From Hydrogenophaga flava NBRC 102514 (lineage in GTDB: Bacteria; Pseudomonadota; Gammaproteobacteria; Burkholderiales; Burkholderiaceae_C), in assembly GCF_001571145.1 (NCBI RefSeq), contig NZ_BCTF01000001.1:1-64000 (forward strand): DNA of 64,000 nt, in the 5' to 3' direction. Both the position numbers and the translations under genes were made by a program. Shown here one piece after another: positions 1-64,000 of the stretch; the stretch's first letter is position 1; every line of letters starts with the position of its first letter. The notes beneath the pieces were generated by a model. It searched no databases. It worked only from the letters and a program-made list of their open reading frames with translations, and was not told the origin of the DNA.

Positions 1-1
1 G

Positions 2-241
2 GCCAAGAAGGCTGCTGCGCCGAAGAAGGCCGCTGCTCCTGCCAAGAAGGCTGCTGCGCCGAAGAAGGCCGCTGCTCCTGCCAAGAAAGCCGCTGCCCCC
101 AAGAAGGCCGCTGTCAAAAAGGCAGCCCCCGCAAAAAAAGCTGAGCCGGCCAAGAAGCCGGCAGCCCCTGCGGCCCCTGCAGCGCAAACCAAGCTGAATC
201 CTCAGGCTGCCTGGCCGTTCCCCACGTCCAGCAAGCCCTGA
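2..241 (+). CDS. Histone H1-like Lys/Ala/Pro-rich protein, C-terminal part
   Basis: The gene is cut by the left edge of the window; the frame is open from base 2 to the TGA at 239-241. The visible 79 residues are repeats of AKKAAAPKKAAAP followed by a short tail ending LNPQAAWPFPTSSKP. Such Lys/Ala/Pro-rich sequences are typical of bacterial H1-like nucleoid proteins, which bind DNA without sequence preference. Bases 2-40 and 41-79 are a perfect 39-bp tandem repeat coding 13 residues, so copy number may vary between strains. The N-terminus is not visible, so a globular domain there cannot be excluded. Confidence 0.75.
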   Translation, partial: AKKAAAPKKAAAPAKKAAAPKKAAAPAKKAAAPKKAAVKKAAPAKKAEPAKKPAAPAAPAAQTKLNPQAAWPFPTSSKP

Positions 242-242
242 G

Positions 243-292
243 TCATCCCTCGGGATGATTGACAAGCCCGGCGTGAAAACGCCGGGCTTTTT
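243..292 (+). terminator. Rho-independent terminator of the H1-like gene
   Basis: A 9-bp GC-rich stem (266-274 with 279-287) closed by a GAAA tetraloop is followed by TTTTT at 288-292. A smaller hairpin, TCATCC/GGATGA at 243-258, sits between the stop codon and the main stem. The element separates this gene from the convergent kinase gene. Confidence 0.9.
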
Positions 293-307
293 CATTGCTG
301 CGCCCAG

Positions 308-1189
308 TCAGAGCGTGTAGTTCTGGCCGCCTCTGCTGGCGATCTTGTTGGCCCCCAGGCGGTTGCCCAGCTCTGCGCAACGCTCCAGCGACCAGCCTTG
401 CGACAGCCCATGCAGCAGCGCGGCACGGAACGCGTCGCCGCAACCGGTCGGGTCCACCACCGCACTCGCAGGCACACCAGCCACCCGGGTCTGGCGCCCC
501 TCTGCATACACATCACAGCCTTGCTCGGCCAGCGTCACGACCAGTCCCCGGACCTGGCCGGCGATCTCCGACAGGCCCAGACCCGTGCGATCACTGAGCA
601 TCTTGCCTTCGTAGTCGTTGACCGCCACCCAGCTGGCCATCGACACAAAGTGGCGCAGTTCGTCGCCGTTGAACATCGGCAGTCCCTGACCGGGGTCGAA
701 CACGAAGGGAATGCCCGCATCGTGCAGCTGTTGCGCATGCTGCAGCATGGCGTCCCTGCCATCGGGTGCCACGATGGCCAGGCGGATGCCGGCGTCAACG
801 GGCACACGGTTTTCATGGGCCTGCGACATGGCACCGGGGTGGAAGGCCGTGATCTGGTTGTTGTCGCGGTCGGTCATGATCATCGCCTGCGCGGTGTAGT
901 TGTCCGCCGTCGTGCCGATGAAGCGCGTGTCCACGCCCAGGCCCTGCAGCCGCGACAGGTAGTCCTGCGCATCGTTGCCAACCATCGCCAGCGGCACGGC
1001 ATCGGACCCCAGCTGCCGCAGCCCATATGCGATGTTGCCCGCGCAGCCTCCGAACTCCCGGCGCATGCCGGGCACCAGGAAGGACACATTGAGGATGTGC
1101 AACTGACTGGGCAGGATCTGTTCGGCGAAACGACCTTCGAAGGTCATGATGGTGTCGAACGCCAGGGAGCCGCAGATGAGGATGGACAT
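308..1189 (-). CDS. PfkB/ribokinase-family carbohydrate or nucleoside kinase
   Basis: This 293-residue protein has the two PfkB signatures: an N-terminal GGCAGNIA motif (about residues 47-54) and a C-terminal DPTGCGDAF motif holding the catalytic aspartate and anion hole. The family phosphorylates a sugar or nucleoside hydroxyl with ATP in the cytoplasm. The N-terminus (SILICGSLAFDTI) resembles the adenosine-kinase-like branch, but the substrate cannot be fixed from sequence. It starts 18 bases after the end of the broken DUF3426 gene on the same strand and is probably co-transcribed with it. Confidence 0.85.
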   Translation of the reverse strand: MSILICGSLAFDTIMTFEGRFAEQILPSQLHILNVSFLVPGMRREFGGCAGNIAYGLRQLGSDAVPLAMVGNDAQDYLSRLQGLGVDTRFIGTTADNYTAQAMIMTDRDNNQITAFHPGAMSQAHENRVPVDAGIRLAIVAPDGRDAMLQHAQQLHDAGIPFVFDPGQGLPMFNGDELRHFVSMASWVAVNDYEGKMLSDRTGLGLSEIAGQVRGLVVTLAEQGCDVYAEGRQTRVAGVPASAVVDPTGCGDAFRAALLHGLSQGWSLERCAELGNRLGANKIASRGGQNYTL

Positions 1190-1207
1190 GATGAAAAGAA
1201 GAAGGGA

Positions 1208-1672
1208 TCAGGGATAGAACACCAGGGCACGGTAGCCCGTCATGGAAGACACACCGCTGTCGGCGATGGACAGCCGCAGGCTCATGGACACCGAACCTTG
1301 CGCCGGCAACACCTCTGGCGCCCCCGGCAGCTCCGCCGGAAGAAACACCCGCCGGACGATCACGTTGTCCCGGGTGTCGGTCAGGCTCAGCTCGAGCGCG
1401 GGCACCGCCAGCGGGAGCGCGGCACTGTTCTTGAGCACCAGGTCGAAGGAATAGAAGTTGCCGAGGCGGCGCACCAGGTTGGAGCTGTCGATGGCCACCG
1501 CTTCGATGTCGCGGGCCGGGCCGATGCTGCAGTCCAGGGGCTGGCACAGCGACGCCAGCAGAGGCACGCTGTATGGATACCGGGCCGCCAGTCGGTCCCG
1601 GTGGTGTACAGCCCACTGCGTCAGCAGCCCGGCCAGCAGCGCGAAGCACACCGCCACCAGCGACACGCGCAC
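1208..1672 (-). CDS. C-terminal fragment: membrane-anchored DUF3426 domain
   Basis: The 154 residues start with a hydrophobic segment (VSLVAVCFALLAGLL) followed by a DUF3426 beta-sandwich-like domain, as in the second half of zinc-ribbon/DUF3426 proteins. It begins with an ATG 33 bases after the TAG in the same frame, so it is the continuation of the upstream fragment rather than a separate gene. I see no ribosome binding site before its ATG. Function of the family is unknown. Confidence 0.55.
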   Translation of the reverse strand: MRVSLVAVCFALLAGLLTQWAVHHRDRLAARYPYSVPLLASLCQPLDCSIGPARDIEAVAIDSSNLVRRLGNFYSFDLVLKNSAALPLAVPALELSLTDTRDNVIVRRVFLPAELPGAPEVLPAQGSVSMSLRLSIADSGVSSMTGYRALVFYP

Positions 1673-1705
1673 CCCCGGGGATTGCCAGAACGCCTTGCGC
1701 CGGGC

Positions 1706-2245
1706 CTACCGAACGAAACTGGGTTCTGTCAGCACGGGCACATCGTCATCCCGCGCTGGTTCCGGCGGCGCCGTCGGAGGCTGTGTCGCCACCACCAGGG
1801 AAGGTGCGGGCGGCAGGCTCACCGCCTCCGCAGCCACCTCTGTAGCGGTCACCGGCTCAGGAACCGGCGAGGCGACGGTGGGTTCGGAGGTCTGCACCTC
1901 GTCTTTGGCCTGTGCGGCAAACCGGCGCAACTCGTCGGAAAATCCATCGTCGGCCTTTGCCGGACCCGACTCCGACGGCAACGCAGCGGTCGGCGCCCTC
2001 GGGTGCAGCAGCCATTCACTATCCGTGTCGTCGTGGGCAACAGGCGCTGGTGGTGCCGAGGCGGCGACAACGGAAGGAGTCGGCACCTGCGCTGGCGCAG
2101 CCACCGGTTCTCCCTCCAGGAACAGCGTGGCATCGAACACATCGGAACAGTGCCCGCACCGCACCCAGCCGTCGGATATCTTGAGCTGGTCGGGAACGAT
2201 CCGGAAGGTCGTTCCGCAAGCCGGACAGCGGGTGGTGAAACTCAT
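1706..2245 (-). CDS. N-terminal fragment: MJ0042 zinc-ribbon protein
   Basis: This 179-residue product begins MSFTTRCPACGTTF and has the pair of CxxC knuckles (CPAC, CGHC) of the MJ0042 zinc ribbon in the first 35 residues. A low-complexity Ala/Pro/Val linker follows and ends at the amber codon, before the membrane segment. If translated alone it would be a soluble zinc-ribbon protein without its usual C-terminal domain. There is no Shine-Dalgarno sequence; an AATAAT box ends 6 bases before the ATG. The gene lies 48 bases after prmA on the same strand. Confidence 0.7.
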   Translation of the reverse strand: MSFTTRCPACGTTFRIVPDQLKISDGWVRCGHCSDVFDATLFLEGEPVAAPAQVPTPSVVAASAPPAPVAHDDTDSEWLLHPRAPTAALPSESGPAKADDGFSDELRRFAAQAKDEVQTSEPTVASPVPEPVTATEVAAEAVSLPPAPSLVVATQPPTAPPEPARDDDVPVLTEPSFVR

Positions 2246-2251
2246 GCGGCA

Positions 2252-2257
2252 ATTATT
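2252..2257 (-). promoter_or_regulatory. -10-like box before the zinc-ribbon gene
   Basis: AATAAT on the minus strand ends 6 bases upstream of the ATG at 2245, with no Shine-Dalgarno sequence between. It fits the leaderless pattern seen at other genes in this window. Confidence 0.4.
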
Positions 2258-2293
2258 GCAGGCGCCCGCGCCGCGCCCGGCTGCAGAGGCGCT

Positions 2294-3193
2294 TCACGCC
2301 TTGCGGGCGGTCATGAGAATCCAGCCGTCTTCCTCGTCGCTCACACTCAGACTCACCCAGGGCGCATAGGCCTCGCGCAGCTCGTCTTCCTGCCGGGCCA
2401 GAATGCCGGCCAGCACGAGATGGCCGCCCGCCTTCACACGCTCGCACAGCAGAGGCGCGAGCACCTTGAGCGGCGTGGCCAGGATGTTGGCCAGCACGAC
2501 ATCGAAGTGCCCGTCGACCGCATCAGGCAAGCCGTTGCGCAGGACCACGCCGTTGGCATCGGCGTTGAGCCGTGTGGACTCCACGGCGGCTGGATCGATG
2601 TCGACCGCCACGATGGGGTCGGCACCGAACTTGGCCGCGCCGATGGCCAGGATGCCCGATCCACAACCGTAGTCGAGCACGCGCTGGCCCCGCGGCGCAT
2701 GGGCAGCGATCCAGCGCAGGCACATGCGGGTGGTCGGGTGGGTGCCCGTGCCGAAGGCCAGGCCTGGATCGAGCCGGATCACCTCTTTCGCGGCGGCGGG
2801 TGGTTCGTGCCAGGTCGGCACGATCCAGAAGGTGGGCGTGATCTCGACCGGGTCGAACTGCGACTGGGTCAGACGAACCCAGTCCTGATCCGCTACGGCG
2901 CGCACGCCCATCACCTGTGAGCCCTCGAAGAAGTCCTGTGGCAACAGCAGCTCCGCGGCCTCCCGCGCCCCCGCCTCGTACGGAAACAGCGCCACCACGC
3001 GCGAGCGGTTCCACCCCTCTTTGGGTGGCGGCATGCCAGGTTCGCCGAACAACGCCTGCTCGGCCGGGGTCAGCGCATCGGCGTCCTCGACCGAGACACT
3101 CAGCGCATCCAGCGCAACCAAGGCATCGCCGACCGGCTCGACGCCGGCCTCGGGGACCAGCAGCACCAGCTCGTACAGCGAGCCACCGGACAC
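2294..3193 (-). CDS. prmA: Ribosomal protein L11 methyltransferase
   Basis: PrmA trimethylates ribosomal protein L11 using S-adenosylmethionine. The protein has an N-terminal L11-recognition region (SVSVEDADALTPAEQALFGEPG) and a Rossmann methyltransferase core with DYGCGSGILAIGAAKFGA as the SAM-binding loop. I chose GTG at 3193, directly after the accC stop, because it gives a normal N-terminus (MSGGSLYELVLLVPE, 299 residues). A GTG at 3205 would overlap accC by 11 bases and is the alternative. The gene follows accB and accC on the same strand with a 1-base gap, so it is likely in their operon. Confidence 0.93.
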   Translation of the reverse strand: MSGGSLYELVLLVPEAGVEPVGDALVALDALSVSVEDADALTPAEQALFGEPGMPPPKEGWNRSRVVALFPYEAGAREAAELLLPQDFFEGSQVMGVRAVADQDWVRLTQSQFDPVEITPTFWIVPTWHEPPAAAKEVIRLDPGLAFGTGTHPTTRMCLRWIAAHAPRGQRVLDYGCGSGILAIGAAKFGADPIVAVDIDPAAVESTRLNADANGVVLRNGLPDAVDGHFDVVLANILATPLKVLAPLLCERVKAGGHLVLAGILARQEDELREAYAPWVSLSVSDEEDGWILMTARKA

Positions 3194-3194
3194 G

Positions 3195-4544
3195 TCAGCG
3201 CTCACGCTGCGACAGCCACTCTTCGAGGTAGTGGATGTTGGTGCCACCCGCCACGAAACTGGCGTCGACCATCAGCTCGCGGTGCAGCGGGATATTGGTC
3301 TTGATGCCCTCGACCACACACTCGGACAGGGCGGTGCGCATGCGCGCCAGTGCCTGTTCACGGGTGTCGCCGTGCACGATGATCTTGCCGATCATCGAGT
3401 CGTAGTTGGGCGGCACGAAGTAGTTGGTGTAGGCGTGCGAGTCCACGCGCACACCAGGGCCGCCGGGCATGTGCCAGGTGGTGATGCGCCCGGGCGACGG
3501 GGTGAACTTGTAGGCATCTTCCGCGTTGACGCGGCACTCGATGGCATGGCCTCGCAGCTGCACCTGGCGCTGCGTGAATGGCAGCTTTTCGCCAGCCGCC
3601 ACCGCGATCTGGGTGCGCACGATGTCCACGCCCGAAATCCACTCGGTCACCGGGTGCTCCACCTGCACGCGGGTGTTCATCTCGATGAAATAGAACTCGC
3701 CGTTCTCGAACAGAAACTCGAAAGTGCCGGCTCCACGGTAGCCGATCTTCTTGCAGGCGGCGGCGCAGCGCTCACCGATCTTCTCGATCAGGCGGCGCGG
3801 GATGCCTGGCGCCGGCGCCTCCTCGATAACTTTCTGGTGGCGGCGCTGCATGGAGCAGTCGCGCTCGCCGAGGTACACCGCGTTGCGGTGCGTGTCGGCC
3901 AGCACCTGGATCTCGATGTGTCGGGGGTTCTGGAGAAACTTCTCCATGTAGACCTCGGGGTTGCCGAAGGCCGCTGCGGCTTCCGCCTTGGTGGTCTGCA
4001 CCGCGTGGATCAGGGCCGCCTCGGTGTGGACCACACGCATGCCGCGGCCACCGCCGCCACCGGCGGCCTTGATGATGACCGGATAACCCACCGCCTTGGC
4101 GGTCTTCTTGATCACGGCCGGATCGTCCGGCAGGGCACCCTCGGAGCCGGGCACACAGGGCACGCCCGCGCGGATCATGGCCTGCTTGGCCGAAACCTTG
4201 TCGCCCATGATGCGGATCGACTCGGGCGTCGGGCCGATGAACGTGAAGCCACTGCGCTCCACACGCTCGGCGAAGTCGGCGTTTTCCGACAGGAAACCGT
4301 AGCCGGGGTGGATCGCTTCTGCGTCCGTGACCTCGGCAGCGGAGATGATGGCCGGCATGCTGAGGTAACTCTGACCCGACGGCGCCGGACCAATGCAGAC
4401 GGCCTCGTCGGCCAGTCGGACGTACTTGGCGTCTCGATCGGCCTCGGAATAGACCATCACGGCCTTGATGCCCATCTCGCGGCAGGCGCGCTGCACACGC
4501 AGGGCGATTTCGCCGCGGTTGGCGATGAGGATTTTCTTGAACAT
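3195..4544 (-). CDS. accC: Acetyl-CoA carboxylase, biotin carboxylase subunit
   Basis: AccC carboxylates the biotin on AccB using ATP and bicarbonate, the first half of malonyl-CoA synthesis. Its 449 residues are the usual length. Visible features are the N-terminal biotin-carboxylase domain ([17 protein letters not shown]), the ATP-grasp glycine-rich loop (GGGGGRGM) and the catalytic region [16 protein letters not shown]. It lies 15 bases after accB in the usual accB-accC order. Confidence 0.97.
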
Positions 4545-4559
4545 GGGGCGAAGGTCCCC

Positions 4560-5024
4560 TTATTCGATGATGAACAGCGGCTGGCCGTATTCCACCGCCT
4601 GGCCGTTCTCGACCAGGATCTGCGTGATGGTGCCGCTCTTGTCGGCTTCGATCTCGTTGAGGATCTTCATGGCCTCGACGATGCAGATGGTCTCGCCTTC
4701 CTTGATGGTCTGGCCGATCTCGGCAAAGGGTTTGGCACCCGGGCTGGACGCGCGATAGAAGGTACCCACCATGGGCGATTTGACGGTGTGCCCGACCGGA
4801 GCCGGCGCGGCGGCCGGGGCTGCCGCAGACGCGGCATCGGCCACAGCCTGCACCACGGGGGCAGTGACCGCCGCCACGGGGGCTGCGGCGACGACCTGGG
4901 CCACTGCGGCCGCTGGAGCACTCTTGACGATCCTGACCTTGCCTTCGGCTTCGGTGATTTCCAGCTCGGACACGTTCGACTCGGACACCAGGTCGATCAG
5001 TGTCTTCAGTTTTCTAAGATCCAT
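4560..5024 (-). CDS. accB: Biotin carboxyl carrier protein of acetyl-CoA carboxylase
   Basis: This 154-residue protein carries the biotin that shuttles CO2 between AccC and the carboxyltransferase. The C-terminal biotinyl domain has the motif [13 protein letters not shown], whose lysine is biotinylated. A mobile Ala/Pro-rich linker joins it to the short N-terminal domain ([22 protein letters not shown]). A GGAGA ribosome site precedes the ATG. It is the first gene of accB-accC-prmA. Confidence 0.96.
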
Positions 5025-5210
5025 GATTTCTCCAACGAATTGCAGTCAAGTTGGTCAAACTTCGCTTATTTTCGATCAAACGAAGCGCCGCCGACTTGCC
5101 GGGGTGCGCAGTGTACACGAGGCGGAACACACTGGAAGCGCCGTTCGTCATGCCCGACGAGACGGGTGAGAGGCTGCAGCAGGCCTGCAAACTGGCTCAA
5201 GTTCGCGGGA

Positions 5211-5239
5211 CTTTAACCGCTTTTTAATTCTGTTCGCAA
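5211..5239 (-). promoter_or_regulatory. Possible promoter for accBC-prmA
   Basis: In the 248-base gap before accB the minus strand reads TTGCGA (5234-5239), 17 bases, TTAAAG (5211-5216). The match to sigma-70 is moderate. No leader peptide or strong terminator is obvious in the gap. Confidence 0.3.
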
Positions 5240-5272
5240 CGTTTGACGAATACCGCCCGTCCGACAACAAAC

Positions 5273-5794
5273 TCAGACCAGCTGGGCCCACTGCGTCAGT
5301 TCTTCGGCGCTGACTTTGCCCAGCTTGCGGTGCAGCACGGACCCGTCCACGCCAAACACCACACTGAAGGGCAAGGCCCCGCTGGGATTGCCCAGGCTTC
5401 GCGCCATGTCGGAGCCGGCAAAGCCGGCCAGCGCCACGGGAAAGTCCAGTGGCAGCCGCGTCAGAAACCGCGACACCGGCGCCGCCTGGTCCACCGCCAG
5501 TCCCAGCACCTGCCAGCCCTGGGCCGAGTGCTCCTTGTAAAAGGTGTTGATGAGCGGCAGCTCCTCGACACAGGGCGGGCACCAGGTGGCCCAGAAATTC
5601 ACGAGCAATGGACGCCCCCTGAAGCCCGCCATGGACACCGGAGCGCCCGCCACATGAGGGAACGCGCTTGCCCAGAACTGGTTTTCAGCCTCACCAAGCA
5701 CCGGCCCCGGGCGCAGCCGCCACCAGGCCACCCCCGCACCGGCCGCCGCAGCCGCCGCGCCCAGCCCCGCCATCAGCAAGGTCCGGCGGTTCAT
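5273..5794 (-). CDS. TlpA-like thioredoxin-family protein
   Basis: This 173-residue protein has an N-terminal hydrophobic signal or anchor beginning MNRRTLLMAGLG; the RR followed by LL suggests Tat or Sec export. A thioredoxin fold follows with the redox motif WCPPC in NFWATWCPPCVEELP. TlpA/ResA-type proteins reduce periplasmic disulfides, for example in cytochrome c maturation. Its start overlaps the stop of the upstream gene by 4 bases (ATGA), so the two are translationally coupled. The specific partner is unknown. Confidence 0.88.
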   Translation of the reverse strand: MNRRTLLMAGLGAAAAAAGAGVAWWRLRPGPVLGEAENQFWASAFPHVAGAPVSMAGFRGRPLLVNFWATWCPPCVEELPLINTFYKEHSAQGWQVLGLAVDQAAPVSRFLTRLPLDFPVALAGFAGSDMARSLGNPSGALPFSVVFGVDGSVLHRKLGKVSAEELTQWAQLV

Positions 5795-6420
5795 GCTGCT
5801 TCCCTATGGGAACCGGGGTCGGCGGCCAGCAAGGCGCGCACCTCCTGTGCATCGCCCCGGGGGCGCCGCCCCTGCGCGTCTGGCCTGAGAGCGCCGCGCA
5901 AGGCGTCGTGGTCCAGCACCAGCAGGTGCAGGAGTACCCACTGTTCCAGCGCATCGCAGCGCAACCTCAGCGTGAGGGCTTCGACCGGCTCCCCTTGGGC
6001 ATCACTGGCAGCCGTCCCCGGGTGGTACTCGACCCGGTGGTCCAGCAGCGCCCACTCGGCCGATTTCGGATCGTCACAGTACAGCTGCACATAGATGTCG
6101 CTGTGGCGGGTGGCCGTGCCGTGCCAGACCGCCCCGCACAGATGGGGCCTGAAGGCGGCGAGCCGATCCATCCACACCAGAGCCAGCTCCCGCAGCGTCT
6201 TCAGCTCGGCCGGCTGGGTATCTGCACAAAAGATCGCGATGTGTTCGCGCACCGCTGCTTCCAGGGCTTGGTTGTCGGGCCAGGGGGTGCGCGAGGGTGG
6301 AAGGCCGAGCTGCTTGGCCGCGCGCCGCTTGGCCGCCGCGTATTCCAGACCCTCGTCAACCACCAGGCGCGCTGCCACCGAGGCGATCTCGGCGGAGGTG
6401 TCGGTGCGGAAGCTGTCCAT
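5791..6420 (-). CDS. Conserved hypothetical protein upstream of the TlpA-like gene
   Basis: I do not recognise a named family with confidence. The 209-residue product looks soluble and mostly alpha-helical, with no signal peptide or membrane segment. It has an N-terminal helical part (EIASVAARLVVDEGLEYAAAKRRAAKQLGL) and a middle HGTATRHSDIYVQLYCDDPKSAEW region that could be a nucleotidyltransferase-like fold. It overlaps the thioredoxin gene by 4 bases and is divergent from mpl across a 40-base gap. A role in redox or envelope work would be guesswork. Confidence 0.7.
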   Translation of the reverse strand: MDSFRTDTSAEIASVAARLVVDEGLEYAAAKRRAAKQLGLPPSRTPWPDNQALEAAVREHIAIFCADTQPAELKTLRELALVWMDRLAAFRPHLCGAVWHGTATRHSDIYVQLYCDDPKSAEWALLDHRVEYHPGTAASDAQGEPVEALTLRLRCDALEQWVLLHLLVLDHDALRGALRPDAQGRRPRGDAQEVRALLAADPGSHREAA

Positions 6421-6448
6421 GGACGGGGATTGTGCACGGGCACCCCCC

Positions 6449-6454
6449 TAGAAT
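6449..6454 (+). promoter_or_regulatory. -10-like box before mpl
   Basis: TAGAAT is followed by six bases and then the mpl ATG at 6461; there is no Shine-Dalgarno sequence. The predicted transcription start falls at or next to the start codon. Confidence 0.5.
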
Positions 6455-6460
6455 CGCCGC

Positions 6461-7855
6461 ATGCACATTCATATCCTGGGCATTTGCGGCACATTCATGG
6501 GCGGCCTGGCCGCACTCGCGCGCGAAGCCGGCCACCGCGTCACCGGCTGCGACGCCGGGGTCTACCCCCCGATGAGCGACCAGCTGCGCGCGCTGGGCAT
6601 CGACCTGATCGAGGGCTTCGCTGCCGACCAGATGGCCTTGGCACCGGACATGTACGTGGTGGGCAACGTGGTCAGCCGCGCCCGTCTGACCGACGGCACC
6701 CCGAAGTTCCCATTGATGGAAGCCATCCTGGAGGCCGGCGCTCCGTACACCAGCGGTCCCCAGTGGCTGGCCGAACATGTTCTGCAGGGACGCCATGTGC
6801 TGGCCGTCGCCGGCACCCATGGCAAGACCACCACCACCTCGATGCTGGCCTGGATCCTGGAAGCCAACGGCCTGCACCCAGGCTTTCTGGTGGGCGGCGT
6901 ACCGATGAACTTCGGCGTGTCGGCGAGGCTGGGCGCAGGCAAGACCTTTGTGATCGAAGCGGACGAATACGACACAGCCTTCTTCGACAAACGCAGCAAG
7001 TTCGTGCACTACCGCCCGCGCACAGCCATCCTGAACAACCTCGAGTTCGACCACGCCGACATCTTCGACAACCTGGCCGCGATCGAACGGCAGTTCCACC
7101 ACCTGGTGCGCACGGTGCCTGGCAGTGGTCGGCTGGTGGTCAACGGCCTCGAAGAGAGCCTGGACCGGGTGCTGCACATGGGGCACTGGAGCGAGGTGCG
7201 CAGCTTCGGCGCTGCCGTCAGCGACTTCAGCGCAGTCGGTGAACCCCATGCGTTCGATGTACACGAACATGGCAAGAAGGTGGCTCGCGTGGAGTGGGCA
7301 CTCACTGGCGAACACAACCAGCTGAACGCGCTCGCGGCCATTGCGGCCGCCCAGCATGTGGGGGTGTCACCCGCCGACGCGGCGAAGGCGCTGGGCCACT
7401 TCCAGAACGTGCGCCGGCGCATGGAGGTCCGTGGCACGGCGCCCCGTGAAGGCGGCACCATCACCGTCTACGACGACTTCGCCCACCACCCCACCGCCAT
7501 CCGCACCACGCTGGACGGGCTGCGCCGGCGCCTGGGCCCGTCGGGCGGGCGCATCCTGGCGGTGTTCGAGCCGCGCAGCAACACCATGAAGCTGGGCACG
7601 ATGAAGTCGCAATTGCCCTGGAGCCTGGAGCAGGCCGATATCGCGTTCTGCCACTCGGGCGGGCTGGACTGGGATGCGCGCGAGGCGCTGGCGCCGATGG
7701 GCGCGCGTGCTTCGGTCGCCGCGACCATCGACGAACTGGTGCAGCAGGTGGTCTCGGCCGCCAGGGCCGGCGACCACATCGTCTGCATGAGCAACGGCGG
7801 TTTCGGCGGTGTTCACACCCGCCTGCTGACCGCGCTGGGACCAGTGGCTCAGTAA
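6461..7855 (+). CDS. mpl: UDP-N-acetylmuramate:L-alanyl-gamma-D-glutamyl-meso-diaminopimelate ligase
   Basis: Mpl joins the recycled tripeptide L-Ala-gamma-D-Glu-meso-DAP to UDP-MurNAc, returning cell-wall turnover products to peptidoglycan synthesis. At 464 residues it matches the family. The start MHIHILGICGTFMGGLAALA is the typical Mpl N-terminus, distinct from MurC. The ATP loop is [11 protein letters not shown] and the central domain has NNLEFDHADIF. It is monocistronic, and its last 7 bases overlap the end of the convergent gene 7849-8169. A leaderless transcript is likely. Confidence 0.96.
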   Translation: MHIHILGICGTFMGGLAALAREAGHRVTGCDAGVYPPMSDQLRALGIDLIEGFAADQMALAPDMYVVGNVVSRARLTDGTPKFPLMEAILEAGAPYTSGPQWLAEHVLQGRHVLAVAGTHGKTTTTSMLAWILEANGLHPGFLVGGVPMNFGVSARLGAGKTFVIEADEYDTAFFDKRSKFVHYRPRTAILNNLEFDHADIFDNLAAIERQFHHLVRTVPGSGRLVVNGLEESLDRVLHMGHWSEVRSFGAAVSDFSAVGEPHAFDVHEHGKKVARVEWALTGEHNQLNALAAIAAAQHVGVSPADAAKALGHFQNVRRRMEVRGTAPREGGTITVYDDFAHHPTAIRTTLDGLRRRLGPSGGRILAVFEPRSNTMKLGTMKSQLPWSLEQADIAFCHSGGLDWDAREALAPMGARASVAATIDELVQQVVSAARAGDHIVCMSNGGFGGVHTRLLTALGPVAQ

Positions 7856-8169
7856 CCAACCGACATGGTGGCCAGGTCGACCGTCACGGTCGGCTTGGCC
7901 AGTGCCGCGCTGCTGGCGCGCGCAAACTCCATCGCCCAGTTCCTGTGCGCCGCATCGCGGAAGCGGTCCTGGCCAGCCGCCTGCGCCACGCTGAGCACCT
8001 TGTCGGCCGTCAGCACCTTGCCGGTCAGGCGGATGGGCTCGCAGTCGAATGCCGTGAACTGCTGGTCCAGCCAGGCGCGCGCCTGGTCGTGTGGCATGGG
8101 CTGCACCTCTTCAAGATCGAAGCGGTAGGTGGCGGGCTCGCCCCAGGTCACGGTGACTTGGCTGCGCAT
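7849..8169 (-). CDS. Small conserved hypothetical protein (106 aa)
   Basis: I chose ATG at 8169 because GGAG sits about 8 bases upstream and the longer open frame has atypical composition. The product starts MRSQVTVTWGEPATYRFDLEEVQ and is soluble, with no membrane segment and no recognised motif. It ends in a 7-base convergent overlap with mpl. Function unknown. Confidence 0.65.
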   Translation of the reverse strand: MRSQVTVTWGEPATYRFDLEEVQPMPHDQARAWLDQQFTAFDCEPIRLTGKVLTADKVLSVAQAAGQDRFRDAAHRNWAMEFARASSAALAKPTVTVDLATMSVGY

Positions 8170-8233
8170 GGAAATACTCCTGACGGATAGGGATGAACAC
8201 AGCGGCCCGGATACCGGACCTCTTCTTGCATTC

Positions 8234-9292
8234 CTATTGTGCGCCCGTCGACACACGCAGCGGCGAATGAACCGCCTGCCGCAGGAGGCTGGACGGCACC
8301 ACCGACTCCGGATTGTGCTGGCGCGAAGACAGGTCGGCGTCGACGTGGTCGAACCGCAGCGCCACCATCGAGCGCCGGTTGTCTCTTTCGGCGCGGCGTG
8401 CACTGTCCACATCGGTTGTCAGCGCACCGCCGTGGTACAGCGCCGCCAGATGGCGCGCCAGGTCGTGTTCCGCCGAGGAGGTCCGCTCGCGCAACTGGGC
8501 CAATGTGGCCGGCCGGTCCATCAGTTCGCGCATCAGCACCAGATGGAACTCACCGAACCAGTGCGCCGGCAGGCGCGGCACCCGGCGCAGGTACAGGCTC
8601 TGCTCGCGGTACCGGTGGGGCAGCACATCGCGCCGGGTTCGCACCGCGTAGTTCCACATCACGCGGTGCAACGGAAGGCGGATGAACGAGGGCGGCACCT
8701 CCAGCGACAGCTTGGCGCCGAAGGTCCAATCGGCCATCGCCAGGTCGACCGGCCTGGCGGGGATCAGCAGGGAGGCCTGCCAGCGTTGAATGTCGATCAC
8801 CGCCAGCAGCCGGTCTCCCGCCGAGAGGTGGACCACACCACCTGAACGCATCTGGTCCATATGGTCGTATATCCGTGCGCCGAGGGCGAACTGCGTGCGC
8901 AAAGGACGCAGCCAGGCCTCGAAACGCTGCAGACGCTGGCGCACGCTGCTTTCACTGTCGGCCTCGAAGAACTCGGCCGACGCAAAGCCTTCTGGCAAGG
9001 GCGTGGCAAACGCCAGCGGTCGGTCGACTTCCGCGCGGTTGAGGGTCAGGCGCTCACCGCTGCCATGGGGATGACGGATCACCAGTTCATCGCGACCGAG
9101 CACGTCGACGGCATCGCCGGCGATCATCCAGGCGTCCGCCAGATGCGGATCGCAGGCGCGCCACTCGGGCCAGCCGGCAGGCATCTGGGCCGCCCACGAC
9201 TGAAGACGCAGCCCCGCTGCATCGGAAAAACCCAACAACCCCAGACCCAGAACCGGCTGCTCCAAACACACCCCCTGTGGCTTGCCAACCAA
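8234..9292 (-). CDS. Conserved hypothetical protein, about 350 aa
   Basis: No family is recognised. The product is soluble, Arg/Leu-rich, with no signal peptide or transmembrane helix. It has a central region rich in aromatic residues (IYDHMDQMRSGGVVHLSAGD) and a helical C-terminal half (LRRVPRLPAHWFGEFHLVLMRELMDRP). The start is uncertain: the longest form uses TTG at 9292, while GTG at 9271 or TTG at 9265, the latter behind AGGGGG, is equally plausible. It lies 114 bases downstream of aroG on the same strand. Confidence 0.6.
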   Translation of the reverse strand: MVGKPQGVCLEQPVLGLGLLGFSDAAGLRLQSWAAQMPAGWPEWRACDPHLADAWMIAGDAVDVLGRDELVIRHPHGSGERLTLNRAEVDRPLAFATPLPEGFASAEFFEADSESSVRQRLQRFEAWLRPLRTQFALGARIYDHMDQMRSGGVVHLSAGDRLLAVIDIQRWQASLLIPARPVDLAMADWTFGAKLSLEVPPSFIRLPLHRVMWNYAVRTRRDVLPHRYREQSLYLRRVPRLPAHWFGEFHLVLMRELMDRPATLAQLRERTSSAEHDLARHLAALYHGGALTTDVDSARRAERDNRRSMVALRFDHVDADLSSRQHNPESVVPSSLLRQAVHSPLRVSTGAQ

Positions 9293-9363
9293 GCCCGTGC
9301 GGCGCCCACGATGCGCACCGCGTGCTGCTCACATTAGACCATCGTCCTCATAGGCGGACACAC

Positions 9364-9402
9364 CCGTTCGCGACAGGGTCCTGTGAGCTTTGCTACGAAC
9401 GG
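9364..9402. repeat. Nested inverted repeat between aroG and the next gene
   Basis: Outer arms CCGTTCG (9364-9370) and CGAACGG (9396-9402) enclose a second palindrome, ACAGGGTCCTGT. There is no T-run, so it is not a classical terminator; it may stabilise or process the aroG mRNA end. Confidence 0.3.
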
Positions 9403-9406
9403 ACGG

Positions 9407-10534
9407 TCAGCGTGCGGTCCGCCGGCGAGCCACCGCCTGGGAAAGGATCTCCAGCGCCTGCACCGAGTCACCCCAGCCCAGGCAGGCGTCGGTGATGCTC
9501 TGTCCATAGGCCAGCTTGTTCACATCGTCCTTGCCTGGCGTGAACTTCTGGGCGCCCGCCTCGATGTGGCTTTCGATCATGACGCCGAACACGCTCTTGC
9601 TGCCAGCGGCCATCTGCTGCCCGATGTCTCGCGCCACCTCCAGCTGCTTCTCGTGCTGCTTGCTGCTGTTGGCATGGCTGCAGTCGACCATCAGACGCGG
9701 TGTGAGCTTGGCGGCCTCCAGTTCCTTGACCGCGGCAGCGACACTGGCGGCGTCGTAGTTCGGTGCCTTGCCGCCGCGCAGGATGACGTGGCAGTCCTTG
9801 TTGCCGTTGGTCTGCACGATGGCGACCTGGCCGTTTTTGTGCACCGACAGGAAGTGGTGGCCGCGCGCAGCGGCCTGGATGGCGTCGGTCGCGATCTTGA
9901 TGTTGCCGTCGGTGCCGTTCTTGAAGCCGATCGGTGCCGACAGGCCCGAGGCGAGCTCGCGGTGCACCTGGCTTTCGGTGGTGCGCGCACCGATGGCGCC
10001 CCAGGCGATCAGGTCACCGATGTACTGCGGGCTGATCACGTCCAGGAACTCGCTGCCGGCCGGCAGGCCCTGGCGGTTGATCTCGATGAGCAGCTGGCGT
10101 GCGATGCGCAGGCCTTCGTCGATGCGGTAGCTCTCATCCAGGTACGGGTCGTTGATCAGCCCCTTCCAGCCCACCGTCGTGCGCGGCTTCTCGAAGTAGA
10201 CGCGCATCACGATTTCCAGCGTGTCGGCGTACTTCTCGCGCAGCGGCTTGAGACGGCGGGCGTAGTCGAGCGCGGCGGCCGGGTCGTGGATCGAGCAGGG
10301 ACCGATGATGACCAGCAGGCGGTCATCCTTGCCATGCAGGATGTCGTGAATGCGGCTGCGGGTCTGTTTGATCAGGGTCTCAACCGTCGTGCCGGCGATG
10401 GGGAAGAAGCGGATGAGGTGTTCGGGCGGCGGGAGCACGGTGATGTCCTTGATGCGCTGGTCGTCGGTCTGGCTGGTCTTGTCGGCTGGGCGCGCATACC
10501 AGGCATCGCTGGCGGCAGTGGTCTTGGCGGTCAT
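9407..10534 (-). CDS. aroG: 3-deoxy-7-phosphoheptulonate synthase (DAHP synthase, class I)
   Basis: This enzyme condenses phosphoenolpyruvate and erythrose 4-phosphate, the first step towards Phe, Tyr and Trp. The 375 residues include the class I motifs IIGPCSIHD, TTVGWKGLINDP, RTTESQVHRELASG and GFKNGTDGNIKIA. ATG at 10534 is preceded by GGAG; the open frame extends further upstream only through leader and repeat sequence. A leader peptide rich in Phe, Tyr and Trp and a terminator lie immediately upstream, so expression is probably controlled by attenuation. Which amino acid inhibits the enzyme cannot be read from the sequence. Confidence 0.96.
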   Translation of the reverse strand: MTAKTTAASDAWYARPADKTSQTDDQRIKDITVLPPPEHLIRFFPIAGTTVETLIKQTRSRIHDILHGKDDRLLVIIGPCSIHDPAAALDYARRLKPLREKYADTLEIVMRVYFEKPRTTVGWKGLINDPYLDESYRIDEGLRIARQLLIEINRQGLPAGSEFLDVISPQYIGDLIAWGAIGARTTESQVHRELASGLSAPIGFKNGTDGNIKIATDAIQAAARGHHFLSVHKNGQVAIVQTNGNKDCHVILRGGKAPNYDAASVAAAVKELEAAKLTPRLMVDCSHANSSKQHEKQLEVARDIGQQMAAGSKSVFGVMIESHIEAGAQKFTPGKDDVNKLAYGQSITDACLGWGDSVQALEILSQAVARRRTAR

Positions 10535-10568
10535 CGAAGGCTCCTCGCAGGGTGAAAAAGAAGGGGTG

Positions 10569-10602
10569 AAAAAAAACCGCCGGGCTGGGAGCCCGGCGGT
10601 TT
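10569..10602 (-). terminator. Attenuator terminator in the aroG leader
   Basis: On the minus strand a perfect 13-bp stem (10590-10602 with 10574-10586) with a 3-base loop is followed by a run of eight T (three of them shared with the stem). It stops 34 bases before the aroG start codon. Its 5' arm, AAACCGCCGGGCT, is complementary to CCCCGGCGG inside the leader-peptide gene, which supplies the antiterminator. Confidence 0.85.
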
Positions 10603-10628
10603 CGGAGGTTTTGGGTTGCTTGGCGCGC

Positions 10629-10706
10629 TTACACCCTTGCCTCTCGTCCGCCGGGGACAGAGAACCAAAAGTAAAAGCCAAAAAAGATGGCGGCGCGGGT
10701 TTGCAT
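10629..10706 (-). CDS. Aromatic leader peptide of aroG (25 aa)
   Basis: ATG at 10706 opens a 25-codon frame ending TAA at 10629-10631. Codons 7-16 read IFFGFYFWFS: five Phe, one Tyr and one Trp within eight residues, which is characteristic of an attenuation leader. The next codons (V-P-G-G) contain CCCCGGCGG (10648-10656), able to pair with the 5' arm of the downstream terminator. A ribosome stalled on Phe/Tyr/Trp codons would leave this segment free and allow read-through; a ribosome reaching the stop codon would mask it. A TACATT box lies 8 bases upstream of the ATG. Confidence 0.85.
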   Translation of the reverse strand: MQTRAAIFFGFYFWFSVPGGREARV

Positions 10707-10714
10707 AGGTCGCG

Positions 10715-10720
10715 AATGTA
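10715..10720 (-). promoter_or_regulatory. -10-like box of the aroG leader transcript
   Basis: TACATT on the minus strand ends 8 bases before the leader-peptide ATG. No convincing -35 is seen. The leader mRNA would begin almost at its start codon. Confidence 0.4.
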
Positions 10721-10761
10721 GCACAGAGCTTTTGACAGGCGTCTTACAGACCGATCCGCCG

Positions 10762-10829
10762 CCGGGCCGCCCCAAGGCAGATCAGTCCCCACGGGGGGCA
10801 GCGACCCGCGCAGCGGTGGAGCGTGGGGG
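10762..10829 (-). repeat. Comamonadaceae-type intergenic repeat, copy 1
   Basis: About 68 bases, nearly identical at both ends to the copy at 61929-61998: CCGGGCCGCCCCAAG at one end and GGGGGGCAGCGACCCGC...GGAGCGTGGGGG at the other, with a variable middle. It ends 9 bases downstream of the tldD stop codon, in the same orientation relative to its gene as copy 2. GC-rich self-complementary arms suggest an mRNA 3'-end structure. Confidence 0.65.
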
Positions 10830-10838
10830 TCACATTCC

Positions 10839-12299
10839 TCAGGCTGTACCGCCCACGGTGAGGCCGTCGATGCGCAAGGTGGGCTGCCCAACCCCCACCG
10901 GCACGCTCTGCCCTTCCTTGCCACAGGTGCCGACACCACTGTCCAGGCGCATGTCGTTGCCGATCATGCTGATCTTCTTGAGCGACTCGGGGCCACTGCC
11001 GACCAGGGTAGCTCCCTTGACAGGGTACTGGATCTGGCCGTTCTCGACCCAGTAGGCCTGGCTGGCGGAGAAGACGAACTTGCCGCTGGTGATGTCGACC
11101 TGGCCGCCACCGAAGTTGGTGGCGTACAGACCCTTCTTGATGCTGGCCACGATTTCGTCCGGGCTCTTGTCGCCGCCCAGCATGTAGGTGTTGGTCATGC
11201 GCGGCATGGGCACATGGGCGTAGCTCTCGCGCCGGCCGTTGCCGGTGGGCTTGACGCCCATCAGGCGCGCGTTCATCGCATCCTGGATGTAACCCTTGAG
11301 GATGCCATCCTCGATCAGCACATTCTTCTGCGTGGTGCAGCCTTCGTCGTCGACGTTGAGCGAGCCGCGGCGGTCGGCGATGGTGCCATCGTCCAGCACC
11401 GTCACACCCTTGGCCGCCACGCGCTGGCCGATGCGGCCGCTGAAGGCGCTGGAACCCTTGCGGTTGAAGTCGCCCTCCAGCCCGTGGCCCACGGCTTCGT
11501 GCAGCAACACACCCGGCCAGCCCGGGCCGAGCACCACCGTCATCTCGCCGGCCGGTGCGGGGCGGGCATCCAGGTTGGTCAGCGCCGACTGCACCGCCTC
11601 GTCCACGTAGCCGCTCACCACAGCGTCGTCGAAGTAGGCCAGACCGAAGCGGCCACCGCCGCCCGAGCTGCCCATCTCGCGGCGCCCCTTCTGTTCGGCG
11701 ATCACCGTCACCGACAGCCGCACCAGCGGACGCACATCGGCCGCCACCGTGCCGTCGGCGCGCGCGATCAGCACCACGTCGTGCTCGGCGGCCAGCCCGG
11801 CCATCACCTGCACCACGCGCGGGTCACGCGCCTTGGCCAGCTTCTCCACCTTTTCCAGCAGGGCGATCTTGGCCGCGCTGTCGAGCGTGCCGATCGGGTC
11901 GAGCCCCGGGTAGAGCGAACGCGACTTCGAAGTCTTGGCGGCTGGCACACGGACCTTGCGGCTCTGACCCTGGCCGGAAATCGAGCGGACCGTGTGCGCG
12001 GCGTCCAGCAACGAGTCCCAGGACAGGTCGTCGGAATAGGCGAAGGCGGTCTTCTCGCCGCTGACGGCGCGCACGCCCACGCCCTGGTCGATGCTGAAGC
12101 TGCCGGTCTTGACGATGCCCTCCTCCAGGCTCCAACCCTCGCTGCGCGTGGTCTGGAAATATAGGTCAGCGTCGTCGACGCCGTGCGAGGTCATCTCGCC
12201 CAGCGCGCGCTGCAAGTGGGACATGCTCAGGCCATAGGGGGTGAGCAGGAGGCTTTCGGCGGTGGCCAGTCGGGCCAGGGTGGGTTCGCGGGCGATCAT
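10839..12299 (-). CDS. tldD: Metalloprotease TldD
   Basis: TldD pairs with TldE/PmbA to form a cytoplasmic zinc protease that degrades unfolded peptides and matures some modified peptides. At 486 residues it has the usual length. The zinc motif is HEAVGHG in LLHEAVGHGLEGDFN, and the C-terminal half has NTYMLGGDKSPDEI and GKFVFSASQAYWVENG. The partner gene is not in this window. There is no Shine-Dalgarno sequence, but a TACAAT box ends 6 bases before the ATG. An intergenic repeat follows the stop codon. Confidence 0.95.
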   Translation of the reverse strand: MIAREPTLARLATAESLLLTPYGLSMSHLQRALGEMTSHGVDDADLYFQTTRSEGWSLEEGIVKTGSFSIDQGVGVRAVSGEKTAFAYSDDLSWDSLLDAAHTVRSISGQGQSRKVRVPAAKTSKSRSLYPGLDPIGTLDSAAKIALLEKVEKLAKARDPRVVQVMAGLAAEHDVVLIARADGTVAADVRPLVRLSVTVIAEQKGRREMGSSGGGGRFGLAYFDDAVVSGYVDEAVQSALTNLDARPAPAGEMTVVLGPGWPGVLLHEAVGHGLEGDFNRKGSSAFSGRIGQRVAAKGVTVLDDGTIADRRGSLNVDDEGCTTQKNVLIEDGILKGYIQDAMNARLMGVKPTGNGRRESYAHVPMPRMTNTYMLGGDKSPDEIVASIKKGLYATNFGGGQVDITSGKFVFSASQAYWVENGQIQYPVKGATLVGSGPESLKKISMIGNDMRLDSGVGTCGKEGQSVPVGVGQPTLRIDGLTVGGTA

Positions 12300-12305
12300 G
12301 GGTGG

Positions 12306-12311
12306 ATTGTA
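12306..12311 (-). promoter_or_regulatory. -10-like box before tldD
   Basis: TACAAT on the minus strand, then six bases, then ATG at 12299. Fits the leaderless pattern. Confidence 0.5.
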
Positions 12312-12359
12312 GGAAGCTGGGCGCCCGAGCGCCTGCCGCTGGTCGCGACCCCGGGCGGA

Positions 12360-13262
12360 TCAGTGGGATTGCCCGGCCTGCCCGCGCAGCAGCGGCAAAA
12401 GGGCGCCGTCGTCGCGGTCGGCCAGTCCGGCGGCATGGGCCTGGGCAAACACGGCCGCCGCCCGCGCGCCGAGCGGACCGTCGAACCCGGCCTGCCGGGC
12501 GGCCTCGACCGCCAGCCGGGTGTCTTTTTCCAGCAGGGTCACATGGGCGCGCGGCTCGAAGTCGCCGGCAATCGCCCGCCGCATGCGGTCCGAGCCGATC
12601 CAGCTCTGGCCGCTGGACTGCTCGATCACGTCCAGCGTGGTGCCCAGGTCCAGCCCCAGGCGGTCGGCCAGCGCCAGCACCTCGGCCGCGCCGACGAGGT
12701 TGATGCCCGCCAGCAGGTTGTTGACCAGCTTGGTGCGGGAGCCATCTCCCACGCGCTCGCTGATCACGAAGCGGCGCGAGGAGAGCCGGGCGAGAAGCGC
12801 TTCGTGGCGCTGCAGCAGCAGCGCCGGGGCGGCCAGCATCAGGCTCGTGCTGCCATCGCGTGCCCGCGCCGGGCCGCCGGACATGGGCGCGTCGATGCAG
12901 CCGATGCCACGCTCCGCCAGGCCGGCGGCCAGGGCCTCGGCGTCCTGCGGCGCGATGGTAGGGCAGAGCATCACCGTCTGGCCGGCGCGCATGCGAGAGG
13001 CCGCGCCGTCGGTGCCAAACAGCACATCGTGCGACTGCTGCGCATCCACGACGCAGACGATCAGGACGCCGCCGTCTTCCAGCGCAGAAGCCGCCAGCGA
13101 CGGCGTGTCGGCCAGTTCGGCGCCGGCCACCAGGGCCTGCTGCTGCCGCGCGGGATCGATATCGCAGACCACCACGGCCATGCCGGCCTCGCACATGCGC
13201 TCCACCATGGCGCCGCCCATGTTGCCGGCGCCAACGACCACGACAGGAAAGGATGGGGTCAT
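12360..13262 (-). CDS. NAD(P)-dependent beta-hydroxyacid dehydrogenase (3-hydroxyisobutyrate dehydrogenase family)
   Basis: The 300-residue protein starts with a Rossmann fold (VVVGAGNMGGAMVERM). It has the substrate-binding segment DAPMSGGPARARDGS and the catalytic helix GDGSRTKLVNNLLAGIN with the conserved lysine. The family oxidises 3-hydroxyacids such as 3-hydroxyisobutyrate, tartronate semialdehyde or glyoxylate-type substrates; the exact one is not clear here. ATG at 13262 shares one base with the rodA stop (TGATG), so translation is coupled to rodA, an unusual partner. Confidence 0.85.
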   Translation of the reverse strand: MTPSFPVVVVGAGNMGGAMVERMCEAGMAVVVCDIDPARQQQALVAGAELADTPSLAASALEDGGVLIVCVVDAQQSHDVLFGTDGAASRMRAGQTVMLCPTIAPQDAEALAAGLAERGIGCIDAPMSGGPARARDGSTSLMLAAPALLLQRHEALLARLSSRRFVISERVGDGSRTKLVNNLLAGINLVGAAEVLALADRLGLDLGTTLDVIEQSSGQSWIGSDRMRRAIAGDFEPRAHVTLLEKDTRLAVEAARQAGFDGPLGARAAAVFAQAHAAGLADRDDGALLPLLRGQAGQSH

Positions 13263-14416
13263 CACGATTGCATGAGTCGCTTGGACTTGGCAATCGACAT
13301 CAGGATGCCCAGCCCCACACCCATGGTCACCATGGCCGTGCCGCCGTAGCTGATGAAGGGCAGCGGCACCCCCACCACCGGCAGGATGCCGCTGACCATG
13401 CCCATGTTGACGAAGGCGTAGACGAAGATGTTGAGCGTCATGGCGCCGGCCAGCAGGCGCGCGAACAGGGTCGGCGCCTCCATTGCGACGGTCAGGCCAC
13501 GCACGATCAGGAAGATGAACCCAGCCATCAGACCCAGGGTGCCCACGAGGCCGAACTCTTCGGAAAACGCGGCGTAGATGAAGTCGGTGGTGCGCTCGGG
13601 AATGAACTCCAGGTGGGTCTGTGTGCCCTGCATGAAGCCCTTGCCCCAGACGCCGCCGGAGCCGATGGCGATCATGCCCTGGATGATGTGGAAGCCCTTG
13701 CCCAGCGGATCCTTGAACGGGTCCAGCAGGGTGCAGACGCGCTGGCGCTGGTACTCGTGCAGCACCTTCCAGTCGACGTCCGGCGCGCACCACTGCGGCT
13801 CCATGAGGATCAGCGTGACGATGCCGACCGCCGCCAGCAGCACGGGCGGGATGATCAGCTTCCAGCTCAGGCCGGCGAAAAAGATCACCGCCAGGCCCGA
13901 GGCCAGCACCAGCAGCGTGGTGCCCAGGTCGGGCTGCTTGAGGATCAGGAACGCCGGCACCGCCAGCAGCAGCCCCGCCATGGCGAAATCCAGCGGTTTG
14001 AGCATGCCCTCGCGGCGCTGGAACCACCAAGCCAGCATCATCGGCATGGCCACCTTCATCAGCTCGCTGGGCTGGATCACGATGCCGACGTTGATCCAGC
14101 GCGTGGCGCCTTTCTTGGTGATGCCGAACAGTTCCACCCCCAGCAGCAGCATCACACCGACCACGTACATCGGCACGGCCAGCGCCATCAGCCGCTGCGG
14201 CGGCACCTGGGAGACGGTGAACAGCACCACGGCGGCCAGCAGCATGTTGCGACCATGGCTGGTGAAGCGTGTGCCGTGGTCGAAACCGACCGAGTACATG
14301 GTCATCAGGCCCGCGCCGGCCAGCAGCAGAATGGCCAGCGCCAGCGGTCCGTCAAAGCCCTGGAAGATGGGTCGGATGCGTTGCCAGAGCGAAGGTTTGT
14401 CGAGTACGGCGGCCAT
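13262..14416 (-). CDS. rodA: Rod-shape SEDS peptidoglycan glycosyltransferase RodA
   Basis: RodA polymerises lipid II glycan strands in the elongasome at the inner membrane. The protein is 384 residues with about ten transmembrane segments and the SEDS motifs INVGIVIQPSELMKVAMP, EEFGLVGTLGL and PFISYGGTAMVTMGVGLG. I chose ATG at 14416 (MAAVLDKPSLW); the open frame begins 12 codons earlier. It is apart from mreBCD/mrdA, which are not in this window, and coupled to a dehydrogenase gene. It is divergent from the esterase gene at 14440, with only 23 bases between start codons. Confidence 0.94.
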   Translation of the reverse strand: MAAVLDKPSLWQRIRPIFQGFDGPLALAILLLAGAGLMTMYSVGFDHGTRFTSHGRNMLLAAVVLFTVSQVPPQRLMALAVPMYVVGVMLLLGVELFGITKKGATRWINVGIVIQPSELMKVAMPMMLAWWFQRREGMLKPLDFAMAGLLLAVPAFLILKQPDLGTTLLVLASGLAVIFFAGLSWKLIIPPVLLAAVGIVTLILMEPQWCAPDVDWKVLHEYQRQRVCTLLDPFKDPLGKGFHIIQGMIAIGSGGVWGKGFMQGTQTHLEFIPERTTDFIYAAFSEEFGLVGTLGLMAGFIFLIVRGLTVAMEAPTLFARLLAGAMTLNIFVYAFVNMGMVSGILPVVGVPLPFISYGGTAMVTMGVGLGILMSIAKSKRLMQS

Positions 14417-14439
14417 GAGGCAGCCATTATCCTTCCGCC

Positions 14440-15066
14440 ATGCACGCCACACCCCGCCCTCCGGTCAGTCACCTGCTCTATCTGCACGGCTTCCGCTCCT
14501 CGCCGCAATCGGCCAAGGCCCTGCAAGTGGCCGGGCGCGTGCGCTCGCAGCACCCGGGCGTGGTCTGGTGCTGCCCGCAACTGCCGCCGTCCCCGCGCGA
14601 AGCCGCCGACCTGATGCGGCGGCTCACGGACGGCTGGCCGGCCGACGGCATGGCCGTCATCGGCTCGTCGCTGGGCGGCTTCTACGCCCGCTGGCTGTCG
14701 CTGCAGCGCGGCTGCGTGGCCGCCCTGCTCAACCCGGCGCCGTTTCCGCAGCGCGATCTGGCGAAGTACATCGGCGAACACCCGGTCTGGCAGAACCCGG
14801 ACGAACACATCTTCTTCCAGCCGGATTTCATTGGTGAACTGGAGGCGCTGGCCGGCGACATTGCCCGGCTGGCACCCGCGCAGCCAGGCACCTCCGAGCA
14901 CCTGTTCGCCCTCATCTCAGAAAAGGACGAGGTGCTGGACTGGCACGAAATGGTGGCGTTTTGCGCCGGCGGCAGCATCTACCGCCTGCCCGAAGGCGAC
15001 CACGCCATCTCCGACTTCGAGCGACACATCGACCGCCTGTTCCGGTTCCTGCGGCTGGCGGACTGA
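14440..15066 (+). CDS. YqiA-like alpha/beta-hydrolase esterase
   Basis: This 208-residue protein has the fold of UPF0227/YqiA esterases: LYLHGFRSSPQSAK near the N-terminus, the nucleophile elbow GSSLGGF, an acid in SEKDEVLDWHE and the catalytic histidine in EGDHAISDF. It should hydrolyse short acyl esters in the cytoplasm; natural substrate unknown. It is followed 39 bases later by the RNase gene on the same strand. Confidence 0.87.
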   Translation: MHATPRPPVSHLLYLHGFRSSPQSAKALQVAGRVRSQHPGVVWCCPQLPPSPREAADLMRRLTDGWPADGMAVIGSSLGGFYARWLSLQRGCVAALLNPAPFPQRDLAKYIGEHPVWQNPDEHIFFQPDFIGELEALAGDIARLAPAQPGTSEHLFALISEKDEVLDWHEMVAFCAGGSIYRLPEGDHAISDFERHIDRLFRFLRLAD

Positions 15067-15092
15067 GGCTCGGGGCGCCCCGTCCTGCGTGG

Positions 15093-15098
15093 GACAAT
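15093..15098 (+). promoter_or_regulatory. -10-like box before the RNB exonuclease gene
   Basis: GACAAT, seven bases, then ATG at 15106, without a Shine-Dalgarno sequence. Confidence 0.45.
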
Positions 15099-15105
15099 CG
15101 CGCCC

Positions 15106-17151
15106 ATGCACATCCTGTTCGACGAAGCCGGGAAACTGATGACCGGCCGCCTCATGTCCGAAGCCGAAAGCTCCCTGCAGGTGGAGCTCGATTCGGGCAA
15201 GCGCGTGAAGGTCAAGACCGCCAACGCCCTGCTGCGTTTCGAGAAACCCGCCCCGGCCCAGCTCATGCCCGCCGCCACTGCCCTGGCCGCCACCATGGAA
15301 CTGGAGCTGGCCTACGAGTTCGCACCTGAGGACGAGTTTGGCTTCGCCGACCTGGCAACCGACTATTTCAGCGACCCGGCCACCACCGAGCAGCAGGTGG
15401 CGGCGCTGATCTGCCTGCAGGGCGCGCCGCACTACTTCCGCCGCGCCGGCAAGGGCCGTTACAAGAAGGCTCCGGCCGAGATCGTGGCCCAGGCGCTCGC
15501 CGCCATCGAGAAGAAAAAGCAGATCCAGGCGCAGATCGACGCCTGGGCGGCCGAGCTGGTCGCCGGCACCTGCCCGGAGCCGGTGCGCGCGCAGCTCTAC
15601 AAGATCCTGTTCAAGCCAGACAAGAACGCGCCCGAATACAAGGCCGTGGTCGAGGCCGCGCGCAGCAGCCACCTCAACCCGCTGGCCCTGCTGGAGAAGG
15701 CCGGCGCCATCAGCAGCGCCTACCAGTTCCACTGGCAGCGCTTCCTGTTCGACCAGTTCCCCAAGGGCACGGGCTTTCCGGCACTGCAGGCGCCGGCCAT
15801 CACCGACGAGCTGCCGGTGGCCGCGGTGCAGGCCTTCTCCATCGACGACTCGCACACCACCGAGATCGACGATGCGCTCTCGCTGCAGGGGCTGGGCAGC
15901 GGCACGGTCACGCTGGGCATCCACATTGCGGCGCCGGGGCTGGCGATCAAGCCGGACGACGCCATCGACCACGTCGCGCGCCAGCGCCTGTCCACGGTCT
16001 ACATGCCGGGCCACAAGATCACCATGCTGCCCGACGAGGTGGTGCAGCGCTACACGCTGGAGGCCGGGCGCGACTGCCCAGCGGTGTCGCTCTATGTGAG
16101 CTTCGACGAAGCAACGCTGGAACTCAAGGACAGCCGCACCGCGCTGGAGCGCGTGCCGATTGCCCACAACCTGCGCCACGACCAGCTCGACAGCGTGATC
16201 ACCGATGCCTGGCTGACTGGCGACACGCCGGTGGACACAGCGAGTGCCGAGATCGCCACGCTGCAACCGACGCTGGCCTTCCTCTTCCGGCTCGCCAAAC
16301 ACCTGAAGGCCCAACGCGAGGTGGTGCGCGGCAAACCCGAGACCTTCACCCGGCCCGACTACACCTTCAAGTTGCACGGCGTGACCGGTGGCGAGCCCGA
16401 CGGCAGCGAGACCGTGGTGATCGGCACCCGCTCGCGCGGCGCCCCGCTGGACCTGATGGTGGCCGAGGCCATGATCCTGGCCAACAGCCACTGGGGTCAG
16501 TGGCTGGCCGCCTGTGGCGTGCCCGGCATCTACCGCAGCCAGGCCAGCCTGGCGCCCGGCGTCAAGGTGCGCATGGGCACCAAGGTCGCGCCGCACGCCG
16601 GCATCGGCGTCAAGGCCTACGCCTGGAGCACCTCCCCGTTGCGCCGCTATGTGGACCTGGTCAACCAATGGCAGATCATCGCCTGCGCCCGCCACGGCAC
16701 CACGGCCGCTCTGGCGGCGCCGTTCAAGCCCAAGGACGCCAACCTGTTCGCCGTCATCAGTGGCTTCGATGCGGCCTACACCGCCTACAACGGGTTCCAG
16801 AACGGCATGGAGCGCTTCTGGACGCTCAAACACCTGCAGCAGACCGGCACCACCGAACTGACCGCCACCCTGATCAAGGACAACCTGGTGCGTGCCGACA
16901 CGCTGCCGCTGGTGCTGCCCGTGCTGGGCGCCGAGGGTCTGCCGCGCGGCGCGCATGTTCGCGTGCGCCTGGGTGCCATCGACGAGATCGCGCTGGATGT
17001 GTCCGGCACGGTCATCGAACGGCTGGACGGGCCGGTCGGGGCGCTGGACGAATCGGCCGACGCCGAGGACGAAGAGCTGGCCACGCCGCTGGCACTGGCC
17101 ATCGATGTCAACGAAGCCGAGGTCGGTGCCGCCGATCCCGCGGCTTCCTGA
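15106..17151 (+). CDS. RNase II/R-family exoribonuclease (RNB domain)
   Basis: The 681-residue protein has a central RNB domain with the metal-binding aspartates in SIDDSHTTEIDDALSL (about residues 246-261), then YMPGHKITMLPDEV and YRSQASLAPG. The family degrades single-stranded RNA 3' to 5' with Mg2+. The N-terminal 200 residues look like OB-fold and helical RNA-binding regions rather than a standard RNase R architecture. Length is close to RNase II (about 645). It starts a same-strand run with the TonB-like gene. Confidence 0.88.
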   Translation: MHILFDEAGKLMTGRLMSEAESSLQVELDSGKRVKVKTANALLRFEKPAPAQLMPAATALAATMELELAYEFAPEDEFGFADLATDYFSDPATTEQQVAALICLQGAPHYFRRAGKGRYKKAPAEIVAQALAAIEKKKQIQAQIDAWAAELVAGTCPEPVRAQLYKILFKPDKNAPEYKAVVEAARSSHLNPLALLEKAGAISSAYQFHWQRFLFDQFPKGTGFPALQAPAITDELPVAAVQAFSIDDSHTTEIDDALSLQGLGSGTVTLGIHIAAPGLAIKPDDAIDHVARQRLSTVYMPGHKITMLPDEVVQRYTLEAGRDCPAVSLYVSFDEATLELKDSRTALERVPIAHNLRHDQLDSVITDAWLTGDTPVDTASAEIATLQPTLAFLFRLAKHLKAQREVVRGKPETFTRPDYTFKLHGVTGGEPDGSETVVIGTRSRGAPLDLMVAEAMILANSHWGQWLAACGVPGIYRSQASLAPGVKVRMGTKVAPHAGIGVKAYAWSTSPLRRYVDLVNQWQIIACARHGTTAALAAPFKPKDANLFAVISGFDAAYTAYNGFQNGMERFWTLKHLQQTGTTELTATLIKDNLVRADTLPLVLPVLGAEGLPRGAHVRVRLGAIDEIALDVSGTVIERLDGPVGALDESADAEDEELATPLALAIDVNEAEVGAADPAAS

Positions 17152-17160
17152 CGCTGCACG

Positions 17161-17166
17161 GATAAT
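17161..17166 (+). promoter_or_regulatory. -10-like box before the TonB-like gene
   Basis: GATAAT, seven bases (CGCGCCC), then GTG at 17174. The box lies only 9 bases after the exonuclease stop codon. Confidence 0.45.
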
Positions 17167-17173
17167 CGCGCCC

Positions 17174-18040
17174 GTGAATCCGGTTCTGAACTTCCTGCGG
17201 CGGCTGAGCACGCTCCAGATCGCCCTGGGCATCTCGGTGGTGGTGCACGCCGCCCTGCTCACGGTGCGCTTCGTCGACCCCGAAGGCTTCAACCGCGTGT
17301 TCCAGGACACGCCGCTGGAGGTGATCCTGGTCAACGCGAAGAGCAACGACCGGCCGGACAAGGCGCAGGCGATCGCCCAGGCCTCCCTGGCTGGCGGCGG
17401 GGATGTGGAAAAAGGTCGGGCCACTTCGCCCCTGCCGTCCATGCAGCAAGCACGGATCGGCGACACCCCCGAGAAGGACGAGGAGATGATCGAGGCGCTC
17501 AAGGAGCGCCAGAGCCAGATCCTGGCCCAGGTTCGGCAGCAGCTCGCGAGCATGCCGCCACCCGATCTGCAGGCCGTCAATCCGAGTCCCGAGTCGGTCG
17601 AGCGCGAACAGCGCCGCCAGCTGCTGACCAAGCTGCTGGCCGAGATCGAAAAGCGCATCAACGAAGAGAACGCCCGCCCGCGCAAGCGCTACATCAGCCC
17701 CGCCACGCGGGAAGAGGTCTACGCGGTCTACTACGACGAGCTCCGGCGCCGGATCGAGGACCGCGGCACCACCAACTTCCCCGAGTTGGCCGGTCGCAAG
17801 CTCTATGGCGAGCTGACCATGGTCATCACGGTCAACCACACCGGCTCGGTGCTGGACACCGAGGTGGTCCAGACCTCGGGCACCCTGACGCTGGATCGGC
17901 GGGCCGAGTCCATCGTGCGCAGCCTGAAGTTCGGCAAGTTCAACGAGGCCATGCGCCGGCGCGCCGACCAGATCGTGGTCGTGTCGCGCTTCCGGTTCAC
18001 CCGGGATGCGGGTCTGCAGACCCAGATGAGTTCGCAGTAG
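17174..18040 (+). CDS. TonB-family energy-transducer-like protein
   Basis: The 288-residue protein has an N-terminal membrane segment (IALGISVVVHAALLTVRFV), a charged periplasmic spacer with coiled-coil tendency (residues about 100-185) and a TonB C-terminal fold (YYDELRRRIED...KLYGELTMVITVNHTG). It may couple the proton-motive force to outer-membrane receptors, or act as a periplasmic TolA-like tether. No exbBD or receptor gene is nearby. The GTG start was chosen because the MNPVLNFLRRLS N-terminus fits and a -10-like box precedes it. Confidence 0.82.
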   Translation: MNPVLNFLRRLSTLQIALGISVVVHAALLTVRFVDPEGFNRVFQDTPLEVILVNAKSNDRPDKAQAIAQASLAGGGDVEKGRATSPLPSMQQARIGDTPEKDEEMIEALKERQSQILAQVRQQLASMPPPDLQAVNPSPESVEREQRRQLLTKLLAEIEKRINEENARPRKRYISPATREEVYAVYYDELRRRIEDRGTTNFPELAGRKLYGELTMVITVNHTGSVLDTEVVQTSGTLTLDRRAESIVRSLKFGKFNEAMRRRADQIVVVSRFRFTRDAGLQTQMSSQ

Positions 18041-18053
18041 GTCAGGAGCGGTG

Positions 18054-18842
18054 ATGCGTTCGTTCGGGCGTTGGTTGTTGTGGATGCTGCTGGCGGGCGT
18101 TGCGCTGCAGCTGTTTTTCGTGCTGCGGATCGCGCTGATGCTGATGATCGATCCGCAGAGCACCGCCTTCATGCGTTCGGAGGCCTGGCGCGTGGCCACC
18201 GAGAGCCTGACCACTGCCGACAAAGAGTGGCGCTGGTCGTCGCAGTGGGTCGACTACGACGACATCAGCCCGAATCTCAAGCGCGCGGTCATGGCATCCG
18301 AGGACGCGGGCTTTGCCGAGCACGGCGGCGTGGACTGGGAAGCCATCGAGGCCGCCTGGGCCAAGAACGAACGCCGGCAGGAGCTGATCGAGAAGCGCCA
18401 GGAGCAGATCGAAAAGAAGCTGGCGAAGAAACCCGAGGCCGCGGAGGCCGCGATCAAGGCCATCAAGCCGGCGAAGATCCTCGGTGGTTCGACCATCACC
18501 CAGCAGCTGGCCAAGAACCTGCTGCTCTCGGGCGAGCGCAACCTGCTGCGCAAGGGCCAGGAGCTGGTGCTGACCCTGACGCTGGAAGCCTTGCTGTCCA
18601 AGCGCCGCATCCTGGAGATCTACCTCAACAGCGTCGAGTGGGGCGAAGGCGTGTTCGGCGCCGAGGCGGCCGCCCAGCGCTACTTCAAGAAGCCGGCCAG
18701 CAAGCTCAGTGCCTATGAGGCCGCCCGGCTGGCGGTGATGCTGCCCAGCCCCAAGTTCTTTGGAACCCGCCCGGGATCGGCCTACCTGTCCCGGCGCACG
18801 GCCACCATCGTCGCGCGCATGGGTGATGTGAGCCCCCCATGA
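18054..18842 (+). CDS. mtgA: Monofunctional biosynthetic peptidoglycan transglycosylase
   Basis: MtgA polymerises lipid II into glycan strands in the periplasm. The 262 residues have one N-terminal membrane anchor and the GT51 motifs: catalytic glutamate in SEDAGFAEHGG, GGSTITQQLAKN, and RKGQELVLTLTLEALLSKRRILEIYLN. Between the first two motifs a highly charged helix of about 37 residues (104-141) is inserted, absent from most MtgA proteins. ATG at 18054 has AGGAG 5 bases upstream. Its stop overlaps the plsC-like start by 4 bases (ATGA). Confidence 0.93.
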   Translation: MRSFGRWLLWMLLAGVALQLFFVLRIALMLMIDPQSTAFMRSEAWRVATESLTTADKEWRWSSQWVDYDDISPNLKRAVMASEDAGFAEHGGVDWEAIEAAWAKNERRQELIEKRQEQIEKKLAKKPEAAEAAIKAIKPAKILGGSTITQQLAKNLLLSGERNLLRKGQELVLTLTLEALLSKRRILEIYLNSVEWGEGVFGAEAAAQRYFKKPASKLSAYEAARLAVMLPSPKFFGTRPGSAYLSRRTATIVARMGDVSPP

Positions 18843-19456
18843 ACTGGCGTGCCCAGGCCATGGGCATGTTCCTGCTCGGGCTGGTGCGCGCGCTTACCGG
18901 CGCCCAGGCGCGCTGGCACGGCTGCCCGCCCAAGGCCGAACAGCGCATCTACTTTGCTAATCACCAGAGCCACGCAGACCTGGTGCTGATCTGGGCCGCC
19001 CTGCCGACCGAGCTGCGCAGCATCACCCGGCCCATCGCGGCCCGGGACTACTGGACCGCCTCCACCTTCAAGCGCTGGATCACCACCGCGGTGTTCAACG
19101 CGGTCTATGTCGAGCGCGAGCGCAAAGGCGACGAGGACCCGCTGCAGCCCCTGATCGATGCGCTGGACAGTGGTGATTCGCTGATCATCTTCCCGGAGGG
19201 CACGCGCGGACACGGTGAAGAACCGCAGCCCTTCAAGTCCGGGCTGTACAACCTGGCCAGACGTTTTCCGGACGTGGTGCTGGTGCCGGCCTGGATCCAC
19301 AACGTGCAGCGCGTGATTCCCAAAGGCGAGGTGATCCCGGTGCCGGTGCTGTGCTCGGTCACCTTCGGCGAGCCCCTGAAGCTCGGCACCGACGAGGACC
19401 GCGCCGACTTCCTGCGGCGCGCCAGGGACGCCGTCGTCACCCTGCGAGACGTTTAG
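18839..19456 (+). CDS. plsC: 1-acyl-sn-glycerol-3-phosphate acyltransferase-like protein
   Basis: PlsC acylates lysophosphatidate to phosphatidate at the inner membrane. The 205 residues contain the acyltransferase HX4D motif in NHQSHADLVLIW and the substrate motif FPEGTR, with a hydrophobic N-terminus. It overlaps mtgA by 4 bases and is followed 7 bases later by a cdsA-like gene, the next step in phospholipid synthesis, which supports the assignment. A lysophospholipid acyltransferase with another substrate is possible. Confidence 0.88.
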   Translation: MNWRAQAMGMFLLGLVRALTGAQARWHGCPPKAEQRIYFANHQSHADLVLIWAALPTELRSITRPIAARDYWTASTFKRWITTAVFNAVYVERERKGDEDPLQPLIDALDSGDSLIIFPEGTRGHGEEPQPFKSGLYNLARRFPDVVLVPAWIHNVQRVIPKGEVIPVPVLCSVTFGEPLKLGTDEDRADFLRRARDAVVTLRDV

Positions 19457-19463
19457 ACCCCGC

Positions 19464-20450
19464 ATGACCTCCTTCCTCCGCAGCCTCAGCGCCGAACAGC
19501 AGGTCAGCTTGCTGTTCGTGGTCCTGTTCGGGCTGCTCACCCTGGCCAGCGGCGCGACCGTGCTGCTGTCACTGCGCGAGCGGCGGCAGTCCGAGGTGGA
19601 CGAGCGCCTGCACCACCGGCTGCAGGACTACAACACCCTGCTGCGCAACTCCTGGCTGATGACCCTGGTGTTCTGGCTTGCGTGGGCAGCGGGCGAGCAC
19701 GTGGCCATCGTGCTGTTCGGCATCGTCTCGTTCTTCACGCTGCGCGAGTTCATCAGCCTCTCGCCCACCCGGCGTGGCGACCACCGCAGCCTGGTGCTGG
19801 CCTTCTTCATCGTGCTGCCGCTGCAGTACGCGCTGGTCTGGCACCGCGAGTTCAATCTGTTCACGGTGTTCATCCCGGTCTACGTGTTCCTCGCCATTCC
19901 GGTGGTAAGCGCCCTGGGCAACGACCCGCAGCGCTTCCTGGAGCGCAATGCCAAGCTGCAGTGGGGCATCATGGTCTGCGTCTACGGCATGAGCCATGTG
20001 CCCGCCCTGTTGCTGCTGCCGTTCCGAGGCTTCGAGGGCCGGATGGCCTTTCTGCTGGTCTTCCTGGTGCTGGTCGTGCAGACCTGCATGCTGGTGCAGC
20101 ACCTGGTGGCGCGCCAGCTGGACCGGCCGGTGGCGCCGGCCATCAGCGAGAGCTTCCAGTGGCGCAGCTGGGCCGCCGGACTGGTGGCCGGCGGTCTGCT
20201 GGGCGCCGCGCTCGCCGGCCTGACCCCGTTCAAACCAGGGCGGGCACTGGCCATGGCGCTGATCGCCTGCGCGGCAGGCTCACTTGGGCACCTGGTCATG
20301 AAGGCCATCAAGCGCGACCGCGGCGTGACCCACTGGGGCGCCGCCGGCCGCTCGGTCACCGGCGCCAGCGGTGTGCTCGACCGGGTCGATGCCCTGTGCT
20401 TCGCCGCGCCGGTGTTCTTCCACTCGGTCCGCTGGACCTTCGACCTCTGA
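19464..20450 (+). CDS. cdsA: Phosphatidate cytidylyltransferase family protein
   Basis: CdsA makes CDP-diacylglycerol from phosphatidate and CTP in the inner membrane. The 328-residue protein has about eight transmembrane segments and the C-terminal family signature: [14 protein letters not shown]...[17 protein letters not shown]. The usual HGG before the LDR-D aspartates is ASG here and the KD pair is altered, as in the shorter paralogue class often found beside plsC. It may therefore be an accessory CDP-alcohol synthase rather than the main housekeeping CdsA. Confidence 0.82.
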
Positions 20451-20460
20451 ACCGCCCACC

Positions 20461-21009
20461 ATGCGCATCCTCGGTATCGACCCCGGCCTGCAATGCACCG
20501 GCTTCGGCGTGGTCGACGCGGAGGGTTCCGCGCTGCACTACGTCGCCAGCGGCACCATCCAGACCAGTCCGAAAGACGGCGCGCTGCTGCCCGAGCGGCT
20601 GAAGATCCTGTTCGATGGCATTGGCGAGGTGGTGCAGCGCTACCAGCCCGCGGTGTCGGTCTGCGAGATCGTGTTCGTGAACGTCAACCCCCAGGCCACG
20701 CTGCTGCTGGGCCAGGCCCGCGGCTGCTGCCTCACGGCCCTGGTGGCCAACGGCCTGCCGGTGGCCGAATACACCGCGCTGCAGCTGAAAAAGGCCGTGG
20801 TCGGCTACGGGCGTGCGGACAAGTCGCAGATGCAGGAGATGGTCAAGCGCCTGCTGCAGCTGCCAGGCCTTCCCGGCAAGGACGCCGCCGACGCGCTGGG
20901 GCTGTGCATCACCCACGCGCAGGTGGCGCGCAGCGTGGCCGCGATCAACAAGGTGGCCCCGACCCGGGCGCGCACCCACGCGGCCTACAAAGGTGGGCGG
21001 AGCTACTGA
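20461..21009 (+). CDS. ruvC: Holliday junction endonuclease RuvC
   Basis: RuvC resolves Holliday junctions made during recombination by paired nicking. The 182 residues start [19 protein letters not shown]. The four catalytic acids are visible: D7, E69, D141 and D144 (in [11 protein letters not shown]). ruvA and ruvB are not adjacent. It is 10 bases downstream of the cdsA-like gene and may share its transcript. Confidence 0.95.
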
Positions 21010-21018
21010 GTCGAGAAC

Positions 21019-21195
21019 TCAGAGCACGCGCTCCAGAAAGAGGATGCCGAAGAAGCCGAGCGCGGTGGCCAGCGCCACCTTCAGAACCGTCCAGCCCCAG
21101 CGCAGGTAGCGGGTGTTGCGTGTGAGGGCGTAGGCGGCAAAGCACACACCCGAGCCGATCAGCAGCAGGATCAGGACAAAGCGCAGCAACAGCAT
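21019..21195 (-). CDS. Small membrane protein (58 aa)
   Basis: ATG at 21195 to TGA at 21019-21021. The product begins MLLLRFVLILLLIGSGVCF and has two hydrophobic helices joined by a short basic turn (LTRNTRYLRWGW), then a C-terminal LERVL. This is a two-helix inner-membrane hairpin. No family is recognised. It sits between convergent ruvC and lpxC, in the same orientation as lpxC, 24 bases downstream of the lpxC stop, so it could be the last gene of the division cluster transcript. Confidence 0.55.
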   Translation of the reverse strand: MLLLRFVLILLLIGSGVCFAAYALTRNTRYLRWGWTVLKVALATALGFFGILFLERVL

Positions 21196-21219
21196 GAACG
21201 AAGTGTCAGACGGGCCTGG

Positions 21220-22143
21220 TCACCAGGCCGGCGCGAGCTGGGCGAAGCCCAGCGGGGCTTCTCGCTCGTGCTCGAAGCTCACGATCTCGTAAGCGTCGGG
21301 CTGGGCCAGCAGGGCACGCAGCAACTGGTTGTTCATCGCGTGGCCGCTGCGGAAGGCGCTGTAGGCGGCCAGCAGCGGCTTGCCCACGATGTACAGGTCG
21401 CCGATGGCGTCCAGGATCTTGTGCTTGACGAACTCGTCCGAGTAGCGCAGCCCGTCGGCGTTGAGCACCTTCACATCGTCCATCACGATGGCGTTGTCCA
21501 GACCACCACCCAGACCCAGGCCGCGCGAACGCATCATCTCCACGTCGCGCGTGAAACCGAAGGTGCGGGCGCGGGCGATCTCGCGCGCGTAGCGGCCGCT
21601 GCCCATGTCGAACTCGACACGCTGGCCGGTGGCGTTCACCGCCGGGTGGTCGAACTCGATCTCGAACGCCAGCTTGTAGCCGTGGAACGGGTCCAGCCGC
21701 GCCCACTTCAGGTTGCGCCCCTCACCTTCGCGCACCTCGACCGGTTTTTTCACGCGGATGAAGCGCTTGGCCTTGTTCTGCAGCGCGATGCCGGCGCTTT
21801 GCAGCAGGTAGACAAAGGACGCCGACGACCCGTCGAGGATGGGCACCTCTTCGGCCGTGATGTCGATGTAGAGGTTGTCCAGCCCGAGCCCGGCGCAGGC
21901 GCTCATCAGGTGCTCGATGGTGTTGACCTTGACACCACCGTTGGAGATGGTCGAGGCCAGCCGGGTGTCGGTCACCGATTCCGCGGTGACCGGAATGTCC
22001 ACCGGCTCGGGCAGGTCGACACGCCGGAACACGATGCCGGTGTCCGGTGCCGCGGGCCGCAGCGTCAGCTCCACCCGCTGTCCTCCGTGCAGGCCGACGC
22101 CGACCGCCTTGGTCAGGGATTTGAGCGTTCTTTGAGCAAGCAT
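21220..22143 (-). CDS. lpxC: UDP-3-O-acyl-N-acetylglucosamine deacetylase
   Basis: LpxC removes the acetyl group from UDP-3-O-acyl-GlcNAc, the committed step of lipid A synthesis. The 307 residues include the zinc ligands in [10 protein letters not shown] and HKILDAIGD and the catalytic histidine in [10 protein letters not shown]. It is the last large gene of the dcw cluster, the usual place in gammaproteobacteria and betaproteobacteria. A TACAAT box ends 6 bases before the ATG and there is no Shine-Dalgarno sequence, so it may have its own leaderless transcript in addition to cluster read-through. Confidence 0.97.
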
Positions 22144-22149
22144 CCGGCG

Positions 22150-22155
22150 ATTGTA
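22150..22155 (-). promoter_or_regulatory. -10-like box before lpxC
   Basis: TACAAT on the minus strand, six bases, then ATG at 22143. Fits the leaderless pattern. Confidence 0.5.
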
Positions 22156-22216
22156 GGTTTCAGGGCTCCCCCGCGCTGGCCGGAAAAGCTATGCCGGCCA
22201 TAGCGAGGGGCCTGGA

Positions 22217-23425
22217 TCAATCGGCTTGCTTGCGCAGGAACGCGGGGATCTCGAAGTCGTCCATGCCGCCCGAGGCCAGCGCATCGACCTTGGCAGCTGC
22301 CTGGGTGCGGTTGGTGCGCCAGACGCTGGGCACGGCCATGGTCTCGTAGTTCGGCTGCGCAGCACCGGCGCCGGCCACAGCGGTGTTGACCGTGGGCACG
22401 GTGAACGGGGTGTTGTCGGTGCCGGTGCGCAGCACCTGCAGGGGCGGCGCGGTGCGGCGGGCGCCGATGCGGCTCAGGCCCGTGGCCACCACGGTCACGC
22501 GCATCTCGTCGCCCAGGCTCTCGTCGTAGGCGGCGCCGTAGATCACGTGCGCATCCGGTGCGGCGTAGGCCTTGATGGCGTTCATCGCTTCCTTCGACTC
22601 CTTGAGCTTCAGGCTGCCCTTCGATGCCGTCACCAGCACCAGCACGCCCTTGGCGCCGGACAGGTCCACGCCATCCAGCAGCGGGCAGGCCACGGCCTGC
22701 TCGGCGGCGATGCGGGCGCGGTCCGGGCCGCTGGCGGTGGCCGTGCCCATCATGGCCTTGCCGGGCTCGCCCATCACGGTGCGCACGTCTTCGAAGTCGA
22801 CGTTCACGTTGCCGTACTCGTTGATGATCTCGGCGATGCCGCCGACCGCGTTCTTGAGCACGTCGTTGGCGTGCGCGAAGGCCTCGTCTTGAGTCACTTC
22901 GTCACCCAGCACCTCCAGCAGCTTGTCGTTGAGCACCACGATCAGCGAGTCCACATTGGCTTCCAGCTCGGCCAGGCCGGCGTCGGCGTTCTGCATGCGC
23001 TTGCCGCCTTCGAAGTCGAAGGGCTTGGTCACCACACCCACGGTGAGGATGCCCATCTCCTTGGCCACGCGGGCGATCACCGGCGCGGCACCGGTGCCGG
23101 TGCCGCCGCCCATGCCGGCGGTGATGAACAGCATGTGCGCGCCGTTGATGGCGGTGCGGATTTCATCCACGGCCGCTTCGGCCGCCTCGCGGCCCTTCTC
23201 GGGCTTGCTGCCGGCGCCCAGGCCGGTGCCGCCGAGCTGGATCGTGCGGTTGGCGTGGCTGCGCGTGAGCGCCTGTGCATCGGTGTTGGCGCAGATGAAC
23301 TCCACGCCCTGGACGTGGCGTTCGATCATGTGGTCCACCGCGTTGCCGCCGCCGCCGCCGACGCCGATGACCTTGATCTGGGTGCCCATGTTGAACTCTT
23401 CCACTTCGATCATTTCGATGCTCAT
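22217..23425 (-). CDS. ftsZ: Cell division tubulin FtsZ
   Basis: FtsZ forms the GTP-dependent Z-ring that recruits the divisome. The 402 residues include KVIGVGGGGGNAVDHM, the tubulin signature GGGTGTGAAPV and the C-terminal peptide DDFEIPAFLRKQ that binds FtsA and ZipA. ATG at 23425 has AGGAG about 7 bases upstream. An in-frame ATG at 23467, just downstream of a TACAAT box, would add 14 residues. A 159-base gap separates it from ftsA, which is wide for this cluster and holds that box. Confidence 0.98.
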   Translation of the reverse strand: MSIEMIEVEEFNMGTQIKVIGVGGGGGNAVDHMIERHVQGVEFICANTDAQALTRSHANRTIQLGGTGLGAGSKPEKGREAAEAAVDEIRTAINGAHMLFITAGMGGGTGTGAAPVIARVAKEMGILTVGVVTKPFDFEGGKRMQNADAGLAELEANVDSLIVVLNDKLLEVLGDEVTQDEAFAHANDVLKNAVGGIAEIINEYGNVNVDFEDVRTVMGEPGKAMMGTATASGPDRARIAAEQAVACPLLDGVDLSGAKGVLVLVTASKGSLKLKESKEAMNAIKAYAAPDAHVIYGAAYDESLGDEMRVTVVATGLSRIGARRTAPPLQVLRTGTDNTPFTVPTVNTAVAGAGAAQPNYETMAVPSVWRTNRTQAAAKVDALASGGMDDFEIPAFLRKQAD

Positions 23426-23474
23426 GTCACTCTCCTGTGTGGCCCTTTTCCGCTGGGGTCCGGGCATGGTTTCG

Positions 23475-23480
23475 ATTGTA
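23475..23480 (-). promoter_or_regulatory. -10-like box in the ftsA-ftsZ gap
   Basis: TACAAT on the minus strand lies 49 bases before the ftsZ start and 7 bases before an in-frame ATG at 23467. It is the best candidate for a dedicated ftsZ promoter. Confidence 0.45.
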
Positions 23481-23584
23481 TTTAAGGGTGGGGTTGAAAG
23501 CTGTCGAGGAGAACCCTCAGCCAGGCGGCCCGGTGCATTCGCGGCAGCGGTCGAGACGGCGGGTTCCGGCGTTGATCTTGTTCA

Positions 23585-24814
23585 TCAGAAGGTCCCCACA
23601 AACCAGTTCTTCACGCGGTCCAGCGCGCTCTGCATCGAGCCCGCCTTCTGCGCCACCTTGTGACCTCGCACGCGGGCCAGCCGCGCCTCTTCAAGCAGTC
23701 CCATGACGGTGGCGGCACGCGGCTGCGCCACCATGTCCGACAGAGCGCTGGTGTACTGGGGTACGCCGCGGCGCACGGGCTTGAGGAAGATGTCCTCGCC
23801 AAGTTCCACCATGCCCTGCATCACCGCGCTGCCGCCGGTGAGCACGATGCCCGAGGACAGCACCTCCTCGAAGCCCGAATCGCGCACCACCTGCTGCACC
23901 AGCGCGAAGATCTCCTCCACGCGCGGCTCGATCACCCCGGCCAGCGCCTGGCGGCTGAGCATGCGCGGCCCGCGGTCGCCCAGCCCCGGCACCTCGACCT
24001 GGGTGTCCGGGTCGGCCAGCAGCTGCTTGGCGCAACCGCTCTCGACCTTGATGTCCTCAGCGTCCTTGGTCGGCGTGCGCAGCGCCATCGCGATATCGCT
24101 GGTGATCAGGTCACCCGCGATCGGGATCACCGCCGTGTGGCGGATCGCGCCGCCCGCAAAGATCGCCACATCCGTCGTGCCGGCGCCGATGTCCACCAGG
24201 GCCACGCCCAGGTCCTTCTCGTCATCGGTCAGCACCGCCTGGCTGGACGCCAGCGGGTTCAGCATGAGCTGGTCGACCTCCAGGCCGCAGCGGCGCACGC
24301 ACTTGATGATGTTCTCGGCCGCGCTCTGGGCACCGGTGACGATGTGCACCTTGGCCTCCAGGCGGATGCCGCTCATGCCGATCGGCTCTTTCACCTCCTG
24401 GCCGTCGATCACGAACTCCTGCGGCTCCACCAGCAGCAGGCGCTGGTCGGTCGAGATGTTGATCGCCTTGGCGGTCTCGATCACACGCGCCACGTCGGCG
24501 GTGGTCACCTCGCGGTCCTTGATGGCCACCATGCCGCTGCTGTTGATGCCGCGGATGTGGCTCCCGGTGATACCGGTGTAGACGCGGGCGATGCGGCAGT
24601 CGGCCATCAGCTCGGCCTCTTTCAGCGCCTGCTGGATGCTCTGGACGGTGGCGTCGATGTTGACCACCACGCCGCGCTTGAGACCGTGGCTGGCGGACAC
24701 ACCCAGCCCGGCCAGCTTGAGCTCGCCGTTGGCCTGGACTTCGGCCACCACCACCATGATCTTGGCGGTGCCAATGTCCAGTCCTACCACCAAATCCTTG
24801 TATTCCTTGGCCAT
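23585..24814 (-). CDS. ftsA: Cell division protein FtsA
   Basis: FtsA is an actin-like ATPase that anchors FtsZ to the membrane and signals to FtsW/FtsI. The 409 residues begin KEYKDLVVGLDIGTAKIMVV, a phosphate-1 motif of the actin fold, with GVALVDIGAGTTDVAIF as phosphate 2. The C-terminus ends in an amphipathic helix (LDRVKNWFVGTF), the membrane-targeting sequence. It lies 13 bases after ftsQ. Confidence 0.97.
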   Translation of the reverse strand: MAKEYKDLVVGLDIGTAKIMVVVAEVQANGELKLAGLGVSASHGLKRGVVVNIDATVQSIQQALKEAELMADCRIARVYTGITGSHIRGINSSGMVAIKDREVTTADVARVIETAKAINISTDQRLLLVEPQEFVIDGQEVKEPIGMSGIRLEAKVHIVTGAQSAAENIIKCVRRCGLEVDQLMLNPLASSQAVLTDDEKDLGVALVDIGAGTTDVAIFAGGAIRHTAVIPIAGDLITSDIAMALRTPTKDAEDIKVESGCAKQLLADPDTQVEVPGLGDRGPRMLSRQALAGVIEPRVEEIFALVQQVVRDSGFEEVLSSGIVLTGGSAVMQGMVELGEDIFLKPVRRGVPQYTSALSDMVAQPRAATVMGLLEEARLARVRGHKVAQKAGSMQSALDRVKNWFVGTF

Positions 24815-24827
24815 GATCGTTGTCTGT

Positions 24828-25619
24828 TCAGCGGTTTCGTGTAGGGGTCGCAGGGGTGTCTTCGGTCACGGTCGTCACGCCCTGCACGCGCAGGGCGTAG
24901 CCATTGGGGTAGCGCAGGTCCACCGACTGAAGGGCACCGGGATAGCGCTGCGCCAGCTGGCCCACCGTGGTGGTGAAGCGGCGCGTGCGCGCGAGCAGCT
25001 CGTCGCTGCTGCCCCGCCCCAGTTCCAGGCGGGTGCCGTTGTCCAGCTCGGCACGCCAGCTGCCGCGCTCGTTGAGTTCCAGGCGGACCAGGGTCCGGTC
25101 CAGCCGGGCGACTTCTTCGGACAGGCTCTGGTACAGGGTCCACACCAGCGGCGCCTGCTCCGGCGGCCCGGCCAGTTCGGGCAGGCCGTCGCCTTCGTCG
25201 GGGCTGGCCTCGAACACCTCGCCCAGGCGGCTGACCAGCTGGCCCGAGCCGGACTGGCCCCACCAGGCCACGGCCTCGTGCTCCTCCAGCGTGACCCGCA
25301 AGCGGTTGGGAAACTCGCGCTGCACCCGGGCATGTCGCACCCAGGGCACGGCCTCGAACATGCGGCGCACCTGCTGCAGGTCCAGGGTCAGGAAGCTGCC
25401 TTCCAGCTTGCGCAGCGGGGTCGCGAGCTGCGCCCGCAGACCGACGGCGTTCTGATGGCCCAGGTCGCCCTGCACGCTGATGCCCTTGAGGGTCCAGGCC
25501 GGGTGGCGCGCGATCCAGGTGCCGACCGCGCCCAGGCAGAGCAGGACAAAGACCACGACCAGGCCACGCGTGACCACGGTCATGAGTCGGATGTCCAGGG
25601 GCAGGTCGGTGTGCTGCAT
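24828..25619 (-). CDS. ftsQ: Cell division protein FtsQ
   Basis: FtsQ is a bitopic divisome protein that binds FtsB and FtsL in the periplasm. The 263 residues show a short cytoplasmic tail, one membrane segment (VVTRGLVVVFVLLCLGAVGTW), a POTRA domain (WTLKGISVQGDLGHQNAVGLRAQL) and the FtsQ beta domain. It lies between ddlB and ftsA, as expected, with 10 and 13 base gaps. Confidence 0.95.
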   Translation of the reverse strand: MQHTDLPLDIRLMTVVTRGLVVVFVLLCLGAVGTWIARHPAWTLKGISVQGDLGHQNAVGLRAQLATPLRKLEGSFLTLDLQQVRRMFEAVPWVRHARVQREFPNRLRVTLEEHEAVAWWGQSGSGQLVSRLGEVFEASPDEGDGLPELAGPPEQAPLVWTLYQSLSEEVARLDRTLVRLELNERGSWRAELDNGTRLELGRGSSDELLARTRRFTTTVGQLAQRYPGALQSVDLRYPNGYALRVQGVTTVTEDTPATPTRNR

Positions 25620-25629
25620 GGCGTGTGCT

Positions 25630-26597
<968 letters not shown>

Positions 26598-26601
<4 letters not shown>

Positions 26602-27998
26602 ACCTTGTCCTTGCTGGCCAGGTCGACCACCTGCCCGGCCACCGCGCCGATGGAGCCGGCGCCCATGCACAGCACCACGTCGCCGTCGCGCGCGTTGTCC
26701 AGCACCGCCTGCGGCATGGCGGCGATGTCGTCCACAAACACCGGCTCCACCTTGCCGGCCACGCGCAGCGCACGGGCCAGCGAACGGCCGTCGGCCGCCA
26801 CGATGGGCGCTTCGCCGGCGGCGTAGACCTCGGCCAGCAGCACCGCATCGGCCTGGCCGATCACCTTCACGAAATCCTCGAAGCAGTCGCGCGTGCGGCT
26901 GTAGCGGTGCGGCTGGAAAGCCAGCACCAGGCGGCGTCCCGGGAAGGCGCCACGTGCGGCCGACAGCGTGGCGGCCATCTCCACCGGGTGGTGACCGTAG
27001 TCGTCCACCAGGGTGGCGGTGCCGCCCGAGGGCAGCGCCGCCTCGCCATAGCGCTGGAAGCGACGGCCCACGCCCTTGAACTCGGCCAGCGCCTGCTGCA
27101 CCGCGGCGTCCGGCACGCCCAGTTCATCGGCGATGCCAATGGCGGCCAGCGCGTTGAGCACGTTGTGCATGCCCGGCAGGTTCAGCACCACCGGCAGCGG
27201 GGGCGCGTCCTCGCGCAGCACGGTGAAGTGCATCTGCCCGCCCACCGCCTGCACGTCCACTGCGCGCAGCTGGGCATCTTCAGAAAATCCGTAGCGGGTG
27301 ATCGGCCGCGCGATGCGCGGCAGGATGTCGCGGATCGCCGGGTCGTCCACGCAGACCACGGCGGCGCCGTAGAACGGCATCTTGTGCAGGAAGTCCACGA
27401 AGGCCGACTTGAGCTTGCCGAAGTCGTGGCCGTAGGTGTCCATGTGGTCGGCATCGATGTTGGTGACGACCGACAGCACCGGCAGCAGGTTCAGGAACGA
27501 GGCGTCCGACTCGTCTGCCTCGACCACGATGTACTCGCCCGAGCCCAGCTGCGCGTTGGCGCCGGCGCTGTTCAGGCGCCCGCCGATCACGAAGGTCGGG
27601 TCCAGACCGGCGGCGGCCAGCACGCTGGCCACCAGGCTGGTGGTGGTGGTCTTGCCGTGCGTGCCGGCGATGGCCACGCCCTTCTTCATGCGCATCAGCT
27701 CGGCCAGCATCACCGCGCGCGGCACCACCGGGATGAGCTTCGCGTGTGCCGCGACCACCTCGGGGTTGTCGTCCCTGACTGCGGTGGAGGTGACGATGGC
27801 GTCGGCGCCTTCGATGAACTTCGCGTCATGGCCCTTGTGCACCGTGGCGCCCAGTTGCACCAGGCGCCGCGTGGCCGCGTTCTCGCCCAGGTCGGTGCCC
27901 GAGATCACGTAGCCCTGGTTGAGCAGCACCTCGGCGATGCCGCTCATGCCCGAGCCGCCGATGCCCACGAAATGGATGTGCCGGATCGCGTGCTTCAT
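26598..27998 (-). CDS. murC: UDP-N-acetylmuramate--L-alanine ligase
   Basis: MurC adds L-Ala to UDP-MurNAc, starting the stem peptide. The 466 residues contain [17 protein letters not shown], the ATP loop [13 protein letters not shown] and the Mur central motif [11 protein letters not shown]. It overlaps murG and ddlB by 4 bases each. Confidence 0.97.
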
Positions 27999-29086
27999 GA
28001 CGACTTCACTTTCGCGAGTTGCTCGCAGGCCGCCACCACGGCGGCCACGGCCTGTGTCTTTTCCATCTGCTTGGCCTTAGTGGCCATCTCCATCAGTTGT
28101 GCGCGGTTCACAGACCGCAGTCGCTCGGCCAGCGACTGCGCCGTGAGCTCGGTCTGCGGCACCAGCCAGGCGCCACCCGCCTCGACAAGGAAACGGGCGT
28201 TGGTGGTCTGGTGGTCGTCGACCGCGTGCGGGAAAGGCACGAACAGCGCGGCGGCGCCCACTGCGGCGATCTCGGTCACCGTGCTGGCACCCGCCCGGCA
28301 GACGATCAGGTCGGCATGGGCAAAGGCCGCGGCGGTGTCGTCGATGAAGGGGGTGAGCTCGGCCTGCACGCCGGCCGCCGCGTAGTTGGCCTTCAGCGCC
28401 TCGATCTGCTTCTCGCCGCTCTGGTGGACCACCACCGGGCGCTCGTGCTCGGGCAACAGCGCCAGCGCCTGCGGCACCGTGTCATTCAGCGCCTTGGCGC
28501 CCAGGCTTCCACCCACCACCAGCAGCCGCAGCGGACCACTGCGACCCGAGAAACGCTCCGCGGGTGCGGCCTGCCGCAGGAACTCGGCGCGCAGCGGGTT
28601 GCCCACCCACTCGGCCTTGTTGAACACGTTCGGGAAGGCGGTGAACACGCGGTCGGCGATGCCCGAGAGCACCTTGTTGGCCATGCCGGCCACCGAGTTC
28701 TGCTCGTGCAGCACCAGCGGCCTGCCGCGCAGCACACCCATCATGCCGCCCGGGAAGGTGATGTAGCCGCCCAGGCCGACCAGCACGTCGGGCTTCACGC
28801 GCCCGACCATGGCGAAGGCCTGCGCAAACGCCTTGAGCAGACGCAGGGGTAGCAGGACCAGCGTGCTGAGGCCCTTGCCCCGCACGCCGCCGAAGTCGAT
28901 CAGTTCCAGCGGGATGCCGCGCGGCGGCACCAGACGGCTTTCCATGCTGCCCGGCGAACCCAGCCAGTGCACGCGCCAGCCTTTTTCGCGCAGGGCTTCG
29001 GCCACGGCGAGGCCCGGGAAGATGTGACCGCCGGTGCCGCCGGCCATGATGAGGGCGCTGGGCTGCCCCTGGTGGACGCTGCTCAT
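27995..29086 (-). CDS. murG: UDP-GlcNAc:undecaprenyl-PP-MurNAc-pentapeptide GlcNAc transferase
   Basis: MurG converts lipid I to lipid II on the inner face of the membrane. The 363 residues show the GT28 motifs [37 protein letters not shown] and the C-terminal [18 protein letters not shown] at 29086 overlaps the ftsW stop by 4 bases. The longer upstream open frame lies inside ftsW and is not real. Confidence 0.97.
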
Positions 29087-30375
29087 GAGCGGCCTCCCTT
29101 CATCAGCAGGCGGTTCTCGTGGTCCACCCGCAGCACGATGGCCAGCGCCACCAGCTCCAGCAGGATGGCCGAGCCGCCGTAGCTCATCAGCGGCAGGGTC
29201 AGGCCCTTGGTGGGCAAGGCTCCAAGGTTCACGCCAATGTTGATGAAGGCCTGGAAGCCGATCCACAGCCCCACGCCTTGCGCCACCAGCCCGGCGAACA
29301 CCTGGTCCAGCGCAATCGCCTGGCGCCCGATCAGCACGATGCGGCGCACCAGCCACAGGAAGGCGGCGATGATGATGGTCACGCCCACCAGACCGAACTC
29401 TTCGCCCACCACCGCGAGCAGGAAGTCGGTGTGCGCCTCGGGCAGCCAGTGCAGTTTTTCCACGCTGCCGCCGAGGCCGACACCGAAGATCTCGCCGCGG
29501 CCGAAGGCGATCAGCGAGTGCGAGAGCTGGTAGCCCTTGCCCAGGGCGTACTGCTCGGACCAGGGGTCGAGGTAGGCGAAGATACGCTCGCGCCGCCATT
29601 CGCTCATCATCACCATCAGGGCGAAGGCGGTCACCACCACCAGCACGATCAGGAAGAACATGCGGGCGTTGACGCCACCCAGGAACAGGATGCCCATGGC
29701 GATCACCACGATCACCATGAACGCGCCCATGTCGGGTTCGGCCAGCAGCAGCATGCCCACCACGGCCAGCGCCACGGCCATCGGCGCAACGGCGCGGAAG
29801 AAGCGCTCCTTCACGTCCATCTTGCGCACCATGTAGTCGGCGGCGTAAAGCAGGATGGTGAGCTTGGCCAGCTCGGAGGGCTGGAAGTTGATGACCCCCA
29901 GCGGAATCCAGCGGCGGGCGCCGTTGACGCCCTTGCCGATGAAGGGAATCAGCACCACCACCAGCAGCAGCAGTGCCAGCGCGAACAGCCAGGGCGCGTA
30001 ACGCTCCCAGGTCTGCATGGGCACCTGGAAGGCGATCAGCGCTGCCACCAGACCGATCACGATGAACAGCCCGTGCCGCAGCGCGAAGTGGGTCTGGGCG
30101 TAGTTGGCGAAGCGGGGGTTGTCGGGCAGCGCGATGGAGGCCGAATAGACCATCACCAGGCCCCAGGCCAGCAAGGCCACCACCACCCACAGCAGGGGCT
30201 GGTCGAAGCCCAGCTCGCGCACGGGCCGCTGGCGCAGGCCGGCGTAGGTCCGGCTGGACAGGCGCACCGGCAGGCCATTGGCGCCGAGCGCGTTGCCCAG
30301 GCCAACGAGCGCGGGCATCTTGCCGCCCAGGGTGGTGCGCAGGCGCTGCAGGAAGCTGGCGAGGGCGGCTTTCAC
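29083..30375 (-). CDS. ftsW: Septal SEDS peptidoglycan glycosyltransferase FtsW
   Basis: FtsW polymerises lipid II at the septum with FtsI. The 430-residue protein has about ten membrane segments and SEDS motifs [30 protein letters not shown] and [18 protein letters not shown]. It carries an extra N-terminal cytoplasmic region of about 60 residues before the first helix. It overlaps murD and murG by 4 bases each. Confidence 0.97.
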
Positions 30376-32150
30376 GACTCCCCTCCCAGCATCACACCGC
30401 GTTCATCGGCCAGCGCACGCACCGCCTCGATGAACACGTCGGCGCGGTGCTTGTAGTCGCGGAACATGTCCAGGCTCGCGCAGGCGGGTGACATCAGCAC
30501 CGCATCACCGGCCTGGGCCAGCTGCGCAGACTGGGTCACCGCGCCGGGCATCGTCTCGGCCTCGACCATCGCCACACCGGCCTGTTGCAGGGCCTCGGCG
30601 ATCTGCTCGCGGATCCTGGGGCCGTCGCGCCCGATCAGCACCACGGCACGCGCATGGCGGGCCAGCGGCTCGGCCAGCGGACCGAAGTCCTGGCCCTTGC
30701 CGTCGCCACCGAGGATGACCACCAGGCGCCGGTCGACGCCCAGGCCGCGGATGGCGGCCAGCGTGGCGCCGACATTGGTGCCCTTGCTGTCGTCGAAGTA
30801 TTCGATGTCGTCCAGGATGCCGATGGGCTCGACGCGGTGCGGCTCGCCGCGGTACTCGCGCAGGCCGTGCAGCATGGGCGCCAGCGGCGCACCGGTGGAG
30901 GTGGCCAGGGCCAGCGCCGCCAGCGCGTTGGCGGCGTTGTGGCGGCCGCGGATGCGCAGCGCATCCACCGGCATCAGGCGCTGGAAGTAGATCTCCTCGT
31001 CGACGTCCTGGCCGCGGCCGCGCTGGCGGGTTTCGTCCAGGGCCAGCGCCCGCACCAGCCAGTCCATGCCGTTGACCGACTCGATGCCCCAGTCTCCCGC
31101 GCGCACCGGGGTGTCCAGGCCGAAGCTGGTCCAGGGACGGGCGGGCTGCTGGCGGTTGCGGCCGCTGATCTTGACCGTGACCATGCCCGGGGCCATGGCG
31201 GCCACCAGCGGGTCTTCGCGGTTGAGCAGCATGAGCGCCCGCGCGCCGAACACAGCGGCCTTGGCCTGGGCGTAGGCCGCCATCGAGCCATGCCAGTCGA
31301 TGTGGTCTTCGGTGATGTTGAGCACGGTGGCGGCGGTGGGCACCTGGTCCCAGGCGCCACCGGCGGTGCCGTCGAGCTGGAAGCTGGAGAGTTCGAGCAC
31401 CCAGGCCTGCGGCAGGTGGGGCGGCTCGGGCTCCGGCGGGGGTGGCGGCACCAGCAGGGTCGGGCCTTCGTCGTCGGCCGCGGCAGCAGCTTCCTGCAGC
31501 GCATCGCCCTCTTCCGCTTCTTCGTCGACCTCGGCGCTGGCCGGCACCTCAGGGGTGTCCTGCTCGACCTCGGCCGGGGCCTGTGCCGCTTCCTCCGCCG
31601 CACGGGCGGCGTCCTGCGCGGCGGCCTCGCGCTCTGCGTCCAGCGACGCCGACAACACGTCCAGCAGCGCCGGCCCAATGTTGCCGGCCACGGCCACCCG
31701 CAGCCCGGCGCGCTGCAGCAGCAGGCCGGTCAGCGAGGTCACGGTGGTCTTCCCGTTGGTGCCGGTGATGGCCAGCACCTTCGGGCGGTAGGGCAACCCC
31801 TCGCGCTGCGACAGGTCGCACAGCGCCTGGGCAAACAGGTCGAGCTCGCCGACAAAGGCCGCCCCGTGCGACTGCGCCCAGGTGCGGGCGGGCGCCAGCT
31901 GCTCGGGTGGCAGGCCGGGGCTGCGCGCGATCACGTTCCAGGCCGCGCGCGCCAGCAGGGTTTCATCGAAGGCACCCTGCACGAAGTCGGCCGACGGGCA
32001 CTCGGCGCGCAGCGCCGCCAGCGAGGGCGGGTTCTCGCGCGTGTCGGCCACGGTGACCTGCGCCCCGTGGCGCACGCACCAGCGCGCCATCGACAGCCCT
32101 GAGATGCCGAGGCCGAGGATGAGAACGTGTTGGTCTTGAAGGGCGTTCAT
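30372..32150 (-). CDS. murD: UDP-N-acetylmuramoyl-L-alanine--D-glutamate ligase with acidic insertion
   Basis: MurD adds D-Glu to UDP-MurNAc-L-Ala. At 592 residues it is about 150 longer than E. coli MurD. Core motifs are intact: [14 protein letters not shown], the ATP loop [14 protein letters not shown] and [11 protein letters not shown]. Between residues about 169 and 247 an Ala/Glu-rich, strongly acidic stretch followed by a polyproline run ([11 protein letters not shown]) interrupts the central domain, just after [11 protein letters not shown]. The insert keeps the frame and the GC bias, so it is a real part of the protein. Overlaps ftsW by 4 bases. Confidence 0.96.
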
Positions 32151-32157
32151 CGTGGTG

Positions 32158-33336
32158 TCAACGCAGCTTCAGGGTGGACAGGCCGACCAGGCACAGCAGC
32201 ATGGTGATGATCCAGAAGCGGACCACCACCTGCGTCTCCTTCCAGCCCTTCTTCTCGAAGTGGTGGTGCAGCGGCGCCATCTGGAACAGGCGCCGGCCTT
32301 CGCCGTATTTCTTCTTCGTGTACTTGAACCAGGACACCTGCAGCATCACCGACAGGGCCTCGACCACGAAGATGCCGCCCATGATGGCCAGCACGATTTC
32401 CTGCCGCACGATCACGGCGATGGTGCCCAGCGCGCCGCCCAGCGCCAGCGCGCCGACGTCGCCCATGAAGACCTGGGCCGGGTGGGTGTTGAACCAGAGG
32501 AAGGCCAGTCCGGCCCCGGCCATCGCCGCGCAGAAGATCAGCAGCTCGCCCGCTCCGGGGATGTAGGGCAGCAGCAGGTACTTGGAGAACACCGAGCTGC
32601 CGGTGACGTAGGCAAACACGCCCAGCGCCGAACCCACCATCACCACCGGCATGATGGCCAGGCCATCCAGACCGTCGGTGAGGTTGACCGCGTTGCTGGC
32701 GCCGACGATGACCAGGTAGGTCATGACCACAAAACCGAACACGCCCAGCGGGTAGCTGATTTCCTTGAAGAACGGCACCATGAGCCCAGCCTGCGGCGGC
32801 AACTCGACCGTGAAGCCCGAGAGCACCCACTGGAAGAACAGCTCGATCACCCGCAGGTTGGTGGTGCCCGAGACGCTGAACACCAGGTAGAACGCGGCCA
32901 GCAGACCGATCAGCGACTGCCAGAAGTACTTCTCGCGCGAGCGCATACCCTCGGGGTTCTTGTGCACCACCTTGCGCCAGTCGTCGGCCCAGCCGATGGC
33001 ACCAAAGCCCAGGGTCACCACCAGCACGATCCAGACAAAGCGGTTGGTCAGGTCGAACCAGAGGATGGTGGACAGCGCGATGGAAAACAGGATCAGCACG
33101 CCCCCCATGGTCGGCGTGCCGCTCTTGCTCAAGTGGGTCTGCATGGCGTAGCCGCGGATCGGCTGGCCGATCTTGAGGGCGGTCAGCCGGCGGATGAAGT
33201 ACGGGCCAGCCACCAGGCCGACGATGAGCGCCGTCAGCGCGGCCATCACCGCGCGGAACGTGAGGTACTGAAAGACCCGCAGGAACCCGAATTCGGGTCC
33301 CAGGCTTTGCAGCCAGAGGGCCAGGCTAAGCAGCAT
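32158..33336 (-). CDS. mraY: Phospho-N-acetylmuramoyl-pentapeptide transferase
   Basis: MraY transfers phospho-MurNAc-pentapeptide to undecaprenyl phosphate, forming lipid I in the inner membrane. The 392 residues show about ten membrane helices and the motifs [27 protein letters not shown] with the catalytic aspartate, and [11 protein letters not shown]. Its start overlaps the end of murF by 11 bases. Confidence 0.97.
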
Positions 33337-34768
33337 GGGAGGTGTCCTTGTGGTTGTTGTTCTGTCCGTCCGGCGTGGCCAGGGCCTGCAGCCCCTGCAC
33401 GACCCGCTCCATGCGCATGAACCTCGACCCCTTGACCAGCACGCTCAGCACCGGCGAGGGCTGCGGCGCCGACACCGCGTGGCAGACGTGCGCGACCAAG
33501 GCTGAAACGTCGGTCCAGTGGCGCGGAGCGGCCTCGCCGGCGGCCTGCATGGCCTGCACGGCCTGCGCCATCCAGTCGCCGCTGCAGTGCACGGTCTCGA
33601 TGCCCGAGGTCATGGCGTGGCGCAGCACCTCCAGGTGGAAGGCCAGGCCCTGCTCGCCCACCTCGCCCATGTCGCCCAACACCAGCAGGCGCGGCGCCGG
33701 CAGTTCGGCGAGGACGCGGATGGCGGCGACGACGGAGTCGGGGTTGGCGTTGTAGGTGTCGTCCACCAGCGTCAGCGTGCGGCCACCCAGCGGAAGAGCC
33801 AACGCACGCGAACGCCCGCCCACCGGCTCAAAGGCCTCCAGGCCACGTTCGATGTCGTGCAGCGCCACACCCGCGGCCAGTGCGCAGGCGGCCGCAGCCA
33901 GGGCGTTGCGCACGTTGTGGCGACCAGCGATGTGCAGGCGGCAGGTGCCTGCGCCGGAGGGGGTCGTGAAGTCCAGCGCCCAGGCGCCATCGCGCCACTC
34001 GGCGCGCAGGGCCCGCACATCGGCCTGCGGGTCGGTGTCGCTGAAGGTGAGCGCGCGGCGCCCGTCGGCCAGTGCGCGCCAGATGCCCGAGTGCTCGTCG
34101 TCGGAAGGGAACACGGCCACACCTGTGGCCTGCAAGGCTGCGATGACCGCACCGTTTTCGCGCGCCACCGCCTCCACCGTGCCCATGAACTCCTGGTGTT
34201 CGCGCTGCGCGTTGTTGACCAGGGCCACCGTCGGCTGGGTCAGGGCGGCCAGGTAGGGGATCTCGCCGGGGTGGTTCATGCCCAGCTCGTTCACAGCCAG
34301 CCGGTGCTCTGGCCGCAGCCGGAGCAGGGTCAGCGGCACCCCGATGTCGTTGTTCAGGTTGCCCTGTGTGGCGTGGGCCGCATCGCCCACCGCCGCCCTC
34401 AGGATGGACGCGATCATCTGCGTCACCGTGGTCTTGCCGTTGCTGCCAGTCACGGCGATCAGCGGCAGCGAAAACTGTTCGCGCCACAGCCGCGACAACT
34501 CGCCCAGGGCCAGGCGCGTGTCCGGCACCTCGGCGCCCGGCAGGCCGGCCGCCGCCAGGCCCGCGTGGGCGATGGCCGCCACGGCGCCGGCGGCTTGTGC
34601 CTGTGGCAAAAAATCGTGGGCGTCAAAGCGCTCGCCCTTGAGCGCCACGAACAGGTCGCCCGGCTGCAGGCTGCGGGTGTCGGTGTGCACCCGGCGGATC
34701 GACGGTGGCAGCTCACCCACCGTACGCGCGCCGGTCAGGCGGGGCAGCAGTTGAAGCAGGGCTTTCAT
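33326..34768 (-). CDS. murF: UDP-MurNAc-tripeptide--D-alanyl-D-alanine ligase
   Basis: MurF adds D-Ala-D-Ala, completing the pentapeptide precursor. The 480 residues show the N-terminal [22 protein letters not shown] domain, the ATP loop [15 protein letters not shown] and [16 protein letters not shown]. It overlaps murE by 4 bases and mraY by 11. Confidence 0.97.
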
Positions 34769-36294
34769 GCCGCACCTCCCACCGCCATGCGCTTGGCCAG
34801 GGCCAACTGCGCCTGCTCCAGATCGGAGAACGGGCGCTTGACGCCCATGACCTCCTGGTAGTCCTCGTGCCCCTTGCCCGCGATCAGCAGTACGTCGCGC
34901 GCACCGGCCGCCACCACCGCCTGCGCGATCGCCTGGCCGCGGTCGGCCTCGATCTGCGCCGACGCCGGACGCCCCAGCCCCGCCGCCATCTGCCGCAGGA
35001 TCTCGGCCGGGTCTTCGGTGCGCGGGTTGTCGCTGGTCAACACCACCCGCTGGGCCTCGCGCTCGGCCACCGCGGCCATGAGCGGGCGCTTGCCAGGGTC
35101 GCGGTCACCGCCACAACCGGCGATGGCCCACAGGTCGCCTCCGCGCTGGTGGGCCATGGGCTGCAGGGCGCGCAAGGCCTTCTCCAGCGCATCCGGCGTG
35201 TGGGCGTAGTCCACCAGCACCAGCGGCTGGCCGGCCACCGCCGGCACCTGCTCCATGCGCCCAGGCACCGGGCTGAGCACGGCGCAGGCGCGCAGGGCCT
35301 CGGCCAGCGACACGCCCAGGGCGCGCGCCGCGCCAACCACACCCAGCAGGTTCGATACGTTGTAGTGACCGATCAGGTCCAGCGCCAGGTCACCCCGGTC
35401 CACCTCCGCCCCGTGGGCGTCTTGCTCGACCACCATGAAGCGCATGCCGTGGTCGGTGTAGCGGATGTCGCGCGCCATCAGCCGCGCCGAGCGCTCGATG
35501 CCCACACTCCAGCGGCTCAGCGACGGACGACCGGCCAGGGCCTGGTCCAGCGCCATGCCCTGGTCGTCGTCGACATTCACCACGGCGTGCGTCAGGCCGG
35601 GCCAGTGGAACAGCCGGGACTTGGCCTCCCAGTAGTCGGCCATGCTGCGGTGGTAGTCCAGATGGTCCTGCGTGAAGTTGGTGAACACCGCGACACGGAT
35701 CTGGCAGGCGTTGAGCCGTCCCTCGACCAGGCCGATGGACGAGGCCTCGATGGCGCAGGCCGACAGGCCGTCGTCGACCATGCCGCGCAGCCGGGCTTGC
35801 AGCAGCACCGGGTCGGGCGTGGTCAGCCCGGTCGGGACGATGGTGTGGCTGCGCTCACCGGGCGCCGGCGGTCGGCCGATGCCCAGGGTGCCCACCACCG
35901 CACAACCCCGGCCGACGGTATTGAGCAGTTGCGCCATCCACCAGGCCGAGGATGTCTTGCCGTTGGTACCAGTGAAGGCCACCAGGTCCAGCTGCGCGCT
36001 GGGATCGCCGTGGTAGGCACTGGCCACTGGCCCCGCCAACGCCTTGAGCCCGGGCACCGCCCGCACCCGCTTGTCGCTGAAGCCGAACGCCTCGACGCCA
36101 TCTGCCTCGACCAGCACCGCCGTGGCACCGGCCTGCAGGGCAGCAGGCACGAACCGGCGCCCGTCGGTGGCAAAGCCCGGCCAGGCCACAAAGGCATCGC
36201 CCGGTCGCACCCGGCGGCTGTCGCACTGCAACTCGCCGGTAACGCGCTCGCGCAACCAGTCGGCAATGTGGCGGGGATCGGCGTGATGAGGCAT
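34765..36294 (-). CDS. murE: UDP-MurNAc-L-alanyl-D-glutamate--meso-diaminopimelate ligase
   Basis: MurE adds the third residue of the stem peptide. The 509 residues have the N-terminal uridine-binding domain (DSRRVRPGDAFVAWPG), the ATP loop FTGTNGKTSSAWW and the motif DNPRTEDPAEI, whose DNPR sequence specifies meso-diaminopimelate rather than lysine. The ATG shares one base with the ftsI stop (TGATG). Confidence 0.97.
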   Translation of the reverse strand: MPHHADPRHIADWLRERVTGELQCDSRRVRPGDAFVAWPGFATDGRRFVPAALQAGATAVLVEADGVEAFGFSDKRVRAVPGLKALAGPVASAYHGDPSAQLDLVAFTGTNGKTSSAWWMAQLLNTVGRGCAVVGTLGIGRPPAPGERSHTIVPTGLTTPDPVLLQARLRGMVDDGLSACAIEASSIGLVEGRLNACQIRVAVFTNFTQDHLDYHRSMADYWEAKSRLFHWPGLTHAVVNVDDDQGMALDQALAGRPSLSRWSVGIERSARLMARDIRYTDHGMRFMVVEQDAHGAEVDRGDLALDLIGHYNVSNLLGVVGAARALGVSLAEALRACAVLSPVPGRMEQVPAVAGQPLVLVDYAHTPDALEKALRALQPMAHQRGGDLWAIAGCGGDRDPGKRPLMAAVAEREAQRVVLTSDNPRTEDPAEILRQMAAGLGRPASAQIEADRGQAIAQAVVAAGARDVLLIAGKGHEDYQEVMGVKRPFSDLEQAQLALAKRMAVGGAA

Positions 36295-38039
36295 CAGAAG
36301 GACTCCTCGACCACTTCAGTAACGATCTGCGGCTTGACGTTCATGTCCGGCTGCACGCCGAGGATGCGCAGGGTCTGCTGCACCGTTTCGCTGAACACCG
36401 GCGCCGCGACCAGTCCGCCGAAGTAGACCCCGTTGGAAGGTTCGTCGATCATCACCGCCACCACGATGCGCGGCTGCTCTATGGGCGCTATGCCCACGAA
36501 CCAGCTGCGGTACTTGTTGGCGGCGTAGCCCTTGCCCTCCTGCTTGTGGGCCGTGCCCGTCTTGCCGCCCACCGAATAGCCCATGGTCTGGGCCTTGGGT
36601 GCCGTGCCGCCCGGGCCGGTGGCCAGTTCCAGCATCTTGCGCACCGCCACCGCGTTCTTCTCGCTGAACACCCGCACGCCCGTGGCGGGCGCATCCGTCT
36701 TGAGCATGCTCACCGGGATCAGCTCGCCGTTGCGGGCGAAGATCGTGTAGGCCTGTGCCAGCTGGAACAGCGATGCCGACAGGCCATAGCCGTAGCTCAT
36801 GGTGGCCTGCTCGATGGGGCGCCAGGTCTTGTACGGGCGCAGACGGCCCGAGACGGCACCGGGGAAAGGCACCTGCGGCTTCTGGCCGAAGCCGGCCTGG
36901 GCGTAGGTCTCCCACATCTCGCGCGGGTGCATCTGCATCGCCATCTTGACGGTGCCGACGTTACTCGACTTCTGGATGATCTCGTTGACCGTCAGCACCT
37001 CGTGCGGGTGGGCGTCGCTGATGGTCGAGCCGCCGATGGTGACGCGTCCGGGCGCGGTCTGGATCTGCGTGGTGGGCCGGACCATGCCCTTCTCCAGCGC
37101 CAGCGCCGCGATGAAGGGCTTCATCGTGGAGCCGGGCTCGAAGCTGTCCGTCAGAACGCGGTTGCGAAGTTGCTCGCCGCTGAGGTTGACACGCCTGTTC
37201 GGGTTGTAGCTGGGGAAATTGGCCAGCGCCAGCACCTCGCCGGTCTGGGCGTCCAGCACGATCACGCTGCCAGCCTTGGCCTTGTTGCTCTTGACCGCCT
37301 CGCGCAGCTTCTCGTAGGCAAAGAACTGGACCTTGCTGTCGATGGACAGCTGCAGGTCCGGCCCGTCGACCGGCGGGATCACGTCGCGCACGTCCTCGAT
37401 GACCCGCCCCAGCCGGTCCTTGATCACCCGGCGCGAGCCGGCCTTGCCGGCCAGCTGGGAGTTGAAGGCCAGCTCGACACCCTCCTGGCCACGGTCTTCC
37501 ACGTTGGTGAAACCGACCACGTGCGCCGCGGCCTCCCCTTCGGGGTACTGGCGCTTGTATTCGCGGCGCTGGTAGATGCCCTTGATGCCCAGGGCCGCAA
37601 TCTCCTTGGCGATCGGCTCGTCAACCTGGCGCTTGACCCAGACAAAGGTCTTGTCTTCATTGGCCAGCTTCTTCCTCAGATCGCTCAGCGGCATTTCCAG
37701 CAGCTTTGCCAGGTCCTTGAGCTTGGGCTCGGACTTGTCCACATCCTCTGGAATGGCCCAGATGCTTTGCGCCACCACGCTGGAGGCGAGGATCAGGCCA
37801 TTGCGGTCCAGCACCCGGCCGCGGTTGGCCGGCAGTTCCAGCGTGCGGGCAAAACGCACCTCGCCCTGGCGCTGGAAGAACTCGTTGCCAAACACCTGCA
37901 CGTAAGCCGCCCGTGCGCCGAGACCAGCAAATGCCAGCGCCAGCAAGGCCACGACGAACTTGCTGCGCCAGACCGGCGTCTTGCTGGCCAGCAAGGGACT
38001 GGCGCTGTAGTTGATGGCGCGGTGCCCGGACTTGCTCAT
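36294..38039 (-). CDS. ftsI: Septal peptidoglycan transpeptidase FtsI (PBP3)
   Basis: FtsI crosslinks septal peptidoglycan together with FtsW. The 581 residues have a short cytoplasmic tail, one membrane anchor (VVALLALAFAGLGARAAYVQVF), a pedestal domain and a transpeptidase domain. The penicillin-binding motifs are the serine nucleophile in EPGSTMKPF, SSN in IQKSSNVGT and KTG in GGKTGTAHK. ATG at 38039 overlaps the ftsL stop by 4 bases. Confidence 0.97.
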   Translation of the reverse strand: MSKSGHRAINYSASPLLASKTPVWRSKFVVALLALAFAGLGARAAYVQVFGNEFFQRQGEVRFARTLELPANRGRVLDRNGLILASSVVAQSIWAIPEDVDKSEPKLKDLAKLLEMPLSDLRKKLANEDKTFVWVKRQVDEPIAKEIAALGIKGIYQRREYKRQYPEGEAAAHVVGFTNVEDRGQEGVELAFNSQLAGKAGSRRVIKDRLGRVIEDVRDVIPPVDGPDLQLSIDSKVQFFAYEKLREAVKSNKAKAGSVIVLDAQTGEVLALANFPSYNPNRRVNLSGEQLRNRVLTDSFEPGSTMKPFIAALALEKGMVRPTTQIQTAPGRVTIGGSTISDAHPHEVLTVNEIIQKSSNVGTVKMAMQMHPREMWETYAQAGFGQKPQVPFPGAVSGRLRPYKTWRPIEQATMSYGYGLSASLFQLAQAYTIFARNGELIPVSMLKTDAPATGVRVFSEKNAVAVRKMLELATGPGGTAPKAQTMGYSVGGKTGTAHKQEGKGYAANKYRSWFVGIAPIEQPRIVVAVMIDEPSNGVYFGGLVAAPVFSETVQQTLRILGVQPDMNVKPQIVTEVVEESF

Positions 38040-38338
38040 CGCGCACCCTCCGCCGCACCGGCCGCAGGCGCCGGCTCGTTGACGGTGACGTACTCGGTGA
38101 TGCCCGGCGTGACCGGGCGCATCTTGAGCTGGCGCACGGCCAGCTGCTGCACCCGGGCCGGCGTCGCCTGCTCGCGCTTCTGCACCGCCAGCTGCTCGTG
38201 ATCGGCCGCCAGGCGGTGCGCCTGGGCGTTGGCCTTGTCGATCGCCGTGTAAAGGCGGCGCGACTCGTACTGGGTATGCACCAGGTAGAAGGCACTGACC
38301 ATCACGGCCACCAGCAGCATCAGGTTGAGCCGGATCAT
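38036..38338 (-). CDS. ftsL: Cell division protein FtsL
   Basis: FtsL is a 100-residue bitopic protein that forms a complex with FtsB and FtsQ and activates FtsWI. It has one N-terminal membrane helix ([20 protein letters not shown]) and a periplasmic leucine-zipper-like coiled coil. Position between rsmH and ftsI, with 4-base overlaps on both sides, supports the call, since sequence conservation in this family is low. Confidence 0.93.
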
Positions 38339-39264
38339 GCCGCCACCTCCGTGCGCGTGGCCACACGCATCACAGCACTGCGCGCACGCGGATTGGCCTC
38401 GACCTCGGCCTGAGAAGGCATCACCCTGTGCACCTCGGCCAGGCGCGTGGGCGCCGGCTCGGCGAAGGGCACGCGCCGGTCCACCACGGTGCGCGAATGG
38501 CGTGCCATGAACTGTTTGACCATGCGGTCTTCCAGCGAGTGGAAGCTGATCACGACCAGTCGACCTCCGGGACGCAAGACATGAAGGCTGTCCTCTAGCG
38601 CTTGTTGCAGCTCTTCAAGCTCGGCGTTGATGAAAATCCGAAAAGCCTGAAATGTGCGCGTCGCAGGGTCCTTGCCCGGCTCGCGGGTTTTGACCGCGCC
38701 AGCCACGACTTCGGCCAGCTCGCGGGTGGTTCGAAGAGGGCCCCGTTCCTGTCGGCGACGATCAATCGCCTTTGCAACCTGTTGAGCAAACCGTTCTTCG
38801 CCGTATTCACGGATGACCTCCGACAGGGTGGACACATCGGCTGTTTCCAGCCATTGGGCGACGCTCTGTCCGCGCGTGGTGTCCATGCGCATGTCCAGAG
38901 GACCGTCGTGACGAAAAGAAAAACCCCTTTCGGGGTCGTCGATCTGGGGAGAACTCACCCCCAGGTCCATCAACACCCCGTCCGCACTCTGCGGCCCCAG
39001 TTCGCCCAGCTGCCGGAAGCCCTGGTGACGGATGGCGAACCGAGGATCGGCAGCCGCCAGCGCATCGCCCACCGCGATCGCCTGCGGGTCCTTGTCGAAC
39101 GCCGTCAGCCGCCCCGAGGCGGCCAGCTGCCCCAGGATGGCGCGCGAATGTCCGCCACGGCCGAAGGTGGCATCCACGTAGTGGCCATCCGGCCGAACGG
39201 AGAGCGCTTCCACAGCCTCGTTCAGCAGTACGGTTTGGTGTACCCATGGGTCGTTCACCGCCAT
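38335..39264 (-). CDS. rsmH: 16S rRNA (cytosine(1402)-N(4))-methyltransferase
   Basis: RsmH methylates N4 of C1402 in the decoding centre of 16S rRNA. The 309 residues show the start [13 protein letters not shown], the SAM loop [14 protein letters not shown] and the conserved [19 protein letters not shown]. It is separated from mraZ by only two bases. Confidence 0.97.
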
Positions 39265-39266
39265 CC

Positions 39267-39692
39267 TCAGAAACTGAAGTCCTTGAGGACATCGGGCATG
39301 GGCTTCTGCATTTCCTCAGCCTCTTTGGCGGCGTAGGACTGGGCATCCCAGAGTTCCAGATAGGAACCCATGCCCAACAACACGGCATCGCGGCTGATGC
39401 CGGCGGCGGCGCGCAGCTCGGGCGACACCAGTATCCGACCCGAGGCATCCATGTCGACGTCCATCGCGTTGCCCAGAAAAATGCGGCGCCACCACTGCGC
39501 ATCCATCGGCAGCGAGGCGATGCGGGCCCGGAACTTCTCCCACTCGTCGCGTGGGAATACCATCAGGCAGCCGTGAGGGTGTTTGGTGATGGTCAGCTGG
39601 CCGGACTGCGCGCTCAGGGCGTCCCGGTGCCGGGTCGGCATGGACAGCCGGCCTTTGGCATCGAGACTGAGAGAGGAAGCGCCTTGAAACAC
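39267..39692 (-). CDS. mraZ: Transcriptional regulator MraZ
   Basis: MraZ is an AbrB-like repressor that binds direct repeats upstream of its own gene and sets dcw cluster expression. The 141 residues hold two SpoVT/AbrB-type half-domains with the DXXXR-type signature seen as [15 protein letters not shown] and [14 protein letters not shown]. It is the first gene of the cluster. Four AGTG repeats spaced exactly 10 bp lie 22-55 bases upstream. Confidence 0.96.
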
Positions 39693-39711
39693 CCGGAATC
39701 ACCCTGCTGAA

Positions 39712-39748
39712 AACACTTTTCACCACTTAATTGCACTTTTTTCCACTG
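39712..39748 (-). promoter_or_regulatory. MraZ operator: four direct repeats at 10-bp spacing
   Basis: On the minus strand AGTG occurs four times, at plus-strand positions 39714, 39724, 39734 and 39744 (read there as CACT), with AT-rich spacers; three of the four are preceded by A-A. MraZ binding sites in other bacteria are short GTG-containing direct repeats with one-helical-turn spacing, so this is very probably the autoregulatory site. Confidence 0.8.
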
Positions 39749-39963
39749 TAGCAGGAAAAGCAGTGGCTGCAAGCCTCGTTCGGCAGTTTTTTTCCAATGA
39801 AATCAATCACTTAGAACACATTTTGAAGCAATTTCAACTTCAAAATACGCAGCAAAAGCAAGCACTTACAGCGTGCTGTGAATGTGATGCTTGAAAACCC
39901 TGTTACACACAGGGTGGGCGACGGACGGCCAATGACACGGGCATGGCCTGCGAAAGGCCAATG
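39749..39963. other. Gene-free stretch upstream of mraZ
   Basis: With the operator and the hslU terminator this makes a 323-base gap between mraZ and hslU. It is markedly AT-richer than its surroundings and should hold the main dcw promoter. Candidate TTGAAA and TAAGTG elements can be picked out on the minus strand, but none is convincing. No open frame or RNA gene is seen. Confidence 0.5.
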
Positions 39964-39995
39964 AAAAATCCCGGCCACCCTGAAGGCGGCCGGGA
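39964..39995 (-). terminator. Rho-independent terminator downstream of hslU
   Basis: On the minus strand TCCCGGCC and GGCCGGGA form an 8-bp stem, extended by partly paired bases, followed by TTTTT. It begins 21 bases after the hslU stop and isolates hslVU from the dcw promoter. Confidence 0.85.
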
Positions 39996-40015
39996 CTGCA
40001 TGCCGGGAGCAGCCG

Positions 40016-41344
40016 TCAGAGGATGTAGCGGGAAAGATCCTGGTTGCGGCTGAGTTCGGCCAGCCGGCCGTTCACATAGGCCGCGTCAATGACCACGGCA
40101 CTGTTCTGCAGGGCCGTGGCACCGAAGCTGACCTCATCCAGCAGGTGCTCCATCACCGTCGCCAGGCGCCGGGCGCCGATGTTCTCGGTGCGCTCATTCA
40201 CATCGCAGGCAATCTGCGCGAGCTGGCGGATGCCGTCGGGCTTGAACTCCAGCGTCACCCCCTCGGTGGCCAGCAGCGCCTGGTACTGCTTGACCAGGCT
40301 GGCGTGGGTGCTGGTGAGGATGGCCTCGAAGTCGTCCACCGACAGCGACTGCAGCTCCACCCGGATCGGGAAACGCCCCTGCAGCTCGGGAATCAGGTCG
40401 CTGGGCTTGGCCAGATGAAAGGCCCCGCTGGCAATGAACAGGATGTGGTCGGTCTTGACCATGCCGTACTTGGTGGAGACGGTGGTGCCTTCAACCAGCG
40501 GCAGCAGGTCGCGCTGCACGCCTTGGCGGGACACCTCGGCACCGCCCGACTCGCTGCGCGAGGCGACCTTGTCGATCTCGTCGATGAAGACGATGCCGTT
40601 CTGCTCGGTGTTGTGCAGCGCACGCGTCCGCACATCTTCCTCGTTGACCAGCTTGCCGGCCTCTTCGTCGATCAGCAGCTTCATCGCCTCGGCGATCTTG
40701 AGCTTGCGCTTGCGGCGGCGCTCCTGCCCCATCTGGCTGAACATGCCGCGCAGCTGCTCGGCCATTTCTTCCATGCCAGCCGGCCCCATGACCTGCATGG
40801 CGGGCGCAGACTCGGCAAGGTCGATCTCGACCTCGCGGTCGTCCAGCTGCCCCTCGCGCAGCTTCTTGCGGAAGGTCTGCCGGGCCGTGCTGTCGGGGTT
40901 CGGCTGGGGTTCACCGGACACGCCGCGCGGCGGTGGCAGCAGCACGTCGAGGATGCGGTCTTCCGCTGCGTCCTCCGCGCGCATGCGCTGCTTGCGCATG
41001 TCGGACTCGCGCATCTGCTTCACCGCGATCTCGACCAGGTCGCGCACGATGCTGTCGACGTCTTTGCCCACATAGCCCACCTCAGTGAACTTGGTGGCCT
41101 CGACCTTGATGAAGGGCGCATCGGCCAGCTTGGCCAGACGGCGCGCGATCTCGGTCTTGCCGACCCCGGTGGGGCCAATCATCAGAATGTTCTTGGGGGT
41201 GATCTCGGGGCGCAGCTTCTCGTCGACCTGCTGGCGGCGCCAGCGGTTGCGCAGCGCGATGGCGACGGCGCGCTTGGCGCCGTTCTGGCCGATGATGAAG
41301 CGGTCGAGTTCGGAGACGATCTCCTGCGGGGTCATTGAAGACAT
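40016..41344 (-). CDS. hslU: HslU ATPase subunit of the HslVU protease
   Basis: HslU is the AAA+ unfoldase that feeds proteins to HslV. The 442 residues start [19 protein letters not shown] and contain Walker [15 protein letters not shown], Walker [13 protein letters not shown] and an I domain between. ATG at 41344 has GAGGTG about 9 bases upstream, inside the end of hslV. It ends next to a clear terminator. Confidence 0.97.
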
Positions 41345-41347
41345 GAC

Positions 41348-41893
41348 TTAGAGCACCTCGACGGTGTGGTTCATGTTGGTGTAGATGCAGATCTCGCCCG
41401 CGATGGCCAGCGACTGCCGCACCACGTCCTCGGCGCTGAGTGCCGTGTGCTGCACCAGCGCCCGCGCCGCGGCCTGCGCGTAGGCACCTCCGGAGCCGAT
41501 GGCAACCACCCCGTGTTCGGGCTCCAGCACGTCCCCGTTGCCGGTGATGATCAGCGCGGCACTGCGGTCACCCACCGCCAGCATGGCTTCGAGCCGGCGC
41601 AGCACGCGGTCGGTGCGCCAGTCGCGCGTGAGGTCGATGGCCGCGCGCACCAGGTGGCCCTGGTGCTTCTCCAGCTTGGCCTCGAAGCGCTCGAACAGGG
41701 TGAAGGCGTCGGCAGTAGCACCGGCAAAACCTGCCAGCACCTGGTCGCGGTAGAGCTTGCGCACCTTGCGCGCGGTGCCCTTGACGACGACATTGCCAAG
41801 GGTGACCTGGCCGTCGCCGCCAATGGCGACCTGAACACCGTCGGGCGTCTCGCGGCGCACGCAGACGATGGTGGTTCCGTGAAAAGTGTCCAT
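41348..41893 (-). CDS. hslV: HslV proteolytic subunit of the HslVU protease
   Basis: HslV is a proteasome-like threonine peptidase. The 181-residue precursor begins [14 protein letters not shown]. The catalytic threonine is expected at residue 7, exposed by removal of a short propeptide that E. coli HslV lacks. [18 protein letters not shown] and the terminal NMNHTVEVL are typical. ATG at 41893 was chosen by this N-terminus. It is 3 bases from hslU. Confidence 0.96.
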
Positions 41894-42039
41894 ATCAGAA
41901 GGAATTGGAGACGGTAGGACCGCTATCAAGTCCAGACCGTCGCGTGAGGGATGAGTTCCTCAAAAGCACAGCGGAGCCAACTCCGCCAGGCTGCCCACTT
42001 GATGGGGTGAGTGAACCCTGTTGCTGCTGCGCAGAAAGA

Positions 42040-43923
42040 TCAGTCGTTCCTCACGACGACCTTGGCGTATTCGGTGATGCCAATGACATTGAAAAATGCC
42101 GACACAAGGCGGTGCACATCCACGAACTGCACGAGCCGCCCCGACGCATGGTGACCGGCCACCCAGTTCAGCAGCGTGCCAGCCGCGGAGAAGTCCACAC
42201 GGATCAGGTTGCGGCACGAAATGATCATGACATCGGCCCCCTGCAGCCGACGCTCGAGATCTTCCAGGGTGGCCTGCGGATCACCACGGATCTCGCCAGA
42301 CAGTTCCACCAGACCCAGGTGATTGAACTCCGTCGACGGGCCTTCGGCCCCCGACTCCGTCGTGTAGCCGGAAGAAACCGTCTCCCGCACCACCTCGCCC
42401 AGCACGGAGGCACCTTCGTCGGGGTCCACCGAGCCGTTGGTCATGGCCTTGAAGTGGCAGCGCGGGCGCTCCCACCCCGGCGGCGACACCTCGTAGGTGA
42501 CGCAGAAGTCCAGCGCGGTCAGTTCAAACTCGTCGGGCCGGTTCATCACCCGCAAAACGGCCATGCGCAACTCCCACCAGAGCTGCTCGACGTCCCGACG
42601 ACCCGAAGGCGTGAGCTGCTTGAGGACATCGCGCAGGTGGGGTGCGCCAACGAAGGAAATCTCAACCTCCTGGTCACCCCACAGCGTGAAGATACCCAGC
42701 AGCGCACGCGCCGCTTTCACGTCAACGGACTCCAGCTCTGTCCATTCCAGCACCCAGGGCTGGGGCGCCCGGAGCAGCACGTTCTGCAACGTGCCCACCG
42801 CGTGGGCATCCAGCTCGGGGTCGCAGGCCCAGGATGCCCGGGTCGGCGTGACAGACGGCTTGAAGGCCTTGCCGGTCATGGACGACACCAGTTCCGGCAT
42901 GTCATACCACTGAGGTGGCGAGCGGCCGAAGCGGTTCACAAAATCCACGGCACGGCTCTCGAACGGCGCCATCTGCCCGGTGGCCCGGTACAGATCAAAC
43001 AGGGCCAGCCAGTCGTCCAGCTGGTTCTCGCGCGGCCCGCCTTCTGCGATGGTGTCCTTGAGCCCCTGCTCGACGCCCGCATCGTCTCCGTTGGCGAAGC
43101 GAATGGCGGCTTCCTCGACCTCCGGGTCCTGGGCGATTTCGTGCACGTCCAGCGCATAGAAATGCGAGGCCGAGAAGCCGGACCCCGACCCGCCGCGAGC
43201 AGCGCCTGCGAGCGGCGCGCCCGAGGTTGGAGCCATCAGGCCGGTGCGCGCGGTCGATGGCACCGGGCCAGTGTCTGGACCCGACTTGGGCGGGGGAACC
43301 GTTTCGCGAAGCACCGGCACATTGCCCGGGGCTGGTACCGGGACCAGCGTTTTCGCGGCAGGCACCGACAGCGGCTGGGGTGGCGAGGTGGTGGCTTCAC
43401 CGCCGCTCAGTGTCGCTGCTTCGGTTTCGTTGTACTGCGCTTTCAGGCGCTTCTGCTCTTCCGTTTCCCTGGGGGGAAGCGGCTTGTCCACTTTGCGCTC
43501 CAGGGGCGTTCCCCCGGTGGTGTGAGCCCCGGAGTTGGGCCCTCCGGTCACCAGCGAATCCGGCCCCTTGGTCTTCCACCACTGCATCGACATCTGGGCT
43601 TCGATCTCGTCGATCTTCTTGAGCGTCATCGCCCGGTCGTCGGGCTTCGAAGGAAGACTGCTCTGGAAAAAAGAGGGTCGGACGCCCTGGGCCCCGTCCA
43701 CGGCGCCCTCGCGGCTGCGAATCTTGCGCAGCATGTCGAACTCGCGCTTGCGCACGAAGTCGTTGCGGCGCTTGCGCTCGATCATCTCCTTGAGCGCGGC
43801 CTTGTTGTATTCGCTCTCCCGGTCGGCGCTGCGGGTGTCCAGATCCGCCCAGCTCGTGGTCGGATGACGCACGAACTTCACCACCTTGGACAGAAAGCCG
43901 CCGCTGGAATCGTCCTTGGACAT
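42040..43923 (-). CDS. Large STAS-domain protein of unknown role
   Basis: This 627-residue soluble protein starts with a basic helical segment (residues about 40-70), has a long disordered Pro/Ala/Gly/Ser-rich middle (about 125-245) and ends in a STAS-like region: VELSGEIRGDP (about 540) then VMIISCRNLIRVDFSAAGTLLNW. STAS domains bind partners or nucleotides in anti-sigma antagonists and transporters. The serine phosphorylated in classical antagonists is replaced here by the RVDFSAAG context. A second STAS-like segment may lie around residues 375-420. It is 39 bases downstream of dksA on the same strand. Confidence 0.7.
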   Translation of the reverse strand: MSKDDSSGGFLSKVVKFVRHPTTSWADLDTRSADRESEYNKAALKEMIERKRRNDFVRKREFDMLRKIRSREGAVDGAQGVRPSFFQSSLPSKPDDRAMTLKKIDEIEAQMSMQWWKTKGPDSLVTGGPNSGAHTTGGTPLERKVDKPLPPRETEEQKRLKAQYNETEAATLSGGEATTSPPQPLSVPAAKTLVPVPAPGNVPVLRETVPPPKSGPDTGPVPSTARTGLMAPTSGAPLAGAARGGSGSGFSASHFYALDVHEIAQDPEVEEAAIRFANGDDAGVEQGLKDTIAEGGPRENQLDDWLALFDLYRATGQMAPFESRAVDFVNRFGRSPPQWYDMPELVSSMTGKAFKPSVTPTRASWACDPELDAHAVGTLQNVLLRAPQPWVLEWTELESVDVKAARALLGIFTLWGDQEVEISFVGAPHLRDVLKQLTPSGRRDVEQLWWELRMAVLRVMNRPDEFELTALDFCVTYEVSPPGWERPRCHFKAMTNGSVDPDEGASVLGEVVRETVSSGYTTESGAEGPSTEFNHLGLVELSGEIRGDPQATLEDLERRLQGADVMIISCRNLIRVDFSAAGTLLNWVAGHHASGRLVQFVDVHRLVSAFFNVIGITEYAKVVVRND

Positions 43924-43962
43924 GGATCAGGGTATGAGAGTGTTCCGCTGGAAAGGCCGCAA

Positions 43963-44955
43963 TCAGTCGCCAAACATTTTCTGCTTGAGCTCGCGCCGCT
44001 GTTGTGCCTCCAGCGACAGGCTGGCGGTCGGACGCGCCATCAGGCGACCCACACCAATCGGCTCACCCGTCTCTTCGCAGTACCCGTAGTCGCCCGAGTC
44101 GATGCGTGCAATGGCCTGCTCGATCTTCTTGAGCAGCTTGCGCTCCCGGTCACGGGTGCGCAGCTCCAGCGCATGCTCTTCCTCAATCGTCGCGCGGTCG
44201 GCGGGGTCGGGAACCACAACAGTGTCTTCGCGCAGGTGCTCGGTGGTTTCGCCGGCGTTGGCCAGCATGTCTTCCTTGAGCTGGGACAGCTTTCGACGGA
44301 AGAAAGCGAGCTGCACGTCGTTCATGTACTCCGAATCGGGCATGGACTGGACGTCCTGATCGGTCAGTTGTTCGACCGGCAGGGACTTCCAGTTGTTGGC
44401 ACGTTTCGGGTCTTTCTGGATGGCGGTGGGCGCGGGAGCAGTCATCACACGTTCGTTCGATAAAGAGAAGGTCGCCTTGGCGGCGTTGGGAGCATGGGTC
44501 GGAACGACCGCAGCCTGTGTCATCTGTTCCATCATCACTTTCTTGGCGGCCCGTTTGCCCAAAGGGCGTGGCGTCGGCTCGATGATGATGGGCGCCGGAA
44601 CGGCCACGGGGGGCGGCACGACCGTCGTCTTCTGTTTGGTCACTGCCTTGGCCGGGGGCGCCGGCATCTTGACTGGTACCGGCTTGCTGGCCGGCTTCGC
44701 TGCAGCCTTGGGAGCCGACACCGGTTTGGCAGAAGCCACCGCTTTGGGCGCAGCAGCTTTCTTCGCTGCGGGGACGGCGGTTTTGGTGGCCACTTTGGTC
44801 ACGGGTTTGCCAACCGCCGTCTTGGCACTGGCTGGCTTTGCCGCGGTTTTCGCAGCCGCCTTGGAAGCCGGAGCCACAGCAGACGCGGACCGCCCCTTGC
44901 CGGCCGACGCGGCGGGGTTGCGATTCTTCGCGGTGGGGGTGGCCGGGGCTTTCAC
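43963..44955 (-). CDS. dksA: DksA-family RNA polymerase factor with long basic N-terminus
   Basis: DksA binds the RNA polymerase secondary channel and, with ppGpp, controls rRNA and amino-acid promoters. The C-terminal 140 residues match DksA: coiled coil with DPADRAT tip (about 250-256) and LELRTRDRERKLLKKIE. The zinc finger keeps only Cys293 (YGYCEETGEPIG...LSLEAQQR), so it cannot hold zinc in the classical way. Residues 1-180 are a Lys/Ala/Pro-rich, H1-like extension. GTG at 44955 was chosen because AGGAG lies 7 bases upstream; an in-frame ATG at 45240 would add 95 residues. Confidence 0.9.
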   Translation of the reverse strand: MKAPATPTAKNRNPAASAGKGRSASAVAPASKAAAKTAAKPASAKTAVGKPVTKVATKTAVPAAKKAAAPKAVASAKPVSAPKAAAKPASKPVPVKMPAPPAKAVTKQKTTVVPPPVAVPAPIIIEPTPRPLGKRAAKKVMMEQMTQAAVVPTHAPNAAKATFSLSNERVMTAPAPTAIQKDPKRANNWKSLPVEQLTDQDVQSMPDSEYMNDVQLAFFRRKLSQLKEDMLANAGETTEHLREDTVVVPDPADRATIEEEHALELRTRDRERKLLKKIEQAIARIDSGDYGYCEETGEPIGVGRLMARPTASLSLEAQQRRELKQKMFGD

Positions 44956-45279
44956 AAAGGATCTCCTCTCAGTGCCTGACGCTGCCTGGTGGCGGGGTGG
45001 CGTGCTGACCGGGGTGGCGCCCCTGACCGCATCGCTTTGCTCGGCCGAAACCGGCTGGTTTGTGGTTATACCCCGTTTGCGAACGTCGGTAGTGCCGGCC
45101 TGCCTCTGCTGGCGTGCAGAAGACTCGGGTGCGCGGCGGGCTGCCGACTTGGGCGGCGATTGTAACGACGCGGCCCTCGAAGACACTGACGCTGGATCCG
45201 AGGGAAAACCCAGGCTCTGGAGAAGCGAGACAAACAGCATCAGGGGCTCCGTTCCCGCTTGGTTGGCACGGTCCCCCGC
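44956..45279. other. dksA upstream region
   Basis: This 324-base gap between the COG0523 GTPase gene and dksA holds the dksA leader. On the minus strand a TACAAT box (45159-45164) and a TATAAC box (45065-45070) are candidate -10 elements, about 204 and 110 bases before the GTG. The dksA frame stays open through the whole region. No terminator for the upstream gene is evident. Confidence 0.4.
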
Positions 45280-46347
45280 TCACACCAGCGCCTGGTCGAG
45301 CCCCTGGACCAGGATGTCTTTGGGCAGGTCGATGCCGATGAACACCATCTTGCTGGTGCGGGCCTCACCCTCGGCCCACAGCGGCCCCAGGTCGCTGCCC
45401 ATGAGCTGGTGCACGCCCTGGAAGATCACCTTGCGGTCGGTGCCCTTCATGTTCAGCACGCCCTTGTAACGCAGCATCTTGGGTCCGTAGACCTGCACCA
45501 CAGCGCCCAGGAAATCCTCCAGCTTGGCCGGATCGAAGGGCTTGTCGGCACGGTAGACGAAGCTTTTCACATCGTCGTCGTGGTGATGGTGGTGGCCATG
45601 GCCGTGCTGGTGCGACGGGTGGTTGCAGTGCTCGCCGTGCTCGTGGTCATGGTCGTGATGCTCATGAGCATGGTCGTGGTCGTGGTCGTCCACGCTCAGG
45701 AAGTCCGGATCGATGTCCAGCTTGGCGTTCAGATTGAAGCCGCGCAGGTCGAACACCTCTTTGAGTGCCACCTCGCCGAAATGCACCGGGCGCATGGGCG
45801 CGCGCGGGTTCATGTGTTTGAGGCGGTGGATCAGGGCGTCCACCTCGTCCTGGGACACGAGGTCGGCCTTGCTGATGAAGATCTGGTCGGCGAAACCCAC
45901 CTGGCGGCGCGCTTCCTGACGGTCGTTGAGCTGGTCGGCTGCGTGTTTGGCGTCCACCAGGGTCAGGATGGAGTCCAGCAGGTACTGCTCGGCCACCTCG
46001 TCGTCCATGAAGAAGGTCTGCGCCACCGGGCCGGGGTCCGCCAGGCCGGTGGTCTCGATCACCACCCGCTCGAAGTCCAGCTCGCCCTTGCGCTTCTTCT
46101 GTGCCAGGTCGGCCAGGGTGGCGCGCAGGTCGTCGCGGATGGTGCAGCAGATGCAGCCGTTGCTCATCTGGATGATGTTTTCCTGCGTGTCTGCCACGAG
46201 GATCTCGTTGTCGATGTTTTCTTCGCCGAACTCGTTCTCGACCACGGCGATCTTCTGGCCGTGGGCTTCCGTGAGCACGCGCTTGAGCAGCGTGGTCTTG
46301 CCCGAGCCGAGAAAGCCGGTGAGGATGGTGGCGGGGATGAGCGACAT
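45280..46347 (-). CDS. CobW/COG0523 G3E-family GTPase, metal chaperone
   Basis: The 355-residue protein begins MSLIPATILTGFLGSGKTTLLKRVL with a Walker A loop and has the COG0523 metal motif CICC in NGCICCTIRDDL. A His/Asp-rich segment (about residues 218-255) contains runs such as HGHGHHHHHDDD, suited to binding zinc or nickel. A C-terminal CobW_C domain follows. Members deliver metal, often zinc, to target enzymes under limitation. ATG at 46347 gives the usual N-terminus; the frame extends 6 codons further. It is upstream of dksA on the same strand. Confidence 0.88.
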   Translation of the reverse strand: MSLIPATILTGFLGSGKTTLLKRVLTEAHGQKIAVVENEFGEENIDNEILVADTQENIIQMSNGCICCTIRDDLRATLADLAQKKRKGELDFERVVIETTGLADPGPVAQTFFMDDEVAEQYLLDSILTLVDAKHAADQLNDRQEARRQVGFADQIFISKADLVSQDEVDALIHRLKHMNPRAPMRPVHFGEVALKEVFDLRGFNLNAKLDIDPDFLSVDDHDHDHAHEHHDHDHEHGEHCNHPSHQHGHGHHHHHDDDVKSFVYRADKPFDPAKLEDFLGAVVQVYGPKMLRYKGVLNMKGTDRKVIFQGVHQLMGSDLGPLWAEGEARTSKMVFIGIDLPKDILVQGLDQALV

Positions 46348-46407
46348 GGCAGGTTCCGTATGCAAAAAGCAGGCCGGGAGTGTAGTGCAGCGATGTGACC
46401 AGGCTGC

Positions 46408-47592
46408 TCAGAGCTTTTTCATAACGATCAATCCCTTCAGGTATTCGCCCTCGGGGAACGCTGTGGTCATCGGGTGGTCGCAGGCACCGCCCAGGCGCTG
46501 CAGGATGGCGCCATCAACCCCGGCGTCGCTGGCGGCGGACGCCACGATCTTGTGGAACAGCTCGACGCCGATACCACCCGAGCACGAGAAGGTGAACAGC
46601 ACCCCACCCGGCGGCAGCAATTTGAAGGCCAGGCGGTTGATGTCCTTGTACGCGCGGGCGGCCCGTTCGGCGTGAGCCGCGGTGGGGGCCAGCTTGGGCG
46701 GGTCCAGCACGATGGCATCGAACTGGCGGCCTTCGGCCACAAACTGTCGCAGCGAGGCGTTGACATCGGCGTCGATGAACGTGGCCTGGGCCGGGTCCAG
46801 GCAGTTGAGCAGCAGGTTGGCACGCGCCTGTTCCAGCGCCGGGCCGGACGAGTCGATGCTGGTCACGTGCCCGGCCCCGCCCGCCAGCGCCGCGACCGAG
46901 AAACCGCCGGTGTAGCTGAAGCAGTTGAGCACCTGGGCGAATTTCAGGCGTTTGGAGTACTCGTGCAGCGCCAGACGGCTGTCGCGCTGGTCGAGGTAAT
47001 AGCCGGTCTTGTGGCCCAGTGCGATGTCCAGGCCCAGGCGCCAGCCGTGCTCTTCCAGCTCAAAGGCCGTCCGGCCCTCACCACGCAGCCAGCCAGTCAC
47101 CTCGGGCAGGCCTTCGAGCGCGCGGGCGCTGGCGTCGGAGCGTTCGTACAGGCGAGGACAGCCGGTCAGCTCGACCAGCGCGTCGGCGATCACGTCTTTC
47201 CAGCGCTCCACCCCGGCCGCACCGAACTGGGCCACCAGGGTGTCGCCGTAACGGTCCACCACCAGCCCCGGCAGGCCGTCGGATTCGCCGTGCACCAGGC
47301 GCAGGCCGTTGCTAGCGATGCCCATGCGCTCGCGCAGGGCGATGGCCCGGCGCAGTGTGTCGCGGAAGAAGGCGGCGTCGATGCGCTGGGCTGGGTCGAA
47401 GCTCCAGGCGCGCACGCGGATCTTGGAACTGGGCGAATACGCGCCCCAGGCGAGGAACTGACCGTCGGCGCTGTCCACACGCACGGTCTCGCCGGCATCG
47501 GCGGCGCCCTTGGCAATCGCGCCGTCGAACACCCAGGGGTGGCGGCGCTGGAGGGAGCGCTCTTTGCCGGGCTTGAGTCGAATGATCTTCAT
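46408..47592 (-). CDS. rlmI: 23S rRNA m5C methyltransferase RlmI-like
   Basis: The 394 residues begin with a PUA-type RNA-binding domain (KPGKERSLQRRHPWVFDGAI) and continue with a Rossmann methyltransferase: FSYTGGFSVAALAGGAGHVTSID, the DPPKLAP motif and FTFSCSGGIGVELF with the probable catalytic cysteine. RlmI methylates C1962 of 23S rRNA in E. coli. No Shine-Dalgarno sequence is present; a GACAAT box ends 7 bases before the ATG. Confidence 0.92.
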   Translation of the reverse strand: MKIIRLKPGKERSLQRRHPWVFDGAIAKGAADAGETVRVDSADGQFLAWGAYSPSSKIRVRAWSFDPAQRIDAAFFRDTLRRAIALRERMGIASNGLRLVHGESDGLPGLVVDRYGDTLVAQFGAAGVERWKDVIADALVELTGCPRLYERSDASARALEGLPEVTGWLRGEGRTAFELEEHGWRLGLDIALGHKTGYYLDQRDSRLALHEYSKRLKFAQVLNCFSYTGGFSVAALAGGAGHVTSIDSSGPALEQARANLLLNCLDPAQATFIDADVNASLRQFVAEGRQFDAIVLDPPKLAPTAAHAERAARAYKDINRLAFKLLPPGGVLFTFSCSGGIGVELFHKIVASAASDAGVDGAILQRLGGACDHPMTTAFPEGEYLKGLIVMKKL

Positions 47593-47599
47593 GGGGGGT

Positions 47600-47605
47600 A
47601 TTGTC
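47600..47605 (-). promoter_or_regulatory. -10-like box before rlmI
   Basis: GACAAT on the minus strand, seven bases, then ATG at 47592. Fits the leaderless pattern. Confidence 0.45.
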
Positions 47606-47617
47606 CCCCGCGCGACG

Positions 47618-48055
47618 TCAAGGCCTCAGATAGACAAACCCTTCGCGCGCCTGCAGCCGGGCCACCTCGGCCACGCCGGACGGCACGATCTTGGCCTCCA
47701 TCGCCACCTTGGACGCGTCGATCTTGCGCGAGACCAGGGTGTTGTTGCAGACCCGGAACTCCACGCCCTTGGCCGCCAGATCGCCAATGGCGCCGGCAAA
47801 CGGCTGCTCCATCTGGTTGGTCGCGCCGTCCAGCAGGAAGTCGATGCCCAGGCCATGGGCGACCACCACGATCTTGGCCTTGGGGTCGGCCGCCAGGTGG
47901 TTGCGGATGTTGTTGATGGCGCGCGAGGCCTGGGGGATGCCTTCGCTCATGTGATAAACCGTCTTGATCACATCGTCGGCCGCGTGTGAAGGCGCCGAGA
48001 TTGCAAGGAAGAGCGCCAGAAAGGCGGCCTTGAAGGCCAGGATCAGTCGGGGCAT
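47618..48055 (-). CDS. Exported DsrE-family protein
   Basis: The 145-residue protein begins with a Sec signal peptide (LILAFKAAFLALFLAISAPSHA, cleavage expected before ADD). The mature part is a DsrE/YchN-like alpha/beta fold: IVVVAHGLGIDFLL, then LAAKGVEFRVCNNTLVSRKI with one cysteine, possibly a sulfur-carrying site. GGAG lies 7 bases before the ATG at 48055, which fixes the start. Periplasmic DsrE proteins may take part in sulfur transfer or redox work; the partner is unknown. Confidence 0.85.
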   Translation of the reverse strand: MPRLILAFKAAFLALFLAISAPSHAADDVIKTVYHMSEGIPQASRAINNIRNHLAADPKAKIVVVAHGLGIDFLLDGATNQMEQPFAGAIGDLAAKGVEFRVCNNTLVSRKIDASKVAMEAKIVPSGVAEVARLQAREGFVYLRP

Positions 48056-48185
48056 GGAAGTCTCCAGAGGTGTCGCGCCGGGATGCGCATTAAAAAGAAG
48101 CAAGCAATGATATTTGCAAGAAAAATTTTTGCTCGTTCCGCCCGGTTTGCTCAGCGGGTATTCCCGGTCGGCTGAAGGCCCGCCG

Positions 48186-49127
48186 TCAGGACTTGGCCGG
48201 CCCGCGGCCCTTCGCGCGTGGGTGGGCTGCGTCGTAGGCCCGGGCCAGGTGCTGGAAGTCCAGCCGGGTGTACACCTGCGTGGTGCCGATGCTGGCATGC
48301 CCCAGCAGCTCCTGCACCGCGCGCAGATCACCGCTGCTCTGCAGCACGTGGCTGGCAAACGAATGCCGCAACATGTGCGGGTGGACCGGTGTCGAGAGCC
48401 CGGCCAGCAGCGACCGGCGCTTGAGCCGCACCCGGATGTGCTGGGGGGTCAGGCGGGTGCCGTGGCGGCCGATGAACAGCGCCGGGTCTTCGGCGGCCAG
48501 GGCCGGGCGCGCCGCCAGCCAGCGCTGCAGCGCCTCCAGCGCCGCGCGGCCCACCGGCACACTGCGCCGCTTGGAGCCCTTGCCCAGCACATGGGCCTCG
48601 CCCGCCTGCAGGTCGATCCAGCCGCGAGCCGTGCCGCTGGCCACCACATCCAGCCCCACCAGTTCGCCGATACGCAGGCCGCAGCCATAGAGCAGCTCGG
48701 TGATGCAGGCATCGCGCGCCTCCAGCGCCGGGTCGTCGCCCTCTTCCACATGCTCGGCCAGCTGCACCGATTCGTCCACGCCCAGCGCCTTGGGCAGGGG
48801 CTTGCCGGCCTTGGGCGCGCGCACGTCCTGCACCGGGTTCTGGGTCACCAGGCCCTGGCGCCCCAGCCACACGTAGAAGCCGCGCCAGCCCGAAAGGATC
48901 AGTGCGATGCCGCGGGCACTGCGGCCGGCGCTGTGCATCTGCGCCACCCAGCGCCGCACATGGGCGCTCTGCACCTGGCGCAGGCCGACGCCGGCGGACT
49001 GCGCGTTCTGCGCCAGCCGGGCCAGGTCACCGGTGTAGAGCTCGACGGTGCGCGCGGCCAGCCGCTTGTCGATGCGCACATGGGCGAGGTAAGCCTCGAC
49101 CAGCGCCGCGTCGTCGACGCCATTCAT
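48186..49127 (-). CDS. xerC: Tyrosine recombinase XerC
   Basis: XerC, with XerD, resolves chromosome dimers at dif. The 313 residues have a SAM-like core-binding domain and a catalytic domain with Arg in YGCGLRIGELVGL, Lys in GKGSKRRSVP, His-x-x-Arg in HPHMLRHSFASH, His in LLGHASI and the tyrosine nucleophile in TTQVYTRLD. ATG at 49127 is my choice; a GTG at 49148 is possible. The dapF-DUF484-xerC order is conserved and argues against a mobile-element integrase. Confidence 0.95.
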   Translation of the reverse strand: MNGVDDAALVEAYLAHVRIDKRLAARTVELYTGDLARLAQNAQSAGVGLRQVQSAHVRRWVAQMHSAGRSARGIALILSGWRGFYVWLGRQGLVTQNPVQDVRAPKAGKPLPKALGVDESVQLAEHVEEGDDPALEARDACITELLYGCGLRIGELVGLDVVASGTARGWIDLQAGEAHVLGKGSKRRSVPVGRAALEALQRWLAARPALAAEDPALFIGRHGTRLTPQHIRVRLKRRSLLAGLSTPVHPHMLRHSFASHVLQSSGDLRAVQELLGHASIGTTQVYTRLDFQHLARAYDAAHPRAKGRGPAKS

Positions 49128-49161
49128 GGACGCGGCACCGCTGTCCACGGTTCTGTCTGGT

Positions 49162-49842
49162 TCAGGGGCGCAGGCGCGAGAGGGCCGCGCTGGTCAGGTC
49201 GCCCATGCGTTCGAGGAATTCGGTGCCCATGTCGGCAGCAAAGCGCTGCGGGTCGGGCGAGCCCAGCACCAGCAGGCCGAAGGCGTCCTGTCCCTCGCCG
49301 GCGCGCAGCGGGATCAGGGCGAGCGAGGCCACCGCCCCCGGATCGACCAGCCAGCCGGCCGCCTCCAGACCGGGGTTGGCACCGCAGTAGGGACGCGGCA
49401 GGGACGAGGCAAAGGCCTGCACGTCGTCGCTGGCGCCCTGGGCGTAGGACTGACCGGAGAAGTCGTCCGCCACGCCCCACAGCTTGATCGCCACCTGCGG
49501 CACATTGAACTGGGCCGCCATCTCGCGCGCCGCCACCAGGGGCAGGTCCTGCGTGTCGCGGGTCATCAGCAGCTCGCGGGTCCAGCGGTGCAGGCGGTCG
49601 GCGATGGCGGAATTTTCCTGGCCGTGGCGGATCATCTCGGCCGAGCGCAGCTCCAGCCCCTTGATCTTCTCGCGCAGCATCTCGGCCTGGCGCTCCTGCA
49701 GGCTCACCGCGCGCTGGCCGTGCGGGCTGCTCAGCTGCACCGCCGCCAGCACGCCCGCATGGCGCTCGAAGAAGTCGGGCGTGTTGGCCAGGTAGTTGGC
49801 AATGTCGTCTTCGGTGATCGGAGGAATGGTCGGGTCGGTCAT
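49162..49842 (-). CDS. DUF484 family protein
   Basis: The 226 residues begin TDPTIPPITEDDIANYLANTPDFFERH, the DUF484 N-terminus, followed by a coiled coil and a GAF-like domain with SLALIPLRAGEGQDAFGLLVLGSPDPQRF. Function is unknown, but the gene lies between dapF and xerC in many proteobacteria. It is 22 bases after dapF and 34 before xerC. Confidence 0.92.
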   Translation of the reverse strand: MTDPTIPPITEDDIANYLANTPDFFERHAGVLAAVQLSSPHGQRAVSLQERQAEMLREKIKGLELRSAEMIRHGQENSAIADRLHRWTRELLMTRDTQDLPLVAAREMAAQFNVPQVAIKLWGVADDFSGQSYAQGASDDVQAFASSLPRPYCGANPGLEAAGWLVDPGAVASLALIPLRAGEGQDAFGLLVLGSPDPQRFAADMGTEFLERMGDLTSAALSRLRP

Positions 49843-49864
49843 GGAAGTGTGTCGATCCTGATGT

Positions 49865-50740
49865 TCAGGCCAGCTCGGGGACGTCGATCTCGCCCTCGAA
49901 CACCGAGGTGGCCGGTCCGGTCATGAAGACCGGTGCGTCGTGGGCCGCATTGTCGCCCCACGCAATGGTGAGCCGGCCGCCACGCGTTTCGACGTCGACG
50001 CGGCCGTCCAGCAGGCCCAGGCGGATGCCGGCCACCACCGCCGCGCAGGCGCCGGTGCCGCAGGCCAGGGTCTCGCCCACGCCGCGTTCGTACACGCGCA
50101 GTCGCACATGGGCGCGATCCACCACCTGCAGGAAGCCGGCGTTGACGCGCGCGGGGAACTGCGCATGGCGCTCGATCTGCGGCCCCCAGGTGGACACGGG
50201 CGCCGTGTCCACGTTGTCCACCAGCAGCACGGCGTGCGGGTTGCCCATGGAGAGCACGGCCACCGGCGCCACATCGCCAGCGGCCAGCGGCAGAGACCAG
50301 CGCTCGAAATTGCCCATGGGCACGGGCGTCTGACCGGCCGCGTCGAAGGGCACACGCGCCAGGTCGAAGATGGGCGCGCCCATGTCCACGGTGACGCGGC
50401 CGTCTTCATTCAGCGAGAGGCTGATCTCGCCGTGCTTCACCTTCACGCGCACCGGGTTCAGATCGGTCAGGCCCTTGTCGCGCACGTAGCGCACAAAGCA
50501 GCGCGCGCCGTTGCCGCAGTGTTCGACCTCGCCGCCGTCGGCGTTGTGGATCACGTACTCGAAGTCCACGCCCTCCGACGGCGCAGGGCGCACCGAAAGG
50601 ATCTGGTCGGCGCCGACACCGAAGTGGCGGTCGGCCAGGAAACGGTACTGGGCCGCGCTCAGACCGAGGCGGCCACGGGTCTCGTCGAGCACGACGAAGT
50701 CGTTACCCGCGCCCTGCATTTTGGTGAAGTGCACTCGCAT
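49865..50740 (-). CDS. dapF: Diaminopimelate epimerase
   Basis: DapF converts LL- to meso-diaminopimelate, needed for lysine and for the MurE substrate. The 291 residues start [20 protein letters not shown]. The two catalytic cysteines lie in [12 protein letters not shown] and [16 protein letters not shown] at 50740 is supported by this N-terminus; there is no Shine-Dalgarno sequence and a GATAAT box ends 6 bases upstream. Confidence 0.97.
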
Positions 50741-50746
50741 GGTTCG

Positions 50747-50752
50747 ATTATC
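50747..50752 (-). promoter_or_regulatory. -10-like box before dapF
   Basis: GATAAT on the minus strand, six bases, then ATG at 50740. Fits the leaderless pattern. Confidence 0.5.
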
Positions 50753-50840
50753 CGCCCACCCCGGTGCGCGCCGTGCCGGTGCACGCGCACCGCAGCGGAC
50801 GGGTGCGCCCCTGCAAAGCACATTGCGCACAAAGCCGGTG

Positions 50841-50881
50841 CTGTTTTGTATGCAATCTTGTGCGGATTGCATACAAAACAG
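50841..50881. promoter_or_regulatory. Perfect 17-bp inverted repeat, probable GntR operator
   Basis: CTGTTTTGTATGCAATC (50841-50857) and its exact complement (50865-50881) flank TTGTGCG. It lies 28 bases before the ABC ATPase start. The TTGTATGCAAT core resembles FadR-subfamily GntR sites, and a GntR gene lies in the same operon, so autoregulation is likely. Confidence 0.7.
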
Positions 50882-50909
50882 CTGGCACGGCTCGTGCAAC
50901 AGGGTCGGC

Positions 50910-51917
50910 ATGGACGCAGACACCCCCGCCCCCGCCGCCGTCGAACTCATCGCCCTGACCAAGCAGTACGGTCCGGGCGCCACCGCGGTCGACGCCATCG
51001 ACCTGCGCATCGCCGCCAACAGCTACTGCTGCCTGCTCGGCCCCTCGGGCTGCGGCAAGAGCACCACGCTGCGGATGATTGCCGGCCACGAAAGCACCAG
51101 CAGCGGCGACATCTTGCTGGAGAACCGCAACATCACCCGCCTGCCCGCGGCCGAGCGCGGCACGGCCATGATGTTCCAGAGCTTCGCGCTGTTCCCGCAC
51201 CTCTCGGCACTGGACAACGTGGCCTTCAGCCTCAAGATGAAAGGCGTCGGCAAGGCCGAGCGCCACGCCCGCGCGCAGGACCTGCTCGAACGCGTGGCCA
51301 TGGGGCATCTGGCGCACCGCAAGCCGGGCGAACTCTCCGGCGGTCAGCAGCAGCGCGTGGCGCTGGCGCGCGCCCTCATCACCCAGCCGCGCGTGCTGCT
51401 GCTGGACGAACCACTGTCGGCGCTCGACCCCTTCCTGCGCATCCAGATGCGCGCCGAGCTGCGCCACTGGCAGCGCGAACTCGGCCTGACCTTCGTGCAC
51501 GTCACGCACAGCCAGGAAGAGGCCATGGCGCTGGCCGACACCATGGTGGTGATGAACCAGGGCCGCATCGAACAGGCTGGCCCGCCCCACGCCGTCTACA
51601 ACCGGCCGGCCAGCGAGTTCGTGGCGCGCTTCATGGGCGGCCACAACGTGCTGCAGACCGCCGACGGCAAAGTGGCCGTGCGCAACGACCACATCCGCCT
51701 GGCCGAGGCCGGCAGCACCGGCTGGACCTCCACCGTGAGCGACGTGGAGTACCAGGGCACCTACGTGCTGCTGGGCCTGCAGCTCGACGGCGACGGCGCC
51801 GACCGCAATGTGTCGGTGATGTTGTCCGAAGCCGCCTTCGTCGACCGCCCCTGGACCACCGGCGACCGCGCCGACCTGAGCTGGAACCCGGCCCAGGCGC
51901 ACCCCCTGGCCGCCTGA
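50910..51917 (+). CDS. ABC importer ATP-binding protein (polyamine-type)
   Basis: The 335 residues carry Walker [19 protein letters not shown], signature [15 protein letters not shown], Walker [13 protein letters not shown] and a C-terminal TOBE-like domain (from about residue 245), the PotA/FbpC architecture. It powers uptake through the two permeases downstream. It is the first gene of a six-gene operon controlled from the palindrome 28 bases upstream. Substrate unknown. Confidence 0.92.
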
Positions 51918-51970
51918 TGGCGCCCGCTTTCCCCTCCCCTGTCCGTCCCCCTGCAACCAAGGAGTTCTCC

Positions 51971-53248
51971 ATGTCCGATTCCACCGACCTTCCGCACGAC
52001 GGCCTGTCGCGCCGCAGCCTGCTGCAAGGCACCGCCGGCCTCGCCGGCATCCTGGCCAGCGGCCTGTCGCCGGCCATCGCCCAGGAAAAGATCACCCTGC
52101 GCTACCTGGGCACCGCGGTGAACCAGGACAAGGCCATCGGCGACAAGTTCGAGAAAGACACCGGCATCAAGATCCAGTACGTGGCCGTGACCACCGACGA
52201 CGTGACCAAGCGCGCCGTCACCGCCCCCAACAGCTTCGACCTGATCGACACCGAGTACTTCTCTCTCAAGAAGATCGTGCCCACCGGCAACCTCAAGGGC
52301 ATCGACGTCAAGAAGATCAAGAACGCCGACAAGATCACCCCGCTGTTCACCACCGGCACCGTGGCCGGCAAGGCCGTGGGCGACCAGGGCACCGCGCCCA
52401 AAAAGGTGATCTTTCTGGAGGGTGAGAAGAGCAAGGTCTTCGCCAAGAGCCCGACCCAGTTCATGAGCCTCATCCCCACGGTCTACAACGCCGACACGCT
52501 GGGCATCCGCCCCGACCTGATCAAGCGCCCCATCGACAGCTGGAAGGAGCTGCTCAACCCCGAGTTCAAGGGCAAGGCCGCCATCCTGAACATCCCGTCC
52601 ATCGGCATCATGGACGCTGCCATGGTGGTGGAAGCCATGGGCCTCTACAAATACCCTGACAAGGGCAACATGACCAAGGCCGAGATCGACCTGACGATCA
52701 AGACCCTGATCGAAGCCAAGAAAGCCGGCCAGTTCCGCGCGCTGTGGAAGGACTTCAACGAGTCGGTGAACCTGATGGCCTCGGGCGAGGTGGTGATCCA
52801 GTCGATGTGGAGCCCGGCCGTGACCGCCGTGCGCACCAAGGGCATCGCCTGCAACTTCCAGCCGCTGAAAGAAGGCTATCGCGCCTGGGCCGCCGGCTTC
52901 GGCCTGCCGGCCACGCTGAGCGGCCGCAAGCTCGACGGCGCCTACGAATTCATCAACTGGTTCCTCGACGGCTGGGCCGGCGCCTACCTGAACCGCCAGG
53001 GCTACTACAGCGCCGTGCTGGAGACCGCCAAGTCCAGGATGGAGGCCTACGAGTGGGCCTACTGGATGGAAGGCAAGCCCGCCGCACAGGACATCAAGAG
53101 CCCCAACGGCGACGTGCTGGCCAAGGCCGGCGCGGTGCGCGACGGCGGCAGCTACGAAGCCCGCATGGGCGGCATCGCCTGCTGGAACGCCGTGATGGAT
53201 GAAAACGAATACATGGTCCGCAAGTGGAACGAGTTCGTCGCCGCCTGA
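51971..53248 (+). CDS. ABC importer periplasmic substrate-binding protein
   Basis: The 425-residue precursor begins with a likely Tat signal (LSRRSLLQGTAGLAGILASGLSPAIAQ), so it may be exported folded. The mature part is a family 1/PotD-like binding protein (KITLRYLGTAVNQDKAIGDKF...; GRKLDGAYEFINWFLDGWAGAYL). AAGGAG about 6 bases before ATG 51971 fixes the start. Polyamine, opine or hydantoin-type ligands are possible. Confidence 0.88.
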   Translation: MSDSTDLPHDGLSRRSLLQGTAGLAGILASGLSPAIAQEKITLRYLGTAVNQDKAIGDKFEKDTGIKIQYVAVTTDDVTKRAVTAPNSFDLIDTEYFSLKKIVPTGNLKGIDVKKIKNADKITPLFTTGTVAGKAVGDQGTAPKKVIFLEGEKSKVFAKSPTQFMSLIPTVYNADTLGIRPDLIKRPIDSWKELLNPEFKGKAAILNIPSIGIMDAAMVVEAMGLYKYPDKGNMTKAEIDLTIKTLIEAKKAGQFRALWKDFNESVNLMASGEVVIQSMWSPAVTAVRTKGIACNFQPLKEGYRAWAAGFGLPATLSGRKLDGAYEFINWFLDGWAGAYLNRQGYYSAVLETAKSRMEAYEWAYWMEGKPAAQDIKSPNGDVLAKAGAVRDGGSYEARMGGIACWNAVMDENEYMVRKWNEFVAA

Positions 53249-53269
53249 TGACCCAACGGATCTGAGCCC

Positions 53270-54190
53270 ATGAGCACGAACACCGCCGTGACGGCCCCCG
53301 TCACCGACAGCCCCAACCGCACGGTGCCCGCCTGGTGGCAGGCCACGCCGTACACGCTGGTGTTCGTTCTGTTCTTCCTGATCCCGCTCGGCCTGGTGCT
53401 GATGGTCAGCTTCTGGGACTTCAACGAGTACGAGCTGATCCCGGCCTTCACGGTCCGCAACTACTTCTCCATCTTCGAGGGCTGCTCGGCGCTCACCGAG
53501 CACGGTGATTTCTGCGTCACGCTCTCGACCTATCTGTCCACGCTGAAGTTCAGCTTCCTGGTCTGGCTGATCACGCTGGTGCTGGGCTTTGCCGTGGCGT
53601 ACTTCCTGGCCTTCCACGTGCGGTCATCGGGCATGCAGACGGCGCTGTTCGTGCTCTGCACCGTGCCCTTCTGGACCTCGAACGTCATCCGCATGATTTC
53701 CTGGGTGCCGCTGCTGGGCCGCAACGGCCTGGTGAACCAGAGCCTGCAGGGCATCGGGCTGATCGACCAGCCCATCGAGTGGCTGCTGTTCTCCGACTTC
53801 TCGGTGGTGCTGGCCTTCGTGCACCTCTACACCATGTTCATGATCGTGCCCATCTTCAACAGCATGATGCGCATCGACCGCAGCCTGCTGGAAGCCGCCA
53901 GCGATGCCGGCGCCAGCGCCTGGCAGACGCTGTGGAACGTGATCGTGCCGCTGTGCAAGACCGGCATCATCATCGGATCGATCTTCGTGATCACCATCGT
54001 CATGGGCGACTTCGTGACCATCGGCGTCATGGGTGGCCAGCAGATCGCCTCGGTCGGCAAGATCATCCAGGTGCAGACCAGCTACCTGCAGTTCCCGCTG
54101 GCCGCGGCCAACGCGGTGATCCTGCTGGCTGTCGTGCTGATGATCATCTGGGGCCTGACCCGGCTGGTCGACATTCGCAAGGAGCTGTGA
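53270..54190 (+). CDS. ABC importer permease 1 (PotB-like)
   Basis: The 306 residues have about six membrane helices and the cytoplasmic EAA loop EAASDAGASAWQTLWNVIVPL that docks on the ATPase. A periplasmic loop of about 35 residues carries two cysteines (EGCSALTEHGDFCVTL), possibly a disulfide. It pairs with the next gene to form the channel. Confidence 0.9.
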   Translation: MSTNTAVTAPVTDSPNRTVPAWWQATPYTLVFVLFFLIPLGLVLMVSFWDFNEYELIPAFTVRNYFSIFEGCSALTEHGDFCVTLSTYLSTLKFSFLVWLITLVLGFAVAYFLAFHVRSSGMQTALFVLCTVPFWTSNVIRMISWVPLLGRNGLVNQSLQGIGLIDQPIEWLLFSDFSVVLAFVHLYTMFMIVPIFNSMMRIDRSLLEAASDAGASAWQTLWNVIVPLCKTGIIIGSIFVITIVMGDFVTIGVMGGQQIASVGKIIQVQTSYLQFPLAAANAVILLAVVLMIIWGLTRLVDIRKEL

Positions 54191-54192
54191 CC

Positions 54193-55068
54193 ATGCAGGC
54201 GCGTGTTTCCGATGCAAGGGCCGCCGGCTTCTGGCCGCTGGCCGCCGTGTTCGCCCTGTTCGTGCTGTTCATGTACGGTCCGATGTTTGTCATCTTCCTG
54301 TTGAGCTTCCAGGGGCCGGAGGGTGGGCTCACCTTCCCGATGCGGGGCTGGTCGCTGCACTGGTTCCGCCAGCTGGCCGACGGCCTGGGCACGGTGGACA
54401 TCGGGGCAGCGTTCACCCGCTCGCTGATGCTGGGCGCGGTGGTCATGGCCTTCACCGTCGTGCTGTCGGTGCTGGCGGGCCTGGCCTTCCGCAAGAAGCT
54501 GGGCGGCGGTAATGCGCTGTTCTACGTGACCGTGGCCAGCCTGATCATGCCGTCCATCATCGTGTCGCTGGGCATCGGCCTGCAGTTCCGCCTGCTCGAT
54601 GGCGGCCTCAAGTGGCTGCTCGAAGCCGTGGGCGCCACGACCACGCTGGAGGAATACGGCACCGCTCTCGGGCTGTTCACCTCGGCCCTGGGCGCACACC
54701 TGACCTGGACCCTGCCCTTCGGCCTGCTGATCATGTTCGCGGTGTTCAACCGCTTCAACCCGGCGTACGAAGAAGCGGCGCGCGACCTGGGCGCAACGCC
54801 CTGGCAGACCTTCCGCCACGTGGTGCTGCCGCTGATCGGCCCCTCGGTGGTCGGCATCGGCATGTTCGGTTTCACCCTCAGCTGGGACGAGATCGCCCGC
54901 ACCTCGCAGGCCATCGGCGACGTCAACACCCTGCCGCTGGAGCTGCAGGGCCTGACCTCGACCGTCACCACGCCGGCCATCTACGCGCTGGGCACCGTCA
55001 CCACGGTGGTGTCGTTCGCGGTGATGGGACTCACCGTAGGTCTCGCGATGTGGCTGAAGAAAAAATGA
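54193..55068 (+). CDS. ABC importer permease 2 (PotC-like)
   Basis: The 291 residues have six membrane helices and the EAA loop EEAARDLGATPWQTFRHVVLPLI. ATG at 54193 lies 2 bases after the previous stop codon. Its own stop overlaps the GntR start by 4 bases (ATGA). Confidence 0.9.
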   Translation: MQARVSDARAAGFWPLAAVFALFVLFMYGPMFVIFLLSFQGPEGGLTFPMRGWSLHWFRQLADGLGTVDIGAAFTRSLMLGAVVMAFTVVLSVLAGLAFRKKLGGGNALFYVTVASLIMPSIIVSLGIGLQFRLLDGGLKWLLEAVGATTTLEEYGTALGLFTSALGAHLTWTLPFGLLIMFAVFNRFNPAYEEAARDLGATPWQTFRHVVLPLIGPSVVGIGMFGFTLSWDEIARTSQAIGDVNTLPLELQGLTSTVTTPAIYALGTVTTVVSFAVMGLTVGLAMWLKKK

Positions 55069-55766
55069 AAGCCGCTGCGACGCCGCTGTCCGACCAGGCG
55101 ATCTACGAGCGCATGGTCTCGGCCATCCTCGACCACCAGCTGCCGCCCGGCACCAAGCTGGTGGAAGACCGGCTGGCGGCGGCCTTCGGCGTCTCGCGCA
55201 CGCGCATCCGGCCGGTGCTGGTGCGGCTGGCCAACGAGAAGGTGGTCACGCTCACGCCCAACCGGGGCGCTGCGATTGCCGAGCCCAGCGAGCAGGAGGC
55301 GCACGAGGTTTTCGAGGTCCGGCGCATGATCGAGCCGCTGCTGGTCGAGCGCTTCATCGCCCAGGCCACCCCGTCTCACATCCAGGCGCTCAAAGCCTGC
55401 ATCCGCGACGAGGAGGGCGCGCGCAAGGCCGGTGACATGCGCCGCGCGATCCGCCTCTCGGGCGACTTCCACCTGCAGATCGCCGAACACGCCGGACACC
55501 AGACCCTGGGTGGCATCCTGCGCGAACTGGTCTCTCGCACCTCGCTCATCCTCATGGCCTACAGCGCGCCGCACGCCCAGGCGCGCGAGGACGCCACCGC
55601 TTGCGGCTGCCAGGAACACCGCGGGCTGCTCGCCGCCATCCAGCTGCGCGATCCGAAAGAAGCCGCGCGGCTGATGCGCGAGCACCTGGAGCGACTGGAG
55701 GCCCAGCTGAGTTTTTCCGCAACGCCCGAAGCCGCGCCCGACCTGCTGGAACTGTTCGGTTCATGA
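55065..55766 (+). CDS. GntR-family regulator, FadR/FCD type
   Basis: The 233 residues have an N-terminal winged helix (LPPGTKLVEDRLAAAFGVSRTRIRPVLVRL) and a C-terminal FCD ligand domain with metal-type histidines (SGDFHLQIAEHAGHQ, EHRGLLAAI). It probably represses the operon through the palindrome at 50841-50881 and is induced by a transported or racemised acid. It overlaps both neighbours by 4 bases. Confidence 0.92.
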   Translation: MKAAATPLSDQAIYERMVSAILDHQLPPGTKLVEDRLAAAFGVSRTRIRPVLVRLANEKVVTLTPNRGAAIAEPSEQEAHEVFEVRRMIEPLLVERFIAQATPSHIQALKACIRDEEGARKAGDMRRAIRLSGDFHLQIAEHAGHQTLGGILRELVSRTSLILMAYSAPHAQAREDATACGCQEHRGLLAAIQLRDPKEAARLMREHLERLEAQLSFSATPEAAPDLLELFGS

Positions 55767-56503
55767 AACGGCTGCTGGTCATCAACCCCAACACGTCGGA
55801 GCGGGTGAGCGCCTTGCTGCAACAGCACGTGCAGGCCGCCGCCGGTTCACACGTGGTGGTGCAAACGGTCACCGCGCGCTTCGGCGCACCGTACATCGCC
55901 GACGAAGCCAGCTACGCCGTGGCCGCGCACGCAGCGCTCGATGCCTGGGCGGCGGCACTCGCCGACGAGCGACCCCAACCCGACGCGGTCCTCATCGGCT
56001 GCTTCGGCGACCCCGGCCTGATGGCCCTGCGCGAGTCCAGCCCGGCCCCCGTGACCGGCCTGGCCGAGGCGGCTTTCATCGAGGCCGCGCGCCACGGCCG
56101 CTACGCCATCGTCACCGGCGGAGAGCGCTGGGCGCCAATGCTGCAACGGCTCGCACAGGCATTGGGCCAGGCCCAGCAACTTGCGGGCATCCACACCGTG
56201 GCGCCCACCGGTGCGCAGCTCGCCGCCGACCCGGCCGGCGCCCACCGCCTGCTGGCCCAGGCCTGCCGGGACGCCGCCCACCAGCTGGGTGTGCAGGCCG
56301 TCATCCTCGGCGGCGCGGGCCTGGCCGGCATGGCCGCCGCGGTGCAGGCCCAGGTGCCCGTGCCGGTGATCGACAGCGTGATCGCCGGCACCCACTGGGC
56401 GCTGCGCACGCCGCCGTTGCCTCCCCTGCGCGCGACGCCCGGGTTCGACATCGCATGGCAGGGCTTGTCACCGGAGATGACCCGGCTCGGCCCCGCCGCG
56501 TAA
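55763..56503 (+). CDS. Asp/Glu/hydantoin racemase-family protein lacking the second catalytic cysteine
   Basis: The 246 residues begin MKRLLVINPNTSERVSALL, the hydantoin/allantoin racemase N-terminus. Cys80 in LIGCFGDPG matches the first catalytic cysteine. The second site, usually LGCAGM, reads ILGGAGLAGM here (about 181-190), so the two-base racemase mechanism is lost or changed. It may be a one-base isomerase, a decarboxylase-like enzyme or a binding protein. Coupled to gntR by ATGA and last in the transporter operon, which suggests action on the imported substrate. Confidence 0.85.
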   Translation: MKRLLVINPNTSERVSALLQQHVQAAAGSHVVVQTVTARFGAPYIADEASYAVAAHAALDAWAAALADERPQPDAVLIGCFGDPGLMALRESSPAPVTGLAEAAFIEAARHGRYAIVTGGERWAPMLQRLAQALGQAQQLAGIHTVAPTGAQLAADPAGAHRLLAQACRDAAHQLGVQAVILGGAGLAGMAAAVQAQVPVPVIDSVIAGTHWALRTPPLPPLRATPGFDIAWQGLSPEMTRLGPAA

Positions 56504-56543
56504 GCCGCGAGCCCCCGCGACAGCGGCGCCCCCACGACCACCG

Positions 56544-56549
56544 CACAAT
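56544..56549 (+). promoter_or_regulatory. -10-like box before the Nudix-MBL gene
   Basis: CACAAT, six bases, then ATG at 56556. No Shine-Dalgarno sequence. A GTG at 56550 is also in frame. Confidence 0.4.
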
Positions 56550-56555
56550 GTGCGC

Positions 56556-58256
56556 ATGGTCCGCCCCACCCAACTGCTCCACCCCCAGCGCGCGCCCGCC
56601 CCGGTGCGCCCCGCTGCCACCGTGCTGCTGCTGCGCGATTCGCCACAGGGCATCGAGGTGCTGATGACGCGCCGCTCGATGACGGCGAGCTTCGCGCCCG
56701 GCGCCTACGTCTTCCCCGGCGGCGCCATCGACGCCGCCGACGCGCTGGCGCACGGCCAGTCGACGCGCCGCGCCACCCAAAGCGACGTCCATCTGACGCA
56801 GGCCATCGCCGCCATCCGGGAGAGCTTTGAAGAGCTGGGCATCCTGCTGGCGCGTCGCGCCGACGGCTCGCATCTGGACACGGTCCAGATCGCGTCGCTC
56901 GACCGCAAGGCCCCGTTCGCCGAGTTGTGTGCCGCGCAAGGCCTGACGCTCTCGGGCGCCGAGGTCTTCGTGCTCGCCCACTGGGTCACCGACCGCGACC
57001 TGCCGCGCCGCTTCGACGTGCCCTTCCTCGTGGCGCGCATGCCCGAGGGACAGGAACCGGTGGCGGACGAATCGGAACAGTTCGAACCGCTGTGGGTACG
57101 ACCGGCCGACGCGCTGGCGCGCCACGCCGCCGGCCAGTTCTTCATCATCTTCCCGACCATCCGCACGCTGGAGCGGCTGCAGGCCTATGCCTCGGTGCAG
57201 GCGGTGCTGGATGCCTGTGCGGTGAACGACGAGCCGCTCTTCACCAGCTGCCCGCGCGCCGGCTTCATGAACGGCCACGAGTCGCGCCACATGGAACACG
57301 AGCCGCCCTTCGGCGAGCTGGCGATGGTCTGCCCGGACGGCCAGATCGTGCACGAACTGGCCTGGCAGACCGAACGCCCGGTGCCGCTGCTCAAGAACGT
57401 GCAACGGCTCACCGCGCCCAACCCGGGCTTCATGACCGGACCGGGCACCAACAGCTACATCGTCGGCGACCCGTCCACCGGCCACGTTGTGATCGATCCG
57501 GGCCCGGACGAACCGGCGCACATCGAACGCCTGTGGCGCGCGGCGGGCGGCGACATCCGTGCCATCGTCTGCACCCACTCGCACGCCGACCACTCCCCTG
57601 GCGCGCCAAGGCTGCAGGCGCTGTGCACCAACGCCGGCCGGGCCAGGCCGCCCATCCTCGGCCTGCCCAGCGCGCCCACGTCCCGGGAGAACAGCCGCTT
57701 CACCCCCGATCGCGCCCTGGCCGACGGCGAACGGCTGGTGCTGAGCGCCTCCGATGGCGCGGCGCACACCCTGCAGGTGGTGCACACCCCCGGCCATGCG
57801 GCCAACCACCTGTGCCTGCTGCTGGAAGAAGACGGCCTGCTGTTCAGCGGCGACCACATCCTCAACGGCAGCACCACCGTGATCGACCCGCCCGACGGCA
57901 ACATGGGCAACTACCTCGATTCGCTGGACAAGCTCGACCAGCTGTGCGGGCAGCACGGCGTGCACTTCATCCTGCCCGCGCACGGGTATGTGCTGGGCGA
58001 CCACCCGCGCAGCGGTGACAACCCCGCATCGCCCGAGCACGGCGGCGCCCGCGCCGCCATCGCCCACCTCAAGGCGCACCGGCTGGCGCGCGAAGCCAAG
58101 GTGGCCCGCGCCATGCAGGCCATTCCCGACGGCACGATGGACGACTGGGTGAAGATCGCTTACGACGACGTGCCCGAACGCCTGTGGCCGGTGGCCAAGC
58201 GCTCCATGCTCGCGCATGTCGAGCACATCCAGAGCCTGGGCGGGTTCAACGCATAG
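56556..58256 (+). CDS. Nudix hydrolase fused to metallo-beta-lactamase-fold hydrolase
   Basis: The 566-residue protein has two enzymes. Residues about 15-215 are Nudix: APGAYVFPGGAIDAAD, then after an expanded loop the catalytic AIRESFEELGIL. Residues about 280-560 are a beta-lactamase-fold metal hydrolase: THSHADHSPGA, HTPGHAANHL, LLFSGDHIL and PAHGY, close to LACTB2-type RNases and thioesterases. The fusion suggests sequential action on one substrate, perhaps an acyl-CoA or nucleotide conjugate, but this is inference. Confidence 0.88.
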   Translation: MVRPTQLLHPQRAPAPVRPAATVLLLRDSPQGIEVLMTRRSMTASFAPGAYVFPGGAIDAADALAHGQSTRRATQSDVHLTQAIAAIRESFEELGILLARRADGSHLDTVQIASLDRKAPFAELCAAQGLTLSGAEVFVLAHWVTDRDLPRRFDVPFLVARMPEGQEPVADESEQFEPLWVRPADALARHAAGQFFIIFPTIRTLERLQAYASVQAVLDACAVNDEPLFTSCPRAGFMNGHESRHMEHEPPFGELAMVCPDGQIVHELAWQTERPVPLLKNVQRLTAPNPGFMTGPGTNSYIVGDPSTGHVVIDPGPDEPAHIERLWRAAGGDIRAIVCTHSHADHSPGAPRLQALCTNAGRARPPILGLPSAPTSRENSRFTPDRALADGERLVLSASDGAAHTLQVVHTPGHAANHLCLLLEEDGLLFSGDHILNGSTTVIDPPDGNMGNYLDSLDKLDQLCGQHGVHFILPAHGYVLGDHPRSGDNPASPEHGGARAAIAHLKAHRLAREAKVARAMQAIPDGTMDDWVKIAYDDVPERLWPVAKRSMLAHVEHIQSLGGFNA

Positions 58257-58281
58257 TGTTCTGCGTACAAGGGCAGTCCTC

Positions 58282-59085
58282 ATGCGCATCGCTTTCGTCT
58301 CCGACATCCACGGCAACCTCGCCGCGCTCGACGCGGTCATCGACGACATAGCCCGGCGCCAGGTCGACGAAGTCGTGAACCTGGGCGACACGCTCAGCGG
58401 TCCGCTGTTGCCGCTGGAGACAGCCCGGCGCCTGCACCCCCTGCCCTGGCTGCACGTGGCAGGCAACCATGAACGGCAGGTGCTGCGCCTGCCGCTGGCG
58501 CGCCAGAACGCCTCTGACGCCTACACCACCGGCCGGCTGGCCGAGGCCGACAAGTCCTGGCTGGCCGGTCATGCCGACCCGTGCGACCCGCGCCTGCACA
58601 GCGGGCAGGTCTGGCCCGAACGGCTGGGCCCGGAGGTGGCCCTGTGCCACGGCAGCCCACGCAGCGACATCGAATACCTGCTGGAAACCCCGGTGGGCGA
58701 AGAGGCCCGGCTGGCCACGCCCGACGAAATCGAGGATCGCCTCGGCAGCCGGATTCCGCCGCACATCACGCTGCTGGCCTGTGGACATTCCCATGTGCCC
58801 CGGTCGGTGCGGCTGGGCAGCGGCCTGCTGATCGTCAACCCCGGCAGCGTGGGCCTGCCGGCGTACGACGACGACCACCCGTATCCGCAGTCGAGCTACC
58901 ACCGGATTGAAACCGGGAGCCCGGATGCGCGCTACGCCATCGCCGAGAAGCGCGATGGCCAGTGGTGCTGCGAGCTGGTCAGCGTGCCCTATGACCACGA
59001 GTCGGCGGCGCAGCAGGCCGACCTGCGGCAGCGCCCGGACTGGTCGCATGCCTTGCGCACGGGCTGGATGCCGAAACCAGCCTGA
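58282..59085 (+). CDS. Metallophosphoesterase (calcineurin-like)
   Basis: The 267 residues carry all family metal motifs in order: SDIHGN (8-13), GDTLSG, GNHE, CHGSP and GHSHVP. Such enzymes cleave phosphodiesters or phosphomonoesters, for example 2',3'-cyclic nucleotides. It follows the Nudix-MBL gene by 25 bases and may share its transcript. The RNA-repair genes downstream have their own promoter, so a shared role is only a possibility. Confidence 0.88.
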   Translation: MRIAFVSDIHGNLAALDAVIDDIARRQVDEVVNLGDTLSGPLLPLETARRLHPLPWLHVAGNHERQVLRLPLARQNASDAYTTGRLAEADKSWLAGHADPCDPRLHSGQVWPERLGPEVALCHGSPRSDIEYLLETPVGEEARLATPDEIEDRLGSRIPPHITLLACGHSHVPRSVRLGSGLLIVNPGSVGLPAYDDDHPYPQSSYHRIETGSPDARYAIAEKRDGQWCCELVSVPYDHESAAQQADLRQRPDWSHALRTGWMPKPA

Positions 59086-59110
59086 GCGTTTCCCCGCAAC
59101 AACACAGCGA

Positions 59111-59140
59111 TTGACGCCGCTCGGTCGGTGTCACTATCAT
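59111..59140 (+). promoter_or_regulatory. Sigma-70-like promoter of the RNA-repair cassette
   Basis: TTGACG (59111-59116), 18 bases, TATCAT (59135-59140). This is the best-matching promoter in the window and predicts a transcript start near 59147, giving a leader of about 274 bases before the ligase ATG. Confidence 0.65.
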
Positions 59141-59146
59141 CGCGCC

Positions 59147-59420
59147 CTCTTTTCTCCACCCATTTCCACGGACAGACTCCCATGTGCTGCGTTGCCGCTC
59201 TCTGAAGCCGACACCTTGTTGGCGCCTTCAGTGCCCCTGATGGACCGCCTGCGATGAATGCCATGATTCACCGCACACCAACCAGCCACTGAAGCCGCCG
59301 ACAGCAGCCCGCCCGTCCCGGTGATCCGCTTCCTGCAAGCCGTCGCCTCCCGCCCGTCCCTCGCATTGAGGGATGCCGCGCGTTCGAGACGATGTTCGCT
59401 GACGATGTCAGGAGATCACC
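59147..59420 (+). other. Structured 5' leader of the RNA ligase gene
   Basis: Together with the promoter this is a 335-base stretch without a large gene. Three hairpins follow each other: 59203-59230 (7-bp stem GCCGACA/TGTTGGC plus outer pairs), 59251-59274 (TGAAT/ATTCA plus GCG/CGC) and 59357-59373 (TCCCTC/GAGGGA). Two tiny frames occur: 7 codons from 59182, with two Cys codons, and 12 codons from 59254. The length and folding suggest post-transcriptional control or a small RNA. Confidence 0.45.
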
Positions 59421-60323
59421 ATGTCCCCCTCCCCCATCGACCCGATTCATCGGGTCTCGCTTCCTCTGGTGCGCTACCCGAGGACCGTCCATCTGGAAGG
59501 CTCCCGCCTGCATGGCGACGACGACCCCCAGGTGGTCAAACTGCATTCCCTTGAACACCAGCATGTGGTGATCGAGGAGAAACTCGATGGCGCCAACTGC
59601 GCCGTGTCATTCACCGAATCTGGCGAGCTGCTGCTGCAATCCCGCGGGCACTACCTGGTCGGCGGCGGACGTGAGCGCCAGTTTGCACCGTTGCATCCGT
59701 GGGCGCGTGCCCATGAAGCCGCGTTGCTGGAGCGCTTGGAAGACCGCTTCGTGATGTACGGCGAGTGGACGTATGCCAAACACTCTGTGTTCTATGACCG
59801 GCTGCCGCACTTTTTTCATGAGTTCGACATCTGGGATCGACAGTCGCAGTGTTTCCTGAGCACACCGCTGCGACATGCACTGCTGGAGGGCTTGCCAGTG
59901 CTGTCTGTGCCGGTCTTGTATGAGGGCCCGATGCCGAGCCGGCTTAAAGACCTCACGAATCTGGTCGGACCATCACTGGCCAAGTCGGACGTTTGGGCCC
60001 AGGTCCTGCAAAACGAAGCCGAGAAGCGAAGGCTGGATTGGGCCACGACCTGGAAGCAGACCGATCACTCGGCCATGGCCGAGGGCCTGTACGTGAAAGT
60101 GGAAACACCTGAGCAGGTGATCGCACGCGTCAAGTGGGTCCGCCCCGACTTTACCCAGACGATTCTGGATTCGGGCTCTCACCACACCGAGCGCCCGATC
60201 ATCCCCAACAGGCTGGACGATGGCGTGGATCTTTTCAGTCCGCAACTGACACGGAGCTGGCCGGATCTCGGACTGGTGACCAAGCGGGGCTTCGCCAATG
60301 CCAACACAGGGAGCAAACGATGA
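59421..60323 (+). CDS. ATP-dependent RNA ligase (T4 Rnl2-like)
   Basis: The 300 residues contain the nucleotidyltransferase motifs of RNA ligases: motif I EEKLDGAN with lysine 54 as the AMP-accepting residue, motif III YGEW (113-116), IIIa HEFDIWDR (133-140), IV AEGLYVKVE (220-228) and V ARVKWVR (235-241). It should seal 3'-OH/5'-phosphate RNA ends. AGGAG lies 6 bases before ATG 59421. It overlaps the end-healing gene by 4 bases (ATGA). Codon bias and GC look lower than in the neighbours, suggesting transfer. The natural RNA target is unknown. Confidence 0.9.
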   Translation: MSPSPIDPIHRVSLPLVRYPRTVHLEGSRLHGDDDPQVVKLHSLEHQHVVIEEKLDGANCAVSFTESGELLLQSRGHYLVGGGRERQFAPLHPWARAHEAALLERLEDRFVMYGEWTYAKHSVFYDRLPHFFHEFDIWDRQSQCFLSTPLRHALLEGLPVLSVPVLYEGPMPSRLKDLTNLVGPSLAKSDVWAQVLQNEAEKRRLDWATTWKQTDHSAMAEGLYVKVETPEQVIARVKWVRPDFTQTILDSGSHHTERPIIPNRLDDGVDLFSPQLTRSWPDLGLVTKRGFANANTGSKR

Positions 60324-61477
60324 ACAAACTCACAAAGAACGACTTGCATCTGCCCTGGGCAGAACTGATCCCGAGCAACGCCACGGCGCTGGACTGGCAG
60401 CAATGGTGTGCGGCGGTGCCGGACCTGTGCCGGCTCGACCACACCGTACAAGACCCGATCCACCACGCCGAGGGCGATGTCGGCACACACACCCGCATGG
60501 TCCTGGCGGCTTTGCTCGACGATCCGTTCTACACGGCGGCTGCGCCTGAAAGACAGTGGGTGATGTTCCTGGCCGCATTGCTGCACGACATTGCCAAGCC
60601 GGACACCACGGTCATCGATACCGACTCGGGGCGTGTCAGCCAGCCCGGTCACTCCCGGCGCGGTGCAGTGGACGCGCGACTGCTGTTGTGGCGCGCGGGC
60701 GCTCCCATCGAATTGCGCGAGGCCGTTTGCCGCGTCATTGCGGTGCACCAGGTGCCCTTCTTCGCGTTCGACTCCCGCCGAGGCGAGAGTGCTGAGTTCC
60801 TTGTGCGCAAGCTGTCCTGGGAACTGGATCTCCGGGAACTGGTGGCGGTCGCGCGCGCCGACATGACCGGCCGGGTGTGTACGGACCAGGCGGGGCATCT
60901 GGCGGACATCGAGCTCTTCGCAGAACTGGCGCGAGAGGAAGGGGCCTGGGGCCAGCCGCGTCCGTTTCAAAGCCAGCACACCGCGGTGGCGTACTTCCGC
61001 GGCGCATCGGTGCATCCCGATTCGGCACTGCACCGTCGCCCCGGCTCCAAGGTCACGCTGCTCAGCGGTCCACCCGCCGCAGGAAAGAACACCTGGGTTC
61101 GCCAACACCGCCCAAACTGGCCCGTGGTGTCGTTCGACGATGCCCGGGAAGAGCTGGGACTGCGGTACGGCAAGAACGAAGGCAAAGTAGCCCACCTGGC
61201 GCTTGACAAGGCCAGAGCGTTGCTGCGCGACCGGACGTCGTTTGTCTGGAACGCCACGCACCTGTCTCAACGCGTGAGAGAAAAGACCCTGGGCCTGCTG
61301 TTCGCCTACGACGCGGAGGTGGACATCGTGCACCTGGAGCAGACACCCGGAGAACTCCTGCGCAGGAACAAGGCCCGGGACACCAGCCTGAGCAACACGA
61401 AGCTGATGCAGATGCTGAACCACTGGGAAGCCCCTCTGCCGACCGAGGCACACAGTGTGCGCTTCGAGGTTGGTTAA
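60320..61477 (+). CDS. HD-Pnk: HD-domain phosphoesterase fused to polynucleotide 5'-kinase
   Basis: The 385-residue protein has an N-terminal HD domain with metal ligands H57, H89-D90 (LLHDIAKPDT), H111, H143 and D181, then a C-terminal kinase with P-loop GPPAAGKNT (250-258), acceptor-site VSFDDAREELG and lid arginines RRNKARD. In the characterised HD-Pnk family the HD domain removes 2',3'-cyclic or 2'-phosphates and the kinase phosphorylates 5'-OH ends, preparing breaks for ligation. With the coupled ligase this forms a complete end-healing and sealing pair. Confidence 0.9.
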   Translation: MNKLTKNDLHLPWAELIPSNATALDWQQWCAAVPDLCRLDHTVQDPIHHAEGDVGTHTRMVLAALLDDPFYTAAAPERQWVMFLAALLHDIAKPDTTVIDTDSGRVSQPGHSRRGAVDARLLLWRAGAPIELREAVCRVIAVHQVPFFAFDSRRGESAEFLVRKLSWELDLRELVAVARADMTGRVCTDQAGHLADIELFAELAREEGAWGQPRPFQSQHTAVAYFRGASVHPDSALHRRPGSKVTLLSGPPAAGKNTWVRQHRPNWPVVSFDDAREELGLRYGKNEGKVAHLALDKARALLRDRTSFVWNATHLSQRVREKTLGLLFAYDAEVDIVHLEQTPGELLRRNKARDTSLSNTKLMQMLNHWEAPLPTEAHSVRFEVG

Positions 61478-61517
61478 GGGGGTTATGGGCTTTTGCGCCC
61501 ATGCAGAAATAAAGTGT

Positions 61518-61894
61518 GAAGCGCGCCGATAAGCCGGATTCTGTGCACCCGGGTTGCCCCGGGTGTGACCGCCATTCCTCTGGGCCGGGGGTCACCCACC
61601 CGGCTCGATGCTACCTACCCGCCAGCTCCGCGGAACCACGTCAACGCTAGCCTATTTGGTATTGCTGCGCGTAGAGATTGCCCGTTTCACCCCGGCTGGT
61701 CTGCCTTGCGGCACTCCCACCGGACTCGTCTCTGTTGCTCTGATCCTCACCTTAGGGCCCTTCGGGTTGCCCCGTCAGGCTGGTCGGTGGAGAGGTGTTA
61801 CCTCCTACGCTGTCCTGTGCAGTCCGGACGTTCCTCCAGTGCCCCCTTTCGGGTCCTCTTGCGAGGTTGCACCAGCGGCGGTCTGGCGCGCTTC
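61518..61894 (-). ncRNA. rnpB: RNase P RNA (bacterial type A)
   Basis: The minus strand carries the RNase P consensus: GAAGCGCGCC at the 5' end pairing with GGCGCGCTTC at the 3' end, the conserved GGAGGAACGTCCGGAC, AGAGCAACAGAGA in the core and ACAGAATCCGGCTTAT near the 3' end. About 377 bases, normal for type A. It matures tRNA 5' ends. It is convergent with the HD-Pnk gene, 40 bases apart, with no clear terminator between. Confidence 0.96.
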
Positions 61895-61903
61895 ACGAGC
61901 GTG

Positions 61904-61909
61904 ATTATC
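61904..61909 (-). promoter_or_regulatory. -10 box of rnpB
   Basis: GATAAT on the minus strand, 9 bases before the inferred 5' end of rnpB. The -35 is not clear; the next upstream sequence is the intergenic repeat. Confidence 0.5.
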
Positions 61910-61928
61910 CCGCACAAGGAATTCAGCG

Positions 61929-61998
61929 CCGGGCCGCCCCAAGCTGAATTCGCTCCCCCTTGGGGGGCAGCGACCCGCAAAGCGGCGGAGCGTGGGGG
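61929..61998 (-). repeat. Comamonadaceae-type intergenic repeat, copy 2
   Basis: About 70 bases, the second copy of the element at 10762-10829. It abuts the stop codon of the MATE gene. The variable middle carries GCTGAATTC, which with GAATTCAGC at 61919-61927 makes a 9-bp inverted repeat overlapping the element boundary. Confidence 0.65.
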
Positions 61999-63375
61999 CT
62001 AAATCATCCGCCGGATCTTGCGGTGCCGCCACACCCCTGCGTAGTACGCGCTCTGCAGCACCAGCATGGTCACATAGGCCACCGGGAAGGCGATCCAGAT
62101 GCCCTCCAGACCGAGGCGTGCATCCAGTGCATACGCCACCGGCAGCTGCACGCCCAGGATGCAGAACACCGAGATCGCCATCGGCACCAGCACGTCGCCG
62201 CTGGCGCGCATGATGCCGCCGATCACCGCCTGGAAGCCGAACACCAGGATGCTCCAGAGCATCAGGTGCAGCAGGTGCTGGGCCTGCGCATGAACGCTGT
62301 CCTGCGTGAGAAACAGGCCCAGTGCCCAGCTGGAGACGGCATAGCCCAGCAGCACCAGGCCGCCGGTGAGCGCGGCGTTCAGGCCCAGCCCGGTCTTCAG
62401 GATGGCCCCCAGGCGCTCGGTGCGCCCCGCGCCAATGGTCTGCGCGGCCAGGATGGACGCGGTGATGGCGATGGAGAGCGCCGGGAACTGCACATAGTTG
62501 ACGATCTGCGTCACCGCTCCGTAGGCCGCCGTGGCCTGCGAGCCGTGGCCATTGACCAGCGCCAGGATCACCAGCTCCGACAGCGAAATCACCACCATCT
62601 GCAGACCCGTGGGCAGGCCGATGCGCATGACCTTGCCCAGGATGGCCCGGTCCAGCTTCAGCGCATGCAGCAGCTCGCGATCGGGCGCCAGCACGTGGTT
62701 CAGCCGCCGAAGGCGCAGCGTCAGGAACGTCAGGGCCGCCAGCTGCGACACGAAACCGGCCAGCGCCGCGCTGCGAATGCCCAGCGGCGGCAGGCCGATC
62801 CAGCCCTTGATCAGCAGCGGGGTCAGCGCCAGGCCGACCGTGGTCGAGATGAGCAGGGCCAGCAGCGGGGAGACGGTGTCGCTGACGCCGCGCAGCAGTT
62901 GCGTGAGCAGGATGAACACCAGCAGCAGCGGCATGAACAGCATCATCATGCGGGCGTAGGCCACCGCGTCGTCCAGCACGTCGGCCGGCGTGCCCAGCGC
63001 CACCATGGCCTCGCGCGCGAACACCGTGCCCACCATCGCGGTAACCAGGCCGATCAGAACGCCCAGCGTGATCGCCGTGCCCGCGATGGCCTTGACCTTG
63101 TGCGGCTCGCGCGCCCCCCAGGCCTGACCGATCAAGACCGAGGCACCCGTGCCCAGGCCGATGATCAGCGAGATGAAGAAGAAGACGATCGGGAACATGC
63201 CCGATACGGCCGCCAGCGCATGGGTGCCCAGCATCTGGCCGATGTAGATGCCGTTGAGCGTGCCCGAGAGGCCCTGCAGAATGTTCGACAGCACCATGGG
63301 CACGAGGAACAGCAGGTAGATGCGCCACAGGGGTTTGGTGGCCGGCGGATGGGAGGGGTCTAAAGTCTGGGACAT
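61999..63375 (-). CDS. MATE-family multidrug/toxin exporter
   Basis: The 458-residue protein has about twelve membrane helices in two repeats typical of MATE antiporters (first helix LWRIYLLFLVPMVLSNILQGLSG; second-half SELVILALVNGHGSQATAAYG). Such proteins expel cationic drugs or metabolites using Na+ or H+. The start codon lies 6 bases from a perfect 18-bp tandem repeat, implying control by a dedicated regulator not encoded here. Confidence 0.9.
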   Translation of the reverse strand: MSQTLDPSHPPATKPLWRIYLLFLVPMVLSNILQGLSGTLNGIYIGQMLGTHALAAVSGMFPIVFFFISLIIGLGTGASVLIGQAWGAREPHKVKAIAGTAITLGVLIGLVTAMVGTVFAREAMVALGTPADVLDDAVAYARMMMLFMPLLLVFILLTQLLRGVSDTVSPLLALLISTTVGLALTPLLIKGWIGLPPLGIRSAALAGFVSQLAALTFLTLRLRRLNHVLAPDRELLHALKLDRAILGKVMRIGLPTGLQMVVISLSELVILALVNGHGSQATAAYGAVTQIVNYVQFPALSIAITASILAAQTIGAGRTERLGAILKTGLGLNAALTGGLVLLGYAVSSWALGLFLTQDSVHAQAQHLLHLMLWSILVFGFQAVIGGIMRASGDVLVPMAISVFCILGVQLPVAYALDARLGLEGIWIAFPVAYVTMLVLQSAYYAGVWRHRKIRRMI

Positions 63376-63381
63376 GGCGTG

Positions 63382-63417
63382 TTTTATCCGGGTAAATTAT
63401 TTTATCCGGGTAAATTA
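63382..63417. repeat. Two perfect tandem 18-bp repeats, probable operator
   Basis: TTTTATCCGGGTAAATTA occurs at 63382-63399 and again at 63400-63417. Each unit is an imperfect palindrome (TTTA-CCGG-TAAA core with two mismatched positions). It sits between the divergent MATE gene and the FAD oxidoreductase gene, 6 bases from the MATE start codon. Confidence 0.7.
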
Positions 63418-63494
63418 GGTGACAGCGTTTCTGGTTGGGCGCCCAGCGACAATAACGGCCTTCGCTGCTTGATGAACACAAGCCCCACGAGACC

Positions 63495-64000
63495 ATGATC
63501 CGCATCGCCGAACTCAAACTGCCCCTGGCCGAGGTGCCCGCCGAGCACCGCCGCGCCGCCGACGCCCCCACCGAAACCGACGAAGACCGCGTGCCGCCGC
63601 CGCACCCGGTGGCCGCCCTCACCCGCCTGGCCGCCCAGGCGCTGCAGGTGGCGCCCGAGGCCATCGCCACTCTGTCGGTGTTCAAGCGCAGCTTCGACGC
63701 GCGCAAGGCCGACCTGCTGGCGGTCTACATCGTGGACGTGGCGCTGGCCGACACGTCGCTGGAGCCGCGCCTGCTGGCGCAGCACGAGAAGAACCCGCAC
63801 ATCCTGCCCACGCCCGACATGGCCTGGCACCCACCCGGCCATGCGCCGGCCGGCTGGCCCGCCGATGAGGCCGATCGGCCGGTGGTGATCGGTCTGGGCC
63901 CCTGCGGCCTGTTCACCGCGCTGGCGCTGGCGCAGATGGGTCTGAAGCCCATCGTGCTCGAACGCGGCAAGCCGGTGCGCGAGCGCACCAAGGACACCTG
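63495..64000 (+). CDS. FAD-dependent oxidoreductase (COG2509-like), N-terminal part
   Basis: The gene runs off the right edge; 168 codons are visible. The first 110 residues form the extra N-terminal domain of the COG2509 family (PHPVAALTRLAAQALQVAPEAIATLS, FKRSFDARK). A dinucleotide-binding motif follows: VVIGLGPCGLFTALALAQMG, then VLERG. These flavoproteins have no settled substrate. ATG at 63495 gives a sensible N-terminus. It is divergent from the MATE exporter across the tandem repeat. Confidence 0.85.
   Translation, partial: MIRIAELKLPLAEVPAEHRRAADAPTETDEDRVPPPHPVAALTRLAAQALQVAPEAIATLSVFKRSFDARKADLLAVYIVDVALADTSLEPRLLAQHEKNPHILPTPDMAWHPPGHAPAGWPADEADRPVVIGLGPCGLFTALALAQMGLKPIVLERGKPVRERTKDT

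Follow-up and report, generated by a model that had tools for sequence, protein, structure and literature searches.

A mobile RNA ligase and HD-Pnk gene pair in Hydrogenophaga flava whose leader may act as a translational attenuator

Our results suggest that two adjacent genes of Hydrogenophaga flava, found in a 64,000-nucleotide stretch of its genome (hereafter the window), form a mobile two-enzyme cassette for healing and sealing RNA, and that this cassette is, on balance, probably controlled by translational attenuation. By computation we found the two genes and their linkage, their insertion between housekeeping genes, a conserved small upstream ORF (uORF) in their leader, and stretches of that leader whose complementarities compete with one another (Table 1). 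The two enzymes are of a known kind and unexceptional within it. In the leader, by contrast, we see a good candidate for a regulatory element that is new: the open-licence PMC papers searched gave no report of an RNA repair operon under leader-peptide control.

Table 1. Features of the cassette and its surroundings (positions in the window)
Feature	Position	Strand	Basis or remark
Inserted block, leader plus both genes	59073..61504	.	2432 bp; blastn against four congeners
Promoter-like site TTGACG-N18-TATCAT	59111..59140	+	Consensus scan; hexamers equally spaced in L002 and L063
Candidate leader-peptide ORF, segment 1 (MCCVAAL, then stop)	59182..59205	+	Position; conserved length in relatives
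Segment 2, GAAGCCGACACC	59204..59215	+	Candidate anti-sequestor at the uORF stop; duplex with segment 3
Hairpin TGAAT-GCCATG-ATTCA	59255..59270	+	Loop conserved, stem changed in relatives
Segment 3, GGTGATCCGCTTCCTGCA	59320..59337	+	Predicted to sequester the ligase start site; pairs with 59409-59420, 7-bp core P 0.95-1.0
Segment 4, CAGGAGATCACC	59409..59420	+	Shine-Dalgarno region of the ligase gene
RNA ligase gene	59421..60323	+	300 aa; PF09414, conserved residues, fold match to RNA ligases
HD-Pnk gene	60320..61477	+	385 aa; HD phosphoesterase plus polynucleotide kinase; AAA_33, HD, profiles, residues, fold
rnpB, RNase P RNA	61514..61894	-	RF00010, 174.5 bits; flanking gene outside the system, convergent with the pair

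Results

The pair encodes a predicted RNA ligase and a predicted HD-Pnk

Both ORFs called by the first-pass annotation, and the ATGA overlap between them, were recovered, and the pair was lower in GC than its neighbours, as had been noticed before (ligase 60.8% and HD-Pnk 64.9%, against 67.3% for the 64-kb window). By family, the product of the first gene is an RNA ligase, for which a sealing activity is predicted: it matched PF09414 (RNA_ligase) of Pfam with 126 bits and carries the KxDG lysine and the nucleotidyltransferase motifs. Residues K54, D56, G57, E115, E221, G222 and K238 were unchanged in 28/28 aligned proteins, and we take K54, D56, G57, E115, E221 and K238 to be the residues of the nucleotidyltransferase motifs. 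A profile made from 28 relatives matched the Naegleria RNA ligase 5cot (E 8e-4), and in a structure search with the AlphaFold model of the ligase (22 rows, mean pLDDT 85.9) RNA ligases ranked first, with a TM of 0.44 on the query. By profile and fold, the closest solved relative is the Rnl5-like RNA ligase of Naegleria gruberi, with an alignment restricted to the nucleotidyltransferase part.

The second gene encodes, by its domains, an HD-Pnk, for which 3' phosphoesterase and 5' kinase activities are predicted. Pfam, profiles and the structural model all placed an N-terminal HD domain and a C-terminal P-loop polynucleotide kinase in this single chain. With Pfam, AAA_33 scored 54.5 bits and HD 20.6 bits, slightly below the 22-bit cut-off; the HD assignment is backed by the profile match of residues 75-202 to the HD-bearing part of the poly(A)/CCA polymerase 3wfo (E 2e-7) and by the invariant H49, H57, H89, D90 and D181. 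Together with K256, D273 and R353, these residues were unchanged in 28/28 aligned proteins, and they presumably serve as HD metal ligands and in the kinase active site. Key residues of both enzymes are conserved, and their motifs had first been annotated as intact. The profile of 28 relatives also matched the Clostridium thermocellum Pnkp kinase 4gp7 (E 1e-11) and T4 Pnk 1ly1 (E 1e-8). With the AlphaFold model (22 rows, mean pLDDT 92.6), polynucleotide kinases were among the first structure matches and a tRNA-processing enzyme (3wfp, 3wfo) stood lower in the list; all these matches are partial, with a TM on the query of 0.28-0.34. Note that PDB searches with the single sequences of the ligase and of the HD-Pnk gave no match at E 0.001.

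Homology, residue conservation and the predicted folds thus lend good support to the proposal that the pair would supply 3' healing, 5' phosphorylation and sealing. Judging from homology, sealing would be done by the ligase after the ends have been healed, and tRNA repair is a plausible role of the pair. The HD-Pnk of Runella slithyformis has the same domain order as that of the window, HD then kinase, and end-healing activities have reportedly been found for it; the phosphatase of Pnkp is of the calcineurin type, in contrast to the HD of the window enzyme.

The leader carries a conserved uORF

A leader of ~275 nt precedes the ligase gene and would set the expression of the pair. The pair had been credited with a strong promoter of its own, for which the promoter-like site of Table 1 is a candidate; this site has counterparts in L002 (TTGACC-N18-TAATAT) and L063 (TTGACG-N18-GAGAAT). 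To compare leaders we used 36 of 45. Those set aside were L020, L023 and L024 (without a ligase match), L064 (truncated contig), L078 and L079 (short paralogues), L085 (a near copy of L084), and L025 and L026, which are real leaders from outside the Burkholderiales in which the start-site motif was not seen. Representatives were picked by similarity filters.

A strict scan (M[SPFHC][RC], a length of 7-9 codons and a Shine-Dalgarno of 4 nt or more) found the uORF in 29/36 leaders and 23/29 representatives of the Burkholderiales relatives. The same scan was passed by 1.35% of 4000 random 400-nt stretches from the fetched loci and, when 17 leaders were shuffled 100 times apiece, by 0.4% of the shuffles. 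The window, because its Shine-Dalgarno is weak, failed the strict scan, as did 6 other leaders of the 36. In total, uORFs were assigned in 33/36 leaders, some by hand (unassigned: L008, L022 and L101), and four of the 33 fail the strict scan (the window, L029, L089 and L093). Most of the assigned uORFs have 8 codons (24), the others 9 (7) or 7 (2). They start with ATG (19), GTG (13) or TTG (1) and stop with TGA (22) or TAA (11). Since starts and stops vary while the length is kept, the comparison argues for translation of the uORF. Codon 3 was CGC in 21, TGC in 8, CGT in 1 and another codon in 3, giving Arg or Cys in 30/33; the alternation of CGC and TGC may equally stem from a constraint on the RNA.

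A hairpin is predicted to hide the ligase start site

The start-site hairpin formed by segments 3 and 4, which first emerged from an alignment of leaders, is, in our folding models, the best supported feature of the leader. In the window, 59320-59326 is predicted to pair with 59414-59420 (P 0.95-1.0; z -1.98, with 6/200 shuffles folding as well). In 26/36 leaders the segment-3 motif was present 34-101 nt upstream of the start codon, as GTCGTYGG or a variant or, in window-type leaders, as GGTGATC[CG]GCTTC, a form that we picked by eye; 10/36 are without it. Across 21 representatives the native arms had a mean of -15.4 kcal/mol versus -11.4 kcal/mol for swapped arms, and 0/20,000 permutations were as low. 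Folding a 75-nt stretch around the start gave unremarkable results across loci, and in the window, where z was +1.44, the upstream arm falls outside this stretch. In alignment A3 there was one covarying pair (C-G to U-A in 3/6), which is weak, as 28/500 shuffles reach its score.

The covariance models R1 and R2 matched their own training leaders. Beyond training, R2 matched L009 (E 0.0075) and L014, L008 and L011 (E 0.09-0.22), all across the start codon, as well as L030 (E 0.045), in the leader and ending before the start, and R1 matched L084 (E 0.0003). At E 1, neither model matched the window, L002 or L063. A regulon built on this hairpin was considered and rejected: in 23 pair-bearing genomes, R1 matches above 56 bits occurred in 4/23, all of them training leaders or their copies at the pair operon, while in G461 the operon's own leader scored 22.4 bits and the best match elsewhere 25.1 bits.

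Further upstream, a second hairpin keeps its GCCAUG loop on differing stems; five representatives have it between -160 and -166, and one has it at -83. This loop with at least 4 closing pairs was present in 6/29 representatives, whereas 300 shuffles gave 0.11 on average and never more than 2, and any closed hexaloop reached at most 3 leaders in each of 200 shuffles. In the alignment of the window, L002 and L063, two leaders have the stem UGAAU/AUUCA and one has CAGGU/ACCUG. Two further, overlapping hexaloops were seen in 8/29, mostly in the Comamonas-Delftia-Diaphorobacter group.

Other explanations of the leader were discarded. A conserved uORF starting from the GCCATG loop did not hold up, because frames and lengths vary among relatives (by eye), and neither did sigma-54 control of the window leader, whose GG-N10-GC spellings vary (by eye). 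A known riboswitch or thermometer was set aside after comparison with Rfam, with which the window leader had no match up to E 1 and the leaders of relatives had two weak matches, to unrelated families (E 0.58 and 0.67).

Segments 2 and 4 compete for segment 3

Segment 2 overlaps the end of the uORF, and its pairing with segment 3 and that of segment 3 with segment 4 are mutually exclusive, the latter hiding the ribosome-binding site. In the window the 2:3 duplex, at -15.6 kcal/mol, was the best among 39 upstream windows. The exact complement of segment 3, CCGACGAC, stands right after the uORF stop in 9/33 leaders; elsewhere there are variants, GAAGCCGACACC in the window and GAAGUCGAUACC in L063. 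In 10 of 17 representatives, none of the 39 upstream windows was a better partner for segment 3 than segment 2 (ties included); in the other seven, segment 2 ranked 2-18. The swap test for 2:3 gave p 0.007, and it is the weaker one because these segments are alike in most loci.

We then modelled a ribosome on the uORF by equilibrium folding, which is blind to the order of transcription. Placing the ribosome at codon 3 increased the probability of the 2:3 pairing to 0.33, against 0.06 in the free leader (p 0.003); with the ribosome at the stop codon it was near 0 (p 1.5e-5). Codon averages peaked at 0.33 and 0.37, for codons 3 and 4 in the A site, respectively. When the stretch from the uORF stop to segment 3 was shuffled, the gain in pairing went from 0.35 to 0.009 (p 2e-4). 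The modelled gain in opening of the ribosome-binding site was small and not significant (0.062 vs 0.009 shuffled, p 0.11). Opening of the site with the ribosome at codon 3 exceeded that at the stop by 0.05 on average (p 0.03), and there was no difference between the free and stop states (p 0.78). In the window, a ribosome at codons 3 and 4 raised the 2:3 pairing to 0.24-0.39, with the opening going from 0.12-0.13 to 0.23-0.30. Nearly no switch was obtained in 6/17 representatives, namely L002 (the closest relative), L003, L004, L005, L015 and L030. Note that the leader tests were devised after the pattern had been seen, and on related sequences.

Erm-type translational attenuators consist of a leader peptide, competing hairpins and an occluded ribosome-binding site, as proposed here, and by analogy with the erm genes the anatomy of our leader is that of a translational attenuator. 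It differs from these in that it would control RNA repair, not drug resistance, and in its shorter peptide. By default, segment 2 would be held by segment 1 and its surroundings, and segment 3 would lie on segment 4, so that translation of the ligase would be low. If a ribosome stalled within the leader peptide's first codons, it would cover segment 1; segment 2 would then take segment 3, and the ligase start would be exposed. A ribosome at the uORF stop codon would instead cover segment 2, and the system would stay off. The repair enzymes would thus be produced when translation falters, for example after cleavage of tRNA or rRNA. More tentatively, the early Arg and Cys codons could test the integrity of tRNAs and ribosomes, stalling releasing the message and repair shutting the system off. 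The leader would then sense damage independently of RtcR and with no sensor protein devoted to the task; this refinement we hold as possible and with some reserve.

Part of these observations would also be expected of an ordinary heal-and-seal pair with a hairpin that is static, or is an operator bound by protein (autoregulation by the ligase or the HD-Pnk), or is an RNA thermometer, the uORF being incidental or a matter of tuning. We regard this as rather unlikely, although it has more in its favour than any other alternative. It would account for the hairpin being so prominent in our tests, for a modelled opening upon stalling that does not reach significance, and for the U run that in one clade pairs with the GGAAAG Shine-Dalgarno region, but it leaves unexplained both the conservation of the uORF and the presence of a segment-3 complement at its stop codon.

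The linked pair seems to have arrived as a block with its leader

The ligase gene was immediately 5' of the HD-Pnk gene at 18/18 contig loci found with HD-Pnk. Among 250 genomes of the family, HD-Pnk was matched in 16 and the ligase in 22, each at full length in 13. These are the same 13 genomes for both genes, which are adjacent and on one strand in all of them, and the remaining 3 HD-Pnk and 9 ligase matches are weak or partial. Within the genus, the ligase was matched in 4/67 genomes, 3 of which also have HD-Pnk (3 of the 40 genomes searched for it, one on a truncated contig). Including the own genome, ligase matches numbered 7/399 in the order (E 1e-40) and 2/369 in the class (E 1e-30).

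As first annotated, the pair lies between a housekeeping gene, for a phosphoesterase, and rnpB. The same interval measures 14 bp in G286, 17 bp in G255 and 124 bp in G208, and therefore the pair and its leader seem to have come in as a block and to be mobile and patchy. In the fourth congener, G273, the pair is located elsewhere in the genome and the phosphoesterase-rnpB interval holds a different insertion of ~1.55 kb (L066 1517-3067); the interval may be a recurrent insertion point. As a preferred neighbour of the pair rnpB was rejected, as it lies within 1 kb only in the window and L070, in opposite relative orientation, and not within that distance in the other 13/15 genomes (on a different contig in 6 of those). 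Two genes upstream of the pair, at 56550-58256 of the window, there is a fusion of Nudix and metallo-beta-lactamase domains with a winged-helix tail.

In the leaders L003 (4960-5091), L080, L083 and L084 the uORF stop is followed by CCGACGAC and, farther downstream, by the complementary GTCGTCGG. The two are common to three families of the order and to a copy on a P. aeruginosa plasmid, and so the genes may carry the leader element along when they move. Pseudomonas megaplasmids can have HD-Pnk without a recognisable ligase of the window type: in L023 (4204-6161) an HD-Pnk of 53% identity has a 246-aa hypothetical protein in the ligase's place. On a Bosea plasmid, an array with 9 tRNA-family matches (L025 1-1505) lies ~2.6 kb from the pair, possibly replacement tRNAs next to tRNA repair.

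Here the interpretation of the first-pass annotation is only partly supported: its heal-and-seal reading is well supported, and a defence cassette is not supported. An island pair that reverses the tRNA cuts made by one specific nuclease, itself triggered by phages or rivals, with its own promoter as the switch, would suit the patchy distribution, the insertion in a housekeeping interval, the copies on plasmids, the copy near a tRNA array and another beside rtcR and RtcB. We nevertheless consider it improbable, since the PADLOC defence models gave no match for the pair, no nuclease partner was found, and the survey of neighbourhoods for defence genes that had been suggested revealed no recurrent neighbour: apart from the pair, no ORF family was present in more than 4/28 flanking regions (two of the 28 being those of the window).

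The pair and RtcB

RtcB was present in 21/23 pair-bearing genomes versus 8/30 pair-lacking ones (Fisher p 4e-6, for genomes hand-chosen from earlier lists and uncorrected for kinship). Being commoner where the pair is, RtcB seems to be supplemented by the pair rather than replaced. In the own genome (G000), RtcB is apparently present at two places, C19:76537-77670 and C35:22313-23353; both are on contigs other than that of the window, which thus differs from an RtcR/RtcBA operon. We saw rtcR beside the pair only in L070, the locus to which the RtcR profile search was applied. There (L070 5677-11450, genome G141) the pair stands between rtcR (PF06956, E 2e-80) and rnpB, with RtcB ~5 kb upstream, and G141 has in this way a second RNA repair system at the same place as the pair. 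The locus also has a weak tRNA-like match at 5677-5739 (37.4 bits).

According to PMC7790460, RtcR responds to tRNA fragments, a precedent for damage-induced RNA repair via a different route. Both systems would share the theme of RNA repair genes induced by RNA damage. The rtcBA operon combines RtcB chemistry with a sigma-54 activator bound by tRNA fragments, whereas the window combines a ligase and an HD-Pnk with a proposed leader-peptide switch.

Relation to other healing and sealing systems

As had been noted, HD-Pnk enzymes are already described, and that of the window is homologous to DRB0098 of Deinococcus radiodurans, as the window ligase is to DRB0100 of the same operon. The DRB0098-DRB0099-DRB0100 operon also has an HD-Pnk and a protein of the RNA ligase family (newer Deinococcus locus tags were equated with DRB0098-0100 by gene order and description). 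In strain MP1, the AAA-family protein of the operon has 29.8% identity over residues 33-380 of the window HD-Pnk and the RNA-ligase-family protein 29.3% over residues 17-139 of the window ligase. The Deinococcus operon differs in its third gene (TIGR02452, macro-like), placed between the others in the order ligase, third gene, HD-Pnk, and in a shorter ligase (210 aa, against 300 aa). According to PMC1997131, DRB0098 has kinase activity, its 3'-phosphatase is not settled, and DRB0100 is adenylylated without ligation. The repair of DNA ends originally proposed for that operon is very unlikely to be the role of our pair: the same paper does report that DRB0098 phosphorylated a DNA 5'-OH end and that the operon is radiation-induced, but also that DRB0100 joined neither DNA nor RNA, and the window ligase belongs to the Pfam RNA ligase family and has a fold closest to RNA ligases.

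The Pnkp1-Rnl-Hen1 complex is likewise a bacterial system for the healing and sealing of cleaved RNA, but as described in PMC4411300 it includes the methyltransferase Hen1, and none was seen with the window pair. The jumbo-phage survey PMC7824862 treats RNA ligases together with end-healing enzymes as tRNA repair and places HD-like phosphatases in a few phages, and PMC11071452 concerns a different RNA ligase family.

Discussion

What cell damage, and which signal, evokes the enzymes that heal and seal RNA is largely an open question. Of all that we found, the leader, which was absent from the first-pass annotation, bears most directly on the trigger of the pair. A leader-peptide attenuator would, if true, name the class of this signal, failing translation. 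A reporter built on the attenuator could be used to screen anticodon nucleases, rRNA-cleaving toxins and ribosome-targeting drugs for the trigger. Even if the proposed switch is wrong, the pair still represents, in mobile form and at a good location, an enzyme family about which little is understood, and its conserved leader is predicted to hide the start site.
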